Below, one piece after another: positions 1 to 64,000 of a DNA stretch of 64,000 nucleotides; position 1 is the stretch's first letter; each line of letters starts with the position of its first letter. Source of the stretch: Acidaminococcus sp. (lineage in GTDB: Bacteria; Bacillota; Negativicutes; Acidaminococcales; Acidaminococcaceae); the NCBI GenBank assembly GCA_022482815.1, contig JAKVOM010000001.1, positions 2,748,946 to 2,812,945 on the forward strand. The letters run 5' to 3'. A program made the translations under genes and the position numbers. The notes below the pieces were generated by a model. It was not told the origin of the DNA, ran no database searches, and worked only from the letters and a program-made list of their open reading frames with translations.

Positions 1-156
1 AGCCAGAGACGTCCATCTGTGAAGCTAAAACGAGGAAAGTCAAAAAATAAAAAGACACTTTTGGCTTTTGTCCTGAGTCAAAAGACCTGTTTTTATAAAA
101 TTAATGACAACGTTGTTTCGGCAATTCTACTGCCTACATGACAAACCACGACCAGT

Positions 157-200
157 AAAAAAAGCAGAGTGAAACGAATTTGAGTCGCTTCACTCTGCTT
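157..200 (-). terminator. intrinsic terminator of the secreted hydrolase gene
   Basis: A 16-bp near-perfect stem (arms 162-177 and 185-200, loop ATTTGAG) is followed on the minus strand by seven T. It closes the hydrolase gene that ends at 284. The sequence closely resembles the terminator at 39619-39662. Upstream of it, bases 1-156 hold no gene that I can see, only a fragment (about 42-71) resembling the start of the dispersed element described at 14896. Confidence 0.85.
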
Positions 201-283
201 CTATATTTCTTTAGTTAAGGTAAAAATATTCCCTTATTTAAAACATTTTAATTCATGAGAATCCATTGCCGAATTTCCATGTT

Positions 284-1222
284 CTATTTTACTTCACCAG
301 ACAGTACATCCTGTTTTTCCAAAAAAGCTACAATTTCATTCATAGCCTCATGAAAGCTGCTTCGCTCCGGGAACGTATGGCCCGTGCCATGAATGATATG
401 AAGCTTTCCCTGAGGATAAACTGCCGCTGCCCTTTCGGAATATCCCACCGGAACTGTCTGATCCTTGTCACCATGAATCAGAAGCACCGGCTTGTTGAAC
501 TTACCCATATCCTCGTAGAAATCGAAATTCCACATATCGACAGCATATTTTTTACCTAAGGTAATCCAATCCTGATAATTCACGATATCGTCCACATCAT
601 CCAGGGAAGCATAAAGCTTATGCAGTTCATCCGTGATGACGAAAGCCGGATAAAGTAAAATCATTGCCTGCAATTTGTCAGTGTGCCGGCTGGCCACAAT
701 GGAGGCTACCGCGCCTCCCTGGCTTTCTCCTAATAAAATGATATGGTCCTTATCGACAAAATCCCAGTTTTCGGCAGTCTTCAGCACGGATTCCAGATCA
801 GCGACCTCCGTCATCACGGACATTTCTGTGGTCTTTCCTTCGCTGCGGCTTTGAGCGCCGCCCCCGCGATAATCGAAAATATAGACGGCGGCACCCCGTG
901 ATGCAAGCTCCTTGGCATAATCCACACCTACTTCATGACTGGCACCAAGCCCATGAGAAAAAATAATGAGCGGCATTTTTCCACTGCACGTTGGACGATA
1001 AAGCTGTCCATAAATATATTTTCCGTCATTAAAGGCAGGTTGTTCCGTAACCGTATAGGCGTGCCGACGGGCTAGTATTTTGCCGGCAGTCTGTGAAGCA
1101 GTCTCCGATACCGTCATTGCTGCTTCCTTCGCAAAGGCAGCGGGTATATTCGGAGAATCTGCCATCAGAACGGCAGCCGACAAAAGCACTACCATAATCC
1201 GCAATGATTTCTTATTATCCAT
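284..1222 (-). CDS. secreted alpha/beta hydrolase (serine esterase/peptidase-like)
   Basis: A 312-residue alpha/beta hydrolase. Residues 1-31 look like a signal peptide (basic start, hydrophobic core, AFA-K cleavage region), so it probably acts outside the cytoplasmic membrane. The catalytic triad is visible: nucleophile Ser167 in GESQGG, acid Asp252 or Asp254 in HGDKD, and His282 in GTGHTF; the HG at 90-91 fits the oxyanion hole. The family includes carboxylesterases, acyl-peptide hydrolases and lipases; the substrate cannot be told. I start at 1222 because GGAGG sits six bases before that ATG; a longer reading from 1264 has no such site. It is the last gene before the window edge region and has its own terminator. 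Confidence 0.85.
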   Translation of the reverse strand: MDNKKSLRIMVVLLSAAVLMADSPNIPAAFAKEAAMTVSETASQTAGKILARRHAYTVTEQPAFNDGKYIYGQLYRPTCSGKMPLIIFSHGLGASHEVGVDYAKELASRGAAVYIFDYRGGGAQSRSEGKTTEMSVMTEVADLESVLKTAENWDFVDKDHIILLGESQGGAVASIVASRHTDKLQAMILLYPAFVITDELHKLYASLDDVDDIVNYQDWITLGKKYAVDMWNFDFYEDMGKFNKPVLLIHGDKDQTVPVGYSERAAAVYPQGKLHIIHGTGHTFPERSSFHEAMNEIVAFLEKQDVLSGEVK

Positions 1223-1330
1223 GGTTTCCTCCGAGAACCCTTGAAAGAGAGTTCCATAAATCATTTTTCACTTATGTATCCTGAATTCAAAAACCTCTTT
1301 TAATGTTTCCACAGGCGGGCGGCGATTTTC

Positions 1331-1651
1331 TCACCCATGAGGAATCACTGTCATATACAAAAGGACATCCAGGGCAATCGCAGCTATGACGCAGAGAATC
1401 ACAGGAACTTTCTTCCATGCAAGAATGGCAGCAATCAGACCGCCGAAGACGCCGATCTCCCTGTGTGCCGTGTCGACACTCAGGATGCCCGGAAAGATCA
1501 AGGCTGCCATCGCTGTACAAGGAATCATCGTGAGAAACTTTTCCACCTTTTTAGGCAGTACGATTTTTTCCATAATAAGGGACGGGAGCACCTGGGGTAC
1601 ATAGGTCACGAGGGCCATGCCCAGAATCATAATCATCAGGGACGTATTCAT
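1331..1651 (-). CDS. azlD: AzlD-type branched-chain amino acid transport protein
   Basis: A 106-residue, very hydrophobic protein with about four membrane helices, the usual size for AzlD, the small partner of AzlC in branched-chain amino acid (and analogue) export. The start codon overlaps the azlC stop in an ATGA (1648-1651), the normal azlCD arrangement. The azlC partner upstream is broken by a stop and two frameshifts, so this AzlD has probably lost its partner here; an intact azlCD pair lies at 13846-14891 and could supply one. The azlD frame itself is undamaged, suggesting that the azlC damage is recent, or that the protein still works with the other AzlC. Confidence 0.85.
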   Translation of the reverse strand: MNTSLMIMILGMALVTYVPQVLPSLIMEKIVLPKKVEKFLTMIPCTAMAALIFPGILSVDTAHREIGVFGGLIAAILAWKKVPVILCVIAAIALDVLLYMTVIPHG

Positions 1652-2410
1652 GATTCCACCCCGCTTCCTGCCAAGTCGGGCATGAAATAAACGCCTGCGA
1701 AGGCCCCTAAAATCATCGATGTAATGACTGCCCAGCTGCCGGGCATCACACCTGTCCCATTCCCCAGTTGAGAAGGGCTGTCAGCAAAACCAGCAAAGAC
1801 AGGCGGCGATTTCCTTTGGCGTGAGGAATGAGGAGCGCAATAAAAGCTGCATAAAAAAAGCAATACCAAAGCTATCAATGACAATGGGCGGAAGAAAATC
1901 AGTCAGGAAGCAGCCGCCTACCGTACTGAGGACAAAAAAGAAATACATGGACGTATTGGCCCCCAGAAGGAAAGGATAGCTCCGTTCCTACGACAGGGAA
2001 AAGACTGCAAACGATTCGTCGCAAAGAGCAAAAGAGCCCAGAAGCTTATCTCCCAGACTTGCCCCTTCAATGCGCCTCCAGACAGAGGCACTCATGACAA
2101 AGTGCCGCAAGTTCAGGAAAAAAGTTCCCAGGATAATAGCTGCCACGGGAGCCCCTGCCGTCATCATGCCGATGGTCATGAGTTCCGAAGCTCCGGCCAT
2201 GACAAGAACGGAAAGAAGAATTCCCTCAAGTTTACTCATTCCTGCCTGCATGGCGAGAAGACCGATGGAAAGGCCGTCAGGAATGCAGCCCAGTCCCGGC
2301 GGCACAGCCGCTTGGGCGCCGTCCCAGAAGTTTTTCGTAAAGAATGCCCTGGCCAACAAAACTCCCTTCCCTCTCTCGTCTCCCATAGGCGCAAAATTTA
2401 TTCTCACCAT
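1648..2410 (-). pseudogene. azlC: azlC, disrupted by a stop codon and two frameshifts
   Basis: The first 140 or so codons read as a normal AzlC N-terminal half (PDGLSIGLLAMQAG, LNLRHFVMSAS, ALCDESFA). An in-frame TAG lies at 1988-1990. Beyond it the same frame continues with recognisable AzlC sequence (YPFLLGANTSMYFFFVL) until a run of seven T on the minus strand (1853-1859), where one missing T shifts the frame; the next frame reads IALLIPHAKGNRRLSLLVLL up to about 1750, where two extra bases shift it again into the final segment (PGSWAVITSMILGAFAGVYF) that overlaps azlD. Three separate lesions make sequencing error unlikely as the only cause. The start is uncertain: no good ribosome binding site is seen between 2386 and 2500. 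Confidence 0.85.
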
Positions 2411-2578
2411 TGTAGCAAAAAAATCGTCGAGGTGCTTTAGCAAAAGTATAAAATCTGATTCTATATATAATAAAAAGGGCGTCTGTACCTGCTTTTTCAA
2501 AAAATAGCAGACTCAGCCGTCCTTGGCAATGCGATATTGTTTTTTTCTGCTGTGAGACACAATTGCAGTATAAAAATC

Positions 2579-3127
2579 TTAGAAACTCGGTGGTGATATA
2601 GCAAAGATAATCTTGGCAGCCTTTTCAGAATGGTTGGCCCATTTATGGAGACTCTGTGGAGCGATTCGAATGGAATCCCCTGTTTCAAGGACATAATGAT
2701 TCTCATCCACATAAACTTCAATAGGACCGTCCAGCACATAAGCAACTTCCTCGCCTATATGGCTGACCATTCTGGCTGATTCAGCGCCTTCATGAAGCTC
2801 CATGATACAAAATTCTATATTGCCCATCGACCCCGGTGTAAGCAGGGAATATACGGTATCCTGCTCTTCCGGTTTTCCCATTGTTCTCCGCTTATCCTTA
2901 CGAACAACGATCTCTGTCTCTTCCTCTTCTTTAAAAAACAAATATAACGGAACATTCAGTGTTTCAGAAATATCCTTTAAGGTTTTGATAGAGGGATTCG
3001 CCAGTCCGCGTTCAATCTGGCTTAACATGGAGGCCGTAACTCCGGATGCCTGAGCTAATTCACGAATGGACATGCCTTTCTCAGCTCTAAAGGTCTGGAG
3101 TTTTTTGCCTATATTGATTTCTGCCAT
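2579..3127 (-). CDS. XRE-cupin transcriptional regulator
   Basis: A 182-residue regulator with an N-terminal XRE/Cro-type helix-turn-helix (about residues 8-62, with the SMLSQIERGLANPSIKTL signature) and a C-terminal cupin domain (about 105-180, HIGEEVAYVLDG and ETGDSIRIAPQSLHKW). Regulators of this architecture commonly sense amino acids or small metabolites through the cupin. The start at 3127 is chosen because GGAGGAGG lies four to five bases upstream; the longer reading from 3148 has no site. It lies downstream of the D-serine ammonia-lyase operon in the same direction and upstream of the broken azlC, so either could be its target. A GTGTTAAA-type palindrome at the operon promoter (7381-7428) is a possible operator. 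Confidence 0.88.
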   Translation of the reverse strand: MAEINIGKKLQTFRAEKGMSIRELAQASGVTASMLSQIERGLANPSIKTLKDISETLNVPLYLFFKEEEETEIVVRKDKRRTMGKPEEQDTVYSLLTPGSMGNIEFCIMELHEGAESARMVSHIGEEVAYVLDGPIEVYVDENHYVLETGDSIRIAPQSLHKWANHSEKAAKIIFAISPPSF

Positions 3128-3202
3128 AATTCCTCCTCCAGCTGACAATAATCTTCTTCCCCATTGTAAGCTTCAAGCACAAAAAACTAAAAAGCTTACT
3201 CC

Positions 3203-3235
3203 AATCGGGAGAGGGCAGTATACCCCCTCCCGATT
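3203..3235 (-). terminator. hairpin after the dsdA operon
   Basis: A 13-bp G+C-rich stem (AATCGGGAG outer part, loop CAGTATA) lies just downstream of dsdA. On the minus strand T-rich sequence follows after about 15 bases, so termination may be partial and the XRE-cupin gene could receive some read-through. An 8-bp repeat pair GTAAGCTT/AAGCTTAC lies at about 3167-3198, between this hairpin and the regulator gene. Confidence 0.6.
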
Positions 3236-3295
3236 CACTATTCCGGGGATTCGACTTAATTAATCATATCAGAAGAATTATCGCAACGCAAACTT

Positions 3296-4654
3296 TTACT
3301 TTTCTGCTTCCAGGGATTTTCCCTTTTCGTAGTACTGCTTCATGATTCTTTCAGGAACCATACCGCCGCCTGTTGCCCAGACGATGTGAGTCGATTGACT
3401 CATCACTTCCGTTAAATGCTCCTTCTGCAGATACTGCCTGCCGGATGCCGTTCCGAATATACGGCTGGGACCTGCCATGCCGGCGAGGGCGCTCGGTTCC
3501 AGGGCAATATGTTCGGAATCGAATAATTTTGCAAGCATCTGATACATGTGCTCATCCGTCAGCGTGTAGATTCCGGAAAGGAATGGCGTCATGAGTCTTC
3601 CGACAAAGCTGGAAGGTCTTCCCACTGCCAGGCCGTCTGCCGCAGTCTTATTGTCGATACCAAAATCCTGAACCGAAACTTTATCATGCAAGCCGGTCAT
3701 CATTCCCAGCAGCATGCATGCAGAATGCACAGGTTCTGCGAAGAAGCAGTGTACATTGTCACCAAATACCTGTTTCAGGCCAAAGGCTACTCCTCCGGGT
3801 CCTCCACCTACACCACAAGGCAGGTAGACAAATAACGGATGGTTTGAATCGACGGGAATCCCAGCCTTTTTCAGTTGCTTTTCAACACGCAGTGCCGCTA
3901 CTGTATAGCCCAAAAACAGTGTTCTGGATTTTTCATCATCGACAAAATGGCACTTGGGGTCAGCTTCAGCTTCTTTCCTTCCCTGGGCAACAGCAACGCT
4001 GTAGTCCTTATCATACTCCTTCACCAATACGCCTTTCTCACGGAGCATATCCTTCTTCCACTGTCTGGCGTCGGCCGACATATGGACAGTTACCTTAAAA
4101 CCCAATGTTGCGCTGATGATTCCAATAGAAAGTCCCAGGTTGCCGGTAGATCCTACAGCAATGCTGTATTCCGAGAAAAGTTTTTTAAACTTTGGTTCCA
4201 GGAGAACGGAATAATCATCAGTCAAGTGCAGCATTCCGCTTTTCAGTGCCACATCCTCGGCGAACTTCAGTACCTCATAAATGCCGCCCCTGGCTTTGAT
4301 AGAACCGGAGATAGGAAGATGACTGTCACACTTCAGCAGAAGATTTCCCTTGATTTCCGTACCGTACATGGCATCAAGTTCTTTCTTCATTTTTTCAATC
4401 GGACGAAGCGGACTTTCAATGATGCCTCCCGTGGCTTTCGTCTCCGGAAACGCTGCCTGAAAGTAAGGTGCAAACCGTGCCAGACGTGCTTCCGCATCCC
4501 GGATGTCTGCCATGGAAAGTTCTGCTTCGGGAATTGCTTCAGCCGCGGGCTTTTTTCCGGCATTGAGCCAGAATACTTCTTCCAGTTTGCACATCTTATC
4601 AATCAGTGGATATTTCCTGACCCACTCTGCATAATCATGTCCCAAGATTTTCAT
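3296..4654 (-). CDS. dsdA: D-serine ammonia-lyase (DsdA family)
   Basis: PLP enzyme converting D-serine to pyruvate and ammonia (some homologues also act on D-threonine). Of 452 residues, close to the usual DsdA length. The PLP lysine is Lys120 in SGSIKARGG; the cofactor-binding loop [11 protein letters not shown] and the glycine-rich phosphate cradle GVGGGPGG are present, and the ATGGGMVP region is intact at the C terminus. Start at 4654: AGGGGG lies eight bases upstream, whereas the longer GTG reading from 4684 would overlap the preceding gene. It is the last gene of a four-gene operon (M20 amidohydrolase, DUF3100 protein, small membrane protein, dsdA), which suggests that the operon imports and breaks down a compound that yields D-serine or a related hydroxy-amino acid. 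The final product pyruvate feeds the PFOR enzymes. Confidence 0.9.
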
Positions 4655-4673
4655 TGATTTCAATCCCCCTGTA

Positions 4674-5162
4674 TCAGATGACACCGGTCAGTGAAAGAAC
4701 AGCCTGACCAATAATAACCGAGCCGAAAAATGTTCCAAAGAAAGTAATCAGTGATACCACAACTATAGATATACCCTGTTGGCGGAAAGTATTCAAGTCT
4801 TTCCCTACAGAAATTCCCGTATAGGCCATAAGCACGGTGATCAAGCTCATCAGTTCAACTTTTTCAATATGAGCTATACAGAACTCAGAGAACGGGAATA
4901 GTCCCGGAATGGAAATCAGGATTGCCGCCAATGAGATGTATACGATATCCGGAAAATTTTTCGGCAGAATCATACTAATTATGTTCTCCACCAAGGTCGC
5001 AAGCAGCACACATGCTGCCAATATAAGAAGCCCTGGAAGAGCCTCAAGAGGGCTCACTGCCGCACCGGATTTGCCGGTCAGGATATAATTCGCCACGGAA
5101 GCGATGCACAAAGAAACCAATAATACTTTAATGCGCTGAACCCATTCCTGAACTGTCATCAT
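4674..5162 (-). CDS. small membrane protein paired with the DUF3100 protein
   Basis: A 162-residue protein with about five hydrophobic segments (around 12-30, 40-60, 72-92, 108-122 and 132-158). I do not recognise a named family with certainty. It sits 47 bases downstream of the DUF3100 gene and 19 bases upstream of dsdA. The combined length of this protein and its neighbour (about 430 residues) would suit a single transporter divided over two genes, but that is inference. A strong GGAGG lies upstream of the start. Most likely role: second subunit of a permease for the substrate of the M20/DsdA pathway. Confidence 0.7.
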
Positions 5163-5209
5163 TCTACCTCCTTAACTGTTACCTGCTCCACTGCAGTCTT
5201 TTCAGTTAC

Positions 5210-6013
5210 CTATTTAACAGGAACCCCATTTTTATAATGAGGATTGTGCTTTGTCATGGCCGCGTAAACAAAATTACACATCGGCAGAGTAATCAGAAGA
5301 TACTTGTAAAAACTATCTACGGAACTTAGCACGTTACTAGACGTAGCAAATGCGGTAATTTCATTTGCGTAATCAGGATAATATTCAATAACCGAAGCAA
5401 TTCCGGCCATCATCATCGAAGTAGATCCACTTCCGCAGGCCATAGCCAGTGCATAGGGATGAAACACATGCAGTGATGACAAGAGGGATGTGATAATACC
5501 GACAAAGAGCGTTCCGAGGATTGTACCGGTCACGTACCCACCCATGACGCCAAGGCCTTCGTCAGAATCCAGGCCATACTTGCTGCCGATGATTGCAATA
5601 CCTTCTTCTCTGGAAATAGAGAAACTGCATCCAACCGCGGCGCGCCCCATATGGAACACTGCAATAGCAATGGGAAGGGCCAGGATAACTGTCATGATAC
5701 TGCCAAATTCCTGCAAAATCATGGCAATACCTGCCTGACGGACGATGTCGAGGTTAGGGCCGATTCCCGTGCCGCACTTAGCTACAACCAGTGTGGCACA
5801 GATTGGTCCGTACGGAGAAGCCTTTTCCATGATTTCTTTAGGAATCACCTTGAGGCCTCCCAGTATCGTTCCGAAAATCAGCGCATAGAGCATGGGAAAG
5901 ATTGCAAATGCTGCAATACCGAAATCAAATTTTACCGTTCCTATCATCTCTGCCACTACCGTCAAGGCAAAGGCAAGTAAATGAATCTTCACGTCCATCA
6001 AATTCTTCTTCAT
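5210..6013 (-). CDS. DUF3100 family membrane protein, probable permease
   Basis: A 267-residue protein with about seven hydrophobic helices, matching the DUF3100 family (conserved GPICATLVVAKCGTGIGPN and the MACGSGSTSMMMAG region). The biochemical activity of the family is not established; its position between an amidohydrolase and an amino acid lyase here suggests substrate uptake. The GxGxS-type motifs in two helices are reminiscent of organic-anion carriers. Start at 6013: GAGG lies eight bases upstream and the ATG overlaps the end of the M20 gene by a few bases of spacing only; a TTG at 6031 is less likely. Tight spacing implies one transcript from 7337 down to 3296. Confidence 0.8.
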   Translation of the reverse strand: MKKNLMDVKIHLLAFALTVVAEMIGTVKFDFGIAAFAIFPMLYALIFGTILGGLKVIPKEIMEKASPYGPICATLVVAKCGTGIGPNLDIVRQAGIAMILQEFGSIMTVILALPIAIAVFHMGRAAVGCSFSISREEGIAIIGSKYGLDSDEGLGVMGGYVTGTILGTLFVGIITSLLSSLHVFHPYALAMACGSGSTSMMMAGIASVIEYYPDYANEITAFATSSNVLSSVDSFYKYLLITLPMCNFVYAAMTKHNPHYKNGVPVK

Positions 6014-6023
6014 GGCTTTTTCC

Positions 6024-7337
6024 TCACTCAAGCTTACCCCAGGTATTCAGGTACTCTTCTTTCGTCATAGCCGGTTTATAGTCTTTGATTACTGCAAGGC
6101 CCGTTTCGGCTCCTTCGGCCAGCATATCGATGGCTGAGCAGATCAGCACCTTTGCCGTCGTCAGATACGCCGTTTCCTTATCAATGATTTCATAGTTCTC
6201 ACTGTGCATATCTCCCTTGGAAGCAGCGATGTAAGCATGTACGGTCGGGAGAAGCTGGGAAATATTGCCGGCATCGGTAGAGCCGCCGTCCCATTCGGAA
6301 ATACATTCCGTATGCTCATCTCCGAAGAAATGTTTCAGGTTGTTGTAAACAACCTCATCAAGAGGCTGGTAATGGCGAACAGGAAGATATCCTGGAAGTT
6401 CGGTAATCTTGCATTCAGCACCGACTGCATAAGCTCCTGCCTGCAGTGCGCGGTTAACCTTCTTGCTCGCATCGATAATGGCATCCATGCTGGCACCTCT
6501 TACATACGTTTCAAGACGTACATCAGCCGGGACAACGTTTACCAAATCACCGCCCTTGGTGATAATCGGATGTACACGGATATGATCTTCATCGCGGAAA
6601 GTTTCACGCTGTGCGTGAATAGCGGCCAAGCCGAGTTCTGCTGCGTTGAGAGCGTTGATTCCCTTGTAAGGTGCAACACCTGCATGAGCCGCCTTCCCGA
6701 TATAGCGAATCAGTTTACCCACAAAACCGATGGTGCGGTTTCCTGCCATTGCCTTGATGGGCTGATCACCCTGAGAGAAAATGTGCTGCATAATCATAGC
6801 ATCCACATCATCCATGACTCCCAATTTGATGAATTCTTGTTTGCCGCTCAGGAAGGAAATCTTCCCCTGATTTTTCAGATTGTTACGGTATTCAAGTTCA
6901 ACAAACTCTTCACCCGGGACTGCCATCAATGCGATATCTCCATAGAGATCATCCATCAGATGGGCATCATGGATTGCATAGGCGGCCCCGGCGAGACCTG
7001 CCATCATGCAGTGATGTCCGCACGCATGAGCAGCACCGGTATGGCAGTCTGCATGGGGATGTCCGGGAACGAGCACGGCGTCCAGTTCTCCCATGATTGC
7101 AAGCTTCATACGGCTTTCCTTGCCCTTTTGATTGGCAATTACACCGGTCAGTGCCACATGATCTTGATGTTCAAATCCGATTTCATCCAGCAATTTCTGG
7201 AACTTTCTTGAAGTCTTCTCTTCGCGATATCCCAGCTCCGGCTCAGCAAAAATTGATTCTGCAAAGGCATAAATTTTATCTCTGTTCCGGTCAATCGCTT
7301 CACAAGCCTCTTTCTTTAACTGCTCTTTTGTACGCAT
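6024..7337 (-). CDS. M20 family amidohydrolase/peptidase (AbgB-like)
   Basis: A 437-residue M20D-type metallohydrolase. Visible features are the dimetal site residues around ACGHHCMMAGLAGAA (near residue 105), the catalytic VPGEEFVE Glu pair (near 141), the dimerisation-domain signature GKAAHAGVAPYKGINALNAAE, and the late SKGDMHSENYE region. The family hydrolyses amide bonds of N-acyl amino acids, p-aminobenzoyl-glutamate or dipeptides. No signal peptide, so it is cytoplasmic. It is the first gene of the dsdA operon, behind a good promoter (7406-7434) with an operator-like palindrome, and has a perfect AGGAGG site. Inference: it releases an amino acid, perhaps D-serine or a similar compound, from an imported acyl or peptide conjugate, which DsdA then deaminates. 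Confidence 0.88.
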   Translation of the reverse strand: MRTKEQLKKEACEAIDRNRDKIYAFAESIFAEPELGYREEKTSRKFQKLLDEIGFEHQDHVALTGVIANQKGKESRMKLAIMGELDAVLVPGHPHADCHTGAAHACGHHCMMAGLAGAAYAIHDAHLMDDLYGDIALMAVPGEEFVELEYRNNLKNQGKISFLSGKQEFIKLGVMDDVDAMIMQHIFSQGDQPIKAMAGNRTIGFVGKLIRYIGKAAHAGVAPYKGINALNAAELGLAAIHAQRETFRDEDHIRVHPIITKGGDLVNVVPADVRLETYVRGASMDAIIDASKKVNRALQAGAYAVGAECKITELPGYLPVRHYQPLDEVVYNNLKHFFGDEHTECISEWDGGSTDAGNISQLLPTVHAYIAASKGDMHSENYEIIDKETAYLTTAKVLICSAIDMLAEGAETGLAVIKDYKPAMTKEEYLNTWGKLE

Positions 7338-7380
7338 TTTTTCTCCTCCTTTAAAGTCATTCTGTTAACTAATATTTTAC

Positions 7381-7434
7381 GGTGTTAAATATTTTTGTTA
7401 ATATATATTTAACACCGTTTAACACTTTTGTCAA
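7381..7434 (-). promoter_or_regulatory. promoter and operator-like repeats of the M20-dsdA operon
   Basis: On the minus strand TTGACA (7429-7434) is separated by exactly 17 bp from TAAATA (7406-7411). GTGTTAAAC and GGTGTTAAAT occur in tandem across the spacer and -10 box, and the inverted copy ATTTAACACC follows at about 7381-7390, giving a palindrome of about 35 bp. Such repeats covering a promoter are typical of an operator; the XRE-cupin regulator at 2579 is the obvious candidate. The rest of the gap up to 7713 holds the start region of the next gene and nothing else that I recognise. Confidence 0.75.
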
Positions 7435-7713
7435 GCAAAATTTAACGTTTTTTTGTATTTTTAAATATAATTAAATTCTGCTTCAAAATATCATCAAAAA
7501 GATCATTAAGGATGAGATGCGTACACCGGTAAAACAGGTAAGTTTTTCTACGACTGCACCTTCGTTATGGATTGTAGGGTGTTTAACTTCTCCATTATGG
7601 CAGGCATAAACGGTAACACTCTGAGACACGCAGCTCCTCCTTTCATTTTTTGTATTAAAACGGCAGCATCTGCTATACTTGAATTAAAAAAATCCTCAAG
7701 GGAGGTAAAAAAT

Positions 7714-8100
7714 ATGTCTGAAATCAAGGATCTCGTAAATCGGTATATAGCAGCTATTCATTCACAGGATAAACAGGAATTCCGCTCCCTTTGGAGCGGC
7801 TCTGACGCTGATACCATGATTTCTGTCGCCAAGGTATATTGCGGGACAGATTCCATCGTCTCCAATTTTCTGATTGGAGCTATCCAAAAAGCCTATAAAG
7901 AAATTACTCTTATAGCGGATGAAGAGCCGGAAATCCATCAGCTGACAGAAGATACGGCCATTGTAATCTTCCGCTATCACACGGAATGCATTAAAAGGCA
8001 GGACGATTCCGCCTATGGCATCAGTGGTATAGAAACACAAGTCGTAAAATGTATTGATGGACAATGGAAATTGTGCCACGTGCATTATTCGAAAAAATAA
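7714..8100 (+). CDS. SnoaL/NTF2-like protein
   Basis: A 128-residue protein with the look of the SnoaL/NTF2 fold: an N-terminal helix with VNRYIAAIHSQDKQEFRSLW, then alternating strands ending in GQWKLCHVHYSKK. Proteins of this kind carry a small hydrophobic pocket and have diverse binding or catalytic roles (isomerase, dehydratase, ligand binding), so no function can be assigned. Start at 7714: GGGAGG precedes it by nine bases and the homology-like region begins there; an upstream in-frame reading from 7567 has neither. It stands alone, convergent with the esterase gene and separated from it by a shared terminator. Confidence 0.75.
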   Translation: MSEIKDLVNRYIAAIHSQDKQEFRSLWSGSDADTMISVAKVYCGTDSIVSNFLIGAIQKAYKEITLIADEEPEIHQLTEDTAIVIFRYHTECIKRQDDSAYGISGIETQVVKCIDGQWKLCHVHYSKK

Positions 8101-8110
8101 AGACAAAATA

Positions 8111-8150
8111 AAAAGACAGATACCCGAAATTTTACGGATACCTGTCTTTT
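8111..8150. terminator. bidirectional intrinsic terminator
   Basis: A 16-bp stem with two mismatches (AAAAGACAG outer arm) around the loop AAATTTTA, with T-runs on both strands. It lies between two convergent genes and can serve both. Confidence 0.85.
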
Positions 8151-8185
8151 TTAGTTTTTAGGAAAAGCGTATTCTCGTTGTTTAA

Positions 8186-9193
8186 TCAGTCTTTCATATA
8201 TTTATCTGCAAAGGAACTCATTAACGTATATGTTTCCTTAGCTTCGGAAAGTTCCGGGAAGATAAACGGCCAATCGTGGGACATATCGTCGAAGAGATGC
8301 ATTTCCACCGTGCTGCCGGCCGCCTGGGCATGATTCGTGTAGAGTGCCATATCGTCTACAAAAAGTTCATTCTTTCCGCCGATAATCAGAGTAGGCGGCA
8401 GATTTTTAAGGTCAGCGTAAATCGGAGATACGTACGGATCTTTCAAATCAGCCGTACAGAAGTAATCCTCATTGTTATTGACAGCTTTCAGCATGGACGG
8501 ATTATTTTCTCCCAGGACCAGATCTTTCTTCACATTCGTATCGTGCGTCGGAAGATGACCGGCATCTTCCCAGGGAGAATAGAGAACCAGAAGGCCCGGC
8601 ATGGGCAGCTGATGGTCACGGGCGTATAAAGCGAGTACGGTTGTCAGGTTTCCGCCTGCCGAATCACCGGCAACAACAATCTTATCGGCCGGAACGCCGG
8701 AAGAAAGGATGGCCTTATAGGCTGCAACTGCTTCGTTCAGGATCTCAGGGTACAAGGCTTCCGGTGCAATGCGGTAATTTAAAAGATACGTATCGCCGTC
8801 ACCTAATGCATGGGACTGGGCAATGGCCCAATCGCGATAACCATTGGAAATTCCCTGCACGTAGCCGCCTCCATGGAGGAAAAACAGAACGCGGTCCGTT
8901 CCTTTCTTTTGTGGCATATACTTTTCGACCCGGACGTTTTTGAAGGTAGTCAGGTCTTCCGTCCAGCCTTTAGGAACGACATAGGCCTCTTCTGCCTTTT
9001 TTGTGCCTTTAAACATAGTCGCCGTCTTGTTTTCCATATACTTCATTTTATCTGCACGGGTCGTCATGGCGGCCGTTTCCGGATATTGATAAGGATTTAC
9101 ATAGGCGGCTTCTGCCATGCCAAGACCAGTGAAAAAAGTTCCTGCCATCAGTCCTACCACAAAAAGTTGGTATCCTTTTCTCTGTTTCATCAT
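8186..9193 (-). CDS. secreted alpha/beta hydrolase of the HSL esterase family
   Basis: A 335-residue esterase/lipase of the hormone-sensitive-lipase type. Residues 1-29 form a signal peptide (MMKQRKG, hydrophobic core, AEA-A). The HGGGY oxyanion motif is at 107-111, the nucleophile Ser178 in GDSAGG, a probable acid Glu276 in GGKNELF, and His306 in MSHDW. It should hydrolyse acyl or acetyl esters outside the membrane, for example decorations on dietary polysaccharides or peptides; the substrate is not known. Two ATG codons follow GGAGG, so the start is 9193 or 9190. It is transcribed away from the lipoprotein gene upstream, which has its own terminator. Confidence 0.88.
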   Translation of the reverse strand: MMKQRKGYQLFVVGLMAGTFFTGLGMAEAAYVNPYQYPETAAMTTRADKMKYMENKTATMFKGTKKAEEAYVVPKGWTEDLTTFKNVRVEKYMPQKKGTDRVLFFLHGGGYVQGISNGYRDWAIAQSHALGDGDTYLLNYRIAPEALYPEILNEAVAAYKAILSSGVPADKIVVAGDSAGGNLTTVLALYARDHQLPMPGLLVLYSPWEDAGHLPTHDTNVKKDLVLGENNPSMLKAVNNNEDYFCTADLKDPYVSPIYADLKNLPPTLIIGGKNELFVDDMALYTNHAQAAGSTVEMHLFDDMSHDWPFIFPELSEAKETYTLMSSFADKYMKD

Positions 9194-9215
9194 CTTTCCC
9201 TCCAGAATTTGCTAT

Positions 9216-9260
9216 AAAAAACACTCCCCCTGCTCAATCCTGAAACAGAAGGGAGTGTTC
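9216..9260 (-). terminator. intrinsic terminator of the DUF2271 lipoprotein gene
   Basis: A stem built on AACACTCCC/GGGAGTGTT with six T following on the minus strand, immediately downstream of the gene ending at 9267. Confidence 0.85.
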
Positions 9261-9266
9261 TGCTGC

Positions 9267-9920
9267 TCACTTCGCTGTACCTTTATAGACCGCACTGACA
9301 TCCGATATCATGTCGCGGTTTTCTTTATGTTCCGGTTCCTGCGTCAGCGTAGCCTCCATGGTCACGTTCTGATCCTGACTACCTTTGGTGAAGCTTCCTG
9401 TAAAGAGCTCATCGCTGTACTTATAGAGCGTTGCTTCCATGACAACCTTATAGGAGCCGTCCGGAACCGGCTGCCCTTTGGCATCTTTGCCGTCCCAGAT
9501 AAGAGTATGAGTTCCACCCTGAGGCGTAGCGCTCGTCAAAGCGTCTACATCCTTGCTGTCCATTTGGGCAAGATTCGATTTTTTGACCCATGTCGGAATC
9601 GACATTTCCCGGATTTGGTAACCGCCTTGGGCAGTAAAGCGCGTCGCCATGAGGGTCCGCACGACTTTACCCTCCGCGTTCTCAATCCAGACAGCCATCT
9701 GATTGGACCATGCACCGGACTTTGGTTTGTACGTATACGTCAGTGTCAGCGTACCGGGCTGCTGATCTGTTTTCTGCGCTTTTTCCGTCTTTTGAGACGT
9801 CTCAGTTTGCTGAGTCGCAGCATTTTGCGCCTGTGCGGGCTGCTTTTCATTGCTGCAGCCGCCGATAAGAGTCAGAGCCAGAAGCCCGATAAGAATGATA
9901 TTTTTTTCTCTTATTTTCAT
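9267..9920 (-). CDS. lipoprotein with DUF2271 domain
   Basis: A 217-residue putative lipoprotein: positively charged start, hydrophobic stretch and lipobox LIGGC with Cys22. A Gln/Thr/Lys-rich linker (about 23-55) is followed by a DUF2271 domain (about 56-205) containing the usual tryptophan-rich Ig-like pattern, the DALTSATPQGG motif and the HTLIWDGKDAKGQPVPDG segment that resembles FlgD Ig-like repeats. Family members often occur near flavin-transfer (ApbE) and PepSY proteins in redox systems, but no such gene is adjacent here. Function unknown; an exported redox accessory is a reasonable guess. Confidence 0.82.
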   Translation of the reverse strand: MKIREKNIILIGLLALTLIGGCSNEKQPAQAQNAATQQTETSQKTEKAQKTDQQPGTLTLTYTYKPKSGAWSNQMAVWIENAEGKVVRTLMATRFTAQGGYQIREMSIPTWVKKSNLAQMDSKDVDALTSATPQGGTHTLIWDGKDAKGQPVPDGSYKVVMEATLYKYSDELFTGSFTKGSQDQNVTMEATLTQEPEHKENRDMISDVSAVYKGTAK

Positions 9921-9961
9921 GTCAATACCCTCCTATTCAGAGCTCAATTGAGTACTGACTA

Positions 9962-10528
9962 TTATAAATCATTTTCGAGCTCGCGGAGCACTTTTGCCGG
10001 CACGCCGCCAATCAGCACATTATCAGGCACATCCTTTGTCACAACGGCACCAGCTGCAATAATGACGTTGTTGCCAATCGTCACACCGGGCACAATGGTC
10101 ACGTTGCCGCCAATCCACACATCGTCACCGATATGCACTGGTTTAGCAATGCCGAGATGCTTCCTGCGGCCGGCAGGTGTCAGAGGATGGTTGACCGTGC
10201 TGATAAGGGTGTTCGGCCCGATAAGCACATGGCTCCCGATATAAACCGGTGCAATATCAAGAATCGTTACGTTGTAATTTGCGAGAAAATCGTCGCCGAC
10301 ATGAATGTTGCTGCCGTTGTCGCAGCGAAATCCGGGCAGAACTTCCGGATTTTCACCGACACTGCCGAAGAGATTCCTGATGGCCTGAATTCTTTTTTCG
10401 TGGTCTGTCACGGGGACAGCTTCGAGGGCATCGGCCATCTTCACGGCATGAAGCTTGCGGCCGTTTACGCCGGGGTCCGTCATATCATAGGGAAGCCCCG
10501 CATCCAATTTTTCAACTTCTGTCATCAT
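9962..10528 (-). CDS. maltose/galactoside-type O-acetyltransferase
   Basis: A 188-residue left-handed beta-helix acetyltransferase (hexapeptide repeats such as IGDDVWIGGNVTIVPGVTIG) with an N-terminal Mac domain. The catalytic histidine lies in STVNHPLTP. Enzymes of the family (Maa, LacA, NodL) use acetyl-CoA to acetylate sugars at a hydroxyl; the actual acceptor is unknown. The gene begins a few bases after the alcohol dehydrogenase stop, so the two are co-transcribed. A TTG at 10543 overlapping that stop is possible, but ATG at 10528 or 10525 after GAGG is preferred. Confidence 0.88.
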   Translation of the reverse strand: MMTEVEKLDAGLPYDMTDPGVNGRKLHAVKMADALEAVPVTDHEKRIQAIRNLFGSVGENPEVLPGFRCDNGSNIHVGDDFLANYNVTILDIAPVYIGSHVLIGPNTLISTVNHPLTPAGRRKHLGIAKPVHIGDDVWIGGNVTIVPGVTIGNNVIIAAGAVVTKDVPDNVLIGGVPAKVLRELENDL

Positions 10529-10539
10529 GATACATCGCC

Positions 10540-11703
10540 TCAACGATAAGATTCTTCATAAATAGCCAGATAATCGGCATCGCTCAGAGGCAGCGGATCT
10601 GCCGTGATGTCTCCGCCCAGCACTTCATGAACACGCTTCGGATACTTCTTGAGCTCTTCCTTCGTAATGCCCGCATCGCTCATCTTGAGGTCCGCACAGC
10701 CCACGGAAGCGATAAGATTGTCGAGAGCACGGATAAAGTCTTTGCCGGAAGTCGGATTTTCCACGCCCATGGCCTTAGCCATCTTGATCATAGGCTCTTC
10801 TGCTGCCTTACGTTCTGCAAAGAAGTCAAAGTAAGCGTGGGAAATCATAATCAGCCCGGCGCCGTGAACGAGGTTGTCGTGGTAACCGCCCATGACGTGT
10901 TCCATCGTGTGCTGGCTCGTGCAAAGCATATAGTAACCGGCGAGCGTATTAGCAAGCGCTACATAAGAACGAGCTTCCTTATTGGAACCATCTTTATATG
11001 CAGTTGGCAGATACTTGGCAATGAGTTCAATGGCCTTCAGCGCAAACATTTCTCCCATAGGATGCTCATTCTTGTTGATAACGGATTCTGCAGCATGATA
11101 GAAAGCATCCATTCCCTGATAAGCCGTAAATTTAGGCGGTACGCTCATCATAAGGTTCGAATCAACGACAGAAAGAGTCGGGAACATGGAAGTAAAGAAG
11201 ATGCCCGTCTTTTCCTGCTTTTTTTCGTTGGTGATGACAGCAGCCATATCAACTTCGGAACCCGTTCCGGCAGAAGTCGTAATAGCTACAATCGGAGCTG
11301 CCTTGTGAGCCGGATTTTTCTTGCCGCCTTCGGCAGAAAGGCTGTAATCCCAAATATCACCGTCGTTGGTCATCATGAGGGCAATGCACTTGGAGCAGTC
11401 CATAACGGAACCGCCGCCCAGGGCAATCACAAAATCGCAGCCCGTCTTCTTTGCCAGAGCCGCACCGTCCATGACGTTGTCACTCGTCGGGTTCGGGCGA
11501 ACCTGGTCGAACAGTTCATAAGAAACACCGGCCAGATCCAGTTCCTTTTCCAGCGCTGTCAGATAACCATATTTTTTAGTGGAAGTCCCATTCGTTGTGG
11601 CAATGAGAGCTTTCTTCCCAGGCAGAGCTTCCGTATGAAGAGACTGCAGTTTCCCGGCACCGAACAGAACTTTAGCAGGCATATAAAAATCAAAATAGTA
11701 CAT
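10540..11703 (-). CDS. iron-containing alcohol dehydrogenase
   Basis: A 387-residue group III alcohol dehydrogenase. GGGSVMD and AGTGSEVD form the NAD(P)-binding and substrate region; the Fe ligands fit Asp and His of MDAFYHAAE and the two histidines in SQHTMEHVMGGYHDNLVHG. Such enzymes reduce aldehydes to alcohols (butanol, 1,3-propanediol, lactaldehyde type) to regenerate NAD during fermentation; the exact substrate cannot be told. AAAGGGG lies eight bases before the ATG. First gene of a two-gene unit with the acetyltransferase. Confidence 0.9.
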   Translation of the reverse strand: MYYFDFYMPAKVLFGAGKLQSLHTEALPGKKALIATTNGTSTKKYGYLTALEKELDLAGVSYELFDQVRPNPTSDNVMDGAALAKKTGCDFVIALGGGSVMDCSKCIALMMTNDGDIWDYSLSAEGGKKNPAHKAAPIVAITTSAGTGSEVDMAAVITNEKKQEKTGIFFTSMFPTLSVVDSNLMMSVPPKFTAYQGMDAFYHAAESVINKNEHPMGEMFALKAIELIAKYLPTAYKDGSNKEARSYVALANTLAGYYMLCTSQHTMEHVMGGYHDNLVHGAGLIMISHAYFDFFAERKAAEEPMIKMAKAMGVENPTSGKDFIRALDNLIASVGCADLKMSDAGITKEELKKYPKRVHEVLGGDITADPLPLSDADYLAIYEESYR

Positions 11704-11904
11704 AATGATAACCCCTTTCTTTACATCACAAGATTTTTTCTTGATAAACGCTTTATCACATCATCGATGTTGGCTATAGTATACTTTCATTTTAGACTGG
11801 AAACAGTCATATATATTAATAATATTAGTGGTAAATCTTAATATACAGTATTGTTTTTAAAAGCTTCCCTCGTTCTAAAATATTCTTACAAAATAAGACG
11901 CAAA

Positions 11905-11945
11905 AACGGCCGGCAATCAAAATGACTGCTGGCCGTTATATTTTT
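11905..11945. terminator. orphan terminator-like hairpin
   Basis: An 11-bp stem with one mismatch (AACGGCCGGCA / TGCTGGCCGTT), with A-rich sequence before and T-rich sequence after it, sits between two divergently transcribed genes where no gene ends. The rest of the 11704-12136 gap holds the promoter at 11990-12018 and no gene that I can see. Confidence 0.5.
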
Positions 11946-11989
11946 ATCAGTAACCGAATTCAACTTACAGAATTAATTCGCATTGGCTA

Positions 11990-12018
11990 TTGACAATTAT
12001 AATTTACGATTGTAATAT
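11990..12018 (+). promoter_or_regulatory. sigma-A-type promoter of the cysteine-synthase-like gene
   Basis: TTGACA (11990-11995), a 17-bp spacer and TAATAT (12013-12018) match the vegetative consensus. The transcript would carry a leader of about 110 bases before the ATG at 12137; I see no known riboswitch in it. Confidence 0.75.
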
Positions 12019-12136
12019 TTAATTAACAGATTGAGAAAATGGATCCATTCGTCACCTGTTAGCTTATTACATCCATATCTATTACGGTTCTATATTTTTA
12101 ATGAGTTATTCACTCAAACGAGAGGAGATTATAATC

Positions 12137-13102
12137 ATGAAAAAATTATTACAGAACATCTATGAAGCTATCGGTGAAACTCCTATGCTCAATTTAAGCC
12201 GCATTGTAAAGCATTATGGCGTCAATGGTCAAATTTATGCGAAACTCGAATTCTTAAATCCAGGTTACAGTAAGAAAGACCGTCCTGCCCTGCAAATGAT
12301 AGAAGAAGCTGAAGCAAGCGGGGAACTAAAACCGGGACAGCCTGTCATTGAATTGACCAGCGGCAATACAGGAACAGGTCTTGCTATCGTATGTCAAGCC
12401 AAAGGTCATCCTTTTATTGCTGTCATGTCTGAAGGCAATTCCACAGAAAGAGCTCGCATGATGAGAGCTCTAGGCGCTGAAGTCGTGCTGGTTCCCCAAT
12501 CCGGTACCGCTGCGAAAGGAATGGTATCGGGAAAAGATCTGGAGCTTGTCGAACAACGCACACAGGAATTAATCAAAGAACGCGGTGCTTTTCGTGCCGA
12601 TCAATTTAAGTTAGATTCTTCCTATCGTGCGCATCTGCTGCATACAGGCGAAGAAATGTGGCAGCAAAGTGATGGAAATATTGATGTATTTCTGGATATG
12701 GCAGGCAGCGGCGGAACATTCGAAGGCTGTGCCGAAGCGCTGAAAGCGCATAACCCTGCTATCCGCTGCTATATCGTAGAACCGGAAAATGCTGCCGTCT
12801 ATGCCGGTCATCCCATCAAGAATGGCGGCCGCCACAAGGTGCAAGGATGCGGCTATGCCATGGATCTGCCAAAGATTAAAAAGGAAAATGTCGACGGCAC
12901 GGTACAAGTCAGTGACCAGGAATCCATTCAAATGGCTCGCGACCTGGCACGTCTTGAAGGCTGTTTTGTCGGTGTTTCATCAGGTGCTAACGTCGCTGCT
13001 GCCGTAAAACTGCTTCGCGGTACCGAACAAGGAAAAACGATTGTCCTGACACTTAATGACAGTGGTCTGAAATACTTGAGCACGGATTTATTCCCACGAT
13101 AA
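12137..13102 (+). CDS. cysteine synthase family PLP enzyme
   Basis: A 321-residue fold-type II PLP enzyme of the CysK/CBS family. The lysine for PLP is Lys47 in NPGYSKKDRPA, the cofactor-binding loop TSGNTGTG is at about 74-81 and the glycine loop GSGGTFEG near 195. Its usual reaction is O-acetylserine plus sulfide to cysteine, but relatives make other beta-substituted alanines or catalyse beta-elimination. The residue following the Ser of the PLP motif is Lys rather than the usual Val, and no cysE is nearby, so the true substrate is open. Start at 12137 follows GAGAGGAG; the longer frame from 12101 lacks a site. The neighbouring XRE-cupin and AzlCD genes suggest a role in amino acid balance. 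Confidence 0.85.
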   Translation: MKKLLQNIYEAIGETPMLNLSRIVKHYGVNGQIYAKLEFLNPGYSKKDRPALQMIEEAEASGELKPGQPVIELTSGNTGTGLAIVCQAKGHPFIAVMSEGNSTERARMMRALGAEVVLVPQSGTAAKGMVSGKDLELVEQRTQELIKERGAFRADQFKLDSSYRAHLLHTGEEMWQQSDGNIDVFLDMAGSGGTFEGCAEALKAHNPAIRCYIVEPENAAVYAGHPIKNGGRHKVQGCGYAMDLPKIKKENVDGTVQVSDQESIQMARDLARLEGCFVGVSSGANVAAAVKLLRGTEQGKTIVLTLNDSGLKYLSTDLFPR

Positions 13103-13156
13103 AAATAATCATACGCAAACAATCAGACAAGGAGACTGTTGTCTCTCCGCCGATTT

Positions 13157-13708
13157 TTACAGAGGGTAATAGTTAGTTACGTAGGCATTGACAACAGTCT
13201 CCCCACGATTGCTGTATATATGGGGCTCTGACGCCCGGAAACTGATAGCATCTCCCGCCTGCAGGAGATAGTGCTTATCTTTGATTTCAATTTGCAAAAC
13301 ACCGCTTTGTACAAGCAGGTATTCAAACGTATGCGGACCATGACCGGCAGATCTATATTGGCACCCCGGATCCAACTCCATTTGAAACCATTCAAAATTC
13401 CGTTCTACCGAAAAAGCATAATAACAGCGAAGGCGATAGTGACCATCTTCACTGCGCTGTACCGGCAGTTCATCTTGCTTAATCAACGCAGCAGAGTGCT
13501 CTGTCGATTCCAGTAACGCTGTATAAGGAATATCCAGCGCATGAGCTATTTTCCATATGTTGTTGATAGTCGGATTGCCGCCGCCTTTTTCGAGCTTTGA
13601 GAGCATGACCTTGCTCAATCCGGTTTTTTCGGCCAGTTGGCCGAGGCTCAGCCCTTTTTGTTCCCGAATGTTTCGTAAATTTTCTGCAATAATCTGGTCT
13701 ACTTCCAT
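13157..13708 (-). CDS. second XRE-cupin transcriptional regulator
   Basis: A 183-residue paralogue, in architecture, of the regulator at 2579: helix-turn-helix at about residues 10-62 (VMLSKLEKGGGNPTINNIWK) and a cupin domain at about 110-180 (HTFEYLLVQSGVLQIEI and AGDAISFRASEPHIY). It is divergent from the intact azlCD pair, with a 137-base shared control region rich in A+T, so it very likely controls azlCD; the convergent cysteine-synthase-like gene may also be a target. TTTTAGGAG precedes the ATG. Confidence 0.9.
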   Translation of the reverse strand: MEVDQIIAENLRNIREQKGLSLGQLAEKTGLSKVMLSKLEKGGGNPTINNIWKIAHALDIPYTALLESTEHSAALIKQDELPVQRSEDGHYRLRCYYAFSVERNFEWFQMELDPGCQYRSAGHGPHTFEYLLVQSGVLQIEIKDKHYLLQAGDAISFRASEPHIYSNRGETVVNAYVTNYYPL

Positions 13709-13845
13709 AATGTCTCCTAAAATATAGTAAACTTTTATTAATTATATTTTACCACATTAAGTATATTTTGTAACTCCTGGTAATCATTTGTCATAAAAAA
13801 GCAATCGTTTTTTACGTTTACAAGCTATAAAAGGAGCTGTGACCG

Positions 13846-14577
13846 ATGAACAACAATCAAGCAGCTAAGCAAAGTTCAAAGGCTGTCGCGGCCATGAAAC
13901 CCGCCTTTGTAAAAACAATTCCAATAACGACCGGATTTATGTTTCTTGCCATTGCATATGGCTTTTATATGCAGCGCATGGGATTTTCCTTTTGGTACCC
14001 CACATTGATGGCTATGACCATTTTCGGAGGTTCCCTTGAATTCGTTACCGTTCAGATGCTGCTTTCACCTTTTGCACCGATTCAGTCTTTTTTGATGGCG
14101 CTGATGATTCAGGCACGGCACTTATTCTACGGCATTGCTATGCTGGACCGTTATAAAAATACGGGGTGGAAGAAATTCTTTCTCATATTCTACATGTGCG
14201 ATGAAACATTTTCCCTGATTTACACGACACCCGTCCCGGAGGGCATCGATAAAAATTGGTACATGCTGTGGATTTCATTTTTCGATTACGCTTCCTGGGT
14301 ACTTGGAGCAGCTCTCGGCGGCATATTCGGTTCCCTGCTTTCCTTTGAGACAAAGGGCATCGACTTTGCCATGACCTCCATGTTTGTTGTGATTTTTCTG
14401 GAGCAGTTCCTTAATGATACGCAGCACCTTACGGCTTATATCGGGTTTGCCGCTGCTAGCGTCTGCCTGATGGTATTTGGCCCCAATTCCTTTATCATTC
14501 CGACCATGATTGGTATTCTCGTCTTGGTAACAGTTTTTAGAAAAAAGATTGAAGAGGCAGGGGGCATAACAAGATGA
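13846..14577 (+). CDS. azlC: AzlC family branched-chain amino acid exporter subunit
   Basis: A 243-residue membrane protein of the AzlC family with about five to six helices; typical motifs are [29 protein letters not shown] and CDETFSL. With AzlD it forms an exporter for branched-chain amino acids or their analogues, and other members handle histidine or substituted substrates. The end overlaps azlD by four bases (ATGA). AAAAGGAG precedes the start. This is the intact counterpart of the broken azlC at 1648-2410. Confidence 0.9.
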
Positions 14578-14891
14578 CATTAACTGAGCAAATCATTACA
14601 ATCGGCGTCTGCGCAGCCGCTACGATGCTCACGCGCTTTCTGCCGTTTCTTATTTTTTCTTCCAAAAGACCGACACCGGTTTATATCCAATACCTTGGCA
14701 AGGCGCTGCCGTCCGCTATCTTTGCGATGCTGGTCGTATACTGTCTGAGAAATGTGCAGTTTCTTTCCGGAAGTCAAGGCATTCCGGAACTCGTTGGTAT
14801 CGTCGTGACCGTAGCCATTCACCTATGGAAAAGGAATATGCTCCTTTCCATCTTTGCCGGCACAATTGTATATATGTTAATCGTAAGATAA
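14574..14891 (+). CDS. azlD: AzlD family transport protein
   Basis: A 105-residue hydrophobic protein with four predicted helices, the small partner of AzlC (TRFLPFLIF and [17 protein letters not shown] are typical). The start overlaps the azlC stop, implying coupled translation. It is the second gene of a two-gene unit probably controlled by the divergent XRE-cupin regulator. The dispersed element described at 14896 begins just after its stop. Confidence 0.88.
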
Positions 14892-14895
14892 GATT

Positions 14896-15170
14896 AAAAG
14901 GGACTGTGAAAAATAAAAAGCGCTTTTGGCATTTGGCTTATGGCATTTAGCCTCGCCTGCAAGAGTATGTTAAAGCTTTTGATTCAAATAAAATATGATA
15001 TAAAGGCTGAAATTTAGCAGGTACCCTAAATTTCAGCTTTATTTTTATAAGTTTGTAGAAAAATGCTTTGTCATTTTTCGTCCATAGGCGGAATGGTGCG
15101 GGCTGCGGACAGCGGAAAGCGACAAGGGGCTGTAAAATAATGTGTGTGCATTATTTCACAGCCCCTTTTA
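14896..15170 (+). repeat. dispersed ~250-bp intergenic element, copy A
   Basis: This gap holds no gene. It shares its length with 21241-21494: an A-rich start (AATAAAAAGCGCTTTTGGC), a segment ending TTGATTCAAATAAAATATGA then TATAAA, a hairpin (15002-15040, 16-bp stem, loop CAGGTACC) followed by ATTTTTATAAG, then a linker, and a second long hairpin (15124-15167). Several paired positions in the stems differ between copies while keeping pairing. Fragments of the first part recur near 42-71, 36176 and 37780. It lies between convergent genes. No transposase is associated. Confidence 0.85.
15124..15170 (+). terminator. terminal hairpin of repeat copy A
   Basis: A 19-bp stem with one mismatch (AAGGGGCTGTAAAATAATG, loop TGTGTG) followed by TTTTA on the plus strand. 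It could end transcription from azlD. It belongs to a hairpin family also found at 21444 and 52851. Confidence 0.75.
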
Positions 15171-15330
15171 TGATTCTTGATATCACTCATTACAAAACCG
15201 GGAGCATTCTTTTATTAAAGCACGAATAAACAGTTACCTATAGAACATCAAGCTCAAGATTTTGAGCCGGAGCCGTATTCGCCTTTAAATGTTTTATAGT
15301 TTCGAGAGGCCCGAAAAAATTCACGTGTCC

Positions 15331-17748
15331 TTAGGCGGGATTCAAAATCTTGGTCGCATAGTGTACGGACGCTACCGCATTCGGTGCGTAACAATCGGCT
15401 CCGATGCTCTTGGCGTACTCATCCGTCAGCACCGCCCCGCCGACCATAACACGGCAGTCAGGCAGCTCCCGGTGTACCAATTTAATGGTATCTTCCATGG
15501 CACCGACAGTTGTCGTCATGAGGGCACTGAGTCCGATCAAATGAACATGGCGCTTTTTAGCCGTTTCGACAATCGTTTCGGGCGGGACGTCACGGCCCAG
15601 ATCAATCACGTCAAAGCCGTAATTTTCGAGGAGCACCTTCACAATATTCTTGCCGATATCGTGAATATCGCCTTTGACGGTAGCAACAATGACCGGTTCG
15701 CCCTTTTTCGTCGTGCCGCGGCTCTGCAGTTTTTCTTTCAGAATTTCAAAACCGGCCTTGGCCGCGTCGGCACTCATCAGAAGCTGCGGTAGGAAAAGTG
15801 TTTTCTTTTCAAAGGCATCCCCTACCCGGTCGAGCGCCGGGATCATATATTCGTTGATTATATCGAGCGGCTTTTTGCCGTCTTCCAAAAGTTTACGCAC
15901 CGCCGTTTCTGCCGGACCAATCAGGCCCTTGACAATAGCTTCGTCAAGAGAAAACTCTTTCTGTCCAGCAGCCGGCGCCTTCTGCACCGATACAGACGCC
16001 GATTCCCGTTTGGTTTCTTCCTGTCCGGCAAAGTAGTTGATATAGTTTCGGCAGCTCGTATCATATCCTCTCAGGGCTCCAAAGGAATACCATGCTTCCA
16101 TCATAGGGGCACTGTTCGGGTTGACGATGCCCGCGCTGAGTCCTGCCTGCATAGAAAGGCCGAAGAACGTGCTGTTGACGCCGTCACGGTGCGGCAGACC
16201 GAAGGAAATATTGGAAACGCCCATGACGGTTTTGATATTTCTGGCCTTGAGGGCCGTAATGATAGCAAGGTCAATCTGTGCGTTCAGAGCACCCGTACTA
16301 ATAGTCATGGCAAGAGGGTCAATGAGGATGTCGCGGGCAGGAATACCGATTTTATCCGCACGCTCAATAATTTTATCAGCCACGGCAAGCCGCTTTTCCG
16401 CGCTCTCCGCAATACCCTCGTCGTCCAGGCACAAGCCTACGAGCATAGCGCCATACTTTTTGGCAATAGGCAGTACCTCAGCAAGCGATTCTTCCTTACC
16501 GTTTACCGAATTGAGCAGCGGACGGCCGTTATAGACGCGCAGGGCCCGCTCCATAGCCTGCGGGTTGGATGTATCGATCTGCAGGGGCACAGCCGTAATG
16601 GACTGCAGGGTCTTCACCGTTTTTTCGAGAAGCGCCGGTTCATCAACGCCCGGCACGCCGACATTGACATCCAGTACCTGGGCGCCTTTATCGAGCTGCT
16701 CCAGAGCGAGCTCGCAGACGTAATCCATATTTTCTGCCTTCAAAGCTTCTTTGAGGCGCTTTTTCCCTGTCGGGTTGATGCGTTCCCCGATAATGACCGG
16801 CATGGTTTCAAAATCGACCGGCGTGCCATATCCGGTAATAGCACTCGGAGCCGCTTCCCGCGGTGCCGGCAGCGGAATGTCACTGACGATATTTGTCATC
16901 AGGCGGATATGTTCCGGCGTCGTTCCGCAACAGCCTCCTAAAATTGCTGCTCCCTCTTTGGCGAGCCCCGTCATGAGAGAGGCATACTCCTCGGGTCCGA
17001 CTGGAAAAATTGTCTCTCCGTCCCGCTCTACAGGCAGTCCCGCGTTGGGATTGACTACAAGAGGCAGGGAGACAGCCGCTTTGGCCCGTCCAAAGAGCGC
17101 CGCGACTTGTTTCGGGCCGAGGCCACAGTTAAAGCCTGTTGCCGCCGCGCCCAGGGCTTCTGCCAGGATCATAGCCGATTCCAGGGATGCCCCGTTCAGC
17201 AGTTTGCCGTCCTGGTCAAAGGTAAAAGTTACAACTATGGGCAGATCCGAATGTTCCTTGGCTGCCAGGATAGCCGCCTTGGCCTCGTAGCTGTCGCTCA
17301 TCGTTTCAATCAGAACAAGGTCCGCACCGGCCTTTTTCCCGGCTTCAACCTGTTCTGCATAAAGGCTCACTGCCTCCTCAAAGGGTAAATCGCCGTAAGG
17401 CTGCAGCAGCCGTCCGGTCGGGCCCATGTCGAGCGCTACATAGCCCTCTTTCCCGGCTGTCGTCATCGCTTTTTTAACGTTATCGACCGCCGCCGTGACG
17501 AGCTGTGTCACTGTCGGGGTCCCTTTTTCATCAGAGAACTTCAGCCGGTTGCAGCCGAAGGTGTTCGTTTTAATAATATCGGCACCATTTTTCAGGTAGG
17601 CAGCATGAATCCCCTGCACCACATCAGGATGGGACAAGTTCCAGGTTTCCGGGAGTTCTCCGGCCTTAAGCCCTGCCGCCTGCAGCATCGTACCCATAGC
17701 ACCGTCAAAGAATAAGCGTTTCGTTTTAATAGCTTCAAGAAAATTCAT
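15331..17748 (-). CDS. metH: B12-dependent methionine synthase lacking the activation domain
   Basis: An 805-residue cobalamin-dependent methionine synthase that moves the methyl group of methyl-tetrahydrofolate to homocysteine. Domains in order: homocysteine-binding (about 1-290, zinc cysteines in FNCGLGP and GGCCGTTPEHI), pterin-binding (about 310-570, GERINPTGKK), the cobalamin cap (about 590-680) and the Rossmann cobalamin domain (about 683-805, with the lower-ligand His near 696 in GDIHDIGKNIV). The reactivation (AdoMet-binding) domain of the E. coli enzyme is absent and is encoded by the preceding gene. Third gene of a metF-activation-metH operon; AAAGGAG precedes the start. Confidence 0.95.
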   Translation of the reverse strand: MNFLEAIKTKRLFFDGAMGTMLQAAGLKAGELPETWNLSHPDVVQGIHAAYLKNGADIIKTNTFGCNRLKFSDEKGTPTVTQLVTAAVDNVKKAMTTAGKEGYVALDMGPTGRLLQPYGDLPFEEAVSLYAEQVEAGKKAGADLVLIETMSDSYEAKAAILAAKEHSDLPIVVTFTFDQDGKLLNGASLESAMILAEALGAAATGFNCGLGPKQVAALFGRAKAAVSLPLVVNPNAGLPVERDGETIFPVGPEEYASLMTGLAKEGAAILGGCCGTTPEHIRLMTNIVSDIPLPAPREAAPSAITGYGTPVDFETMPVIIGERINPTGKKRLKEALKAENMDYVCELALEQLDKGAQVLDVNVGVPGVDEPALLEKTVKTLQSITAVPLQIDTSNPQAMERALRVYNGRPLLNSVNGKEESLAEVLPIAKKYGAMLVGLCLDDEGIAESAEKRLAVADKIIERADKIGIPARDILIDPLAMTISTGALNAQIDLAIITALKARNIKTVMGVSNISFGLPHRDGVNSTFFGLSMQAGLSAGIVNPNSAPMMEAWYSFGALRGYDTSCRNYINYFAGQEETKRESASVSVQKAPAAGQKEFSLDEAIVKGLIGPAETAVRKLLEDGKKPLDIINEYMIPALDRVGDAFEKKTLFLPQLLMSADAAKAGFEILKEKLQSRGTTKKGEPVIVATVKGDIHDIGKNIVKVLLENYGFDVIDLGRDVPPETIVETAKKRHVHLIGLSALMTTTVGAMEDTIKLVHRELPDCRVMVGGAVLTDEYAKSIGADCYAPNAVASVHYATKILNPA

Positions 17749-17789
17749 AGTGACTCCTTTCCGGAGCGTCTTAAAGTATCGTATCTATT

Positions 17790-18467
17790 TCAGGACCGGC
17801 GAAAAGCACAATCCGTCTTAGCACAACTTGCACAGCCCCTTTTCTCAGGTTCCTCCGAGCAGGCTCCGGATGTGTCGACTCCGATAATCGCTGTAACCGA
17901 TTTGAGAGGCGCCATGAGGCCGCCCTCCGTGAGCGTCAAACCGATTCGTTTGGCGCAGTCGAGCACCCGAAAAATTTTTCGTTGGTCTTCCAGCGGCCAG
18001 TCACCGTATCCCGGAGAAAACCGCGTCCGGTATGTGTAATAAGAAGGCAGTTCCTGTTTCCATATTTTTTCCTGCTCATCAATATACGTTTCAATCAGCG
18101 CCGTGCCTACTGCCTGAGCAGCGGCGCCTTCGGCAATACTGCGCAGACTGAGCCGCCGCAGGGCCAGGTCAAACCGGCTGCCCAGCGTCGCCCCAAGCAG
18201 AATGAGCTGTGAACAGCCTTTCAGATGCTTGGCAAGCTGCGTTCCCGTAAAGGCCGTACCGTTACTGATCTGTACTTTGCCGGGATGCTCTGCTGTACCC
18301 TGCACGATATCACAGTGCCATAGCTGATGAATGCTGCGCGGCTGCAGTTCGTCCTTTACGGATAAGAACACCTGGTTCACCAAGCCGTGAGCCTCTTTGT
18401 CTTCCGGACGGGCACCGAAATAGCGTACTGCTTCCGCCTCATCAAAAGGAATGGGAAACGTACTCAT
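17790..18467 (-). CDS. stand-alone MetH reactivation-domain protein
   Basis: A 225-residue protein resembling the C-terminal AdoMet-binding activation domain of MetH. The AdoMet motif TRFSPGYGDWPLEDQ is clear (near 150-165), and the C terminus carries a cysteine-rich tail (GACSEEPEKRGCASCAKTDC) that might bind a metal or cluster. It should provide the reductive methylation that rescues MetH when its cobalamin becomes oxidised, in trans. It lies 41 bases upstream of metH and 24 bases downstream of metF, so all three are one operon. Split MetH systems like this are common in anaerobic bacteria. Confidence 0.88.
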   Translation of the reverse strand: MSTFPIPFDEAEAVRYFGARPEDKEAHGLVNQVFLSVKDELQPRSIHQLWHCDIVQGTAEHPGKVQISNGTAFTGTQLAKHLKGCSQLILLGATLGSRFDLALRRLSLRSIAEGAAAQAVGTALIETYIDEQEKIWKQELPSYYTYRTRFSPGYGDWPLEDQRKIFRVLDCAKRIGLTLTEGGLMAPLKSVTAIIGVDTSGACSEEPEKRGCASCAKTDCAFRRS

Positions 18468-18491
18468 GACCCATCCTCCCTTCGAATGATT

Positions 18492-19358
18492 TTACAGTTT
18501 AATAACTTCCGAAAGAGCGCTGCGGATGCCGCCGATGACTTCCGGTTTATTCATCGTATAAATATGGATATGGTTAAACCCATTGGCAATAAGGTCCATA
18601 ATCTGCCCAATAGCATAAGCCATACCTGCCTGTTTCAAGGCTTCCGGGTGATCCGAGAAACGTTCGACCATAGCGCGCAGCTTGGACGGAATCGGAGTCC
18701 CGCTCAAGAGGAAAATCTTTTCCACCTGTTTGGGATTCGTAATCGGCATGATGCCGGCAACGACCGGTACCGTAATGCCCTTTGCCATCAGACGGTACAT
18801 GAAGTTATAAAACATGTCGTTATCAAAGAACATCTGCGTAACGAGGAAGTCACAGCCGGCTTCGACCTTGATTTTCGTATGTTCCAGGTCCTCATCCAGC
18901 GTTCTGGCTTCCGGATGGCCTTCCGGGTAAGTCGTGCCGCCGACGCAGAAATCACCATAGCTTTTAATTTCTCTGACAAGGTCGCTGGCGTGAGTGAAAT
19001 CACTGTCCGGCATCTTGTCCATTCCCTCCGGCCGGTCGCCGCGCAGGGCGAGAATATTCTGGATATGGTTGGCCTTCAGCTGATCCAATACACTTTCAAT
19101 ATCCGCCTTTCTGGCACCTACGCACGTGAGGTGTGCCAATGCCGGAACGCCTGTACGCTCAATTTCAGCGGCGATGGATACACTCTTTCCCACGGCCGTT
19201 CCGCCGGCTCCGTAGGTTACACTCATATAGTCGACACCATTTTTGGCAATGGTATCCACAATTTCGAATGCATGCTGCAGCTCTGTTCCCTTTTTAGGCG
19301 GGAACAATTCACAGGACACTGTTACTTTCGGACTGTTAAGCAATTCACTGATTTTCAT
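18492..19358 (-). CDS. metF: methylenetetrahydrofolate reductase
   Basis: A 288-residue MetF that reduces 5,10-methylene- to 5-methyl-tetrahydrofolate, the methyl donor used by MetH. The FAD/folate TIM-barrel signatures are present (SCELFPPKKG near the start, SVTYGAGG, LALRGDRP, VTQMFFDN, PVVAGIMPI). The start at 19358 follows AGGGGGAG by five bases and matches the usual MetF N terminus. The frame stays open for a further 47 codons up to an ATG at 19499, but that ATG has no ribosome binding site. First gene of the metF-activation-metH operon. Confidence 0.93.
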   Translation of the reverse strand: MKISELLNSPKVTVSCELFPPKKGTELQHAFEIVDTIAKNGVDYMSVTYGAGGTAVGKSVSIAAEIERTGVPALAHLTCVGARKADIESVLDQLKANHIQNILALRGDRPEGMDKMPDSDFTHASDLVREIKSYGDFCVGGTTYPEGHPEARTLDEDLEHTKIKVEAGCDFLVTQMFFDNDMFYNFMYRLMAKGITVPVVAGIMPITNPKQVEKIFLLSGTPIPSKLRAMVERFSDHPEALKQAGMAYAIGQIMDLIANGFNHIHIYTMNKPEVIGGIRSALSEVIKL

Positions 19359-19531
19359 TCTTACTCCCCCTACGCGAAATTGGTTCGCCTGAATTATTTT
19401 TTCATCTCTTTTCAGCCATAAAGACGCTGCAATGCGCCTAGTCAACCGAAAAACCTGGTTATATCCTGTTTTTGTTGTTACGGCTTCCCTTGCTGCCATT
19501 TGTGTTAAAAATAAGATTGTGCATTATTATA
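19359..19531 (-). promoter_or_regulatory. metF promoter region and unexplained leader
   Basis: A -10 box TATAAT on the minus strand (19526-19531) would start RNA near 19519, giving a leader of about 160 bases before metF. The leader holds several short self-complementary stretches (CAGC/GCTG, CTGAA/TTCAG, GGTT/AACC) but does not match the SAM, cobalamin or T-box consensus elements that I know. From 19532 to 19807 there is only A+T-rich sequence, including a possible TATAAT at about 19739 for the divergent MATE gene. Confidence 0.5.
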
Positions 19532-19807
19532 TCATATTTGTTTCGTATTTTTTCGTAAATCATTAACATTTTTCTCATTTTCTTTTTGAAATTAAGAAAC
19601 TACTGAAAAGCATTGTCGTAATATCAGAGAATAAACTACTTTAGAAAGTGAATACAATAACATCCGGACAAAGATGACAGGATGATTGTCAAAAAGTCAC
19701 TCAACTAATAAAAGTTGTCGCAAAAGTAAAATTATCATATATAATAGAGAAATAACCCGCAACGAAACAGGATTTTAAAACGATTCAGAAGGCAGGCGTT
19801 TTCAGTT

Positions 19808-21151
19808 ATGGCTCACACAACAACAAAAGATATGACCACGGGCAGTATTCCGCGGCTTCTCCTTGAATTTGCCCTGCCCCTTATGGTCGGCAACATCTTT
19901 CAGATGCTCTACAATACGGTAGATTCCATTGTGGTAGGGAACTTTGTAGGAACCGAAGCCTTAGCCGCCGTCAGTGCCACGACGATGGTCACCAATATGT
20001 CAGTCTTCTTTTTTAACGGTTTTTCCATCGGTGCCACGGTCATCATCGGAAAATATTTTGGTGCCAGAGATTGCAAGACACTCCATCGGGCTGTGGAAAC
20101 TACGATGGCTGCGACTTTTATTCTCTGTCTGCTCTTTACGGTCTTTTTCCTCACGGCCAATGACTTCATGCTCGAGTTCATGAAGACGCCGGCCGATGTA
20201 TTTGACGAAGCATCCCTTTATCTCCGAATTTACTTTGCCGGCGTAACCGGTCTTCTCATCTATAACATGGGCAGCGGTGTTCTGCGGGCCGTAGGCGATA
20301 CGAAACGGCCTCTGTATTTTCTGATGCTCACGAGCGTTCTGAACATCATTCTGGACCTGGTCTTTGTCCTGGTGTTCCATATGGGAATTGCCGGCGTGGC
20401 CTACGCGACTATCATCGCCCAGTTTATCTCTGCAGCGGCAACCATGGCAGTGCTCATCCGCACAAACGACATCTATCAATTCAGGTTCAAGGATCTGTGC
20501 CTTGACCATTTTTTGCTGAAAGAGATATTCCGCGTGGGGCTCCCTACCGCCATTCAGAGCGTCATCACGTCATTCTCTAATATTTTTGTTCAGTCCTATA
20601 TTAATTTCTTTGGAGCGACCATCATGGCCGGCTGGGGCTGCTACAATAAGATTGACCAGTTTGTCATGCTTCCGGTCCAGTCCATGGCTATGGCTTCCAC
20701 CACCTTTGTCGCCCAGAACGTGGGAGCAAGACAGGATAAGCGGGCCAATGACGGAACCGTATCGTCCATCGTCCTGAGCCTTGGTATCGTGTTTGTCATT
20801 ATTACGACGCTCGTCATTTTTGCCGACACGGCCCTGCGCTTATTTACCGGCGATGAAGCCGTTATCGTAGCCGGTGTCGATTTCATCCACGTCAACCTGT
20901 TCTTCATGCTGTTTAACTGCGTAAACCAGGTTCTTGCGGGTGCGCTCCGCGGCCGCGGCGATTCCGTAGCGCCCATGCTGATCATGCTCTTTTCCTTCGT
21001 GCTGGTCCGCCAGATTTACCTCTATATCATGAGCAACTATATCAGCAACACGCCGCTCACCGTAGGCTTCGGTTATCCCGTAGGCTGGATGACCTGCTGC
21101 GTGATAGAAGTTTCCTACTTCTACCTCTTCTGGAAGCACAGACCGAGATGA
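19808..21151 (+). CDS. MATE family efflux transporter
   Basis: A 447-residue protein with twelve predicted helices and the MATE family signatures (IPRLLLEFALPLMVGNIFQ, YNTVDSIVVGNFVG, the second-half VGLPTAIQSVITSFSN). MATE transporters exchange Na+ or H+ for drugs, flavins or small metabolites. The subfamily resembles NorM/DinF-like proteins widespread in anaerobic Firmicutes; the substrate is unknown. The ribosome binding site is weak (AAGGCAGG, rather far from the ATG). The gene stands alone; dispersed repeat copy B follows it. Confidence 0.9.
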   Translation: MAHTTTKDMTTGSIPRLLLEFALPLMVGNIFQMLYNTVDSIVVGNFVGTEALAAVSATTMVTNMSVFFFNGFSIGATVIIGKYFGARDCKTLHRAVETTMAATFILCLLFTVFFLTANDFMLEFMKTPADVFDEASLYLRIYFAGVTGLLIYNMGSGVLRAVGDTKRPLYFLMLTSVLNIILDLVFVLVFHMGIAGVAYATIIAQFISAAATMAVLIRTNDIYQFRFKDLCLDHFLLKEIFRVGLPTAIQSVITSFSNIFVQSYINFFGATIMAGWGCYNKIDQFVMLPVQSMAMASTTFVAQNVGARQDKRANDGTVSSIVLSLGIVFVIITTLVIFADTALRLFTGDEAVIVAGVDFIHVNLFFMLFNCVNQVLAGALRGRGDSVAPMLIMLFSFVLVRQIYLYIMSNYISNTPLTVGFGYPVGWMTCCVIEVSYFYLFWKHRPR

Positions 21152-21240
21152 GAGGAAAGAGGAACAGTGAATAGTGATTTGTACCGCAGTACGGGCAGTT
21201 TGTTAAGGGAAGATCAGGCAGATAGCCGATAGCAGTCAGC

Positions 21241-21494
21241 AGTTAGCAAAAAGATAAAAAGGCGCCTTTAGCGTCTGGCTTTTAGCCTCGGCGATAATAG
21301 TGTGTTAAAGCTATTGATTCAAATAAAATATGATATAAAACCTGAAATTTAGCAGTTAACCTAAATTTTAGGTTTTATTTTTATAAGTTTGAAGAAAAAT
21401 GCCTTGGTCATTTTTCTTCCATGAGCGGACGGCAGAAAGCGTGAAAAAGGGACTATAAAATAATGCGTGTGCATTATTTCACAGTCCCTTTTTT
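21241..21494 (+). repeat. dispersed ~250-bp intergenic element, copy B
   Basis: Second good copy of the element at 14896-15170, in the same orientation relative to the upstream plus-strand gene and also between convergent genes. Hairpin 1 has arms 21337-21352 and 21361-21376 and loop CAGTTAAC; hairpin 2 lies at 21444-21489 with loop GTGT. It is preceded by GCAGATAGCCGATAGCAG (21218-21235), a motif that recurs at about 55748. No gene is seen in 21152-21620. Confidence 0.85.
21444..21494 (+). terminator. terminal hairpin of repeat copy B
   Basis: A 23-bp stem with two mismatches (AAAAAGGGACTATAAAATAA arm) and six T after it; a strong intrinsic terminator on the plus strand, downstream of the MATE gene. 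Confidence 0.8.
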
Positions 21495-21620
21495 GATCAA
21501 GCCACTACAGGATAATGATTTGACCGACGGCGCCCGAAAAATCCTTGTGGCCTTTCTTTGTTAATTTAGTCTCAATTATTTTTGTACATGCTTTACCCTG
21601 GCTATCTTCTAACCTGCCGT

Positions 21621-22472
21621 CTATTTCGTAATTTTCTCAAATCCAAGACCAAGGATTTCCGTAGCTTCTGTCACGATGACAAAAGCAGTGGGATCGGTTT
21701 CCTGAATAATTTTTCGAAGCGCATTGAATTCCGATCTCCTTACGGCACAAATCACAATGCTTTGACCGGCATTGGAATATGCACCTCGGGCACTGACAAT
21801 AGTCGCTGTGTGGTGCATTTTACCAATAATAGCCTGCGACAAGGCTTCAGAATGCTGAGTGATAACGGAAATCTGAGATTCGCTTTGAAATCCATACAAA
21901 ATAGTGTCAATCACTTTCGTTGTTGCATATAAACAGACAAGACCGAACAAACCGGCATCCACATCCTTGTACACAGCAATTGAAGTCAATAAAATGATGC
22001 CATTTAAAATCAGAAGAGCCCGACCAATAGAAAAGTCAGGATGTTTCTTCTGCATGAGGTATCCCAAGATATCAGCTCCGCCGGTAGTACATCCCGCCAT
22101 AAAAATAAAAGCCATACCGATTCCCGCAATAATACCGCCGTATAAACTGCCAAAGAGCCTGTTTCCCAGATATAAAGGAACATAAGGGGTCACGATATAA
22201 TCCAGGATGGCCGAAGACAGAAAAATTGTGAGCGTCGTCTTGACTGCAAACTGATGACTCAGACCTTTCCAGCCCAAAATGAGCAGCGGTATATTGATGA
22301 CAAAAGTCATAGCACCGACAGGCAGGCCGAAGAGGTAATTGAGCATCAGGGCCACACCGGTTGCTCCGCCAGGTGCAATATGAGCCGGACTTACGAAGCA
22401 AGCCATCCCCACGGCGTAAATGAATGAACCCAGGAGAACAAGCAGTCCCTCTCGGCGGCTGAATAACGACAT
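21621..22472 (-). CDS. YitT family membrane protein
   Basis: A 283-residue protein with five to six N-terminal membrane helices (YitT/DUF161 region, AHIAPGGATGVALMLNYLFG and MAGCTTGGADILGYL) and a C-terminal soluble DUF2179 domain (about 215-280). The family is widespread in Firmicutes and its function is unsettled; transport or membrane stress roles have been suggested. GGAGGAG lies upstream of the ATG. It follows the butyrate kinase operon in the same direction but is separated from it by a perfect 18-bp hairpin. Confidence 0.88.
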   Translation of the reverse strand: MSLFSRREGLLVLLGSFIYAVGMACFVSPAHIAPGGATGVALMLNYLFGLPVGAMTFVINIPLLILGWKGLSHQFAVKTTLTIFLSSAILDYIVTPYVPLYLGNRLFGSLYGGIIAGIGMAFIFMAGCTTGGADILGYLMQKKHPDFSIGRALLILNGIILLTSIAVYKDVDAGLFGLVCLYATTKVIDTILYGFQSESQISVITQHSEALSQAIIGKMHHTATIVSARGAYSNAGQSIVICAVRRSEFNALRKIIQETDPTAFVIVTEATEILGLGFEKITK

Positions 22473-22507
22473 TTGAGGACTCCTCCTTTCAAAAATATGT
22501 ATTCAAA

Positions 22508-22547
22508 GTTATCTGCCCGGCACGATGACTCGTGCCGGGCAGATAAC
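22508..22547. terminator. perfect 18-bp hairpin after butyrate kinase gene
   Basis: GTTATCTGCCCGGCACGA and its exact complement flank the loop TGAC. The T-run after it on the minus strand is short (ACTTTG), so it may act as a partial terminator or as a 3' end-stabilising stem for the six-gene operon. Confidence 0.7.
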
Positions 22548-22601
22548 TTTTGAAGTGACATTAGGAAAGAAAGTAAGCTCTTTCTTACTTCTGAGAGGTG
22601 G

Positions 22602-23714
22602 CTATTTTGCGGCAAATGAAAAGCCGTTCCATACCGGTTTTCCGGTAAAGTCTTTAGCTATTTCTTCACCTTTTAACACTCGGATTGCCCCCGCAGCCAA
22701 TGCTTCCATTTCAAATTCACCGGCCATGACTTCTACCGGTGCGATGAACCCAATCATTTCTTTCAATTTTGACGTAACATATTCATCATAGGAAATACCA
22801 CCGGTCAGAATGATGGCGTCTGCCTTGCCATGCAGCACTGCGGCCATGGCTCCTACTTCCTTGCCGATTTGATAAATCATTGCATCATAAATAAGACGGG
22901 CATAGGCATCTCCTGCGTCGGCACGAGCCTTGACTTCACGGGCGTCTGCCGTTCCAAGATGGTCGACAAGACCGCCGGTTTTCGTCATTTTCTGATACAT
23001 TTCCTTAGCCGTATAGCGCCCGGAAAAACACATTTCGATGACATCCCGCACCGGCAGTGTTCCGCAGCGCGTAGGTGCCATTGGTCCATCTCCCCCGGCA
23101 ATATCATTGGAATCAATCATTTTTCCCAGGGAATGAGCCGTTACAGAAATGCCTCCGCCGAGGTGGCAGATAATCAGGCGCAGACTGTCATAGCTGCGTC
23201 CGATTTTGGCCGCATACCGAAGGGCAATTTCCTTCTGGTTCAGAGCATGGAGAGAACTATGACGATATACGCCCTTTAGTCCTGTAACCCGGGCCAGATG
23301 CTGGAATTCGTCCACTTCCGGAGGGTTGACCACGAAGGCCTTCGCCCCGTATTTCTCTGCGAGAGCGTGAGCAATCGGGGCTCCCAAAATGGCAGGATGA
23401 ACGACCGACGGATGGATACGAGCATAATCAAGTAAGGTACTGCTGATAGTATAGACACCGCTTTCGACTGTTCCAATTCCGCCGCCGCGGCTAGAAATGG
23501 CATCAACTCCATCAAGGGTCATCCCTGACTTAGCAAGGCCTTCCAAAATTTTTTCCTTACGGTATCCGAGCTGGTCCCAGACTTCCTTAAAAGATTTCAA
23601 CTCCTTGGCACTGTGCTGGATATTTTCCGAATAGACCTTTTTCGTTCCTTCAAACATCGCCACTTTGGTCGATGTTGATCCTGGATTAATAACAAACACC
23701 TTATATGTTTTCAT
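22602..23714 (-). CDS. buk: butyrate kinase
   Basis: A 370-residue acetate/butyrate kinase superfamily member, closest in length and motifs to butyrate kinase (VINPGSTSTKVAMF at the N terminus, ICHLGGGISVTAH, GDGPMAPTRCGTLP, ILTGGISYDE). It transfers phosphate from a short-chain acyl phosphate to ADP, giving the acid and ATP; branched-chain acids are also accepted by some members. Last gene of the PFOR-led operon, 12 bases after the 2-hydroxycarboxylate transporter gene. Together with the phosphotransbutyrylase in the same operon it provides the substrate-level phosphorylation step of the proposed pathway. Confidence 0.93.
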   Translation of the reverse strand: MKTYKVFVINPGSTSTKVAMFEGTKKVYSENIQHSAKELKSFKEVWDQLGYRKEKILEGLAKSGMTLDGVDAISSRGGGIGTVESGVYTISSTLLDYARIHPSVVHPAILGAPIAHALAEKYGAKAFVVNPPEVDEFQHLARVTGLKGVYRHSSLHALNQKEIALRYAAKIGRSYDSLRLIICHLGGGISVTAHSLGKMIDSNDIAGGDGPMAPTRCGTLPVRDVIEMCFSGRYTAKEMYQKMTKTGGLVDHLGTADAREVKARADAGDAYARLIYDAMIYQIGKEVGAMAAVLHGKADAIILTGGISYDEYVTSKLKEMIGFIAPVEVMAGEFEMEALAAGAIRVLKGEEIAKDFTGKPVWNGFSFAAK

Positions 23715-23726
23715 GGATGACGCTCC

Positions 23727-25064
23727 TTACTTCATAAGGATCGGGTACAGAATACCGAGCCAGATAACCATGAGGGCGCCCCCGATGCGAGTGGAAATTG
23801 ATGCAAAAGCCAGGAGATTCATTCGGTTAGCCGCAGTCAGGACTGCAATATCACCGCTGCCGCCAATGTTGCAGCAGCAAAGGCCGGCCGTAACACCGCA
23901 TTCATAAGGATACAGGCCGGTCAGACGGCCAAAGAACATGGCGCCAAGGAAAGCACCCATAACGCCGATAAAGATGACAAGGAATACCGGAACCGTAAAG
24001 TATTCCGTCAAAGCCGTAAACTTGAGGGAATTTACCCCAATCCCAGCAATGAGCATCGGAAGAAGCGCTTTCAGAGCAAAGTTCATAGCGTAAACAGCGT
24101 CATCCATGATGTCGTTTTCCACAACACCAGTACACTTAACGATGATTGCAATGATAATGGACCAGGCAAGTCCGGCAATATGACCGGTGACCGGAAGTTT
24201 ACCTAAGATATAACCCATAAGATAAACAACCAGGCAGATAAAGATACCGCCGCCAAGGCGTGAATAATCGAGGGTCGTAGTGGGACGTTTTTCTTCTTCG
24301 GTAATCATATTTTCCTGTCCGATAAGAATCTTCCCATCCCCATTGAGTCCGTGGATTTTGGAAGTAATGCCATTACCCAATGCAGCAAGAACAACAGCCA
24401 GGACATTGGCAATGGAAGCATAGCAAAGGAACTGCCCGGCCATGCTTGTCATGTCTTTACCACTGAGTTCCGTATAAAGAATTGGCAATGTCGTCATGGC
24501 ACCTGCGCTGCCGCCCGACATACAAGGTGCTCCGATGTAGAAAAGGCCTTCTGCACCGCCAAATCCAATCAACTTGCCGCCAAGATAGCAGGCAATAAGT
24601 GCGATGGCCTGGCTTCCAACAATAGCAGGCATGTAGCGAGCTGTTGCTTTTAAAATAATTTTCCGATCCATGACCAGCACAGAACCAATGAGGAGGGCTG
24701 CGATGTACATATCCTGGAATCCCCCGCGCATCACTGTACGGATTCCGTTTTCGAGGGGTTTAGGAATGAGCCCTACGTAGTTCAGCCAGGAAGCACCGAT
24801 AAGCGGTAAAAGGCAGGCACCGCCCAAGTAATTATTCACAATGGGAATTGTGTTGCCGAGCCAAAAGAAGAGACCTCCGATGGCCATGAGAAAGGCAACT
24901 GTCATTACATAACTGGTAACTACATAACTTCCGGATGCATTGGAATAAATTTTTGCAAGAGGCATAAAATTTCCATAGACTGCGATAAGGATAACGGCGA
25001 ACAATAGGAAAAACGGTTTCGGGCCCATGCCGCAAACTTTAAATTTAATTTTTGAAGTATCCAT
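23727..25064 (-). CDS. 2-hydroxycarboxylate transporter family (CitS/CimH-like)
   Basis: A 445-residue secondary transporter of the 2HCT family, which carries citrate, malate or lactate with Na+ or H+, or by exchange. About eleven helices. The two re-entrant loop motifs are visible: MSGGSAGAMT in the first half (near residue 180) and CCNIGGSGDIAV in the second (near 405). The family recognises the 2-hydroxy-carboxylate unit, which strongly restricts the substrate of the surrounding operon to compounds such as citrate, malate, citramalate or related acids. GGGAG precedes the ATG. It lies between the phosphotransbutyrylase and butyrate kinase genes. Confidence 0.9.
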   Translation of the reverse strand: MDTSKIKFKVCGMGPKPFFLLFAVILIAVYGNFMPLAKIYSNASGSYVVTSYVMTVAFLMAIGGLFFWLGNTIPIVNNYLGGACLLPLIGASWLNYVGLIPKPLENGIRTVMRGGFQDMYIAALLIGSVLVMDRKIILKATARYMPAIVGSQAIALIACYLGGKLIGFGGAEGLFYIGAPCMSGGSAGAMTTLPILYTELSGKDMTSMAGQFLCYASIANVLAVVLAALGNGITSKIHGLNGDGKILIGQENMITEEEKRPTTTLDYSRLGGGIFICLVVYLMGYILGKLPVTGHIAGLAWSIIIAIIVKCTGVVENDIMDDAVYAMNFALKALLPMLIAGIGVNSLKFTALTEYFTVPVFLVIFIGVMGAFLGAMFFGRLTGLYPYECGVTAGLCCCNIGGSGDIAVLTAANRMNLLAFASISTRIGGALMVIWLGILYPILMK

Positions 25065-25123
25065 TTTTACTCTCCCTTACTGCTTTGCAAGAAAGCGCAT
25101 CTATAATCCACTTTTCTTAGCTT

Positions 25124-26023
25124 TCAATTTGCTTTTTTGGATGTCATTGCTGCCATAACGATAGCTAGATATTTATCCGTTACCGTAGCGGCCCGGGAAA
25201 CGAGAATAACCGGCACTAAACCGCCGACTACAACGCCGCCAGTTTTACAGCCGCCCAGCACAGTCAGGCTTTTTGCCGCAAGATTTCCCGCTACAATATC
25301 CGGGACGAGAAGGATATCGGCGTCCCCCGCAATGGGAGATTCATATCCTTTGATAGCACAAGCTTCCTTATCCATGGCAAGATCGAGGGAAATCGGGCCT
25401 TCCACAATCGCGCCAGGAATCCCTTCTTTCTTGATTTCTTCCGCTTCTATCGTCTGAGGTAATTTCGGATTGACTTTCTCCATTGCCGAAAGCACAGCAA
25501 TCTTTGGATTTTTTTCTCCCAGATTACGATAAGCAGCCACTGCATTCTGCAGCGCCATTTGCTTTTGTTCCTTTGTCGGGTAGGTCAGGAGCCCGACATC
25601 GGTAATGGTAAAAAGTTTATGGTAATGAGGGCTTTCCATAAAAGCCAGGATATTCATGACCTTGGAACAGGAAATCCCGTATTCCTTATTGACCAGCACT
25701 TTCATAAGCGTCTTGGTATCCAGATGTCCTTTCATGATGGCATCGACTTTACCTGCCCGGGCCAGTTCACAGGCTTTTTTCGCACACTCCGAAGGGTCAT
25801 CGATAGCAATAATCTCGGTTCCTTTCGGATCAATGCCTTCCTCTTTCAAGATAGTTTCAATACCCTGACGGTTCCCGATGAGAACAGGCGCAATCAGATT
25901 TTCTTTGTAAGCGCGCAGGACTGCTTCCAGCGTATGGAGATCCTGAGCAGCTACCACAGCAACCCGACTTTTGACCGGATCCTTCAAGAGGCGGTCTACA
26001 AGTTCAGCAAAGTTCTTAATCAT
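25124..26023 (-). CDS. ptb: phosphate butyryltransferase family enzyme
   Basis: A 299-residue phosphate acyltransferase that swaps CoA for phosphate on an acyl group (butyryl-CoA, or another short or branched acyl-CoA). Typical motifs: DAIMKGHLDTKTLMKVLVN, the EGPISLDLAMDKEA segment and ADILLVPDIVAGN. The length is that of Ptb rather than of the two-domain enzymes with a dehydratase part. It acts with the butyrate kinase encoded two genes downstream. In this operon acetyl-CoA from PFOR, or the second cleavage product, could be the real substrate. Gap to the dehydratase gene only 17 bases; GAGAGG precedes the ATG. Confidence 0.9.
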   Translation of the reverse strand: MIKNFAELVDRLLKDPVKSRVAVVAAQDLHTLEAVLRAYKENLIAPVLIGNRQGIETILKEEGIDPKGTEIIAIDDPSECAKKACELARAGKVDAIMKGHLDTKTLMKVLVNKEYGISCSKVMNILAFMESPHYHKLFTITDVGLLTYPTKEQKQMALQNAVAAYRNLGEKNPKIAVLSAMEKVNPKLPQTIEAEEIKKEGIPGAIVEGPISLDLAMDKEACAIKGYESPIAGDADILLVPDIVAGNLAAKSLTVLGGCKTGGVVVGGLVPVILVSRAATVTDKYLAIVMAAMTSKKAN

Positions 26024-26040
26024 TTCTTTGTCCTCTCTTT

Positions 26041-27837
26041 TTATAAAGTTCTCGGATCCGTTACGACACCGGTCAAAGCGGTAGCCGCGGCTACTGCCGG
26101 ACTTGAGAGGTACGCCAGCGTTTTCTTTGTGCCCTGCCGGCCAATGAAATTCCGGTTTGCCGTCAGGAGGATGCGTTCATTGTCATACATAAGACCATAA
26201 GGCATACCGCAGCATAGACCGCAGCAAGGATGGGAAATCACGCAGCCGGCCTCAATAAAGTCTTTAATATATCCGGCAGCAATTGCTTCTTTAAATACAG
26301 TGTTAGTGGCCGGCACAACAATAACGCGAAGATGGTCGGGGACATGATGCCCGCGGAGAATATCAGCTGCAACCTTCAAATCTTTCAGGCTGCCGTTTGT
26401 GCAGGAGCCAATATAAACTTCGTCCATCGGAGTTCCCAGTACTTCACTGATGGGGTGGACATTATCAACACCCTGAGGGCAGCTGAGCTGCGGTTCCAGT
26501 TGGCTGACATCGTAGGTCAGCACTTTTTCGTAATGGGCATCGTCATCAACTTTGATCCAGTCGATATCGGAAAGAGGCATTCCGTAATAGGCCGCCGTTT
26601 TTTCATCAGCTTCGAAAAGTCCGCTCTTGGCACCTGCTTCGAGTGCCATATTGGCAACAGTAAAACGAGCGTCGAGTGACATTTCATGGGCTGCGGGACC
26701 TGTGAATTCAAGTGATTTATACTGAGCTCCGGAAGCAGTGATATCTCCCAAAATGCGAAGAATGATATCTTTCGAAAATACTCCTTTAGGGAAGTGTCCT
26801 TTCAAGACGACTTTAATGGCTTCAGGGACCTTAAACCACAGTTCTCCCGTTGTCAGGGCCGCGGCCATCTCTGCCGTGCCGATGCCGGAGCAGAAACATC
26901 CTGCTCCACCGTAAGTCGTAGTATGTGAGTCTGTGGCGGACTGCACTTCCCCCGGCTTGGCATAAAATTTTTCATGCATCAGAGAATGGCAGATACCTTC
27001 TCCGATATGCAGTTTCTTAATGCCGTACTCTTTAGCAAGCTCAAGGCCCGCATCGTAGTGAGCTGAATCATTTTTGGCAACGGCCGTTGGCATGCAGTGA
27101 TCGAAAACGATGCAAACTTTATCGGGATTAACAATTTTTTTCGTACCCATTCGATGCAGTGTATCAAGAAGATACGGTGTATAAATGTCATGAATCATAA
27201 GAAAATCAGGATGCGTAATGACAATATCCCCCGGCTTTACATTCTCGACTCCGGCATTACGACGCAGAATTTTTTCTGCAAGAGTGAACCCCGTGCGGCG
27301 AAGGGAAGCTTCGCTCAGTTTTGGCAGCTCCGGTGCCTTATACCCGGATGCTACTTTTTTCTTGGTATCTTCCACCAGGCCGCCATGTTCGACAATGTCC
27401 AGCAGATTCTGAGGAATGGCTCCAACCACAAACGATTTCCCATTGGCACTTACTTCGCGTTTTTCGAGGTCGACCGTAACAATATCCCCGCCTTTCACGA
27501 CATCCTGGATACCATCGCACTGCAAAAGAATGATGCCATTATTGAAAGCATTGCGGAAAAAGATACGGGCGAACGACTTGGCGATGATGCAGCGCACTCC
27601 ATTATGTGAAAGCACCGTTGCTGCCTGTTCGCGAGACGAACCACAGCCGAAATTCTTGCCGGCGACCAGAATATCTCCGGGCCGAACCGCTGTTCCAAAT
27701 TCCGGTTTCAGCAGTTCAAACGCATATTTTTTCATTTCTTCAATGGTCGGGATTGTACCGCGCTTACCGGGAATGATGGTGTCCGTATCGATATCATCAC
27801 CGAATGTCCAGATTTTTCCTTTGAATCGTGTTTCCAT
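26041..27837 (-). CDS. fused aconitase-superfamily dehydratase (small domain first)
   Basis: A 598-residue protein in which a LeuD-like swivel domain (about 1-165: DDIDTDTIIPGKRG, FGCGSSREQA) precedes a LeuC-like large domain (about 180-598: FDHCMPT, GEGICHSLMHEKF, ATDSHTTTYGGAG). The 4Fe-4S ligands are intact: Cys479 in GSCTNG, Cys539 and Cys542 in the CCGLCCG stretch. Most isopropylmalate dehydratases have two subunits, and in fused aconitases the small domain is at the C terminus, so the order here is inverted. It should interconvert a hydroxy-acid and its unsaturated form (aconitate, citraconate, dimethylmaleate or isopropylmaleate type). There is no leuA or leuB nearby, so leucine synthesis is unlikely. 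Operon mate of an inactive-looking paralogue 15 bases upstream. Confidence 0.9.
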   Translation of the reverse strand: METRFKGKIWTFGDDIDTDTIIPGKRGTIPTIEEMKKYAFELLKPEFGTAVRPGDILVAGKNFGCGSSREQAATVLSHNGVRCIIAKSFARIFFRNAFNNGIILLQCDGIQDVVKGGDIVTVDLEKREVSANGKSFVVGAIPQNLLDIVEHGGLVEDTKKKVASGYKAPELPKLSEASLRRTGFTLAEKILRRNAGVENVKPGDIVITHPDFLMIHDIYTPYLLDTLHRMGTKKIVNPDKVCIVFDHCMPTAVAKNDSAHYDAGLELAKEYGIKKLHIGEGICHSLMHEKFYAKPGEVQSATDSHTTTYGGAGCFCSGIGTAEMAAALTTGELWFKVPEAIKVVLKGHFPKGVFSKDIILRILGDITASGAQYKSLEFTGPAAHEMSLDARFTVANMALEAGAKSGLFEADEKTAAYYGMPLSDIDWIKVDDDAHYEKVLTYDVSQLEPQLSCPQGVDNVHPISEVLGTPMDEVYIGSCTNGSLKDLKVAADILRGHHVPDHLRVIVVPATNTVFKEAIAAGYIKDFIEAGCVISHPCCGLCCGMPYGLMYDNERILLTANRNFIGRQGTKKTLAYLSSPAVAAATALTGVVTDPRTL

Positions 27838-27852
27838 AACGCTTCTTCCCTC

Positions 27853-28962
27853 CTATTCACAAGCGGCCGCCATAATACTTTCGACGGAAGCCGTATAGAT
27901 AGACGCGTCATCACAGCCCATAGCTCCTTGATAGGTATAAAGACCTGTCGTAAGAAGCGTCTCATGATGGCCGATTACACCGGCCCCCTGAGAAACGATG
28001 TCATGATCTCCGGTTGCCTGAATCTGCGCATTGAAATCGATGAAGGTTGTAATCAATCCTTCTTCAAGTGCCTGCAGATATGTTTGCGATGTAGCCGGAC
28101 TGATGGATAAGCGGAATCCGCGTTTCAGCTTCTTCCCCTGCATCAAGGAAGCAGCAAGGCGAAGGGAATCAATATCTCCCCCATTCATCCCGGCAATCTG
28201 GCCGGCTTGAATCGGCTGCCCTTTCAGTTCTTCAAGAGTGCCAAATTCCGCTTCCATTTGGGTATATAGACTGGTGCAGGGTTTTCTTACCATACGCGTT
28301 ACCTTGCTGAGATCCAGCATTTGGCCGGGTGCTCCGCCAGAGACGGCGAAGGCAGTTACGGCTCCCGTGTCCACAGCCATTTCACAAAGCACTTCTTTTT
28401 CATGAGTGGAAAGCTGTGGGGCAATAAATTCTACGGCTTTTCCAACCAAGTTCCGATTTCTGCTCAGAAAATTCAAGGCAGCATCAATGACTCCGACTCC
28501 TTGAGGTAATTTACCGGTCACAGCAACCGAAAGGGTTTGGGGAACAATCATCTGATATTCGTCAGACTCCAGAACACGTGCCAGTTCTGTATGGCTGAGG
28601 CCAAGACCCATGGCCCCCACAGAACCCAAAATGGAGCTATGACGCGTGCCCGTAATGACAATGTCTCCGGCAGTAATTTTCTTTTCTTCCAACAGCCACT
28701 TCTGGGCAATTCCCTTCGCCTGGTAAAAGGTCAGGCCATTCTTTTTGGCAAAATGCAGGATTTCCTCAAAAACTTTAGATTCTTCCGGAAGTCCTGCCGG
28801 AACATTGTGATCATAGACAACGATTGCTCTGTCTCTAGCCTTTACAGAGGAAACAAGTCCTGTTACTTCATGTCCAAAACCGTTCGTCACAAGAACAAGG
28901 GTGGGCTTTACGCAAACGGCTGTACCTTCGAGTGCGCCAAGGATTTCTTCAATTCTGCTCAT
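27853..28962 (-). CDS. aconitase-like protein without cluster cysteines
   Basis: A 369-residue protein that aligns by eye with the large subunit of isopropylmalate dehydratase: VVYDHNVPAG, KGIAQKWLLEE, GTRHSSILGSVGAMGLGLSH, VAVTGKLPQGVG and FRLSISPATSQTYLQALEEG stand where the family motifs are expected. All three 4Fe-4S cysteines are missing: SCTNG has become GMNGGD (258-263) and the CxxC region reads TGDHDIV (317-323). The conserved DSHT triplet is also changed to TRHS. It therefore cannot bind the normal cluster, and is probably a regulatory or structural partner of the fused dehydratase, or an enzyme with new chemistry. It lies between PFOR and the fused dehydratase. AAGGAG precedes the ATG. 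Confidence 0.8.
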   Translation of the reverse strand: MSRIEEILGALEGTAVCVKPTLVLVTNGFGHEVTGLVSSVKARDRAIVVYDHNVPAGLPEESKVFEEILHFAKKNGLTFYQAKGIAQKWLLEEKKITAGDIVITGTRHSSILGSVGAMGLGLSHTELARVLESDEYQMIVPQTLSVAVTGKLPQGVGVIDAALNFLSRNRNLVGKAVEFIAPQLSTHEKEVLCEMAVDTGAVTAFAVSGGAPGQMLDLSKVTRMVRKPCTSLYTQMEAEFGTLEELKGQPIQAGQIAGMNGGDIDSLRLAASLMQGKKLKRGFRLSISPATSQTYLQALEEGLITTFIDFNAQIQATGDHDIVSQGAGVIGHHETLLTTGLYTYQGAMGCDDASIYTASVESIMAAACE

Positions 28963-29026
28963 CGTAATCTTCTCCTTTGCCGGTAAGCAGGGAAATCCCG
29001 AGGGACTTCCCTGTCCGGCGGTCAGT

Positions 29027-32000
29027 TTATTCTCCGGCGAGTTTCTTATAACGGTTGTAGCGTTCCATTGCTTCTCTATGGCACTTTTCGTACAATGCTT
29101 CGGCTGCTTCCGGGAAGGAGCGCTTCAAAGAAGCATAGCGAGTTTCGCCCTGCAAGAATGCATCAAAGTCTCCCTGCGGTTCCTTGGAATCAAGGACAAA
29201 CGGATTCTTGCCGGCTTTTCTTAATTCAGGATTGAAACGGTACAATTGCCAGTAGCCGACTTCCACGGCTCTCTTGATTTCATCCTGAACTTTTCCCATT
29301 CCACAGCGCAGGCCGTGGTTAATGCAAGGCGAATAGCAAATGACAACGGACGGTCCATCATAAGCTTCAGCTTCGCGAATTGCAGTCAGTGTCTGCTGCA
29401 TATTGGCACCCATTGCGACCTGAGCCACATAGACATTGCCGTACTCCATAATCATGGCTCCCAAATCTTTCTTCTTATTAGGTTTGCCGGCAGCTGCGAA
29501 CTGGGCGACGGCACCGGTCGGCGTAGCCTTGGAAGCCTGTCCGCCCGTATTGGAGTACACTTCCGTATCAAACACGAGGACATTGACATCGGCACCGGAC
29601 GCAATCACGTGATCCAATCCGCCGTAGCCGATATCATAGGCCCAGCCATCGCCGCCGAAGAGCCAGACGGATTTCTTGGTAAGCTGATCCTGATTTTTCA
29701 GTGCATAATCCACATCGTCTTTTACAGCACTTCCCTGATATTTCTTAAGTGCCAGAAGCATTGCGTCGCCGATAGCACGGGCATCTTCTTTTTCATCTTT
29801 CCTAGCCAGCCACTGATTGGCAGCATTAGCCAGGGCAGCATCATCAGAATCTTCGGCAATCGCAGCAATATGATCGGTCAAAACACTTCTTCTCGCATCA
29901 TCAGCCAGTTTGATACCAAGTCCGTATTCGGCGTTATTTTCAAAGAGAGAGCCACCGACAGCAGGCCCATGGCCTTTCTTATTCGGCGTATACGGCATAC
30001 TCGGGAAACACGTTGCCCAAACCTGGGAGCAGCCGGTTGCCGTTGCGATATACATACGATCACCGAAAAGCTGCGTAACAAGTTTGGCATACGGAGTCTC
30101 ACCGCAGCCCGGGCAAGCCCCGTTGAATTCGAGTAACGGCTGATTGAACTGAGAGTTTTTAACCGTTTTTGTTCCCAGCGGATTGCGTACTTCCGGCAGT
30201 TTGGATGTATAATCCCAACCTGCCTTCTGTGGCATTTCCTCATCGAGAGAAGTCATAGTAAGTGCACCAGCCGGGCAAACATTGACGCAGGAGCCACAGC
30301 CCGTGCAGTCAAGAACGGAGACAGCCATATGGTAGTCATAGGATTCAAGCCCCTTTCCGCGAGCCGGTACTGCCTGTAGTGTTTGAGGAGCCTTTGCAGT
30401 TTCCTCCTTGGTGAGGAGCAGCGGGCGCAGGATTGCGTGCGGACATACATAGGAACACAAATTGCACTGAAGACACTTGGAAGAATCCCAATGGGGAACA
30501 CGAACCGAAGTACCGCGTTTTTCGTAACGGCTGGTCCCCTGTGGGAACATACCGTTTGCATACGGAACAAAATCAGAAACCGGAATATCATCGCCGACTG
30601 CAGTATTGACGCGGTTAAGGATTTTATCCACATAGTGCGAAACGGAGGCTTTCTCAGGAAGCGGCTCATTACTGCAGGAAGCCCAGGCTTCCGGAACCGG
30701 AACTGCTTTGACTTCCTTGACCCCGGCATCTACAGCCGCATAGTTCATATTGACAATCTTTTCTCCTTTACGGCCGTAAGATTTAAGAATGGCATCCTTC
30801 ATGTACTTCACAGCATCATAGATAGGGATGATATTGGCAATCTTGAAAAATGCAGCCTGCAGAACCGTGTTGGTACGGGAACCCAGACCCAGTCTGAAAG
30901 CAATGTCCACAGCATTGATGATATAAAGGTGAATGTGTTTCACGGCAAGATCGTGCTTCATTTTGTCCGGGAGACGCTTTTCCAGTTCTTCCGGTTTCCA
31001 TTCGCAGTTCAGCAGCAGGTTGGCGCCGTCCTTCAAGTCCTTTACCACATCGTACGTATGAACATAAGACTGGTTGTGTACACCGACAAAATCAGCTTTC
31101 TTGACGTAGTACTGAGAACGAATCGGCGCTTTACCAAAACGCAGGTGAGAGCGCGTCAAACCGCCGGATTTCTTTCCGTCGTACTCAAAATAGGCCTGTA
31201 CATTCAAATCGGTATGATCACCGATAATCTTGATGGTGTTTTTATTAGCTCCGACAGTCCCGTCGGATCCGATGCCCCAGAACTTGCAGCTTATGGTACC
31301 TTCGGGCACGATATCGAGTTCTTCGCCATAGGGAATAGAATGATGTGTCACATCATCGTTGATGCCGATTGTATAGTGATTAGCTGGAGTTTCATGGGTC
31401 ATATTCTCGAACATGGCCGCCACCATCGCCGGCGTCGTATCCTTACCTGCAAGGCCAAAACGGCAAGCCAATACTTTAAACGTACGATCCGTATCATTCA
31501 AAGCCGAAACAATTTCTTCATACAGCGGTTCACCTACGGCCCCGGCTTCCTTGTCACGATCAAGTACCGTCAAGACTTTGACCGTCTTCGGCAGAGCATC
31601 GACAAAATGTTTTACGGAGAACGGACGGAAGAGATGAACTTCCAGATAACCGACTTTTTTACCCTGTTTTCTCAAATAATCAACAGTTTCCTGAGCCGTA
31701 CCGGCAATGGAACCAAGGCCGGCAATCACGTATTCGGCATCAGGGTCGCCGTAATAATTAAACAGATGGTAGTCACGGCCCGTCAGCTTATTAATCTGGC
31801 CCATGCAGAACTCCACAACGTCCGGTAAAGCTTCATAATAAGGATTTACAGATTCGCGCTGCTGGAAATAGGTATCGTCGTTTTCACCAGTTGTGATCAG
31901 GGTCGGATGATCCGGATTCAATGAACCGGAGCGGAACTTATCAAGTTCGTCATAATCTACAAGTTTCTTTAATTCGTCATAATCGAGACAATCCACTTTT

Positions 32001-32539
32001 TGGATTTCGTGAGAAGTCCGGAAACCATCAAAAAAATGCAGGAAAGGAACATGACCTTTAATGGCGGATAAATGTGCCACAGCCGCAAGATCCATAGCCT
32101 GCTGTACCGTAGAAGAAGCTAACATCGCAAAGCCCGTCTGACGGCAGGCCATAACATCGGAGTGTTCGGCAAAAATAGAAATTACGTTGGTGGCCACATT
32201 ACGGCTTGCTACATGAACTACAGCCGGTTGGAGTTCACCGGCGATGCGGAACATTGTCGGAATCATTAGCATAAGGCCCTGAGAAGCTGTATAACTTGTC
32301 GAAAGCACGCCCGCATTAGAAGCACCATTGACCACTGAAATAGCACCGCATTCAGACTGCATTTCCACAAGTTTGACCGGCTTTCCGAAAATATTCTTTT
32401 TGCCGTGAGCTGCCCAGGCATCCACATGCTCAGCCATTGGAGAAGACGGCGTAATCGGATAAATAGCAGCGACTTCCGTAAATGCATAGGAAGCATACGC
32501 AGCGGCTTCATTCCCATCCATTGCTTTTTTGTACATCAT
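29027..32539 (-). CDS. nifJ: pyruvate:ferredoxin (flavodoxin) oxidoreductase, LacI-regulated copy
   Basis: A 1170-residue single-chain PFOR that oxidises pyruvate to acetyl-CoA and CO2 with reduction of ferredoxin. The N-terminal pyruvate/TPP domain starts with YPITPSSPMAEHVD; two 4Fe-4S motifs follow (CLQCNLCSYVCP and CTGCGSCVNVCP, roughly 690-770), then the C-terminal TPP domain with GDGWAYDIGYGG and NTGGQASKATPTGA and a cluster cysteine in GACPGCGETP. The length is normal. It is the first gene of a six-gene operon whose promoter carries the LacI-type palindrome, so this copy is probably induced only on the pathway substrate. A second PFOR lies at 48844. GAGAGG precedes ATGATG. Confidence 0.95.
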   Translation of the reverse strand: MMYKKAMDGNEAAAYASYAFTEVAAIYPITPSSPMAEHVDAWAAHGKKNIFGKPVKLVEMQSECGAISVVNGASNAGVLSTSYTASQGLMLMIPTMFRIAGELQPAVVHVASRNVATNVISIFAEHSDVMACRQTGFAMLASSTVQQAMDLAAVAHLSAIKGHVPFLHFFDGFRTSHEIQKVDCLDYDELKKLVDYDELDKFRSGSLNPDHPTLITTGENDDTYFQQRESVNPYYEALPDVVEFCMGQINKLTGRDYHLFNYYGDPDAEYVIAGLGSIAGTAQETVDYLRKQGKKVGYLEVHLFRPFSVKHFVDALPKTVKVLTVLDRDKEAGAVGEPLYEEIVSALNDTDRTFKVLACRFGLAGKDTTPAMVAAMFENMTHETPANHYTIGINDDVTHHSIPYGEELDIVPEGTISCKFWGIGSDGTVGANKNTIKIIGDHTDLNVQAYFEYDGKKSGGLTRSHLRFGKAPIRSQYYVKKADFVGVHNQSYVHTYDVVKDLKDGANLLLNCEWKPEELEKRLPDKMKHDLAVKHIHLYIINAVDIAFRLGLGSRTNTVLQAAFFKIANIIPIYDAVKYMKDAILKSYGRKGEKIVNMNYAAVDAGVKEVKAVPVPEAWASCSNEPLPEKASVSHYVDKILNRVNTAVGDDIPVSDFVPYANGMFPQGTSRYEKRGTSVRVPHWDSSKCLQCNLCSYVCPHAILRPLLLTKEETAKAPQTLQAVPARGKGLESYDYHMAVSVLDCTGCGSCVNVCPAGALTMTSLDEEMPQKAGWDYTSKLPEVRNPLGTKTVKNSQFNQPLLEFNGACPGCGETPYAKLVTQLFGDRMYIATATGCSQVWATCFPSMPYTPNKKGHGPAVGGSLFENNAEYGLGIKLADDARRSVLTDHIAAIAEDSDDAALANAANQWLARKDEKEDARAIGDAMLLALKKYQGSAVKDDVDYALKNQDQLTKKSVWLFGGDGWAYDIGYGGLDHVIASGADVNVLVFDTEVYSNTGGQASKATPTGAVAQFAAAGKPNKKKDLGAMIMEYGNVYVAQVAMGANMQQTLTAIREAEAYDGPSVVICYSPCINHGLRCGMGKVQDEIKRAVEVGYWQLYRFNPELRKAGKNPFVLDSKEPQGDFDAFLQGETRYASLKRSFPEAAEALYEKCHREAMERYNRYKKLAGE

Positions 32540-32639
32540 GATTACCTCTCTTTTTCTTTCCTGAATTTACGTTTTTCCGAAGCTTGCCTAAGGCATCGGG
32601 AAAGGGAATTTACGACGGTTTTTATTCTAGTTTAACGTA

Positions 32640-32692
32640 TTAGTAAATCGTTTTACTAAGGTTATTCTAATTTTCTATTTTTTACTTGTCAA
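32640..32692 (-). promoter_or_regulatory. PFOR operon promoter with LacI-type operator
   Basis: On the minus strand TTGACA (32687-32692), a 17-bp spacer and TAGAAT (32664-32669). The palindrome TTAGTAAATCGTTTTACTAA (32640-32659, plus strand) begins four bases beyond the -10 box and would cover the RNA start, a classic repression position. An overlapping half-site CTAGTTTAACG lies at 32628-32638. The remaining sequence to 32540 is leader with the ribosome binding site. Confidence 0.85.
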
Positions 32693-32844
32693 CACTCAAA
32701 AATGAGAAAATTTTAAATGCCGTTTTTCTGACCTCATCCCTTTATTTGAAAGAAAGCCCCAACTCAAGCCAAAAATTAATTCATAAATTTATCAAATCCA
32801 GTGTGATTTTTACGTTCTATTAGCCTGGAAAATATGATTCTGCA

Positions 32845-32904
32845 TTGACATTTCTGCTTTTCGTCGATAAGATGATTTTGATTCGTTTAAAATCGTTTTA
32901 CTAA
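32845..32904 (+). promoter_or_regulatory. lacI-type regulator promoter with operator
   Basis: TTGACA (32845-32850), 17-bp spacer, TAAGAT (32868-32873), followed 11 bases later by GTTTAAAATCGTTTTACTAA (32885-32904), whose right half is identical to that of the PFOR operator. This suggests autoregulation. Immediately after it a hairpin CTTCCCAC/GTGGGAAG (32913-32938) occupies the leader before the ribosome binding site. Confidence 0.8.
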
Positions 32905-32959
32905 AAATATTTCTTCCCACGACGTATGAAGTGGGAAGCTCTGATAGCAGGTGATTTCA

Positions 32960-33973
32960 ATGTCTACAATCAAAGATGTTGCGAAAGCTGCCGGAGTTTC
33001 TCCGACTACGGTATCCATCATCCTGAATGGTAAATCGGAAGATCGAAAGATTTCCAAAGCCACTTATGACAACGTGATGAAGGCCATTCAGGATCTCGAT
33101 TATCATCCTAACCTTTCTGCACGTCGTCTCCGGTTCAACGATTTAAAAAAGCCAGCTCTTGCGTTTTTCTGGCCGAGCGATCACCGGACTCCGATTATGG
33201 CCACTTTTGTTAATTACATTCAGCAAGAACTCACGCTGCATAATTACGACTGTGAGTTTATTATTCAGACTTATAAAAACGACCATCTCTGTGAAAAAGC
33301 GGCTGCTTTTGCAAAAAACACTTACAATGCGATGATTATCGGTGCAGCTTCCTTAAAGGATGTAGAATTTCTTGAATCCATTTCCTCTCAAACACCAATC
33401 ATTTTGATTAACCGTAATTCCGAACGTTATTCGAGTGTGAATGTCGACGATTCAGCAGTCGGCCGTGAGGCTGCCCGTCTTATCTACGCCAAGGGCTGCC
33501 GCCGGGCCGCACTCCTAGCATCCCGCATGCCATACGTGGCAACCGGCATCCGCACACGCGCCTTTCTAAGTTCCTGTCAGGAACTTGGTATCGAAATTGC
33601 TGACAATGCCATCATTCGCTGCGAAAATACGATTGCCGGAGGTGTCGAAGGCGCCGCAGCCTTCTGCCGTCTTCCCGATCCTCCCCGCGTGCTTTTCTCT
33701 GAATCGGAGCAAAGCGCGGTGGGTGCTTTGTATACCTTTTACAAAAACAACGTCCATGTTCCCGATGACGTGGAACTCCTCTCTATGTCACTCATGAGTC
33801 CCGAAAGCACGATGTATACGATTCCACCACTCAGCGTCATTGAAATTCCTCAGTCTGAAGTCAGCCGGGAAATCGTGAATATGCTCATGAAACTACTTTC
33901 AGGCACTATAAAAGGTCCGCTGCATAAAGTGCTGCAGCCTAAGGTTGTATTGAGAGAAAGCTTTACGCTATAA
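32960..33973 (+). CDS. LacI family transcriptional regulator
   Basis: A 337-residue LacI-type repressor. The N-terminal helix-turn-helix and hinge are typical (STIKDVAKAAGVSPTTVS, then SARRLR in the hinge region near residue 57), followed by the periplasmic-binding-like effector domain (about 65-335). The start at 32960 follows AGGTGA; a GTG nine bases upstream is possible. It is divergent from the PFOR operon and lies just before the decarboxylase-like gene. Three CG-centred palindromes at the promoters of these units make it the likely controller of all nine genes, with release by an intermediate or substrate of the pathway. Confidence 0.92.
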   Translation: MSTIKDVAKAAGVSPTTVSIILNGKSEDRKISKATYDNVMKAIQDLDYHPNLSARRLRFNDLKKPALAFFWPSDHRTPIMATFVNYIQQELTLHNYDCEFIIQTYKNDHLCEKAAAFAKNTYNAMIIGAASLKDVEFLESISSQTPIILINRNSERYSSVNVDDSAVGREAARLIYAKGCRRAALLASRMPYVATGIRTRAFLSSCQELGIEIADNAIIRCENTIAGGVEGAAAFCRLPDPPRVLFSESEQSAVGALYTFYKNNVHVPDDVELLSMSLMSPESTMYTIPPLSVIEIPQSEVSREIVNMLMKLLSGTIKGPLHKVLQPKVVLRESFTL

Positions 33974-33996
33974 TTTTTTAGATAAAATGACATGAT

Positions 33997-34038
33997 AAAA
34001 CGGGACTGCCGCCATGATAGCGACAGTCCCGTTTTCAC
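33997..34038 (+). terminator. intrinsic terminator of the lacI-type gene
   Basis: A 12-bp perfect stem AAAACGGGACTG/CAGTCCCGTTTT separated by 15 bases. The T-run is part of the stem. It shows that the next gene uses its own promoter. Confidence 0.85.
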
Positions 34039-34112
34039 GTTCGGCATCTGTAATTTACCGTCTGCAAAAGATGAAAAACTGCTTGTTCCTTTTTACACCC
34101 CCTATTTTTATC

Positions 34113-34171
34113 TTGACAAAACACTTTCGATGAGATACGATGTGTTTAGTTCTAGTATAACGTTAAACTAA
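34113..34171 (+). promoter_or_regulatory. promoter and operator of the decarboxylase-like gene
   Basis: TTGACA (34113-34118), 17-bp spacer, TACGAT (34136-34141) and, ten bases on, CTAGTATAACGTTAAACTAA (34152-34171). The palindrome shares the CG centre and the AGT/ACT arms with the two upstream operators. Confidence 0.8.
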
Positions 34172-34242
34172 TCTATTTTCCTAAGGAATTGGATTGCCTG
34201 TCCTTCCTGTTTAGTACTTTTTTCAAAAAGGATGTGAGTACT

Positions 34243-35619
34243 TTGTCTTTTTTTACTAAAACAAAGCCCTATTTTGCAGAAAATCCTCACCCTCTGCAGT
34301 TCAACAGTGTTGAATTCAGAGATGGACAGCAATCTCTTTTTGCCACCCGCATGACAACGTCCGAAATGCTGCCACTGTTGGAAGCTATGGATAACGTTGG
34401 TTTTGCCTCTATGGAAATGTGGGGCGGCGCAACATTTGATGTGGCAATCCGTTTTCTTGGTGAAGATCCGTGGGAACGCCTGCGCCTCTTCAAACAACAC
34501 GTTAAAAAAACACCGCTTAAAATGGTTCTCCGTGCCCAGAACCTTGTAGGCTATCAAGCTTATCCGGATGATGTTGTGGAAGACTTTGTTGCCCGGGCTG
34601 CCGAAAACGGTATCGATATATTCCTGACCTTTGATGCTTTGGGAGATTTGCGCAACTGTGAAACTGCTTTTAAGGCTATCAAAAAGGCCGGTAAGACCAT
34701 CGAAGGATCTCTGCAATACAATATCAGTCCTTTTAATACCATTGAATCCTATGTGAAAAACGCAAAGGAACAAGTAGAAATGGGAGCCTCTTCCATTCAT
34801 GTGGAAGATATGGCAGGACTCATGACACCCCAAGCGGCATTTGAGCTTATTACTGCACTCAAAAAAGAGCTTACCGTGCCGGTACATCTGCACGCACATT
34901 GCGTCGGTGGGCTGGCAGACATGGCTTATTGGGAAGCAATCCAAGCAGGGGTAGACGGACTCGATGTCTGTGTATCTTCTATGGCATTCAGTTCCGCTCA
35001 TCCTCCCCTTGAAAGCTATATCTCCGCACTGCGTGGTACGCCGCGGGATCCGAAAATTGACTTAGGACAATTTGATGCTATCAATAAACAGTTTCTGGAA
35101 GTACGTCGTCGTCATGCCGATACAGCAACAAAACTCGTCGGCGTAGATGTAGGATGCTTGAAACATCAGGTACCCGGCGGCATGCTTTCCAATCTAGAAG
35201 GGCAGCTCAAAGCTATGAACATGTCTGACCGGCTGCCGGAAGTTCTGAAGGAAGTGACCCAGGTACGCGCCGATATGGGGTACCCTCCCCTTGCTACTCC
35301 ATCAAGCCAAATCTGCGGTGCTCAGGCAACTGTTAATGTGCTTACCGGGAAGCGCTATTCCATGATTTCCAAGGAAATGACCGATTACTGCCGCGGCCTT
35401 TACGGAATGCCTCCCGGAAAAATCAATCCGGAACTTTCTTCGAAAGCACTCAAAGGAAAAACATCTGACTTCAGTCGCCCAGGCAGCCGCATTGCACCGG
35501 GACTTGAAAAAGCCCGCAAAGAAGCGGGAACCCTCGCCCGCTGTGAGGAAGATGTGCTGACTTATGCGCTCTTTCCCGAAGTAGCAAAAACCTTTTTAGC
35601 CAATAAATACAGTCGTTGA
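34243..35619 (+). CDS. oxaloacetate decarboxylase alpha/carboxyltransferase-like DRE-TIM protein
   Basis: A protein of about 458 residues, related to oxaloacetate decarboxylase alpha and the carboxyltransferase domain of pyruvate carboxylase: TIM barrel (about 18-300) and the conserved HQVPGGMLSNLEGQLK and PPLATPSSQICGAQ segments. It has no biotin domain. Metal ligands Asp27 (RDGQQS, usually RDAHQS), His217 and His219 (HAH) remain, but the lysine that is carbamylated in this family (KDMAGL) is Glu188 here (EDMAGL), and HTHDTSG has become HAHCVGG. It may therefore be a biotin-independent decarboxylase or a C-C lyase for an oxaloacetate-like substrate. Start uncertain: a TTG at 34243 (AAGGAT nine bases upstream) is preferred to GTG at 34234 or TTG at 34189. 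Operator-bearing promoter upstream; CMD gene follows 18 bases downstream. Confidence 0.82.
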   Translation: MSFFTKTKPYFAENPHPLQFNSVEFRDGQQSLFATRMTTSEMLPLLEAMDNVGFASMEMWGGATFDVAIRFLGEDPWERLRLFKQHVKKTPLKMVLRAQNLVGYQAYPDDVVEDFVARAAENGIDIFLTFDALGDLRNCETAFKAIKKAGKTIEGSLQYNISPFNTIESYVKNAKEQVEMGASSIHVEDMAGLMTPQAAFELITALKKELTVPVHLHAHCVGGLADMAYWEAIQAGVDGLDVCVSSMAFSSAHPPLESYISALRGTPRDPKIDLGQFDAINKQFLEVRRRHADTATKLVGVDVGCLKHQVPGGMLSNLEGQLKAMNMSDRLPEVLKEVTQVRADMGYPPLATPSSQICGAQATVNVLTGKRYSMISKEMTDYCRGLYGMPPGKINPELSSKALKGKTSDFSRPGSRIAPGLEKARKEAGTLARCEEDVLTYALFPEVAKTFLANKYSR

Positions 35620-35637
35620 TATAAAGGAGTCTTAACG

Positions 35638-36027
35638 ATGAAGCAAACTGATGAAAAAAAATTAATTCGTTCTCGGGAGATTCTTAAAGAACTGAAGGAA
35701 GCACGCGGCGGTTCGGTAATGGCATCTCACCGCAAAATGGGAAACGATCCGAATCTTGTAAATATGTTTCTTCAGCAGTATGTAAACTGCAATAAAAAAG
35801 ATATCAATATACCGCGTAAATATCGTGAACTGATTGTCATGGCCATCGGCATGGCCAGCGGCACGGCAACCACAATGAAAGTTCATTCCAAACTGGCCCT
35901 GGAAAACGGAGCGACACTTGATGAAATTTTTGAAGTCATCCGCATCATTTTCTTCACTTGCGGAGTAACCAAACTGCTCCCTATCCTGGAAACGCTCGAT
36001 ATAATTGAACCAATTGAAGAAGATTAA
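35638..36027 (+). CDS. carboxymuconolactone decarboxylase-family protein
   Basis: A 129-residue all-helical protein of the CMD/AhpD family (IPRKYRELIVMAIGMASG, then KVHSKLALENGATLDEIFEVIRIIFF). The peroxidase-type CxxC of AhpD is absent: the equivalent stretch reads SGTATTMKVH, so thiol redox activity is not expected, while the His common to the family is kept. It follows the decarboxylase-like gene with an AAAGGAG site and no terminator between, so the two form a unit. Role unknown; a decarboxylase or lactonase-like helper in the same pathway is the natural guess. Confidence 0.85.
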   Translation: MKQTDEKKLIRSREILKELKEARGGSVMASHRKMGNDPNLVNMFLQQYVNCNKKDINIPRKYRELIVMAIGMASGTATTMKVHSKLALENGATLDEIFEVIRIIFFTCGVTKLLPILETLDIIEPIEED

Positions 36028-36056
36028 CTTCGGCTATTCAAAGCAACCTCTTATAA

Positions 36057-36116
36057 AATAAACAGCCACACCTCGCAGTCAAAAAACGGCTGCGGGGTGT
36101 GGCTGTTTATTTTTCA
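36057..36116 (+). terminator. intrinsic terminator after the CMD gene
   Basis: A long stem (AATAAACAGCCACACC with its complement, then CGCAG/CTGCG inside) followed by TTTTT; ends the decarboxylase-like/CMD unit. The gap 36117-36360 holds only a fragment of the dispersed element (AATAAAAAGGCG near 36179). Confidence 0.9.
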
Positions 36117-36360
36117 TCATTTATTTCCGTTAACATCGCCTGATGTGCGGCAATATGGTAAGAGCTTCGGGCAAAAATAATAAAAAGGCGTCAATTAACT
36201 ATAGACTATTTCTATAAGTTCAAACCAATATGGTCATAAAAGTTTTGCCTCCACAGGCAGACATTGACTTGCCGGCTGCAAGTGAATATTTCCGAAAAAA
36301 TGACTACCGCAAGATAGCAAAATTTTTTCACAGCGCCTGTTATTTTTTCTAATGAACCTG

Positions 36361-36640
36361 CTATTCTATTAACTCAGCTAATTCTCTTAAGGCTTGCAGC
36401 TTTGTAAAAGCCGTTTCCCAATCTTTTCCGGATTACTTGAGCAGCCAAAACCACAATTCCTTCCCTAAAGTATTCTTTTTTACTTCGTACTTAATTAAAA
36501 ATTCAGCTCCGGCTTAGCCCCAGCCTGGGAACAGATGACCGCGCATATGCTCCCTCATCCATTGTGTCGTCATATGGAGTTCGTTCCAAAAGTTCCTTAT
36601 AGACAGCTCATTCTTTCGCAGAATAAGAAGTTTTTTCTCA
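36361..36640 (-). pseudogene. possible remnant of a decayed gene
   Basis: One minus-strand frame reads like protein for about 90 codons but is interrupted by two TAA codons: LRKNELSIRNFWNELHMTTQ, then MREHMRGHLFPGWG, stop, AGAEFLIKYEVKKNTLGKEL, stop, and a last segment DWETAFTKLQALRELAELIE before a TAG at 36361-36363. The composition (aromatic and charged residues in amphipathic spacing, no low complexity) is unlike random intergenic sequence. I do not recognise the family. It starts near the end of the HD hydrolase gene. It may be a dead gene, or chance. Confidence 0.35.
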
Positions 36641-37090
36641 TCCTTCCAAAATCTTTAAAGCCGGAATATATTTTTTCTGCACTCGTTCCTTATCTTTGGG
36701 AGTAGGTCCATCGGGAAAACGGGACAAGTCCATATTCATATGAAGGTCGGCTAGTTTGACTTTCCGTGCTGCCTCATTGCCGCTGTCTTTGATTTTTTGG
36801 ACATAGTCCAGGTATGGCGTAGTTTTATCATGGGTCAGGAGTTTCAGGGCTGCAATGACATCGGGACTGAATTCCTTTGCCAGCTGCTGCATGGTCACAT
36901 CCGTATCTTCCACCGTGTCGTGAAGCAGGCCCACAATAATAGCTGTTTCATCGTCCCCTACATTGGAAGCGACTGTCATCGGATGATAGATATAATCCTT
37001 GCCGGCCTTGTCTTTTTGTCCTGCATGGGCCTTTTTAGCAATCTGATAAGCCTTCTGAATCGGTTCACTCATCTTCATAAAATCTTTCAT
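36638..37090 (-). CDS. HD domain phosphohydrolase (RelA/SpoT hydrolase-like)
   Basis: A 150-residue protein with the HD hydrolase pattern of small alarmone hydrolases and SpoT N termini: HPMTVA (first His), LLHDTVEDTD (HD pair) and KLADLHMNM (late Asp). No synthetase, TGS or ACT domain. It could hydrolyse (p)ppGpp or a related nucleotide, or metabolise another phosphorylated nucleotide. Start at 37090 after GGGAG; the longer frame would run through the preceding gene. It follows the HTH gene at 37110 by 19 bases, so they are co-transcribed and may form a regulatory pair. Confidence 0.85.
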   Translation of the reverse strand: MKDFMKMSEPIQKAYQIAKKAHAGQKDKAGKDYIYHPMTVASNVGDDETAIIVGLLHDTVEDTDVTMQQLAKEFSPDVIAALKLLTHDKTTPYLDYVQKIKDSGNEAARKVKLADLHMNMDLSRFPDGPTPKDKERVQKKYIPALKILEG

Positions 37091-37109
37091 GTTTCTTTCT
37101 CCCTTCTCG

Positions 37110-37706
37110 TTACCGTCCATTCCGGTAAGCATCTCCCAGTGACATTTCGCCTGCTTCGACAAGTTCCTTATTGATCTGATACAAGTCAAAATTTTCTTGT
37201 TCCAAAAAATAAGCCACAATCAAATCGGCTTTGGACGCTGTCGAAAAGGCATATCCTGCCCGCATGAGCAGTTCTTTTGTCTGTTCAAAGGTCAGGTGCA
37301 TCAATACGGCAAGCGTCAGAATAGTACGCTTTTTAGGCAGGCTCTCTCCCGAGCGAATGCGGGAAAAACTTTGCCTGCTGAGATTGGCTTTATGGTACAG
37401 TTCGGCATCCCGGATACCCCGGAGGTCCAGAAGTTTCATTAAATAGACATGGAAAGGCTCTTCCTGGGCGTCAAGAAGCGCCGACAGCGGATGACCCTTG
37501 ACCTGCTCGATATGATCCCGGTCCTCCACGGATACAAGCCGCTCCCCTGCCAGATTCTGCGGACGAATCGTAAGGTACTGCATGGGCAGGGACTTGGAAC
37601 TATCCGACGTTTTTGCAAATGCCTTCGGCGAATGGAAACGGTCATAAAGACTTTCCGATGCCGGTTCATAATACCGCTTCAAATAAGCCTCCAATGTCAC
37701 ACACAT
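37110..37706 (-). CDS. HTH-containing protein of unknown function
   Basis: A protein of about 198 residues whose middle part (about 95-160: LYHKANLSRQSFSRIRSGES, then LALAVLMHLTFEQTKELLMRAGY) is a Cro-like helix-turn-helix, with a short C-terminal part (SKADLIVAYFLEQENFDLYQINKEL). The N-terminal 80 residues are not recognised. I take it to be a DNA-binding regulator. Start unclear: ATG at 37706 lies only three bases from AGGAGG, while a GTG at 37700 has nine-base spacing and may be the true start. First gene of a two-gene unit with the HD hydrolase. Confidence 0.75.
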   Translation of the reverse strand: MCVTLEAYLKRYYEPASESLYDRFHSPKAFAKTSDSSKSLPMQYLTIRPQNLAGERLVSVEDRDHIEQVKGHPLSALLDAQEEPFHVYLMKLLDLRGIRDAELYHKANLSRQSFSRIRSGESLPKKRTILTLAVLMHLTFEQTKELLMRAGYAFSTASKADLIVAYFLEQENFDLYQINKELVEAGEMSLGDAYRNGR

Positions 37707-37779
37707 CAACCTCCTGATGCTCTTATGTCTCTATTATAGTACAGCAAGTGGAAATTGGTGAGAAAAATGATGGACAGTC

Positions 37780-37835
37780 AAAAGATAAAAAGGCGCCTTT
37801 GGCTTTTCGCTTATGGCATTTAGCATTGGATTGGT
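37780..37835 (+). repeat. fragment of the dispersed intergenic element
   Basis: AAAAGATAAAAAGGCGCCTT and the following TTGGC...TATGGCATTTAGC match the first 50 bases of copies A and B; the hairpin parts are missing. It is followed at about 37858-37925 by a different motif (GACTGCGTGGAAGGAGG, then CCAACCTGACGGTTTGGTTT) that recurs at 48440-48510. Confidence 0.7.
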
Positions 37836-37973
37836 ACTATCTTCTGCCACTTTGTAGCCTCCTCTTTCCGACTGCGTGGAAGGAGGTCCCAAAGGAATAC
37901 CCAACCTGACGGTTTGGTTTAATGAGAGGCAATTTTTCTTTCACGAGCGATTAGCAACCTATGTCTACACACA

Positions 37974-38004
37974 CAAAAAAAGACCGCCGCGTTTGCGGCA
38001 GTCT
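37974..38004 (-). terminator. intrinsic terminator of the DAHP synthase/ACT unit
   Basis: AGACTGCCGC loop AAAC GCGGCGGTCT on the minus strand followed by seven T, directly downstream of the ACT gene. Confidence 0.88.
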
Positions 38005-38010
38005 GTCTAA

Positions 38011-38424
38011 TCAGAAGCTTTCTATCAATCTGTATCCCTTGCCCTGCAGGAAGGTTTCCGTTTCCGGTTCATCCGTCTGCATCACGACAATCGGACTGGA
38101 AGTCTCACGGTCAAAGGAAATGTAGAGGTAACGGATGTTGACATTAGCCTTTTCGAGGTTAGCCAGAATCCGGTTCAAAGTACCCGGTTTATCGGAAGCC
38201 ATATCCACGGCAATGACGTAGTCGATACGGCACTGATAGCCGGCACCGGTGAGTTGTTCCTTAGCTTTTTCCGCATCATCCACAATGATGCGGACGATAC
38301 CGAATTCCGCGCTGTCCGTAGCCAGCATCGTATAAATATTGATATTCTGCTTAGCCAGTTCGTTCGTGATTTTTCCCAGAGCGCCTTGGGTGTTAGCAGC
38401 AAAAATAGAAATTTGTTTCAGCAT
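38011..38424 (-). CDS. tandem ACT domain protein
   Basis: A 137-residue protein made of two ACT domains (about 1-68 and 70-137: ISIFAANTQGALGKITNELA and IAVDMASDKPGTLNRILANLE). ACT domains bind amino acids and control enzymes. The gene lies 17 bases downstream of DAHP synthase, so it probably senses an aromatic amino acid and regulates the first step of aromatic synthesis, or binds a branched-chain amino acid. Similar stand-alone ACT proteins often follow phenylacetate-CoA ligase genes, but none is present here. Confidence 0.88.
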   Translation of the reverse strand: MLKQISIFAANTQGALGKITNELAKQNINIYTMLATDSAEFGIVRIIVDDAEKAKEQLTGAGYQCRIDYVIAVDMASDKPGTLNRILANLEKANVNIRYLYISFDRETSSPIVVMQTDEPETETFLQGKGYRLIESF

Positions 38425-38441
38425 GATAACATGTGCCTCCC

Positions 38442-39482
38442 TTAATAGTCCACGCGGCCTGCCAGTTCCTTGATCAGGGCTTCCGTCTTTTCCCAGCCCA
38501 GGCAGGGATCGGTAATGGATTTGCCATAAACCCCTTCTCCGATTTTCTGGTTGCCGTCTTCGATGTAACTTTCAATCATAATACCCTTGACCATCTTCTT
38601 GAGGTCCGGGTTCATATGACGGCTGTAGAGCACGTCGTTGGCAATACGAATCTGTTCCAGGTATTTCTTGCCGGAATTAGCATGGTTGGCGTCGACGATG
38701 ACGGCCATATTCTGCAGATCCCGCTTCCCATACTCATCGTAGAGACGAACCAGGTCTTCATAGTGGTAGTTCGGCAGACTCTTGCCAAATTTATCTACAT
38801 ACCCGCGGAGAATGGCGTGTGCCAGGGGATTGCCCTTGGTCCGCACTTCCCAGCCGCGGAAGAGGAACTGCTGCTCATGCTGAGCAGCCGCAATGGAGTT
38901 CAGCATCACGGAAATATCCCCGGACGTCGGGTTCTTCATGCCGACAGGAATCCCGACACCGCTTGCAATCATGCGGTGCAGCTGGTCTTCCACAGAGCGT
39001 GCGCCGATTGCTGCGTAGGAAATCAAATCGGACAGATACCGATGGTTTTCCGGATAAAGAATTTCCTCAGCGCAAGTAAAACCAGTTTCACGAATCACAC
39101 GAGCGTGCATTTCACGGCAGGCAATGATGCCCTTCAGCATGTCTTCCTTGCCCTCCGGATCCGGCTGGTGCAGCATGCCTTTGTAACCAACGCCGATGGT
39201 ACGGGGCTTATTGGTATAGACACGCGGAATGATATAAATCGTGTCCTTGACTTCTTCCTGAACCTTGGCAAGACGGTGGCAGTAATCAACCACCGCGTCT
39301 TCATTGTCCGCGGAGCATGGCCCGATAATCAGCAGAAAGCGAGGGTCCTTGCCCGTCATAATGTCGTGAATTTCCTTGTCACGGCGCCGTTTTGTTTCAT
39401 AAATGGCCGGTTCCACAGGATGTTCCACCTTGAGCTCCTGGGGAGACGGCAGTTTGCGGATGAACTCCATTTCAAGTTCCAT
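38442..39482 (-). CDS. aroF: 3-deoxy-7-phosphoheptulonate synthase (AroF/G/H type)
   Basis: A 346-residue type I-alpha DAHP synthase, joining phosphoenolpyruvate and erythrose 4-phosphate in the first step of the shikimate pathway. Typical motifs: IIGPCSADNEDAV, PRVYTNKPRTIGVGYKG, PTSGDISVMLNSI and VDANHANSGK. The N-terminal extension before the barrel (about 1-45) is where feedback-binding residues lie in E. coli homologues. GGAGG six bases from ATG. The following tandem ACT gene suggests an added regulatory subunit. The gene symbol is by class only; I cannot tell AroF from AroG or AroH. Confidence 0.92.
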   Translation of the reverse strand: MELEMEFIRKLPSPQELKVEHPVEPAIYETKRRRDKEIHDIMTGKDPRFLLIIGPCSADNEDAVVDYCHRLAKVQEEVKDTIYIIPRVYTNKPRTIGVGYKGMLHQPDPEGKEDMLKGIIACREMHARVIRETGFTCAEEILYPENHRYLSDLISYAAIGARSVEDQLHRMIASGVGIPVGMKNPTSGDISVMLNSIAAAQHEQQFLFRGWEVRTKGNPLAHAILRGYVDKFGKSLPNYHYEDLVRLYDEYGKRDLQNMAVIVDANHANSGKKYLEQIRIANDVLYSRHMNPDLKKMVKGIMIESYIEDGNQKIGEGVYGKSITDPCLGWEKTEALIKELAGRVDY

Positions 39483-39618
39483 AAGATGCCTCCGATAAAA
39501 AAGAGTTGAAAGTATTATATCACAAAAGGGGAAAAAGTGGTTAGTAGATAGTCGCTAGTACAATCCCGATGGAATCAACTTCAGGTGATTTTTAAAACGA
39601 GCAGACGACAGCTTTTAT

Positions 39619-39662
39619 AAAAAAACAGAGTGGAACGACTTTTCATCGCTTCACTCTGTTTT
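39619..39662 (-). terminator. intrinsic terminator of the zinc dehydrogenase gene
   Basis: A 17-bp stem (AAAACAGAGTGGAACGA arm, loop CTTTTTCA, one or two mismatches) followed on the minus strand by seven T. It is a relative of the terminator at 157-200, with the A-T pair next to CAGAGTG replacing G-C. A second 10-bp hairpin TCAATCAAAC/GTTTGATTGA lies at 39666-39694. Confidence 0.85.
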
Positions 39663-39719
39663 CATTCAATCAAACCGCTCCGCAGTTTGATTGATTAATT
39701 AAGGCGACCGGCGTCAAAA

Positions 39720-40784
39720 TTATTTTTCCGGCATATGCGGATAGAGCAGCATCTTACCGGGCACACCGCTCTCGACAGCACTTACGGCGCTGTCAAAATC
39801 AGACAGGGCATAACGGCCGCCGATGACGCGGTCCAGTTTCCAGTACGGGCCCTTCATGACTTTTGCAAAGTCAGTCCAGGTTTCCCAGATTTTGCGGCCC
39901 GAGATTCCCGTAAGTTCAATCTCGCGGTAAATCAGGTCGTCCGTCATATCCTCAATCGTAACCGGTTTACTCGGCAGGCCTACGCAGACAAGCCGTCCGG
40001 CTGCGCGCAGGCATTTCAGATCCGTATTGATGGCTTTGCCCGACCCCGTAATATCTACGACGCGGTCGACACCCATGCCGTTCGTAAGTTCTTTGACTTC
40101 TTTCGGCAGATCTACCTTGGCACTGTTAAAGACGTAGTCAGCACCCATCTCTTTAGCGACTTCCAGTTTTTCATCAATGAGGTCGCAGGCAATCACCTTG
40201 GATGCGCCAAAGGTCTTGCAGGCGGCAATCGCAGTAAGGCCAATCGGGCCGCAGCCGCTGACAAGCACCGTATGACCCGGCACATCGGCTTTTTCGACAC
40301 CGTGAACACCGGCTCCCATGGGCTCAAACATGCAGGCAGCTTCATAGGAAATATCATCATCCAGGAGGAATGTAGCGTCCCAGCGAATTTTGGCATATTC
40401 GGCAAAAGCACCATCCTGGCTGACGCCAAAAATCTTGGTGTTTGTGCAGATATTCTTCATGTCATGCTTACAGAACCAGCACTCGCCGCAGGAAATATGG
40501 GACTCGCAGGACACGCGGTCGCCCACCTTGCGTTCGGTCACGTTCTTGCCGACGGCAACGATATCGCCCGCCGTTTCATGACCCGGAATCAGAGGCGGAT
40601 GTACCCGCATCTGGGACCAGGTATCCCAATCCATAATATGAAAATCCGTACCGCAGATAGCGCTGCAGTGGACCTTGATCAAAACTTCGTCATCCCCGAC
40701 CTGAGGAATCGGCAAATCTGTACGATACACAAACTTACCGGGACCCACTTCTTTTTTTACCAGACCACACATCGTTCCTTGCAT
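39720..40784 (-). CDS. zinc-dependent alcohol dehydrogenase (threonine/butanediol dehydrogenase-like)
   Basis: A 354-residue medium-chain dehydrogenase. The catalytic zinc ligands are in AICGTDFH and PGHETAG; the structural zinc cysteines in CGECWFCKHDMKNIC; the Rossmann motif is SGCGPIGLTAIAA. Closest types by eye are L-threonine 3-dehydrogenase, 2,3-butanediol dehydrogenase and sorbitol dehydrogenase. With threonine ammonia-lyase and serine dehydratase elsewhere in the window a role in amino acid or polyol fermentation fits, but the substrate is open. It is a single-gene unit. Confidence 0.88.
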   Translation of the reverse strand: MQGTMCGLVKKEVGPGKFVYRTDLPIPQVGDDEVLIKVHCSAICGTDFHIMDWDTWSQMRVHPPLIPGHETAGDIVAVGKNVTERKVGDRVSCESHISCGECWFCKHDMKNICTNTKIFGVSQDGAFAEYAKIRWDATFLLDDDISYEAACMFEPMGAGVHGVEKADVPGHTVLVSGCGPIGLTAIAACKTFGASKVIACDLIDEKLEVAKEMGADYVFNSAKVDLPKEVKELTNGMGVDRVVDITGSGKAINTDLKCLRAAGRLVCVGLPSKPVTIEDMTDDLIYREIELTGISGRKIWETWTDFAKVMKGPYWKLDRVIGGRYALSDFDSAVSAVESGVPGKMLLYPHMPEK

Positions 40785-40929
40785 TTCGATTCACTCCCAA
40801 ATTCTGTAAATTTACCGAGCATGAACTGCCATGCCGGTGATCTGCTTCGCTATTATTTTACTATACTAATCAAATATTGTTAAACATATCATGGGAAGCC
40901 CCATGAGTGAACTTCCCACGCAGCGGATA

Positions 40930-41850
40930 TTATTTCGTTTTTCCGGTTCCCTTGTTTTCAAAATAAGAATAAGCCCAGTCCCAGTAAGCTTCGCAAGTTA
41001 AATAAAAGAAACGGCAGTCAGAAAACACCATGGCATATTCACTAAGCTTATAAGGTTGATAGAATCCCTTACTTCCCTCCAGGATAAGATTTTCCCATTT
41101 ATCATTGCGTATATACTCAATAAATTGTTCCAAATCAGGCCCCAATTCTTTGAGCATCAGCAAATAATGTTCGGCTTTCTGAATCTCTCCAAGTTTGAAA
41201 TAAAGCATGGACAGCGGCAGCAGGAATCCAATTGCAGAATCACTTTTATATTTTTTAAAAAGCCGAACTGCCTTGCGGTCGTCTTCCATAAAAGCATATA
41301 GATGCATCAGCAGAAAACGGGCGCCGGTACTATCATTTACGTTGAGCCGAATAATTTCTTCGCCAATTTTTATAGCCCTTGTATAGCAAGCTGTATCTGC
41401 CAGTAATCCGGCATAGTACCTTAGCGTTCTGATAAAAGGCCGAGTCTCAAAAATGTCATAGAACTCTCCCACATCATTCTTCAGTTCTTTTTTGAAGATT
41501 TCATAGCCTCGTTTGACCACTTGTTCTATATTCTGAAGTTCTTCGAAACAGTTCTTGCTCTTTAAATGGGCAAGATACCTCATTGCATCCAAATCATCAG
41601 GATTCAGAGCAAGCCCTTTTTCCAGATATTCGCGTTTCTTTATATTACTTTTTTCTTTATAAGCCAAGTCAAAAAAATCATCAGCAGTTTTGGCAGTACG
41701 TGCAGTCATTTTCCGAGGCCGTTTCGAATTATATTGTTTGACAAATTTCTGCAGCTCCTGGTCGACATCCTCGATAGAATCGAGCGTCTTGCCTTTTTGA
41801 GCTGTATGTTTCAAGAATTCTTTAAAAAACTTTTCACTTTCTAACGTCAT
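40930..41850 (-). CDS. TPR-like protein of unknown function
   Basis: A 306-residue soluble protein with helical repeats of tetratricopeptide type: KREYLEKGLALNPDDLDAMRYL, TRAIKIGEEIIRLNVNDSTG and FKLGEIQKAEHYLLMLKELG. The N-terminal 50 residues are charged and probably helical. The aromatic C terminus (YAMVFSDCRFFYLTCEAYW) is unusual. I do not recognise a named family beyond TPR; such proteins are scaffolds for protein contacts. GGGAGG precedes the ATG. No partner gene is evident. Its A+T content is higher than that of its neighbours, which may mean later acquisition. Confidence 0.8.
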   Translation of the reverse strand: MTLESEKFFKEFLKHTAQKGKTLDSIEDVDQELQKFVKQYNSKRPRKMTARTAKTADDFFDLAYKEKSNIKKREYLEKGLALNPDDLDAMRYLAHLKSKNCFEELQNIEQVVKRGYEIFKKELKNDVGEFYDIFETRPFIRTLRYYAGLLADTACYTRAIKIGEEIIRLNVNDSTGARFLLMHLYAFMEDDRKAVRLFKKYKSDSAIGFLLPLSMLYFKLGEIQKAEHYLLMLKELGPDLEQFIEYIRNDKWENLILEGSKGFYQPYKLSEYAMVFSDCRFFYLTCEAYWDWAYSYFENKGTGKTK

Positions 41851-42035
41851 GGTGCTCCTCCCGTATCCGGTAAAATCAATCTTTTCTTACATTCTACGCC
41901 AAAATAAAGAGTAAAAACAAGCTGTGAGACAAAAAGAGATGTCAGCACCACGCCGTGCCATAATATAAAAAACATAACATAGCCAATGCTCCTTACCCTC
42001 TTTGGGAGAATCAAAACAAGAGAAGTGCTCCGCAT
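41847..42035 (-). CDS. possible small membrane protein
   Basis: A 62-codon frame with one clear hydrophobic stretch (SIGYVMFFILWHGVVLTSLF) whose TGA overlaps the ATG of the TPR gene, an arrangement that would couple translation. The upstream site (GAAGG, nine bases away) is weak, and I know no homologue, so this may be chance. The rest of the 41851-42158 gap holds only the hairpin at 42074-42140. Confidence 0.25.
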   Translation of the reverse strand: MRSTSLVLILPKRVRSIGYVMFFILWHGVVLTSLFVSQLVFTLYFGVECKKRLILPDTGGAP

Positions 42036-42073
42036 TTAGCCCAGCCTTCGGGAAAGATATAGGGATTAACGAC

Positions 42074-42140
42074 AAAACACGTTCCAGCGTTAGAGAGTAC
42101 TGTATAGGCAAAGCACTTTTCTAACTCCAGAACGTGTTTT
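42074..42140 (-). terminator. long hairpin after the hydratase gene
   Basis: An 11-bp perfect outer stem AAAACACGTTC/GAACGTGTTTT with a second inner pairing (GTTAG/CTAAC) and a large apical loop. On the minus strand the stem ends in TTTT. It is the likely terminator of the aldolase/hydratase unit, though larger than a usual terminator. Confidence 0.6.
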
Positions 42141-42158
42141 AAGGCTTCTTTATCCCTT

Positions 42159-42959
42159 TCACTCCATCCGCAGCGTCAGAGCCGGATAGCCATCCATACT
42201 GAGAGTATAGACATCGCCGGCGCTGGCGGGGTTAGCGGCGATAAACGAACCGGACAGTACGATATCGCCCTTCTTCAGGTAAGTTCCGTAGTTCAGCAGT
42301 TTATTCGCCAGCCAGGCCATGGAATTTACCGGTGACCCCATCACTTCGACGCCGGCTGCACTGGCAAGAAGCTGACCGTTTTTTTCCATGACAAGGCCGA
42401 TGGTACGGGGATTGATTTCATCAATTCGCTTCGGGCTGCTGCCCAGCATAAAACGGGAGGCTCCCGCATTATCGCTGATGGTATCGCGTACCGTAACTTT
42501 CCATTTCGGGAAGCGGGCGTCGCAGATTTCAAAGCACGGCAGCACCCACGCTGTAGCGTTCATAATATCTGCTGTCGTCACGACATCCACATCAAGGTCT
42601 TCACCCATGATAAAGGCCAGTTCTCCTTCCACGATAGGAATATTCAAGTCACTGCGGCGGCAGGGCGTCCCTTCGAGAATCATCGTATGGGCAAGCAGGC
42701 AGCCGTAATCCGGCGTATCCACATTGAGCTGCTGCATCATACCGCGGCTCGTAATCCCGATTTTACGGCCCACGATTTTAGCCCCATCTGCCATACGCAT
42801 TTTGATGCCTGCTTCCTGGATGGCATAAGCGTCATCCATTGTCATGTTGGGATAGGTCTCCGTAAGCAGCCCAATAGGTTCATTCTTCTTTTCGGCCGTG
42901 TACAGCTGCCGAGCAATCTCCTGATGCTGCTTCTCGGTCAGTGCATATACTTTATTCAT
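42159..42959 (-). CDS. 2-oxopent-4-enoate/2-oxohepta-3-ene-dioate hydratase family enzyme
   Basis: A 266-residue member of the fumarylacetoacetate hydrolase superfamily, hydratase branch (MhpD/HpaH-like). The motifs include VGRKIGITSRGMMQQLNVDTPDYG, the acidic metal ligands in IVEGELAFIMGEDL, and VVLSGS-like DIVLSGSFIAANPASAGD. The family adds water to 2-oxo-alkenoates, giving 4-hydroxy-2-oxo acids, which the next enzyme (aldolase) cleaves. The gene overlaps the aldolase gene by eight bases. In aerobes this pair finishes aromatic meta-cleavage; in an anaerobe its substrate must come from elsewhere. Confidence 0.88.
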   Translation of the reverse strand: MNKVYALTEKQHQEIARQLYTAEKKNEPIGLLTETYPNMTMDDAYAIQEAGIKMRMADGAKIVGRKIGITSRGMMQQLNVDTPDYGCLLAHTMILEGTPCRRSDLNIPIVEGELAFIMGEDLDVDVVTTADIMNATAWVLPCFEICDARFPKWKVTVRDTISDNAGASRFMLGSSPKRIDEINPRTIGLVMEKNGQLLASAAGVEVMGSPVNSMAWLANKLLNYGTYLKKGDIVLSGSFIAANPASAGDVYTLSMDGYPALTLRME

Positions 42960-43707
42960 TTTGCGTTACCTCCTTATGAAATTCTTTAACAAGTGTCTGA
43001 AAAGCATTAATCAACACGGATACATCAAGGTTATACGTGATGCTGTCAAACCCTTTTTGGACCCATTTAACGGCATCTTTCATATTTCCTGCAAAAATAT
43101 AAGACTCTTTGCCTTCCTTCTTGCAGGCTTTTACGATTCTTTCAATGGCCCGCAGTAACAGAGGGTTGTCAAACTGCAGGGGAATTCCCAAATCGATGGA
43201 CAAGTCACAAGGACCCACAAAGATACCGTCGACACCAGGCAGCGCCGTAATCTCCTCAATTTGCTCCAGGGCTTCCTTCGTCTCGCATTGAGGGATCACC
43301 TTGACGCGCCGGTTGCACGTATCCATGTAGGAATGCACGTCCTGAGCCCAGGCATCGGCGCCCCAGCCGGTCGTCCGGTTAGGGCAGAAACCACGGTTGC
43401 CTAGGGGCGGGAATTTTGCATATTCCACGATATTTTTAACCTGCTCCAACGTCCGGATATTCGGGATGATGAGGCCGCGCGCCCCGATGTCCAGCATCCG
43501 GAGCACATAGGGCCGGCGTGTATCCCCGATTCGAACGTAGGGCAGCAAACCTCCCTTTTCCGCGGCAAGAATATACTCCGCCGTACTTTCCGTCGAAAAA
43601 CAGCCATGCTCTGTATCAATAATGACGTAATCCAGCCCGGTCCGGGTCAGACTTTCCATGGCAATCCGTCCGCCCAATTCGAAAAAAGTTCCAAAAGTAG
43701 TCAACAC
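42952..43707 (-). CDS. HpcH/HpaI family class II aldolase
   Basis: A 251-residue aldolase that splits 4-hydroxy-2-oxo acids into pyruvate and an aldehyde. The catalytic set of HpaI is present: His in IIDTEHGC, Arg in PYVRIGD, Glu in IPQCETKEAL and Asp in VGPCDLSIDLG. Start is GTG at 43707, seven bases after AAAGGGG and at the natural start of the family (LTTFGTFFELGG); the longer frame from 43755 lacks a site. Forms a unit with the hydratase gene; the divergent LysR-type gene 170 bases away is its likely regulator. Confidence 0.88.
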   Translation of the reverse strand: MLTTFGTFFELGGRIAMESLTRTGLDYVIIDTEHGCFSTESTAEYILAAEKGGLLPYVRIGDTRRPYVLRMLDIGARGLIIPNIRTLEQVKNIVEYAKFPPLGNRGFCPNRTTGWGADAWAQDVHSYMDTCNRRVKVIPQCETKEALEQIEEITALPGVDGIFVGPCDLSIDLGIPLQFDNPLLLRAIERIVKACKKEGKESYIFAGNMKDAVKWVQKGFDSITYNLDVSVLINAFQTLVKEFHKEVTQNE

Positions 43708-43786
43708 TATCCACCCCTTTCCGGTGAAACAGTCCCCACAGGACTGCCGTAACACTGCTTTCTCAGTCTGAAATGATGATCATTCA

Positions 43787-43815
43787 TTGACACCAGTGTA
43801 CACGAAATATATAAT
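43787..43815 (+). promoter_or_regulatory. promoter of the lysR-type gene
   Basis: TTGACA (43787-43792), 17-bp spacer and TATAAT (43810-43815): a full consensus vegetative promoter. The spacer holds GTGTACAC, a perfect 8-bp palindrome, and TGATGATCATTCA lies just upstream; either may be part of the shared control region with the divergent aldolase gene. Confidence 0.8.
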
Positions 43816-43876
43816 TTAGAAAATTAGAATATTTCTTATGCTTTGTTTTAAATTTTCGAACAAACGGAGTTTATCA

Positions 43877-44761
43877 ATGGACATCGAATATCTGCGCACC
43901 TTCAAGACCATCACAGAATCAGAAACATTTGCCGAAGCGGCATCCAAACTGGGATATACGCGTTCTACAGTTACATTCCACATCCAGCACCTGGAACGTG
44001 AATTCGGTTTCAAATTGTTTGAAAAAATCGGCAGGAACATGCAGCTCACACAAAAGGGGCAAAGTATTCTTCCCTACGTCGATAATATTCTTCTGAACTA
44101 TCAGGAAATCTCGAAACTTTCCGCCCAGCCGGAGCATAAAGTCAGGATTGCCGTGATTGAAAGCTTTCTGGCCTGTAAATTTCAAAATATCATCAAAGAA
44201 GTGCGCCGCCAGCTGCCTGACGTCGAATTGGATATCCAGACCAATGCCTGTTCTGCCATGCACAAGGTGCTCCTGGCCGGAAAAGCTGACCTTGCTATCC
44301 ATTACGATGTCTGGGGACACCATCCTTATATCCGTACCGAACCAATCAGAAACTACTCTCTCGTGCTGTTTGGCAGCCGGGAACTGGGTACGCGTTCCTT
44401 TGCGGATATACTAAATGACGCGGCCCGTCCTATCAGTTTCATTGACCTTGAGGAAAACGGATTTTACCGGCAATGCCTGGAACCACTGCTGCCAAAATGT
44501 CAGGAATTCCACCTCAATACCATCGTGATGGGCAGCGTCGCTTCCCTCATCGAATGCGTCAAATCCAATCTTGGCATCGCAGTGCTTCCGGAATATGCCG
44601 TGGCGCGGGAAATCAAAAAAGGAACGATTCAGCCTCTTGATATTGAACTGCAGCCAAAACGTATCCCCCTCGCCATCAGTTACCACAAAAATAAATGGCT
44701 GTCTCCTACACTCAAGACCATCATCAGAATTATCAAAGAAACGACAACCAGTCATCCATAA
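43877..44761 (+). CDS. LysR family transcriptional regulator
   Basis: A 294-residue LysR-type regulator. The winged helix-turn-helix is at about residues 1-60 (DIEYLRTFKTITESETFAEA, LGYTRSTVTFHIQHLEREFG), followed by the effector-binding domain (about 88-290). Start at 43877 follows CGGAG and matches the usual LysR N terminus; the frame from 43838 is longer but has no site. Divergent from the aldolase/hydratase unit, which it probably activates in response to an organic acid. Confidence 0.92.
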   Translation: MDIEYLRTFKTITESETFAEAASKLGYTRSTVTFHIQHLEREFGFKLFEKIGRNMQLTQKGQSILPYVDNILLNYQEISKLSAQPEHKVRIAVIESFLACKFQNIIKEVRRQLPDVELDIQTNACSAMHKVLLAGKADLAIHYDVWGHHPYIRTEPIRNYSLVLFGSRELGTRSFADILNDAARPISFIDLEENGFYRQCLEPLLPKCQEFHLNTIVMGSVASLIECVKSNLGIAVLPEYAVAREIKKGTIQPLDIELQPKRIPLAISYHKNKWLSPTLKTIIRIIKETTTSHP

Positions 44762-44782
44762 AATTAGAAAGGAGTCTTACCA

Positions 44783-45570
44783 TGAAAAATCACTTACACA
44801 AACTTGCATGCTGCGCTTTGGCCCTGATTGCCGCCGCAGGTTTTACCTTCACACGCGCGGAAGCGGCAGATACGTGGGATAAGGAGAATGCCCAGAAAAC
44901 AGCTTCCCGTACAGAAATCTCCAAGGGAAGCTGGTACAATCTCAAAGGAGAACGCATCCTGCAAATTGATGATCATACCGTAAACGGGAATCCAATTGTC
45001 CAGATCAGCAAAACGGTCTATATGCCCGATCATTTTGAAATCACGGTGGCAGAAAAAACAGGGAACCGTACGCTCACCATTGGTGATGATTACATCCACA
45101 GCGGGTGCATTACCTATAACAATACCGTGCTGCGGAAAGACAACAAGCCTCATTACTTCGAAAGCGTGGACGGTATTGCCAACACGATGACCATGGATGA
45201 AGTGAAAGCCCGTTGGGGAGAACCGGATTCCGAGGTAAAGGATTCGGATAATCCAATGCTTACCTGGAATTATACGAAAAAAGGCACGTCGGTAATCTTC
45301 GCACCGGGCGGCCTTGTGACAAGAGTCATCCTGCAAAAAGGCAGTCCGCTCCGCTTCGACAGAAGTAAACTCAATTGCGAAAATCCGGTCGAGGCCTTCC
45401 GCAAAGCCTACGGTCTCAGCGCCATCCGTATGAACCAGGAAGGCAAACTGGCAAAGCACCTCTTTTATGTCCTTACTGACGTATCCGGAAAAGAAACGCC
45501 TTACGAAGGCATCGTCTTCGAAGGTACAAAAAACCAACTCGAGAAGATTACCTTGCTTATCGTAAAGTAA
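44783..45570 (+). CDS. secreted protein with SmpA/OmlA-like motif
   Basis: A 262-residue exported protein: signal peptide at about 1-29 (MKNHLHKLACCALALIAAAG, ending near AEAAD). The middle part carries TMTMDEVKARWGEPDSEVKD, typical of the SmpA/OmlA-like small domain, preceded by about 100 residues of beta-rich sequence that I do not recognise. A similar motif occurs twice in the protein at 56266. Likely periplasmic or cell-surface; function unknown. Start at 44783 with AAAGGAG; it begins 21 bases after the lysR-type gene, so the two may share a transcript. Confidence 0.78.
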
Positions 45571-45591
45571 ATCAAAAGGTGCGATTGGTAA

Positions 45592-45623
45592 AAAAAGACT
45601 GCCGCATTTGCGACAGTCTTTTT
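45592..45623. terminator. bidirectional intrinsic terminator
   Basis: AAAAAGACTGCCGC, loop ATTT, GCGACAGTCTTTTT: 14-bp stem with one mismatch between convergent genes, T-runs on both strands. Same core as the terminator at 37974. Confidence 0.9.
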
Positions 45624-45629
45624 TGCGTT

Positions 45630-46979
45630 TTATCTCTTGTTGGAGTTTCTCCAGATACCGAGCTTTTCAGCATCTTTGATGAGCTGTTCACGGACTTTCG
45701 GATGAGCGACAGAAATCAGTTTTTCTGCTCTCTGCCACGTGGTCATACCTTTCAGGTTAACGATACCATATTCGGTAACGAAGTAGTTCAGGTTGGTCCT
45801 CGTTGCCGTTACTGCATCGCCAGGGGTCAGGGTCGGAACGATACGGCTCTTGGTCTGGCCATCATGGCCGGTGAATGCGGAGGAGCAGCAAATGAAGCTC
45901 TTGCCGCCCTTGGAGAGGTATGCACCGAGCATAAAGTCGAGCTGTCCGCCGGCACCGCTGATGTGTCTGTGACCAACGGATTCGGAGGAAACCTGACCAG
46001 TCAGGTCTACTTCAATGCAGTTGTTGATGGACATGAAGTTATCAATCTGAGCAATGACGCGGGCATCGTTGACGTAGTCAACCGGTGCGCCCATGACAGC
46101 CGGGTTATTGTTGACATAATCATAGAGCTTCTGGGTCCCGGCACCGAAGGTGAATACCTGACGGCCCTTATCGATATTCTTCTTGGCGCAGGTCAGTTTG
46201 CCGGCCATGGCAATATCGACGAAGGAATCTACATACATTTCGGTATGGACACTCAGATCCTTCAGGTCACTCTTGGCAATCATGGCACCTACGGCGTTCG
46301 GCATACCGCCGATACCGAGCTGCAGGCAGGCACCATTCGGAATTTCCGGTACAATCAGCTTTGCTACAGCTTCATCAATTTCGGAAGGCTTGCCGCTCGG
46401 AAGAATGCCCATCGGCATACCGCCGTTATCTACAATCATATCTACATCATCAATGTGGACACTGACTTCATGGCCGCCCAAAACTTTCGGCATGTTCTTG
46501 TTGACTTCGACAATGACCTTATCGGAGCATTCAATCACAGCCGCAATATCCGTTGCGCTCAGGCCGAAGTTAAAGTAGCCGTGTTCATCCATAGGAGTTA
46601 CCTGAATCATAGCGACATCTACATGTTTAATATTATCGCGATAGTTTCTCGGCAGTTCGGAAAAACGCAAAGGAATGTAATAACCGATACCGGAATCCGT
46701 CAGTTTTCTTTCATAACCGGAGCTATGCCAGGAGTTCCAGCACATCCGTTCCTTGGCATTCGGAATCTTAGCTACTTCAGGCATCCAGAGGCAGACACCG
46801 CCTCTGAATTTCAGGTCGGTCAGCTCCGGTTCCTTAATCATCCGTTCAGCCAGGGCCTTATCCAGGACCAGCGGATGGTTAGCAGACCATCCATAGTCAA
46901 TCCAGTCACCGCTTTTAACGATCTTTACGGCTTCTTCCGGAGTCGTTAACTTCTTCGCATATTCCGCTTCGTAGTTCAT
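45630..46979 (-). CDS. 4-hydroxybutyrate/butyrate-type CoA-transferase
   Basis: A 449-residue acetyl-CoA hydrolase/transferase family protein. Its length and motifs fit the 4-hydroxybutyrate CoA-transferase and butyryl-CoA:acetate CoA-transferase group: [13 protein letters not shown], the catalytic Glu in [12 protein letters not shown], and [13 protein letters not shown] near the CoA site. It moves CoA between short-chain acids and acetate, the last step of many butyrate fermentations. Start at 46979 has nine-base spacing from GGGAGG; a GTG at 46985 would be too close. A YheO-type regulator gene lies directly upstream. Confidence 0.9.
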
Positions 46980-47055
46980 TGACACATACCTCCCAAAATA
47001 ACCTATGCATTTTTTATTGCAATTACCCGGAACATAGTTCCCGATAATCCGTAAA

Positions 47056-47703
47056 CTATTTTTCTATCTTTTCTTTCTTGATATAACGGTATACCGTCGG
47101 TTCGGAAAGGTGCAGCTGCTTGGCAATTTCCACGACAGCACCTTTCATATTATGGATACCGGCATTCATCAGGCGGTGAATCACGGCGGCTCTTTCTTCT
47201 GTCGTCATACGTTCGGGCTGAACCCCGACAGCTTTGATTTCCTCGGAAACCATCTTGGGCAGGATATCTCCCACCGGCGTATCCATGGTTTCCTCTACCT
47301 CTTCGTTGACATCAAGAAGATTATAGTTTTTCTTGACCGCTTCCAGGACTGCATCCAGATTGTTGATAGTATCCATATTCCGGTTGATGCACAGCAGGCC
47401 GATCAATTTGCCGTCATGCTTAATAAAGAAAGTGGACGAAACAAAATTCTTTCCTTTGCTGCGCCCATTGTAGTTCGCCAGGTAATCCTTATCCACGTAC
47501 TGCTTTTCCCGCATAATTTTCATGGCGAGATCCGTGAAAGGGCTTCCTACTTTGCGTCCCGTTTGAAAGCCATTGGCAATAGCAATGACAGAATGCTTGG
47601 GCTGAGAAATATCGTGCAGTAAAATTTCACAGCTGCTGCCCAGGACTTCCGCTAAAAAGGGGACTAACATCTTGTAAGGTTCCAATAATGGATTATATTT
47701 CAT
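47056..47703 (-). CDS. YheO/DauR-type transcriptional regulator
   Basis: A 215-residue regulator with an N-terminal PAS-like YheO domain (about 5-115, [21 protein letters not shown], then [10 protein letters not shown]) and a C-terminal helix-turn-helix (about 165-215, [20 protein letters not shown]). DauR-like members control D-amino acid or imine metabolism. Start at 47703 after GGGAG. It lies between the CoA-transferase gene (downstream) and the divergent RidA gene, and could control either; a link with RidA, which removes reactive imines, is attractive because DauR-type genes often neighbour such genes. Confidence 0.88.
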
Positions 47704-47854
47704 GCATTCATCTCCCGTCAATGGATATACTGACTTCTAATTTAACTGAAGCAATCAATGTGTCCTGATTTTTGTAATGCATTTTAATTTTATCTTACGC
47801 TATGATAAAAGTCAAACGTAAATACAATACAATGTATTATCTTGATAAATTTTG

Positions 47855-47883
47855 TTGCATTATTTAATTTTTAGTTGTATAAT
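47855..47883 (+). promoter_or_regulatory. promoter of the RidA gene
   Basis: TTGCAT (47855-47860), 17-bp spacer and TATAAT (47878-47883). Upstream, CAATACAATGTATTATCTTG contains the near-palindrome AATACAATGTATT, a possible site for the divergent YheO-type regulator. Confidence 0.8.
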
Positions 47884-47921
47884 AAACCTGCAATAAGTAA
47901 AACCCAAGGAGGTCTTTTCCA

Positions 47922-48302
47922 ATGTCTAAAACTGTAATCCATACCGACAATGCGCCGGCTGCTATCGGGCCCTATTCCCAGGCCATCAAAGCTAACGGAA
48001 TGCTCTTCGTATCCGGTCAGATTCCTATCAATCCGGCTACCGGTAAAATTGAAGCTACTGATATTGTAGGTCAGACCAAGCAGGTCTTCAATAACCTCAA
48101 AAATATCATCACTGCTGCCGGCGGCGATATGAGCAGCATTGTCAAGACCACGGTTTATCTGCAGGACATCAAGGATTTCACCGCAATGAACGAAGTATAT
48201 GCTACGTTCTTCACTTCCGATTACCCTGCCAGAGTGGCTGTAGAAATTGCTAAACTGCCGAAAGGTGCTTTAGTTGAAGTAGACGCTTTCTGCGTACTCT
48301 GA
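47922..48302 (+). CDS. ridA: RidA (YjgF/UK114) family enamine/imine deaminase
   Basis: A 126-residue RidA protein. It hydrolyses 2-aminoacrylate and related imines made by PLP serine/threonine dehydratases. The family signature RVAVEIAKLPKGALVEVDAF is complete, with the substrate-binding Arg and Glu; GPYSQAIKANGMLFVSGQIP is also typical. Its function suits a genome with DsdA and threonine ammonia-lyase in the same window. AAGGAGG precedes the ATG; a strong terminator follows. Confidence 0.95.
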   Translation: MSKTVIHTDNAPAAIGPYSQAIKANGMLFVSGQIPINPATGKIEATDIVGQTKQVFNNLKNIITAAGGDMSSIVKTTVYLQDIKDFTAMNEVYATFFTSDYPARVAVEIAKLPKGALVEVDAFCVL

Positions 48303-48331
48303 TTTTACTTAAATTTTCTTTCTCAAACTAC

Positions 48332-48380
48332 AAAAAGAACCGGAACTCTTTCATTCTCTCTCGAGTCCGGTTCTTTTTTA
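48332..48380 (+). terminator. intrinsic terminator of the RidA gene
   Basis: Stem AAAAAGAACCGGA with its exact complement, extended by CTC/GAG inside, and six T following. Confidence 0.88.
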
Positions 48381-48416
48381 TTGCCCTTTTTAGAAAAAGC
48401 AGCCTTTTATTCAGTC

Positions 48417-48510
48417 TTCTTTCCCCACTCCGTGGGTTCCCCTTCCTCCGACGCCGCATAGCGGCGTGGAAGAAGATGGCAGAGGATAGCCAAACCTGGC
48501 GGTTTGGCTC
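48417..48510. repeat. repeat-like segment shared with 37858-37925
   Basis: It contains a perfect hairpin ACGCCGC-ATA-GCGGCGT (48451-48467), GTGGAAGAAGATGGC and a second hairpin AGCCAAACC-TGGC-GGTTTGGCT (48488-48509). The region at 37858-37925 has the same order of GTGGAAGGAGG and CCAACCTGACGGTTTGG. A short open frame (48476-48667) crosses it but has no support. The remaining gap to 48843 shows only a CTTCCCAC motif (about 48731) and no gene. Confidence 0.55.
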
Positions 48511-48549
48511 AAAAAAAAAACACGCTGTCAGGGAGATGACAGCGTGTTT
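48511..48549 (-). terminator. terminator-like hairpin 300 bp after the second PFOR gene
   Basis: A perfect 13-bp stem AAACACGCTGTCA/TGACAGCGTGTTT with loop GGGAGA and a run of ten or more T on the minus strand. It is probably the terminator of the PFOR at 48844, leaving a long 3' untranslated region. Confidence 0.75.
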
Positions 48550-48843
48550 ATCCGGGAAATTAAATTTTCAAGAGCCTTCCTTGCTTATTGCGTACTGCGA
48601 CAGTTCCGGCAATTCTGACAGAATCAAAAGCCTGAGGGGCTTTGGGTACGAAATTGTATGTCTCTGATTTCGTGTAATTAGGGGGAATCCGCGGGAAATA
48701 TCTCCAAATCCGTGAAGAAGCTTCCCACGGTGAAGGGAGTTATCTGACCCTGCCCGGAATCACCGGCGTACTGCCCGAAACAGTACACCGTGGCAATCCA
48801 GGCATCCTGCTAATTCAATAATCCCGGTGCGTGAAAACAATGC

Positions 48844-51800
48844 TTATTTACCGGCGAGCTTCTTGTAGGAAGCCAGTCTGTTCTTCATGTCTTCCCCCGT
48901 CTTTGCGAAGAAAGCATCAGCCTTATCCGGGAACTTGATCTTCAGAGAGGAGTAACGAACTTCGCCCATCAAGAAGTCTTTCAGATCACCGCTCGGATCC
49001 TTGGAATCAAGCGTGAAGCCGTTCTTGCCTTCTGCCACCAGATCCGGGTTGTATCTGTACAGATGCCAGTATCCGTCCTCCACGGCCTTCTTGGCTTCTC
49101 TCTGAGCACAGCCCATGCCGGCCTTGATGCCGTGGTTGATGCACGGAGCGTAAGCGATGACGATGGAAGGACCATGGTAAGCTTCTGCTTCCTTGATGGC
49201 CTTCAGGCACTGGTTCTTGTCGGCGCCCATAGCTACCTGAGCGACATAGACATAACCATAGGTCATGAACATACGGCCCAGGTCCTTCTTCTTGGTCTTC
49301 TTGCCGCCTGCTGCGAATTGTGCCACTGCTGCGGTCGGGGTTGCCTTGGAAGCCTGTCCGCCCGTGTTGGAGTATACTTCGGTATCGAATACCAGGACGT
49401 TGACATCAGCGCCGCTGGCAAGGACGTGGTCAAGTCCGCCGTAACCGATATCATAGGCCCAGCCGTCGCCGCCGAAGATCCACTGGCTTCTCTTCACGAG
49501 GCAGTCCCTGCGTTCGTAGATATCCTTGTAAAGATCCTTCCTGGCTTCGACAACTGCCGTTACCTTTTCGGCTCTTTCTCTCGTCCCTTCGGATTCATCC
49601 TTATGATCCAGCCATTCCTGGAATACGGCCTTATCTTCTGCCGTGGTCTTCGGATTGTCGATGGCTTCCTTCACCATCATGGCCATCTTCTCGGACAGCT
49701 GCTGTGCGGCCAGGAACATGCCCAGTCCGTATTCAGCGTTATCTTCGAACAGGGAGTTAGCCCAGGCAGGGCCATGACCCTTGTGGTTCTTGGCATACGG
49801 GATGGAAGGCACGCTGCCGCTCGTTACGGAGGAGCAGCCCGTTGCGTTGGCTACCATCATGCGGTCACCAAACAGCTGCGTTACCAGTTTAGCATACGGG
49901 GTTTCACCGCAGCCTGCGCAGGCGCCGGAGAACTCAAGCAGCGGCTGTTCGAACTGGGAGCCCTTGACGGTGAACTTGTTCATCGGGTTGGCTTTCGGCG
50001 TTACCTTGTTCACGGCATAGTCCCAGGCAGGAGCCAGGTGCATCTGGGAAGCCAGCGGCTTCATGACCAGAGCCTTTTCCTTGGCCGGGCAGACATCCAC
50101 GCAGTTGCCGCAGCCCAGGCAGTCCATGACGCTGACGACCATACGGAAGTTCAGGCCCTTGGCACCTACTGCCGGTTTGGTTTCGAAACCTTCCGGAGCG
50201 TTCTTCACTTCTTCATCGGTCAGGAGAGCCGGACGAATAGCGGCATGCGGGCAGACGAAGGAGCACTGGTTGCACTGGATGCAGTTCTTCACGTTCCATT
50301 CAGGAACATTGACGGCTACGCCGCGTTTTTCGTAAGCAGCCGTGCCCAGAGGATAAGCACCGCCGGCCAGTTTCTCGAAGGCGCTGACAGGGAGTTTGTC
50401 CCCTTCCTGTCTGTTGATCGGTTCCAGGATCTTGGTTACGAATTCAGGCACGTCCTTCTTGGCTTTCGGAGCATCTTCTGCCGTCTTCCAAGATTCAGGA
50501 ACGTTGATCTTTACAACCTTCTCGACACCCTGGTCAATAGCCTGGTTGTTCATGTTGACAACCTTCTCGCCCTTGCGGCCATAGCTCGTTACTACGGCTT
50601 CCTTCAAGTACTTCACGGCATCATCGATAGGAATGATGTTGGCCAGTTTGAAGAAGGCTGCCTGCATGATCATGTTGATACGGCCGCCCAGACCAATCTT
50701 CTGGGCAATATCTACAGCGTTGATTGTATAGAAGTTGATGTCGTTATTGGCAATGTAGCGCTTCATGGAAGCCGGCAGCTGTTTGTCGAGTTCTTCCGGA
50801 GTCCAGATGCAGTTCAGGAGGAAGGTACCGCCCTTCTTCAGTCCTGCCAGCAGGTCGTATTTCGTCACATAGGACTGGTTATGGCAGGCTACGAAGGCAG
50901 CCTTATCAATCAGGTACGTGGAACGAATCGGATTCTTACCGAAGCGCAGGTGGGATACGGTGATGCCGCCGCTCTTCTTGGAGTCATAAGCGAAGTAAGC
51001 CTGGGCATACATATCGGTATGGTCGCCGATGATCTTGATGGCGCTCTTGTTGGCACCTACGGTACCATCGGAGCCCAGTCCCCAGAACTTGCAGGCCGTC
51101 GTACCGGGCTGCGTCGTATCGATATCTTTAGTAATCGGCAGGGAGGTGTTCGTTACATCATCCACAATACCAATTGTGAAATGGTCTTTCGGCGTATCGA
51201 GTTTCAGGTTTTCATATACGGACAGGATATGGGTCGGGGTCGTATCCTTGCCGCCGAGGCCGGCACGGCCGCCTACCACTACCACATCCGGACGTTCTAC
51301 GGAGAAGGCGCCCTTCACATCCAGGAACAGCGGTTCTGCCAGGGAGCCCGGTTCCTTCGTGCGGTCGAGAACAGCCACCTTCTTGACAGTCTCCGGAATG
51401 TACTTGAAGAAGTACTTCAGGGAGAACGGACGATACAGATGAACTCTCAGGAGACCTACCTTTTCGCCATGGGCATTCAGGTAATCCACGGTCTCTTCCG
51501 CAGCTTCGGTGAGGGAGCCCATCGTTACGATCATGCGGTCCGCATCGGGAGCACCATAGTATACAAACGGATGATACTCACGGCCGGTCAGGGCGGTGAC
51601 TTTCTCCATGTATTCTTCCACGATATCAGGAATGGCTTCGTAGTACTTGTTGACGATTTCCTGCTGCTGGAAGTAAACGTCGCCGTTTTCCAAGGTGCCC
51701 TTCAGGGTCGGATGGTCAGGGTTGGTCGCTCTGTCACGGAATCTCTTGATGGCGTCCTTATCAGCCATGGCAAACAGATCCTTGTAATCATAAGCTTCAA

Positions 51801-52347
51801 TCTTCTGTACTTCGTGGGAAGTACGGAAACCATCGAAGAAGTTCAGGAAAGGTACGCTGCCCTTGATAGCTGCCAGATGAGCTACCGCAGACAGATCCAT
51901 GACCTGCTGTACACTGCCTTCAGCCAGCATGGCAAAACCGGTCTGACGGCAGGCCATGACGTCGCGCTGGTCACCGAAGATGCAGAGGGTGTTCGTACCC
52001 AGAGCACGGGATGCCACGTGGAATACGCCCGGGAGCAGTTCGCCGGCAATCTTGTACATGTTAGGAATCATCAGGAGCAGGCCCTGGGAAGCCGTGTAAG
52101 TCGTGGTCAGGGCACCGGCCTGCAGGGAACCGTGTACGGCACCTGCGGCGCCGCCTTCTGCCTGCATTTCTACGACTTTTACGGTTTGTCCGAACATGTT
52201 CTTGACGCCCTGGGTTGCCCATTCGTCAATGTGTTCCGCCATCGGAGAGGACGGCGTAATCGGATAGATTGCTGCCACATCAGTGAATGCGTAGGATACA
52301 TACGCAGCTGCTGTGTTGCCATCCATGGTCTTGATCAGTTTACTCAT
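48844..52347 (-). CDS. nifJ: pyruvate:ferredoxin (flavodoxin) oxidoreductase, main copy
   Basis: A 1167-residue PFOR with the same domain order as the copy at 29027: N-terminal YPITPSSPMAEHID, ferredoxin-type clusters CIQCNQCSFVCP and CLGCGNCVDVCP, the TPP domain GDGWAYDIGYGG and NTGGQASKATPTAA, and GACAGCGETP. It converts pyruvate to acetyl-CoA, CO2 and reduced ferredoxin. The coding sequence uses strongly preferred codons with G or C at the third position, more so than the other copy, and has a near-consensus promoter and a leader hairpin, all signs of high constant expression. Single-gene unit. The opposite strand stays open over most of its length, an effect of that codon use. Confidence 0.96.
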   Translation of the reverse strand: MSKLIKTMDGNTAAAYVSYAFTDVAAIYPITPSSPMAEHIDEWATQGVKNMFGQTVKVVEMQAEGGAAGAVHGSLQAGALTTTYTASQGLLLMIPNMYKIAGELLPGVFHVASRALGTNTLCIFGDQRDVMACRQTGFAMLAEGSVQQVMDLSAVAHLAAIKGSVPFLNFFDGFRTSHEVQKIEAYDYKDLFAMADKDAIKRFRDRATNPDHPTLKGTLENGDVYFQQQEIVNKYYEAIPDIVEEYMEKVTALTGREYHPFVYYGAPDADRMIVTMGSLTEAAEETVDYLNAHGEKVGLLRVHLYRPFSLKYFFKYIPETVKKVAVLDRTKEPGSLAEPLFLDVKGAFSVERPDVVVVGGRAGLGGKDTTPTHILSVYENLKLDTPKDHFTIGIVDDVTNTSLPITKDIDTTQPGTTACKFWGLGSDGTVGANKSAIKIIGDHTDMYAQAYFAYDSKKSGGITVSHLRFGKNPIRSTYLIDKAAFVACHNQSYVTKYDLLAGLKKGGTFLLNCIWTPEELDKQLPASMKRYIANNDINFYTINAVDIAQKIGLGGRINMIMQAAFFKLANIIPIDDAVKYLKEAVVTSYGRKGEKVVNMNNQAIDQGVEKVVKINVPESWKTAEDAPKAKKDVPEFVTKILEPINRQEGDKLPVSAFEKLAGGAYPLGTAAYEKRGVAVNVPEWNVKNCIQCNQCSFVCPHAAIRPALLTDEEVKNAPEGFETKPAVGAKGLNFRMVVSVMDCLGCGNCVDVCPAKEKALVMKPLASQMHLAPAWDYAVNKVTPKANPMNKFTVKGSQFEQPLLEFSGACAGCGETPYAKLVTQLFGDRMMVANATGCSSVTSGSVPSIPYAKNHKGHGPAWANSLFEDNAEYGLGMFLAAQQLSEKMAMMVKEAIDNPKTTAEDKAVFQEWLDHKDESEGTRERAEKVTAVVEARKDLYKDIYERRDCLVKRSQWIFGGDGWAYDIGYGGLDHVLASGADVNVLVFDTEVYSNTGGQASKATPTAAVAQFAAGGKKTKKKDLGRMFMTYGYVYVAQVAMGADKNQCLKAIKEAEAYHGPSIVIAYAPCINHGIKAGMGCAQREAKKAVEDGYWHLYRYNPDLVAEGKNGFTLDSKDPSGDLKDFLMGEVRYSSLKIKFPDKADAFFAKTGEDMKNRLASYKKLAGK

Positions 52348-52406
52348 TTCTTTTCCTCCCTATGAATGTATTAAAAACAGCTTGATTACTTCGTGAAGCT
52401 CGCGAC

Positions 52407-52478
52407 CCGACAGCCCATGCTGTCGGTACAGCCTCCCTTACACGCTAATATTATATAACAAGTCGGCCTGTGTTGCAA
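52407..52478 (-). promoter_or_regulatory. promoter and leader hairpin of the main PFOR gene
   Basis: On the minus strand TTGCAA (52473-52478), 17-bp spacer and TATAAT (52450-52455). The leader holds a perfect hairpin CCGACAGC-CCAT-GCTGTCGG (plus-strand 52407-52426) close to the 5' end, a likely mRNA-stabilising element. Further upstream, AGGACATTTAT (52576-52586) and its complement (52610-52620) form another hairpin of unknown role. Otherwise 52348-52921 has no gene. Confidence 0.75.
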
Positions 52479-52850
52479 CTTTTACTTAATATATGAAATA
52501 ATTTTTATCTTATTTATTGATTTTCTTTTTTTATGCAATTTTATTTTTCTATCGGTTTCATTTATCCTTCCTGAGAGGACATTTATGCGGTATCTTAGCC
52601 AAATCATGTATAAATGTCCTTTATTTAATCATCCGCCAACAGAAAATAAAATAAAATTTCTGAGCGGAAATTGAACCTGACTTTGTACCATACTGCCTGA
52701 TCTACGCTTATCTCAGCCTGCCAGTACACCACCGCAGCAAACTGCAGGAGCTTTTTATGCAAATCTGACGCGCTTTTAATCTATTTCGCACTCATAAGAA
52801 TTCTATTATAGACACACCGGTTCACGAAACAAACAGCATCCGCCAAGTTA

Positions 52851-52897
52851 AAAAAGAACTGTGAAACAATGCATAACCATTGCTTCACAGTTCTTTT
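52851..52897 (-). terminator. intrinsic terminator of the threonine ammonia-lyase unit
   Basis: A 20-bp stem with one mismatch (AAAAGAACTGTGAAACAATG, loop CATAAC) ending in T on both strands. The CTGTGAAAxAATG core is shared with the terminal hairpins at 15124 and 21444. Confidence 0.88.
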
Positions 52898-52921
52898 ATT
52901 AGAGGGGGTGATTAGGAGCGA

Positions 52922-54127
52922 TTATTTAACAACTTTGTATCCTGCCTCGATAATCTTCCTTTCAATGTCGTTGGCATGATTCCAATCCCGGCATTCAAGT
53001 ACCAGTGTCATAATCTGGCTTTCGAGTTCCAGGGAAGAATCATACATGCTTTGCGTAATGTAAAGGATGTTGGCATCGTTGTCGGAAATCAGCTTCAACA
53101 GTTTTGCAGTTTCGCCGCATCTATCTGCCATGACAACTTTCAGCTCAATTCTTCTGCCCTGCAGCAGGAGAGCCTTGTTGATGATTCTGCTGATGAAAGT
53201 GATATCTGCGTTGCCGCCGGATACCATCAGAACAACCTTCTGATCTTTGCAGTTGATCTTGCCGGCCAGCACAGCAGCAAGCGGCGTAGCGCCGGCACCT
53301 TCTGCCAGGTTTTTGCCCTTTTCGAGCAGGTACAGCATAGCTTCGGCGATTTCGTCTTCCGTAACGGTGACGATTTCATCAACGTACTTCTTGACCATTT
53401 CGAAGTTGATCTTGCCAGGCGTACGAACGTTGATGCCTTCAGCTGCCGTGACACCGGCCGGAACCGTAATGATCTTACCTGCTTCAATAGACTTCTTCAT
53501 AGAAGGAATGACAGCACTTTCAACACCGATGACTTTGATTTTCGGGTTGCTGAGCTTCAATCCGGCTGCAATGCCGCTGATCATTCCGCCGCCGCCGACA
53601 GGAACAACAACCGTATCTACATCAGGTAAATCTTCAAGGATTTCCAGAGCAATCGTGCCCTGGCCGGCAATGACGTATTCGTCATCGAACGGATGTACAA
53701 ATACAGCATTGGTTTCCTTCTGTACTTCCAGAGCTTTGGCGTATGCATCATCGAAAGCAGCACCATGAAGAATGACGTTGCCGCCGTATCCTTTGGTGGC
53801 GGATACTTTAGCAAGCGGAGTCGTGGCCGGCATAACAATTGTGGCTTTGATGCCCTTTGCCGTAGCACCCAGAGCCACGCCCTGTGCATGGTTACCGGCA
53901 CTGGCAGCAATAACACCGCGGGCAGCTTCTTCTTTGGTCAGGTGGGAAATCTTATTGACAGCACCTCTAATCTTGAAAGAACCAGTTTTCTGCAAATTTT
54001 CATATTTGAAGTAAACTTCTCCGCCGACCTTAGCACCCAGTACAGGGGATTCAATCATCGGGGTCTTTTTAGCAACGCCTTTCAGCGTCTCACGTGCTTC
54101 TTCAATGCTCTTCAAAGTAACAGTCAT
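52922..54127 (-). CDS. tdcB: threonine ammonia-lyase (catabolic type, with ACT domain)
   Basis: A 401-residue PLP enzyme that deaminates threonine (and serine) to 2-oxobutyrate (or pyruvate). The PLP lysine is in KTGSFKIRGAVNK, the binding loops SAGNHAQGVALG and PVGGGGMISGIAAG. A C-terminal ACT-like regulatory domain spans about 325-401. This length matches the one-ACT forms found in both biosynthetic and catabolic enzymes. The amino acid symporter gene 79 bases upstream in the same direction favours a catabolic role. The 2-oxobutyrate may feed propionate formation. RidA elsewhere in the window would protect against the aminoacrylate released. Confidence 0.9.
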   Translation of the reverse strand: MTVTLKSIEEARETLKGVAKKTPMIESPVLGAKVGGEVYFKYENLQKTGSFKIRGAVNKISHLTKEEAARGVIAASAGNHAQGVALGATAKGIKATIVMPATTPLAKVSATKGYGGNVILHGAAFDDAYAKALEVQKETNAVFVHPFDDEYVIAGQGTIALEILEDLPDVDTVVVPVGGGGMISGIAAGLKLSNPKIKVIGVESAVIPSMKKSIEAGKIITVPAGVTAAEGINVRTPGKINFEMVKKYVDEIVTVTEDEIAEAMLYLLEKGKNLAEGAGATPLAAVLAGKINCKDQKVVLMVSGGNADITFISRIINKALLLQGRRIELKVVMADRCGETAKLLKLISDNDANILYITQSMYDSSLELESQIMTLVLECRDWNHANDIERKIIEAGYKVVK

Positions 54128-54206
54128 GATGTGATGTGCCTCCTAAAAAATTTATAATCACTAAATAGATATGGTACGGAAAGTTACTGAGTTAATCAAG
54201 TAGTTT

Positions 54207-55415
54207 TTAAGCGTTCGGATTTTCCAGCTTAGCAATTTCTTCGTCCGTCATGGGTTTCAGTTTATGGCCGCCAATCTTGTTAACCAGTACGGCGATAGCA
54301 CCGTCACCGGTAACGTTGCAGGCAGTACCAAAGCTGTCCTGAGCGAGATACAGTGCAATCATCAAAGCCTGCTGATCGGCGTTGAAGCCCATCATGCTTT
54401 GCAGGATACCCAGAGCGGCCATAACGGCGCCGCCCGGAACACCAGGAGCAGCAACCATAGTAATGCCGAGCATCAGGATGAACCCGAACATGTTGCTGAA
54501 TTCAATCGGTCTGCCGTTTAACAGCATAACAGCCATCGTGCAGCTCGTCAGCGTAATGGTACTCCCGGTCAGATGAATCGTGGCACACAGCGGAATGACG
54601 AAGTCGGCGATGCCGGCTACCACACCGTTTCTCTTGGTGCAGGCAAGGGTAACAGGAATGGTAGCAGCAGAAGACTGCGTACCGATAGCGGTCATGTAAG
54701 CCGGGATCATGCCCTTCAGAAGTTTGAACGGGTTAGCACCGGCGACGGAACCTGCCACACTGTACTGGAACACCAGGATGACAATGTGCAGAATAATGAT
54801 AACCACGAATACCTTTGCGAATACGCTCAGGACGGCTGCAACCTGGCCGGCATTGGTCATGTTGCAGAAGATACCGCAAATATGAAGTGGGAGCAAAGGA
54901 ATGATGATGTTGGCAATCACTTTTTCAACGATGCCCTGGAATTCATGAGAAATCTTTTTCATGATTTCGTCCTGGCAGACGGCGATGCCGATGCCGAGGA
55001 TGAAAGCGATGAGCAGTGCGCTCATGACGCCCATCAGAGGGGGCATGTCAATCGTGAAATAAGGTTTCAAAAGACCCTTTTCAGGGTTTGCCAGTTCAGC
55101 AGCCATGCCTGGCGAAATAAAATTATGGAGCAGTGCATGGTTCGTGAAAAATGCAAGACAGCCGCCGATAACAGTGGAGCAATATGCGATTAACGTCGTG
55201 ATGGCAAGCAGTTTGCCGGCGGATTTGCCGAGATCTGCAATACCAGGAATAATAAAACCGATGATAATCAGTGGAATCGTAAATCCTAAGAAATTGCCGA
55301 AGATAGAGTTAAATGTTGCTAAAATTCTGACTACTACAGGAATACCTAATTTACCGAGTAAAATACCTACGATGATGCCTAGAACAAGGCGTGGCAGCAA
55401 GCCAAGTTTTTTCAT
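54207..55415 (-). CDS. dicarboxylate/amino acid:cation symporter (DAACS family)
   Basis: A 402-residue transporter of the glutamate/serine-threonine symporter family with eight helices and two hairpins. Family motifs: the serine-rich IGTQSSAATIPVTLACTKRNGV loop (hairpin 1 region), HLTGSTITLTSCTMAVMLLN and the AAPGVPGGAVMAALGIL hairpin 2. It should take up an amino acid with Na+. Lying upstream of threonine ammonia-lyase, serine or threonine is the likely substrate (SstT-like); glutamate or aspartate cannot be excluded. GGGAGG precedes the ATG and a good promoter lies at 55468-55496. Confidence 0.9.
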   Translation of the reverse strand: MKKLGLLPRLVLGIIVGILLGKLGIPVVVRILATFNSIFGNFLGFTIPLIIIGFIIPGIADLGKSAGKLLAITTLIAYCSTVIGGCLAFFTNHALLHNFISPGMAAELANPEKGLLKPYFTIDMPPLMGVMSALLIAFILGIGIAVCQDEIMKKISHEFQGIVEKVIANIIIPLLPLHICGIFCNMTNAGQVAAVLSVFAKVFVVIIILHIVILVFQYSVAGSVAGANPFKLLKGMIPAYMTAIGTQSSAATIPVTLACTKRNGVVAGIADFVIPLCATIHLTGSTITLTSCTMAVMLLNGRPIEFSNMFGFILMLGITMVAAPGVPGGAVMAALGILQSMMGFNADQQALMIALYLAQDSFGTACNVTGDGAIAVLVNKIGGHKLKPMTDEEIAKLENPNA

Positions 55416-55467
55416 TGTGTTAGCCTCCCTTTTGTTGTGAATGACTTTCCGCTTTCTATCTGAGAAA

Positions 55468-55496
55468 ATAGTACCACAACCAGGGTTTTAATGCAA
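55468..55496 (-). promoter_or_regulatory. promoter of the symporter-threonine ammonia-lyase unit
   Basis: On the minus strand TTGCAT (55491-55496), 17-bp spacer and TACTAT (55468-55473). The rest of the gap to 55818 is very A+T-rich with no gene; near 55748 it carries GACAGCCGATAGCAG, a motif also found at about 21220. Confidence 0.7.
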
Positions 55497-55818
55497 GCTT
55501 TACTATCATTTCGCAATAAAATACTACATAGTTTAATAAATTATTCTTTTATTTAAGAAAATATGACAACACAGGTAGGCTGAATCACACGTTTTATAGT
55601 TTTAGAACAACAATATGAGAGTAAAAGTTTACTCTGTAAGAAATCTTCTCTCTGCCCGTTTTATCAGACGGTAAAAAAATATGCTTTTATATTTATCATA
55701 TGTTTTATATATTTTTTTAATAAATCAGGCAAAGATGTCAAAGCCCGGCAGACAGCCGATAGCAGATGGCAGATAACCGCGGACAAGCTGCGGAATGCAG
55801 GTGGGTGGCCGCATCTTC

Positions 55819-56136
55819 TTATTTTCCGCTCGCCTCATCCAATGCTTCCACGTAAAAACTGACCGGACGGAAACCGTCATTGCAGGACACCATGGCACTG
55901 CGTTTATTCTTCATCCACCCGCTGTAAATGTCGGACCCGCCGTACGCAAGAGTCATCACGAACGGTGACAATGTTTCCCAGGCACTGTCACACATGCCTT
56001 CCGGTTTCTTCCATCCATCCGCGATGAAGACCTGCCCCACCTGCATATCACAGGCGTGTTCCAGCGGATTTTCATATTGTGCGGAAAGGTCCGGATAGGT
56101 CGTTATCCGCATCACCGTAATTTTTACTTTGTTCAT
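55819..56136 (-). CDS. TIGR04076 family protein
   Basis: A 105-residue protein fitting the TIGR04076 family: KVKITVMRITTYPDLSAQY at the start, C-x-M..GQVFIADGWKKPEGMCDSAW in the middle and CNDGFRPVSFYVEAL at the end. Conserved cysteines (near 29, 50 and 86) suggest a metal or redox site, but no activity has been established. Such genes are frequent in anaerobes and often stand alone, as here. GTGAGG precedes the ATG. Confidence 0.8.
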   Translation of the reverse strand: MNKVKITVMRITTYPDLSAQYENPLEHACDMQVGQVFIADGWKKPEGMCDSAWETLSPFVMTLAYGGSDIYSGWMKNKRSAMVSCNDGFRPVSFYVEALDEASGK

Positions 56137-56216
56137 TTTAAGTGTTCCTCACTCCCTTCTCATAATTTGAAACCGAGTGCCGCAAAGCAGGACTTGTGCA
56201 GTATTCTCACTTATAG

Positions 56217-56248
56217 AAAAACCTCCTGGCGAGTCTCTGTCAGGAGGT
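56217..56248 (-). terminator. intrinsic terminator of the secreted SmpA-like gene
   Basis: ACCTCCTG/CAGGAGGT stem with a 12-base loop and five T on the minus strand, directly downstream of 56266. Confidence 0.82.
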
Positions 56249-56265
56249 CTTGTTGCTATCAGTGC

Positions 56266-56790
56266 TTATTTTATGGTGCCGTTTGCATCCGTATGGAATG
56301 CCATGGAAATGATGGTGTCATCCTTGATGCCGAAAGTCATATCGTAATCGCTGTGTTCTGTCCTGTATACGCAGAAAGTAATACCTGAGAGATCGTTGCC
56401 CTGGAACGTGGAATCCGGCTGTCCATATACCTGTTCCATAGCGACCCTTTTCATGCCGATTCCAATGCCTGCCGGAGTTGTCCAACGGTCATTGCTTTCG
56501 TTCTGCTTTACGATAATGGAAGAAGTTCTCTCCGTCCCGTTGACACCATTTGCCATGATGGAAACATGCTTTCCATACGTATAGGAACGATAAATTAAAT
56601 CGCCTTTCTGGATTGTCACGGTCTGGTCCGGTTCCCCATACAGTTTCTTCATGTCTTCTACCGTTGAATTAGGCGTCAGCCCGCCTAACCCAATTTTTTC
56701 CAATGCAATATGGGCATCCGATACAGCACTTGTTCCCATAGCGGCGCAAAAAACAGCTGCCGCCAGCAGTGCCGATAACTTTTTACTCAC
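56266..56790 (-). CDS. secreted protein with two SmpA/OmlA-like motifs
   Basis: A 174-residue exported protein with a signal peptide (about 1-27, SKKLSALLAAAVFCAAMGTS). Two short repeats look like SmpA/OmlA-type units: LTPNSTVEDMKKLYGEPDQT and GIGMKRVAMEQVYGQPDSTF, each ending in a (G/Y)(E/Q)PD turn. It resembles, in this motif, the protein at 44783. Function unknown; probably in the cell envelope. The start is taken as GTG at 56790, eight bases from GGGAGG; the GTG at 56799 overlaps the site itself. Confidence 0.78.
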   Translation of the reverse strand: MSKKLSALLAAAVFCAAMGTSAVSDAHIALEKIGLGGLTPNSTVEDMKKLYGEPDQTVTIQKGDLIYRSYTYGKHVSIMANGVNGTERTSSIIVKQNESNDRWTTPAGIGIGMKRVAMEQVYGQPDSTFQGNDLSGITFCVYRTEHSDYDMTFGIKDDTIISMAFHTDANGTIK

Positions 56791-56910
56791 TACGGCCACC
56801 TCCCGATAAAATTCCGCAATATCTCATTTCAGTATATCATGAATTAGGAGGTTGTGCAGAGAAAAGATAATACTTGCTGTTCAATAGTTGGCAATTAATA
56901 CAACAGAACG

Positions 56911-56943
56911 AAAAAATCGGACCCCTCATGGGATCCGATTTTC
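56911..56943 (-). terminator. intrinsic terminator of the pyrophosphatase gene
   Basis: AAAATCGGACCC/GGGATCCGATTTT stem, five-base loop, six T on the minus strand. The remaining gap 56800-57020 has no gene. Confidence 0.85.
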
Positions 56944-57020
56944 TACTTATTTACCGCAAAACGCAAAGATAAGCAGTTTACCCCCTGTCATTGCGGCCGG
57001 CAATCCACATTCTTTAGCTC

Positions 57021-57953
57021 TCAGCCCTTAAAAGCGTTGGTCAGAGGCGGAACAATCTGTTTCTTTCTGGACAGTACGCCGGGCAGATGATAATGGCCAT
57101 CTTCTGCAGGTGCACCAAATGCCTTGGTCAGGACATCCTGATTCTTACCGGCCCAGAGCAGTTCCGTAACTTCGCTCATGATATCGGTTACCATCAGAAG
57201 GGACGTATCGGCTTCGCCGCCGTCTACCATATCCTGCAGTGCCTTCTTGAGGTCAGCCCACTTTGCCTTGGCCTTTTCGCCGTCCATGACGTTAACCTGA
57301 GCTACCGTAACTTTGCCCTGCGGAAAATCAAATTCCTTCATGTCGCCGTGTACAATTTCCTTAGGAGTGCTGCTGTTGATGGCAGAACCGTGCTGCAGCA
57401 TATCGAGTGCGTAACCCTTCGGATCCTTGATACCGGCAATCTTAGCCAGTTCTCCGGCGGCTTCCTTATCGGTTTCCGTCGTGGTCGGAGACTTGAAATA
57501 CAGCGTGTCGGAGCTGATGGCGGAGAACAGCAGGCCTGCATAAGCAGGAGGCAGCGCTACACCATTTTCCTTGGCAAGCTTATAAATAATAGTGGAGCAG
57601 CAGCCGACCGGTTCTACGCGCATATAAAGCGGAGCAGCCGTCGTCAGACCGCCCAGACGGTGATGGTCGATGACTTCCAGCAGATTGGCGTCATCCAGGC
57701 CATCGATAGCCTGGCTCTTTTCGTTATGATCCACAAGGATCAGCTTTTGACCGGCATCTACTTTTTCAAAATACTTCGGGGCTTCCATCTTGAAGGTATC
57801 CAGTACAAACTGGGTTTCCTTGCTTACTTCGCCGGCTCTGCCGGCAATTGCTTCCTGGCCCAGCTGGTTCTTGATATACGTATACGTCAGGGCGCAGCAG
57901 ATGGAGTCCGTATCCGGGCTCTTGTGTCCGGTGATGATCGTCTTGTTTTCCAT
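57021..57953 (-). CDS. ppaC: manganese-dependent inorganic pyrophosphatase (family II)
   Basis: A 310-residue DHH-superfamily pyrophosphatase hydrolysing PPi to phosphate. The metal site motifs are all visible: GHKSPDTDSICCA near residue 8, LVDHNE near 75 and VIDHHRLGG near 96, and the C-terminal DHHA2 region ends with LSRKKQIVPPL, holding the substrate-binding SRK residues. No CBS regulatory insert. Start at 57953 after GGAGATG; the frame is open a further 82 codons upstream, but that part overlaps the FAD dehydrogenase gene and has no site. Confidence 0.95.
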   Translation of the reverse strand: MENKTIITGHKSPDTDSICCALTYTYIKNQLGQEAIAGRAGEVSKETQFVLDTFKMEAPKYFEKVDAGQKLILVDHNEKSQAIDGLDDANLLEVIDHHRLGGLTTAAPLYMRVEPVGCCSTIIYKLAKENGVALPPAYAGLLFSAISSDTLYFKSPTTTETDKEAAGELAKIAGIKDPKGYALDMLQHGSAINSSTPKEIVHGDMKEFDFPQGKVTVAQVNVMDGEKAKAKWADLKKALQDMVDGGEADTSLLMVTDIMSEVTELLWAGKNQDVLTKAFGAPAEDGHYHLPGVLSRKKQIVPPLTNAFKG

Positions 57954-58008
57954 AAAGACATCTCCTTTATTTTTTAACACACCATGAATAAATACTCTAA
58001 CTTGTTTA

Positions 58009-59610
58009 TTATACCACAGGTTGAGCAAATCTTGCCATAAAACGACGGGCCTGATGATATCCATCGAGAGCGGCACTCGTGATGCCGCCGGCATAGCCTG
58101 CCCCTTCCCCGCACGGATACAGACCGCGGCAGGTAAGGGACTGCCCGCTTTCATCACGGACAATCCGCACCGGAGCGGATGTTCTGGTCTCCACCCCAAT
58201 CATAAGGCCTTCTTTGCTGAACCCGGGAAGGCGCCGTTCAAAATACTTCAGGCCATGTTCCAGGCTGTCTGTGACATAGACCGGAAGAATTGTGCGCAAA
58301 TCGGCCGACACAAGGCCCGGACGATAAGAAGGTCGGAACGGGACATTAAGATCCGGCTTTGCATGCTGCATAAAGCTGCGGGACGACTGGGCAGGTGCCC
58401 GGTAATCCTTGCTGACGCCATAGGCCAGTGCCTCATATTTACGCTGAAATTCCATGCCGCCCAGCGGTCCTGAAGGAAAATCCTCCGGGGTGACACTCAC
58501 GACGAGGGCGCTGTTGGCAAGGCCCGTATCTCGCTTAAAAGGACTCATTCCGTTTACCACAAGTCCGCCAGCTTCCGAAGCGGAAGCAACGACCTGTCCG
58601 CCGGGACACATGCAGAACGAATACACCGCGCGGCCCGATTCGGGGTCATGGTAGACCAGGGCATAGTCGGCAGCACCCAATTTCGGATGATGGGCAAATT
58701 TTCCGTACTGTGCCCGGTTAATCAGTTCCTGTGAATGCTCAATACGCACTCCTACGGCGAAAGCTTTGGATTCCATGTGAACGCCGCGCCGCAGCAGAGT
58801 CTGATAGGTGTCACGGGCACTGTGACCGCATGCAAGGATAAGGCCGTTTGTCGGGACATGTTCCCTGTTATTCAGCGTGACACCGATAAGTCCTCGTTCG
58901 GGGTCAATATCAAAATCCGTAACCTGTGTTTCATATCGGACTTCCCCGCCGCTGCGCTTAATCATCCCGATCAGGCCAGCCACCATGAGGCGCAGCTTAT
59001 CTGTCCCCACGTGGGGCTTTTGCTCCGTCAGGATTTCTTCAGGTGCACCGGCAGCCACAAAAGTCTTCAGGATGTGAGAAATCACGGGGTCATTGACCCG
59101 CGTCGTCAGTTTGCCATCGGAAAAAGTACCCGCCCCGCCTGCGCCAAACTGTACGTTGCTTACGGGGTCAAGCTGTCCGGTTTTCCAGAAGCGTTCCACA
59201 TCCTTTACCCGGTGCTGCAGGTCACGGCCGCGTTCCACAACAAGCGGATGATAGCCGTGCTTAGCCAGTTCCAGGGCAGCCATCAGGCCTGCCGGTCCCA
59301 ATCCAATGACAATAGGGCGCCCGGTGAGCGCTTCACTGCCGATGACAGCCTCGGGCAGCATCTTTTCCTGCCAGGGCGTTACGAGCTTCTGCTTAATAAG
59401 GCGCTGGACTTCACCTTCGCTCATCTTTAAGTCCAGCAAAAGGTGATAAACCAGGCAAATATTACTTTTTCTCCGGGCATCCACGGCTTTGCGGAGCACT
59501 TTTGCCCGGGCAATGCGAGACTCGGAAACACGAAGTTTCCGAGCCGCAATTTGTTTCAGCGAGTGAGTGCTGTCCAGCCCTACCCGCACATTATTGAGCT
59601 TTACTATCAT
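58009..59610 (-). CDS. FAD-dependent dehydrogenase (COG2509-like)
   Basis: A 533-residue flavoprotein. The N-terminal part (about 1-90) is a small basic domain typical of this group, followed by the dinucleotide-binding motif VIGLGPAGLMAALELA (near 100), VERGRDLQHRVKDVERF, FGAGGAGTFSDGKLTTR and the C-terminal CGEGAGYAGGITSAALDG. The group is annotated as uncharacterised FAD-dependent dehydrogenases; electron donor and substrate are unknown. It overlaps the end of cdaR by 20 bases, so it is translated from the same transcript as cdaA and cdaR, which is a frequent neighbour arrangement in this lineage only as far as I can infer. Confidence 0.88.
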   Translation of the reverse strand: MIVKLNNVRVGLDSTHSLKQIAARKLRVSESRIARAKVLRKAVDARRKSNICLVYHLLLDLKMSEGEVQRLIKQKLVTPWQEKMLPEAVIGSEALTGRPIVIGLGPAGLMAALELAKHGYHPLVVERGRDLQHRVKDVERFWKTGQLDPVSNVQFGAGGAGTFSDGKLTTRVNDPVISHILKTFVAAGAPEEILTEQKPHVGTDKLRLMVAGLIGMIKRSGGEVRYETQVTDFDIDPERGLIGVTLNNREHVPTNGLILACGHSARDTYQTLLRRGVHMESKAFAVGVRIEHSQELINRAQYGKFAHHPKLGAADYALVYHDPESGRAVYSFCMCPGGQVVASASEAGGLVVNGMSPFKRDTGLANSALVVSVTPEDFPSGPLGGMEFQRKYEALAYGVSKDYRAPAQSSRSFMQHAKPDLNVPFRPSYRPGLVSADLRTILPVYVTDSLEHGLKYFERRLPGFSKEGLMIGVETRTSAPVRIVRDESGQSLTCRGLYPCGEGAGYAGGITSAALDGYHQARRFMARFAQPVV

Positions 59611-60550
59611 TATTGTTACCCGCGTCTGCTTTCTTTACTGTAATTTCTACGATAACGCTGTGCGTTTCCGCCATGACCTGATCCGGAATCTGCAGAGGCA
59701 TCTTAAGTTCCACAGAATCCGAAATATTATCCAGTACAATCGGTGCTGTCTGAATTTCAGTAATCTGCCCCAGCACCTTCGGATCAGCCGTCAATTTGAC
59801 GGAGCTCGGCGTAATCTTTGTATCTACGAGCGTATATCCTGCCGGCAGTTTCCCGGACAGATTTGCCTTAATCGGGAATTCATTGGTTCCAAGCTGTCTT
59901 ACGATGGTAACTGCCGTCTGGATCTTGGACGGATCAACTTTGACATCATACATTTCGCGTCCGTTGTGGTCCACAGCAACGGCCGTTGCTTCCGTCTCAA
60001 AGTTCTTATCGTGGTTGCTGATATCGACCATAACGAGCACTTTTTCCACCAGGGCAATCCGTTCTCCCGCGCCGCGAATAGTTACGGTCGTCGGATTCAA
60101 TTCCATCTTGCTCACGGTGACGCCGCTGTGCGGCACGCCGACAATCCGGGCCTCCAGTTTGACCTCTTTGCTGGACATAACATCCGTTTCAAGCTGGAGG
60201 AGGCTCGGGGAAATTTCCGTCACTTCGCCGACTTTCGTCGTTGCCATCACATTATAGGTGCCGCGTCCCTTCGGCGCGTCCGTGAAGTCAATATATGCCG
60301 TCACATCGGAATTCCGAAGCGAAGCAATCTGGGACCGTGTGCCACTGATTCTTACATTCACGGAATCCGGCAGATCCTTGACCATCATGTTTTCCTGAAG
60401 GTTCAAGGGTGTCAGCGGAACCACGAAATTCCGCGTCGTAATCGGATTTTGTTCATTCATCACGTAGACCCAGAGGATACAGGCTACAATGACGGCCATA
60501 ATACGGGCAATCCAGGAATTTTCTTTCTTCGGGGAATTATTTTTTAGCAT
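59591..60550 (-). CDS. cdaR: CdaR-like regulator of diadenylate cyclase (YbbR repeats)
   Basis: A 319-residue protein with one N-terminal membrane helix (about 15-33, IARIMAVIVACILWVYVM) and an extracytoplasmic part with three or four YbbR repeats (about 40-310). CdaR binds and modulates the membrane diadenylate cyclase CdaA. It overlaps cdaA by 14 bases, as in most Firmicutes, but the glmM gene that normally follows is not here: an FAD dehydrogenase gene takes its place. Start at 60550 with GGAGG at good spacing. Confidence 0.92.
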   Translation of the reverse strand: MLKNNSPKKENSWIARIMAVIVACILWVYVMNEQNPITTRNFVVPLTPLNLQENMMVKDLPDSVNVRISGTRSQIASLRNSDVTAYIDFTDAPKGRGTYNVMATTKVGEVTEISPSLLQLETDVMSSKEVKLEARIVGVPHSGVTVSKMELNPTTVTIRGAGERIALVEKVLVMVDISNHDKNFETEATAVAVDHNGREMYDVKVDPSKIQTAVTIVRQLGTNEFPIKANLSGKLPAGYTLVDTKITPSSVKLTADPKVLGQITEIQTAPIVLDNISDSVELKMPLQIPDQVMAETHSVIVEITVKKADAGNNNDSKAQ

Positions 60551-61403
60551 AATCCCCACCTCCTTCCTGATTACCGTGATGCCACAGAGCGGAGAGCTTG
60601 GCCTTCAGGGAATCTTTCCAGTTAAGCATCGGCTGCTTCATAACCGGCCGCAGCAGATCCTTCACATCATTGTGAGTCAGATAGCGCTGCAGAGCGCCGC
60701 CGCGTGCCATGGAAACAGCGCCTGTTTCTTCACTGACGACGAGAATCAGCGCATCTGTCTGCTCGGACAAGCCGATGGCCGCACGATGCCGCGTACCGAG
60801 TTCCTGATTGAGGTTGCGGGCTTCCGTCAGCGGCAGAAGGCAGCTTGCCGCGGCAATCCGGTCGCCGCGGATAATAACGGCGCCATCGTGAAGCGGTGTA
60901 TTCGGAATAAAAATATTTTCAAAAAGAGCCGTACTGATCTTGCCGTCGATCTGGACACCCGTTTCAATATAGTCATCCAGCCCGGTTTCACGTTCGAAGA
61001 CAATCAGGGCCCCGATCTTGTTGCGGCTCAGATCATCAGCGGTTGCAGCTACGGCCTCCAGCATATTCTCAATCTGCGTTTCGTTCAGCACCGTACTCCG
61101 GCGGAACAATTTTCCGCGCCCGATCTGTTCCAATGCGCGGCGCAGTTCCGGCTGAAAAACAATAGGCAGTGCGAACATGACGATCGTCATGAACTTTTCG
61201 AGCAGCCAGTTAATGACGTACAGGTTCAGCCACTTACTAATAAGCATAATGACAAGGAGCATCAACAGGCCTTTGACCAGTGATGCCGCTCTTGTATTTT
61301 TAAGCATCTGATAGATTTTATTTAAGAAAAACGCAACCACCAGGATATCCAGGACATCCAGAATCGTGATGGTGCGGATTAAATCTAAAATATGACCTCC
61401 CAC
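60537..61403 (-). CDS. cdaA: diadenylate cyclase CdaA
   Basis: A 288-residue membrane enzyme that makes cyclic di-AMP from two ATP. Three N-terminal helices (about 10-80) precede the DAC domain (about 90-250) with the catalytic DGA in LHDGAVII and RHR in GTRHRAAIGLSEQ. c-di-AMP controls potassium and osmotic balance and cell wall state. The start is GTG at 61403, eight bases from GAGGAGG; the ATG at 61448 would add 15 residues with no site. First gene of the cdaA-cdaR-FAD dehydrogenase unit. Confidence 0.94.
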   Translation of the reverse strand: MGGHILDLIRTITILDVLDILVVAFFLNKIYQMLKNTRAASLVKGLLMLLVIMLISKWLNLYVINWLLEKFMTIVMFALPIVFQPELRRALEQIGRGKLFRRSTVLNETQIENMLEAVAATADDLSRNKIGALIVFERETGLDDYIETGVQIDGKISTALFENIFIPNTPLHDGAVIIRGDRIAAASCLLPLTEARNLNQELGTRHRAAIGLSEQTDALILVVSEETGAVSMARGGALQRYLTHNDVKDLLRPVMKQPMLNWKDSLKAKLSALWHHGNQEGGGDYAKK

Positions 61404-61621
61404 GGCACTTTCCTCCTCTACAAACGGTGCGTAGAAAACTATAAGCACCCACTTGTTTATTATAACTAAAGTAAGGGCACCTTGTCCACGTGTCTATTGC
61501 ACTCTTTCCGAAATTGTCACATCTGATTCCGGCTTTTTTCATCATTTTATAAATGATATAATGGACGCATGAAAAATACATGAAGAAGAAAAATTATCCA
61601 AAAGAAAGGACACTCATAAAA

Positions 61622-62881
61622 ATGAATATTTTAGCACTTTGTCAGGAAGCATTTCCGGAAACCGTTCGTCTGCGCCGCCATTTCCATGAAAATCCGGAGC
61701 TCAGCAATGCGGAAGTAAAGACCATCGCCTTTATCGAGGAATATTTAAAGAATCTCGGAATCCCGGTTACCAATGTACCGGACGGCGGCCTCGTGGCTGT
61801 CATAGACAGCGGAAAACCCGGCAAAACCCTGCTCATGCGAGCTGATACGGACGCTCTTCCTATTGCCGAGAGCAAGACCAATCTTGTGGGTCCCAAGGTC
61901 TGCATCTCGAAAGTAGACGGCTGCTCCCATGCCTGCGGACACGACGCTCATATGGCAATGCTGCTGACGGCCGCCCGTCTCTTAAACAGCCATAAAGAAG
62001 CTTTTCGCGGCCGCGTTGTACTTTGTTTTGAACGCGGTGAAGAAAACAACGGAGATATCGTCAATCTTTTGCCCTGGATTGTCCGCAAATCCGGCCTTTC
62101 CATCGATGGATGCTACGCAACCCACGTACGCTGGGATATGCCCGCCGGCAAGGTTTCCATCATGCCGGGCGGTGTCATGGCCGGCGGCTGCTCCTTCATT
62201 GTAGATATCTATGGTACTCCCGGGCACGGTGCCCGTCCGGACCTTGCAAACAGTCCTATTGACTGCTTCCATACATTCTATGACGAAATGAATGCCTTCC
62301 GAATGCGCCGCGTGGCCCCCTTTGAATGCCTGACTTTCTCTCTCGGCTACGTGCACGCCGGCGGCGATAAATACAACATTATTCCGGACAGTCTGCGCTT
62401 TGGCGGTACCGCCCGTTTCTTCGATTACGATAAGGCCGGCAAACCTTTCGAGGATTATTTCAAGAAGACGCTGGATCACGTGACGGCCCTGCATGGATGC
62501 ACGTATAAAATCCTGCAGATGCCGCTGGCTCTCTATGAAGCCCGCAACAATGAAGCTTGTGCCCAGATTGGCCGCGAAGCGCTTATTAAAGATTTCGGAG
62601 CCGATGTCATCTATGATCCGGAGCCATGGATGGCTTCCGAAAGCTTTGCGCTTTTCCTCCGCCTTTACCCCGGTGTTCTCGCCTTCACCGGCATCGGCAA
62701 TCCCGAAAAAGGCTGCGGTGCCAACCACCATACGCCGGAATTTGATATCGATGAAAAAGGTATGATTACCGGTTCCGCCATGGCCGTCAGCTATGCCCTC
62801 GCATTCCTGAACACGGAATTCGATACACACTTTACGCCGACACAGGAACCGGTAGAAGAACTGGTTAAGAGAAATCTATAA
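61622..62881 (+). CDS. M20 family amidohydrolase (hippurate hydrolase-like)
   Basis: A 419-residue M20D metallohydrolase that should cleave N-acyl amino acids or small peptides. Metal and catalytic motifs are RLRRHFHENPELSN, LMRADTDALPIAE, GHDAHMAML and the Glu pair in CFERGEENNGD; the dimerisation motif is GTPGHGARPDLANSPID. It differs from the M20 enzyme at 6024 in length and motif details, so they are probably not functional duplicates. Start at 61622; the AAAGGA site is 11 bases away, and an upstream in-frame ATG at 61580 is less fitting. Convergent with the amidohydrolase gene downstream. Confidence 0.9.
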   Translation: MNILALCQEAFPETVRLRRHFHENPELSNAEVKTIAFIEEYLKNLGIPVTNVPDGGLVAVIDSGKPGKTLLMRADTDALPIAESKTNLVGPKVCISKVDGCSHACGHDAHMAMLLTAARLLNSHKEAFRGRVVLCFERGEENNGDIVNLLPWIVRKSGLSIDGCYATHVRWDMPAGKVSIMPGGVMAGGCSFIVDIYGTPGHGARPDLANSPIDCFHTFYDEMNAFRMRRVAPFECLTFSLGYVHAGGDKYNIIPDSLRFGGTARFFDYDKAGKPFEDYFKKTLDHVTALHGCTYKILQMPLALYEARNNEACAQIGREALIKDFGADVIYDPEPWMASESFALFLRLYPGVLAFTGIGNPEKGCGANHHTPEFDIDEKGMITGSAMAVSYALAFLNTEFDTHFTPTQEPVEELVKRNL

Positions 62882-62940
62882 AAAACGCTGCAAGACTCTC
62901 AAGCTTTTAATGCTGCCTACAATAAGAAATTGCAAAAAGA

Positions 62941-62990
62941 ATGTTGGGATGAGAAAAGCCAAAATTTTTCATCATCCCAACATTTATTAT
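62941..62990 (+). terminator. terminator of the M20 amidohydrolase gene
   Basis: A perfect 12-bp stem ATGTTGGGATGA/TCATCCCAACAT with a 19-base loop, then TTATTATT on the plus strand. Confidence 0.75.
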
Positions 62991-62994
62991 TAAG

Positions 62995-63036
62995 CTTAAA
63001 AAATTCCTCTTCCCTGTTTTTGGGAAGAGGAATTTT
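62995..63036 (-). terminator. terminator of the amidohydrolase gene at the window end
   Basis: A perfect 15-bp stem AAAATTCCTCTTCCC/GGGAAGAGGAATTTT with loop TGTTTTT; T-rich sequence follows on the minus strand. Confidence 0.85.
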
Positions 63037-63052
63037 AGTTTATTTCACAAAA

Positions 63053-64000
63053 TCAAATGTAAAAATCCGGCTTGCAATATGCAATAGCTCCTGAAATCAT
63101 CACTAATTGAGGCACCAAAACTTTATGACAAGTAATCTTATCATCACAGAAATCCTTCTGGGTATATTCAATATCCTTTTCATCAAAGACAGCTACATCG
63201 GCAAAGGCACCCGCCTTCAAGGTTCCAATCTTGCCGGCAAGTCCCATGATTGCTGCCGGAGTTTCTGTCACTGCTTTGATGATTGTCGGGAGATCAAGCC
63301 CCAGTTCCCTGTATTTTCCCATTACATGAAGCAAATTTTTATCATAGGGAGGCATATTGAACTTATCGGTTGTCAAATCACTGGAAATGATATCCGGCAG
63401 GAAGCCTTCCCGAAGTGCGTCCCTAGCAGTCTGGAGGCCAAAGTTACCTTTCCCGTTAGCCGCATCGAAAATGACGCCCCTTTCGCGCGCCTTCAGAATA
63501 TCCTCCTCAATTTTCCCGGACTTTGAAATAATGGTATTTCCCGCACCTTGATAGCAGTGGCAATAAATATCCCCGCTTCTCAAACAGTTAGCAAGCTCTC
63601 CAGCCGGCACCGGTGAATTCGTAGTATGAATGCAAAGTCTGACAGCTTGTCCTATGCGGTCTTCCAGACTCTTGCAAAGATCGATAGCTTTCTCTATGTA
63701 AGTGGTTCCCGAATCTTCAGGGACAACACCTTTAGAAAACCGAATCTTTAGTCCCAGAAGCTGATTTTTGTATTGTTCATAGACACTTTCAATCCGATCT
63801 CGATTGTACAGAGCAGGATTAAAATCTTCGCATAACTTGGGGTCAATCTGTCCGCCGCTGTAAACTTCCATGAAACTCTTGATTTTCACCATAGACTGGG
63901 AAACGACAGATTGATAAAATGCCCCAAAGTTGGCACAGCCAGCGCTGCCTGCATCAACTGTGGCCGTGGTTCCTAGAGGAATCATAAGGTCAGGCCGAAT
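63053..64000 (-). CDS. amidohydrolase/deacetylase family metallohydrolase, partial
   Basis: The C-terminal 315 or so residues of an amidohydrolase that runs off the window end. The frame stays open through 64000, and the visible N-terminal piece PDLMIPLGTTATVDAGSAG is an internal motif that normally lies near residue 80, so about 80 residues are missing. Other features are IHTTNSPVPAGELANCL, GDIYCHCYQGAGNTI (metal His), SSDLTTDKFN (late Asp region) and the final AGAFADVAVFDEKDI. Relatives include D-aminoacylase-like and dihydroorotase-like deacetylases acting on N-acyl amino acids. The neighbouring M20 enzyme points to a similar substrate class. Confidence 0.88.
   Translation of the reverse strand: MRPDLMIPLGTTATVDAGSAGCANFGAFYQSVVSQSMVKIKSFMEVYSGGQIDPKLCEDFNPALYNRDRIESVYEQYKNQLLGLKIRFSKGVVPEDSGTTYIEKAIDLCKSLEDRIGQAVRLCIHTTNSPVPAGELANCLRSGDIYCHCYQGAGNTIISKSGKIEEDILKARERGVIFDAANGKGNFGLQTARDALREGFLPDIISSDLTTDKFNMPPYDKNLLHVMGKYRELGLDLPTIIKAVTETPAAIMGLAGKIGTLKAGAFADVAVFDEKDIEYTQKDFCDDKITCHKVLVPQLVMISGAIAYCKPDFYI

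Follow-up and report, generated by a model that had tools for sequence, protein, structure and literature searches.

A LeuC paralogue without cluster ligands beside an intact LeuD–LeuC isomerase in Acidaminococcus: a putative non-catalytic third subunit

Why would a bacterium keep, side by side, an isomerase of the aconitase superfamily and a relative of it that has no ligands for an iron–sulfur cluster? The question is raised by a stretch of 64,000 nucleotides from Acidaminococcus sp. (contig JAKVOM010000001.1), here called the window, in which the gene of a LeuC-like protein, P1, lies directly beside that of a fused LeuD–LeuC isomerase (Table 1). A preliminary description had offered two explanations, an inactive protein that regulates the dehydratase or makes it complete, or cluster-free chemistry. 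The analysis reported here favours the former: P1 may serve, without catalyzing a reaction itself, as the third subunit of a catabolic isomerase resembling the isopropylmalate/citramalate enzymes, a reading to which, from sequence evidence, we give a probability of about 0.55.

Table 1. Coordinates of genes and former active-site loops within the window.
Feature	Position	Strand	Details
Butyrate kinase (Buk)	22602–23714	minus	
2-Hydroxycarboxylate transporter (2HCT)	23727–25064	minus	
Phosphate butyryltransferase-like (Ptb)	25124–26023	minus	
Fused LeuD–LeuC isomerase	26041–27837	minus	598 aa; LeuD N-terminal, LeuC C-terminal; active-site residues intact
P1, cluster-less LeuC paralogue	27853–28962	minus	369 aa; aconitase domains 1–3
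Former NRNFxGR loop of P1	27916–27948	minus	Residues 339–349, TGLYTYQGAMG; R447 → Y342
Former CxxC loop of P1	27991–28017	minus	Residues 316–324, ATGDHDIVS; C421 → D319, C424 → I322
Former SCTNG loop of P1	28177–28191	minus	Residues 258–262, GMNGG; C358 equivalent is M259
Former DSHT loop of P1	28624–28650	minus	Residues 105–113, GTRHSSILG; His alone kept (H108, equivalent to H167)
Pyruvate:ferredoxin oxidoreductase (PFOR)	29027–32539	minus	Directly upstream of P1
LacI-family regulator	32951–33973	plus	Divergent; conserved beside operon
OadA/PycB-like carboxyltransferase	34189–35619	plus	Conserved beside operon
Carboxymuconolactone-decarboxylase-like (CMD-like) protein	35638–36027	plus	Conserved beside operon

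The P1 reading frame is uninterrupted, as first described, and a good Shine–Dalgarno sequence (AAAGGAG) precedes its ATG, good expression being a prediction from that sequence. Its stop codon overlaps the AGGAGG Shine–Dalgarno sequence of the downstream LeuD–LeuC gene. The product is about 45 residues shorter than the partner LeuC and belongs to the aconitase superfamily by both fold and sequence kinship. It matches the Pfam Aconitase model PF00330 with an E-value of 1.9e-26 (93.5 bits against a cut-off of 28.7), and the best NCBIfam models are those of isopropylmalate isomerase/homoaconitase large subunits, with scores far under their cut-offs; for TIGR02086, 155.9 bits falls short of the curated-family threshold of 410. 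An AlphaFold2 model built from an alignment with 19 orthologues (pLDDT 92, pTM 0.90) confirms, at the level of prediction, the fold of LeuC/aconitase domains 1–3. The model matches the Methanocaldococcus jannaschii homoaconitase large subunit 4kp2 (VIA Z 46) and the isopropylmalate isomerase large subunit from the same species (Z 42) over the full length, and aconitase with Z 35; IRP1 and IRP2 are also among the fold matches. A fold unrelated to aconitase, which would have undone the preliminary description, was thus not found, and the Pfam and structure matches together rule out a chance resemblance.

What has changed is the active site. Residue numbers used here for the superfamily are those that we take to be the mitochondrial aconitase numbering, and the motifs of P1 were read by alignment to the partner LeuC. 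All three cluster cysteines are replaced, as had been claimed: where the partner has PCCGLC, P1 has TGDHDI, and the altered SCTNG loop is also as described. TDSHT has become GTRHS, with D165 and S166 gone and H167 kept; NRNFIGR reads LYTYQGA, with R452 replaced by A347; and the GxxHQ motif is gone. In all, D165, S166, H147, N446, R447, and R452 are substituted, D100, H101, and H167 are retained, and H167 is the only residue left of the DSHT, GxxHQ, and NRNFxGR motifs. P1 has five cysteines (positions 17, 193, 229, 350, and 368), none of them invariant in its family. Judged by these residues, P1 would not belong among the catalytic [4Fe-4S] large subunits of the LeuC/aconitase kind.

The loss is not a peculiarity of one genome. 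When 84,980 species genomes were scanned with an alignment of three sequences, 18 further P1 loci were found, a lower bound because the scan relies on two peptide patterns. The hosts include Acidaminococcus, Lachnospiraceae, Gemmiger, Clostridium, Hungatella, Anaerobium, Veillonella, Companilactobacillus, Liquorilactobacillus, and one Synergistaceae metagenome-assembled genome, among others. None of the 19 proteins has a complete set of cluster cysteines, and three keep the first one alone (GGCNGG). In every one, Asp stands at the position of C421 and Tyr at that of R447, and D100 and H167 are kept; in P1 numbering, D51, H108, D319, and Y342 are invariant and H52 is nearly so. Positions aligned with the old active site show greater conservation than positions drawn at random (p 0.016), and 21 of the 32 near-invariant positions specific to P1 fall within residues 258–342 of the cluster domain (a post hoc count); judged by sequence neighborhood, P1-specific invariants were not significantly enriched around the old active site (p 0.14). 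No cysteine column is conserved in at least 18 of the 19 proteins, the best reaching 17 and 16, which rules out a shift of the ligands to other positions, the outcome that would have overturned the original claim. A profile made from a mixed P1 set (A1) mostly drew ordinary LeuC. A plasmid search gave ordinary LeuC only among the matches listed, and an IMG/VR scan with P1 gave no relatives.

Where P1 comes from is indicated by two trees, in both of which it shares a clade with LeuC1, the complete LeuC encoded in tandem LeuD1-LeuC1-LeuD2-LeuC2 loci. The clade holds LeuC1, a set of shortened P1 cousins that keep the cysteines, and the cysteine-less P1 proteins, which form a single clade with support of 100/99. 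The cousins have cluster cysteines at the canonical positions, therefore their loss in P1 is secondary. They are placed between LeuC1 and cysteine-less P1, and all those whose motifs could be read completely already lack DSHT except for its His, GxxHQ, and both arginines of NRNFxGR; catalytic residues were thus lost first, and cluster ligands later. Two very divergent P1 domains, in loci L148 and L149, lie among the cysteine-keeping cousins; they too are without the cysteines, and H101 and H167 are changed in addition. The tree favors two separate cluster losses, in the main clade and in these fused forms, but the AU test does not reject a single one (p 0.13). Tandem loci were seen in L096, L097, L099, L100, L101, L150–L152, L163, L164, and L037; those of Negativicutes mostly adjoin a LysR-type gene. 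LeuC1 reads GTRNF where NRNF is expected.

Retention of P1 is also visible in its rate of change. Nei–Gojobori dN/dS values for P1 pairs lie between 0.09 and 0.12, with dS near saturation for some pairs, and those for the LeuD–LeuC partner between 0.02 and 0.07 for the pairs where they could be computed. A value of about 0.1, above that of the partner, shows P1 to be functional yet less constrained than LeuD–LeuC, and it rules out a pseudogene.

The partner keeps every active-site residue that was checked, which bears out the impression of an active-looking fused paralogue, and its best solved match is the M. jannaschii isopropylmalate/citramalate isomerase; an AlphaFold2 model of the fusion, from a shallow alignment, was poor (pLDDT 49). 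A search of 350 genomes of the class, started from the LeuC of the window, turned up 23 LeuC2-type loci in 21 genomes, and all 23 have a partner of the LeuC1 lineage in the cluster, which is P1 in 13 and a full LeuC1-LeuD1 in 10. A transporter gene separates P1 from LeuC in two of the 13 (L036 and L098). Among the other cysteine-less loci, LeuD starts 1–18 nt past P1 in all 17 where the next gene is visible. P1 and LeuD form one polypeptide in L148 (6285–7895) and L149 (10565–12376), with LeuC directly after, while LeuD and LeuC are one polypeptide in the window and in most clostridial loci. Taken together, the P1–LeuD fusions in two genomes and the LeuD–LeuC fusion in the window suggest that P1, LeuD, and LeuC would share one complex. 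Adjacency to LeuD and LeuC was partly inherited from the tandem arrangement, and to that extent it counts against reading P1 as a subunit, as does the great divergence of the fused P1 domains.

The surroundings hint at what such a complex might do. The conserved neighbors of P1 are the LacI regulator, PFOR, LeuD–LeuC, Ptb, Buk, 2HCT, and the OadA-like and CMD-like proteins. Most P1 loci also contain a LeuB-like dehydrogenase scoring just under the LeuB cut-off; it is absent from the window cluster, and its relatives in the same genome reach just 37% and 29%. The two lactobacilli retain no more of this set than LacI, the LeuB-like gene, P1, LeuD, LeuC, and 2HCT; their clusters contain no PFOR, Ptb, or Buk and have an additional 2-hydroxyacid dehydrogenase, whose best solved match in Liquorilactobacillus ghanensis is L-2-hydroxyisocaproate dehydrogenase. 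This gene content fits an alkylmalate fermentation in which a 2-hydroxy-dicarboxylate would be imported, isomerized, and oxidatively decarboxylated. The most likely substrate would be citramalate, which would pass through 2-oxobutyrate to propionate and is the best fit to PFOR; 2-isopropylmalate would be the alternative.

Several details of these loci deserve mention in their own right. The 476-residue OadA/PycB-like ORF has matches that cover the carboxyltransferase and PYC_OADA domains only, with no biotinyl domain, and is regularly found next to the small CMD-like protein in P1 loci. L033 and L034, in the same genome, are paralogous operons with a Kor-type 2-oxoacid oxidoreductase and PFOR, respectively, possibly serving two substrates. 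A metal-hydrolase-like ORF ('GIRLRWLNTAGFEI...') recurs beside the operon in L106, L108, L112, L117, and L118. In L165, LeuC and LeuD adjoin PrpF-like, isocitrate-lyase-like, and hydroxyacid-dehydrogenase-like ORFs, an arrangement that resembles a nicotinate/dimethylmalate fermentation cluster.

A model that joins these observations would run as follows. P1 descends from LeuC1, the second complete large subunit of the tandem; LeuD1 was lost, LeuC1 shed its substrate and acid/base residues, and the cluster ligands went later, in the clade of the window P1, while the protein would have stayed bound to LeuD and LeuC2 throughout. P1 would then be needed to assemble the active LeuD–LeuC, to stabilize it, or to control it in response to a ligand. 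The complex might convert the imported 2-hydroxy-dicarboxylate to its 3-hydroxy isomer, from which the LeuB-like dehydrogenase would make a 2-oxo acid, PFOR an acyl-CoA, and Ptb and Buk ATP; in lactobacilli the 2-oxo acid might be reduced by the 2-hydroxyacid dehydrogenase instead. The inactive partner proposed in the preliminary description is the better supported of its two suggestions, through linkage, P1–LeuD fusions, purifying selection, and the loss of catalytic residues before the cysteines.

Its other suggestion, cluster-free chemistry, could mean that P1 works without a cluster as an enzyme in its own right in this pathway, such as a hydro-lyase, epimerase, or racemase making the isomer for LeuD–LeuC; the retained Asp–His pair and H167 would then act together with the newly acquired Asp and Tyr, possibly at a mononuclear metal. 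Such an enzyme keeps some probability because these residues are invariant, or nearly so for H52, and active-site-aligned positions are conserved although changed, which also argues against a pure scaffold, as this would not need them; AcnX, moreover, shows that the aconitase fold tolerates other centers. Yet P1 lacks a LeuD of its own, and in this superfamily it is LeuD that supplies the catalytic Ser and Arg. P1 also evolves faster than LeuD–LeuC, its linkage to LeuC2 in 23 of 23 loci fits a subunit better, and the changes at H101 and H167 in the fused forms argue against a conserved reaction of P1. We consider a separate enzyme unlikely, if clearly worth weighing, and it seems fairly unlikely that P1 is active with a center rebuilt from the old cluster pocket and has its own step in alkylmalate catabolism.

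The P1–LeuD fusions weigh on two further proposals. If P1 were a ligand-binding sensor or regulator, acting on the operon by IRP-like moonlighting or transiently on LeuD–LeuC, it would follow other aconitase-fold proteins that turned regulators, IRP1 and IRP2 being among its fold matches; a fusion to LeuD points to an enzyme rather than to nucleic acid, nearly all loci already have a LacI regulator of their own alongside, and the proposal appears improbable. The strict co-occurrence of P1 with a [4Fe-4S] partner would suit a chaperone that builds or protects the cluster of LeuD–LeuC without lasting membership of the complex. Fusion suggests a permanent link, and we know of no other LeuCD enzyme that needs such a factor, which leaves a chaperone distinctly improbable. 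That every cluster ligand and the majority of the catalytic residues have gone might finally suggest a decaying relic of LeuC1. With dN/dS at about 0.1, intact reading frames, new residues invariant across 19 loci, and P1 retained in all 13 reduced loci, this is scarcely credible.

The hydro-lyases of the aconitase superfamily that carry a [4Fe-4S] cluster are known to consist of one or two parts. If P1 is indeed a non-catalytic third subunit, a conserved pseudo-catalytic component would change the view of the stoichiometry and control of LeuCD. The series from active protein to one with the cluster only, then to no cluster and to a fused form, would offer a natural experiment in the conversion of an iron–sulfur enzyme to a non-catalytic partner, and the operon would mark a candidate route of alkylmalate fermentation in gut anaerobes and lactobacilli. 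No description of an inactive LeuC paralogue, or of such an operon or subunit, was found in the open-access literature that was searched.

Comparison with known systems places P1 closest to LeuC of the isopropylmalate/citramalate isomerase and to the homoaconitase large subunit (4kp1, 4kp2). It shares their full-length fold (Z 42–46), their origin, and the proximity of LeuD and, in most loci, LeuB-like genes; in contrast to them, it has no cluster cysteines, DSHT motif, NRNFxGR arginines, or LeuD of its own. AcnX (7cnq/7cnr) has in common with P1 the aconitase fold and an altered iron site, for which a mononuclear Fe center was first proposed (PMC5144071) and later a [2Fe-2S] cluster (PMC10040528). 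AcnX has shifted some of its cysteine ligands, keeps three of them, and is catalytic, whereas P1 lacks a conserved cysteine set; membership of AcnX is ruled out, there being no conserved cysteines in P1 at AcnX sites A–C (as defined in PMC10040528). In the tree, which did not contain AcnX, P1 groups with LeuC1. Loss of enzyme activity within the fold, known for IRP2, would link P1 to that protein and to further members of the fold that are not active aconitases; IRP2, however, regulates by binding RNA in eukaryotes and does not partner an enzyme. The proposed union of active and inactive paralogues in one enzyme has its nearest analogy in NAD-isocitrate dehydrogenase, where the beta and gamma subunits are inactive and the fold is unrelated.
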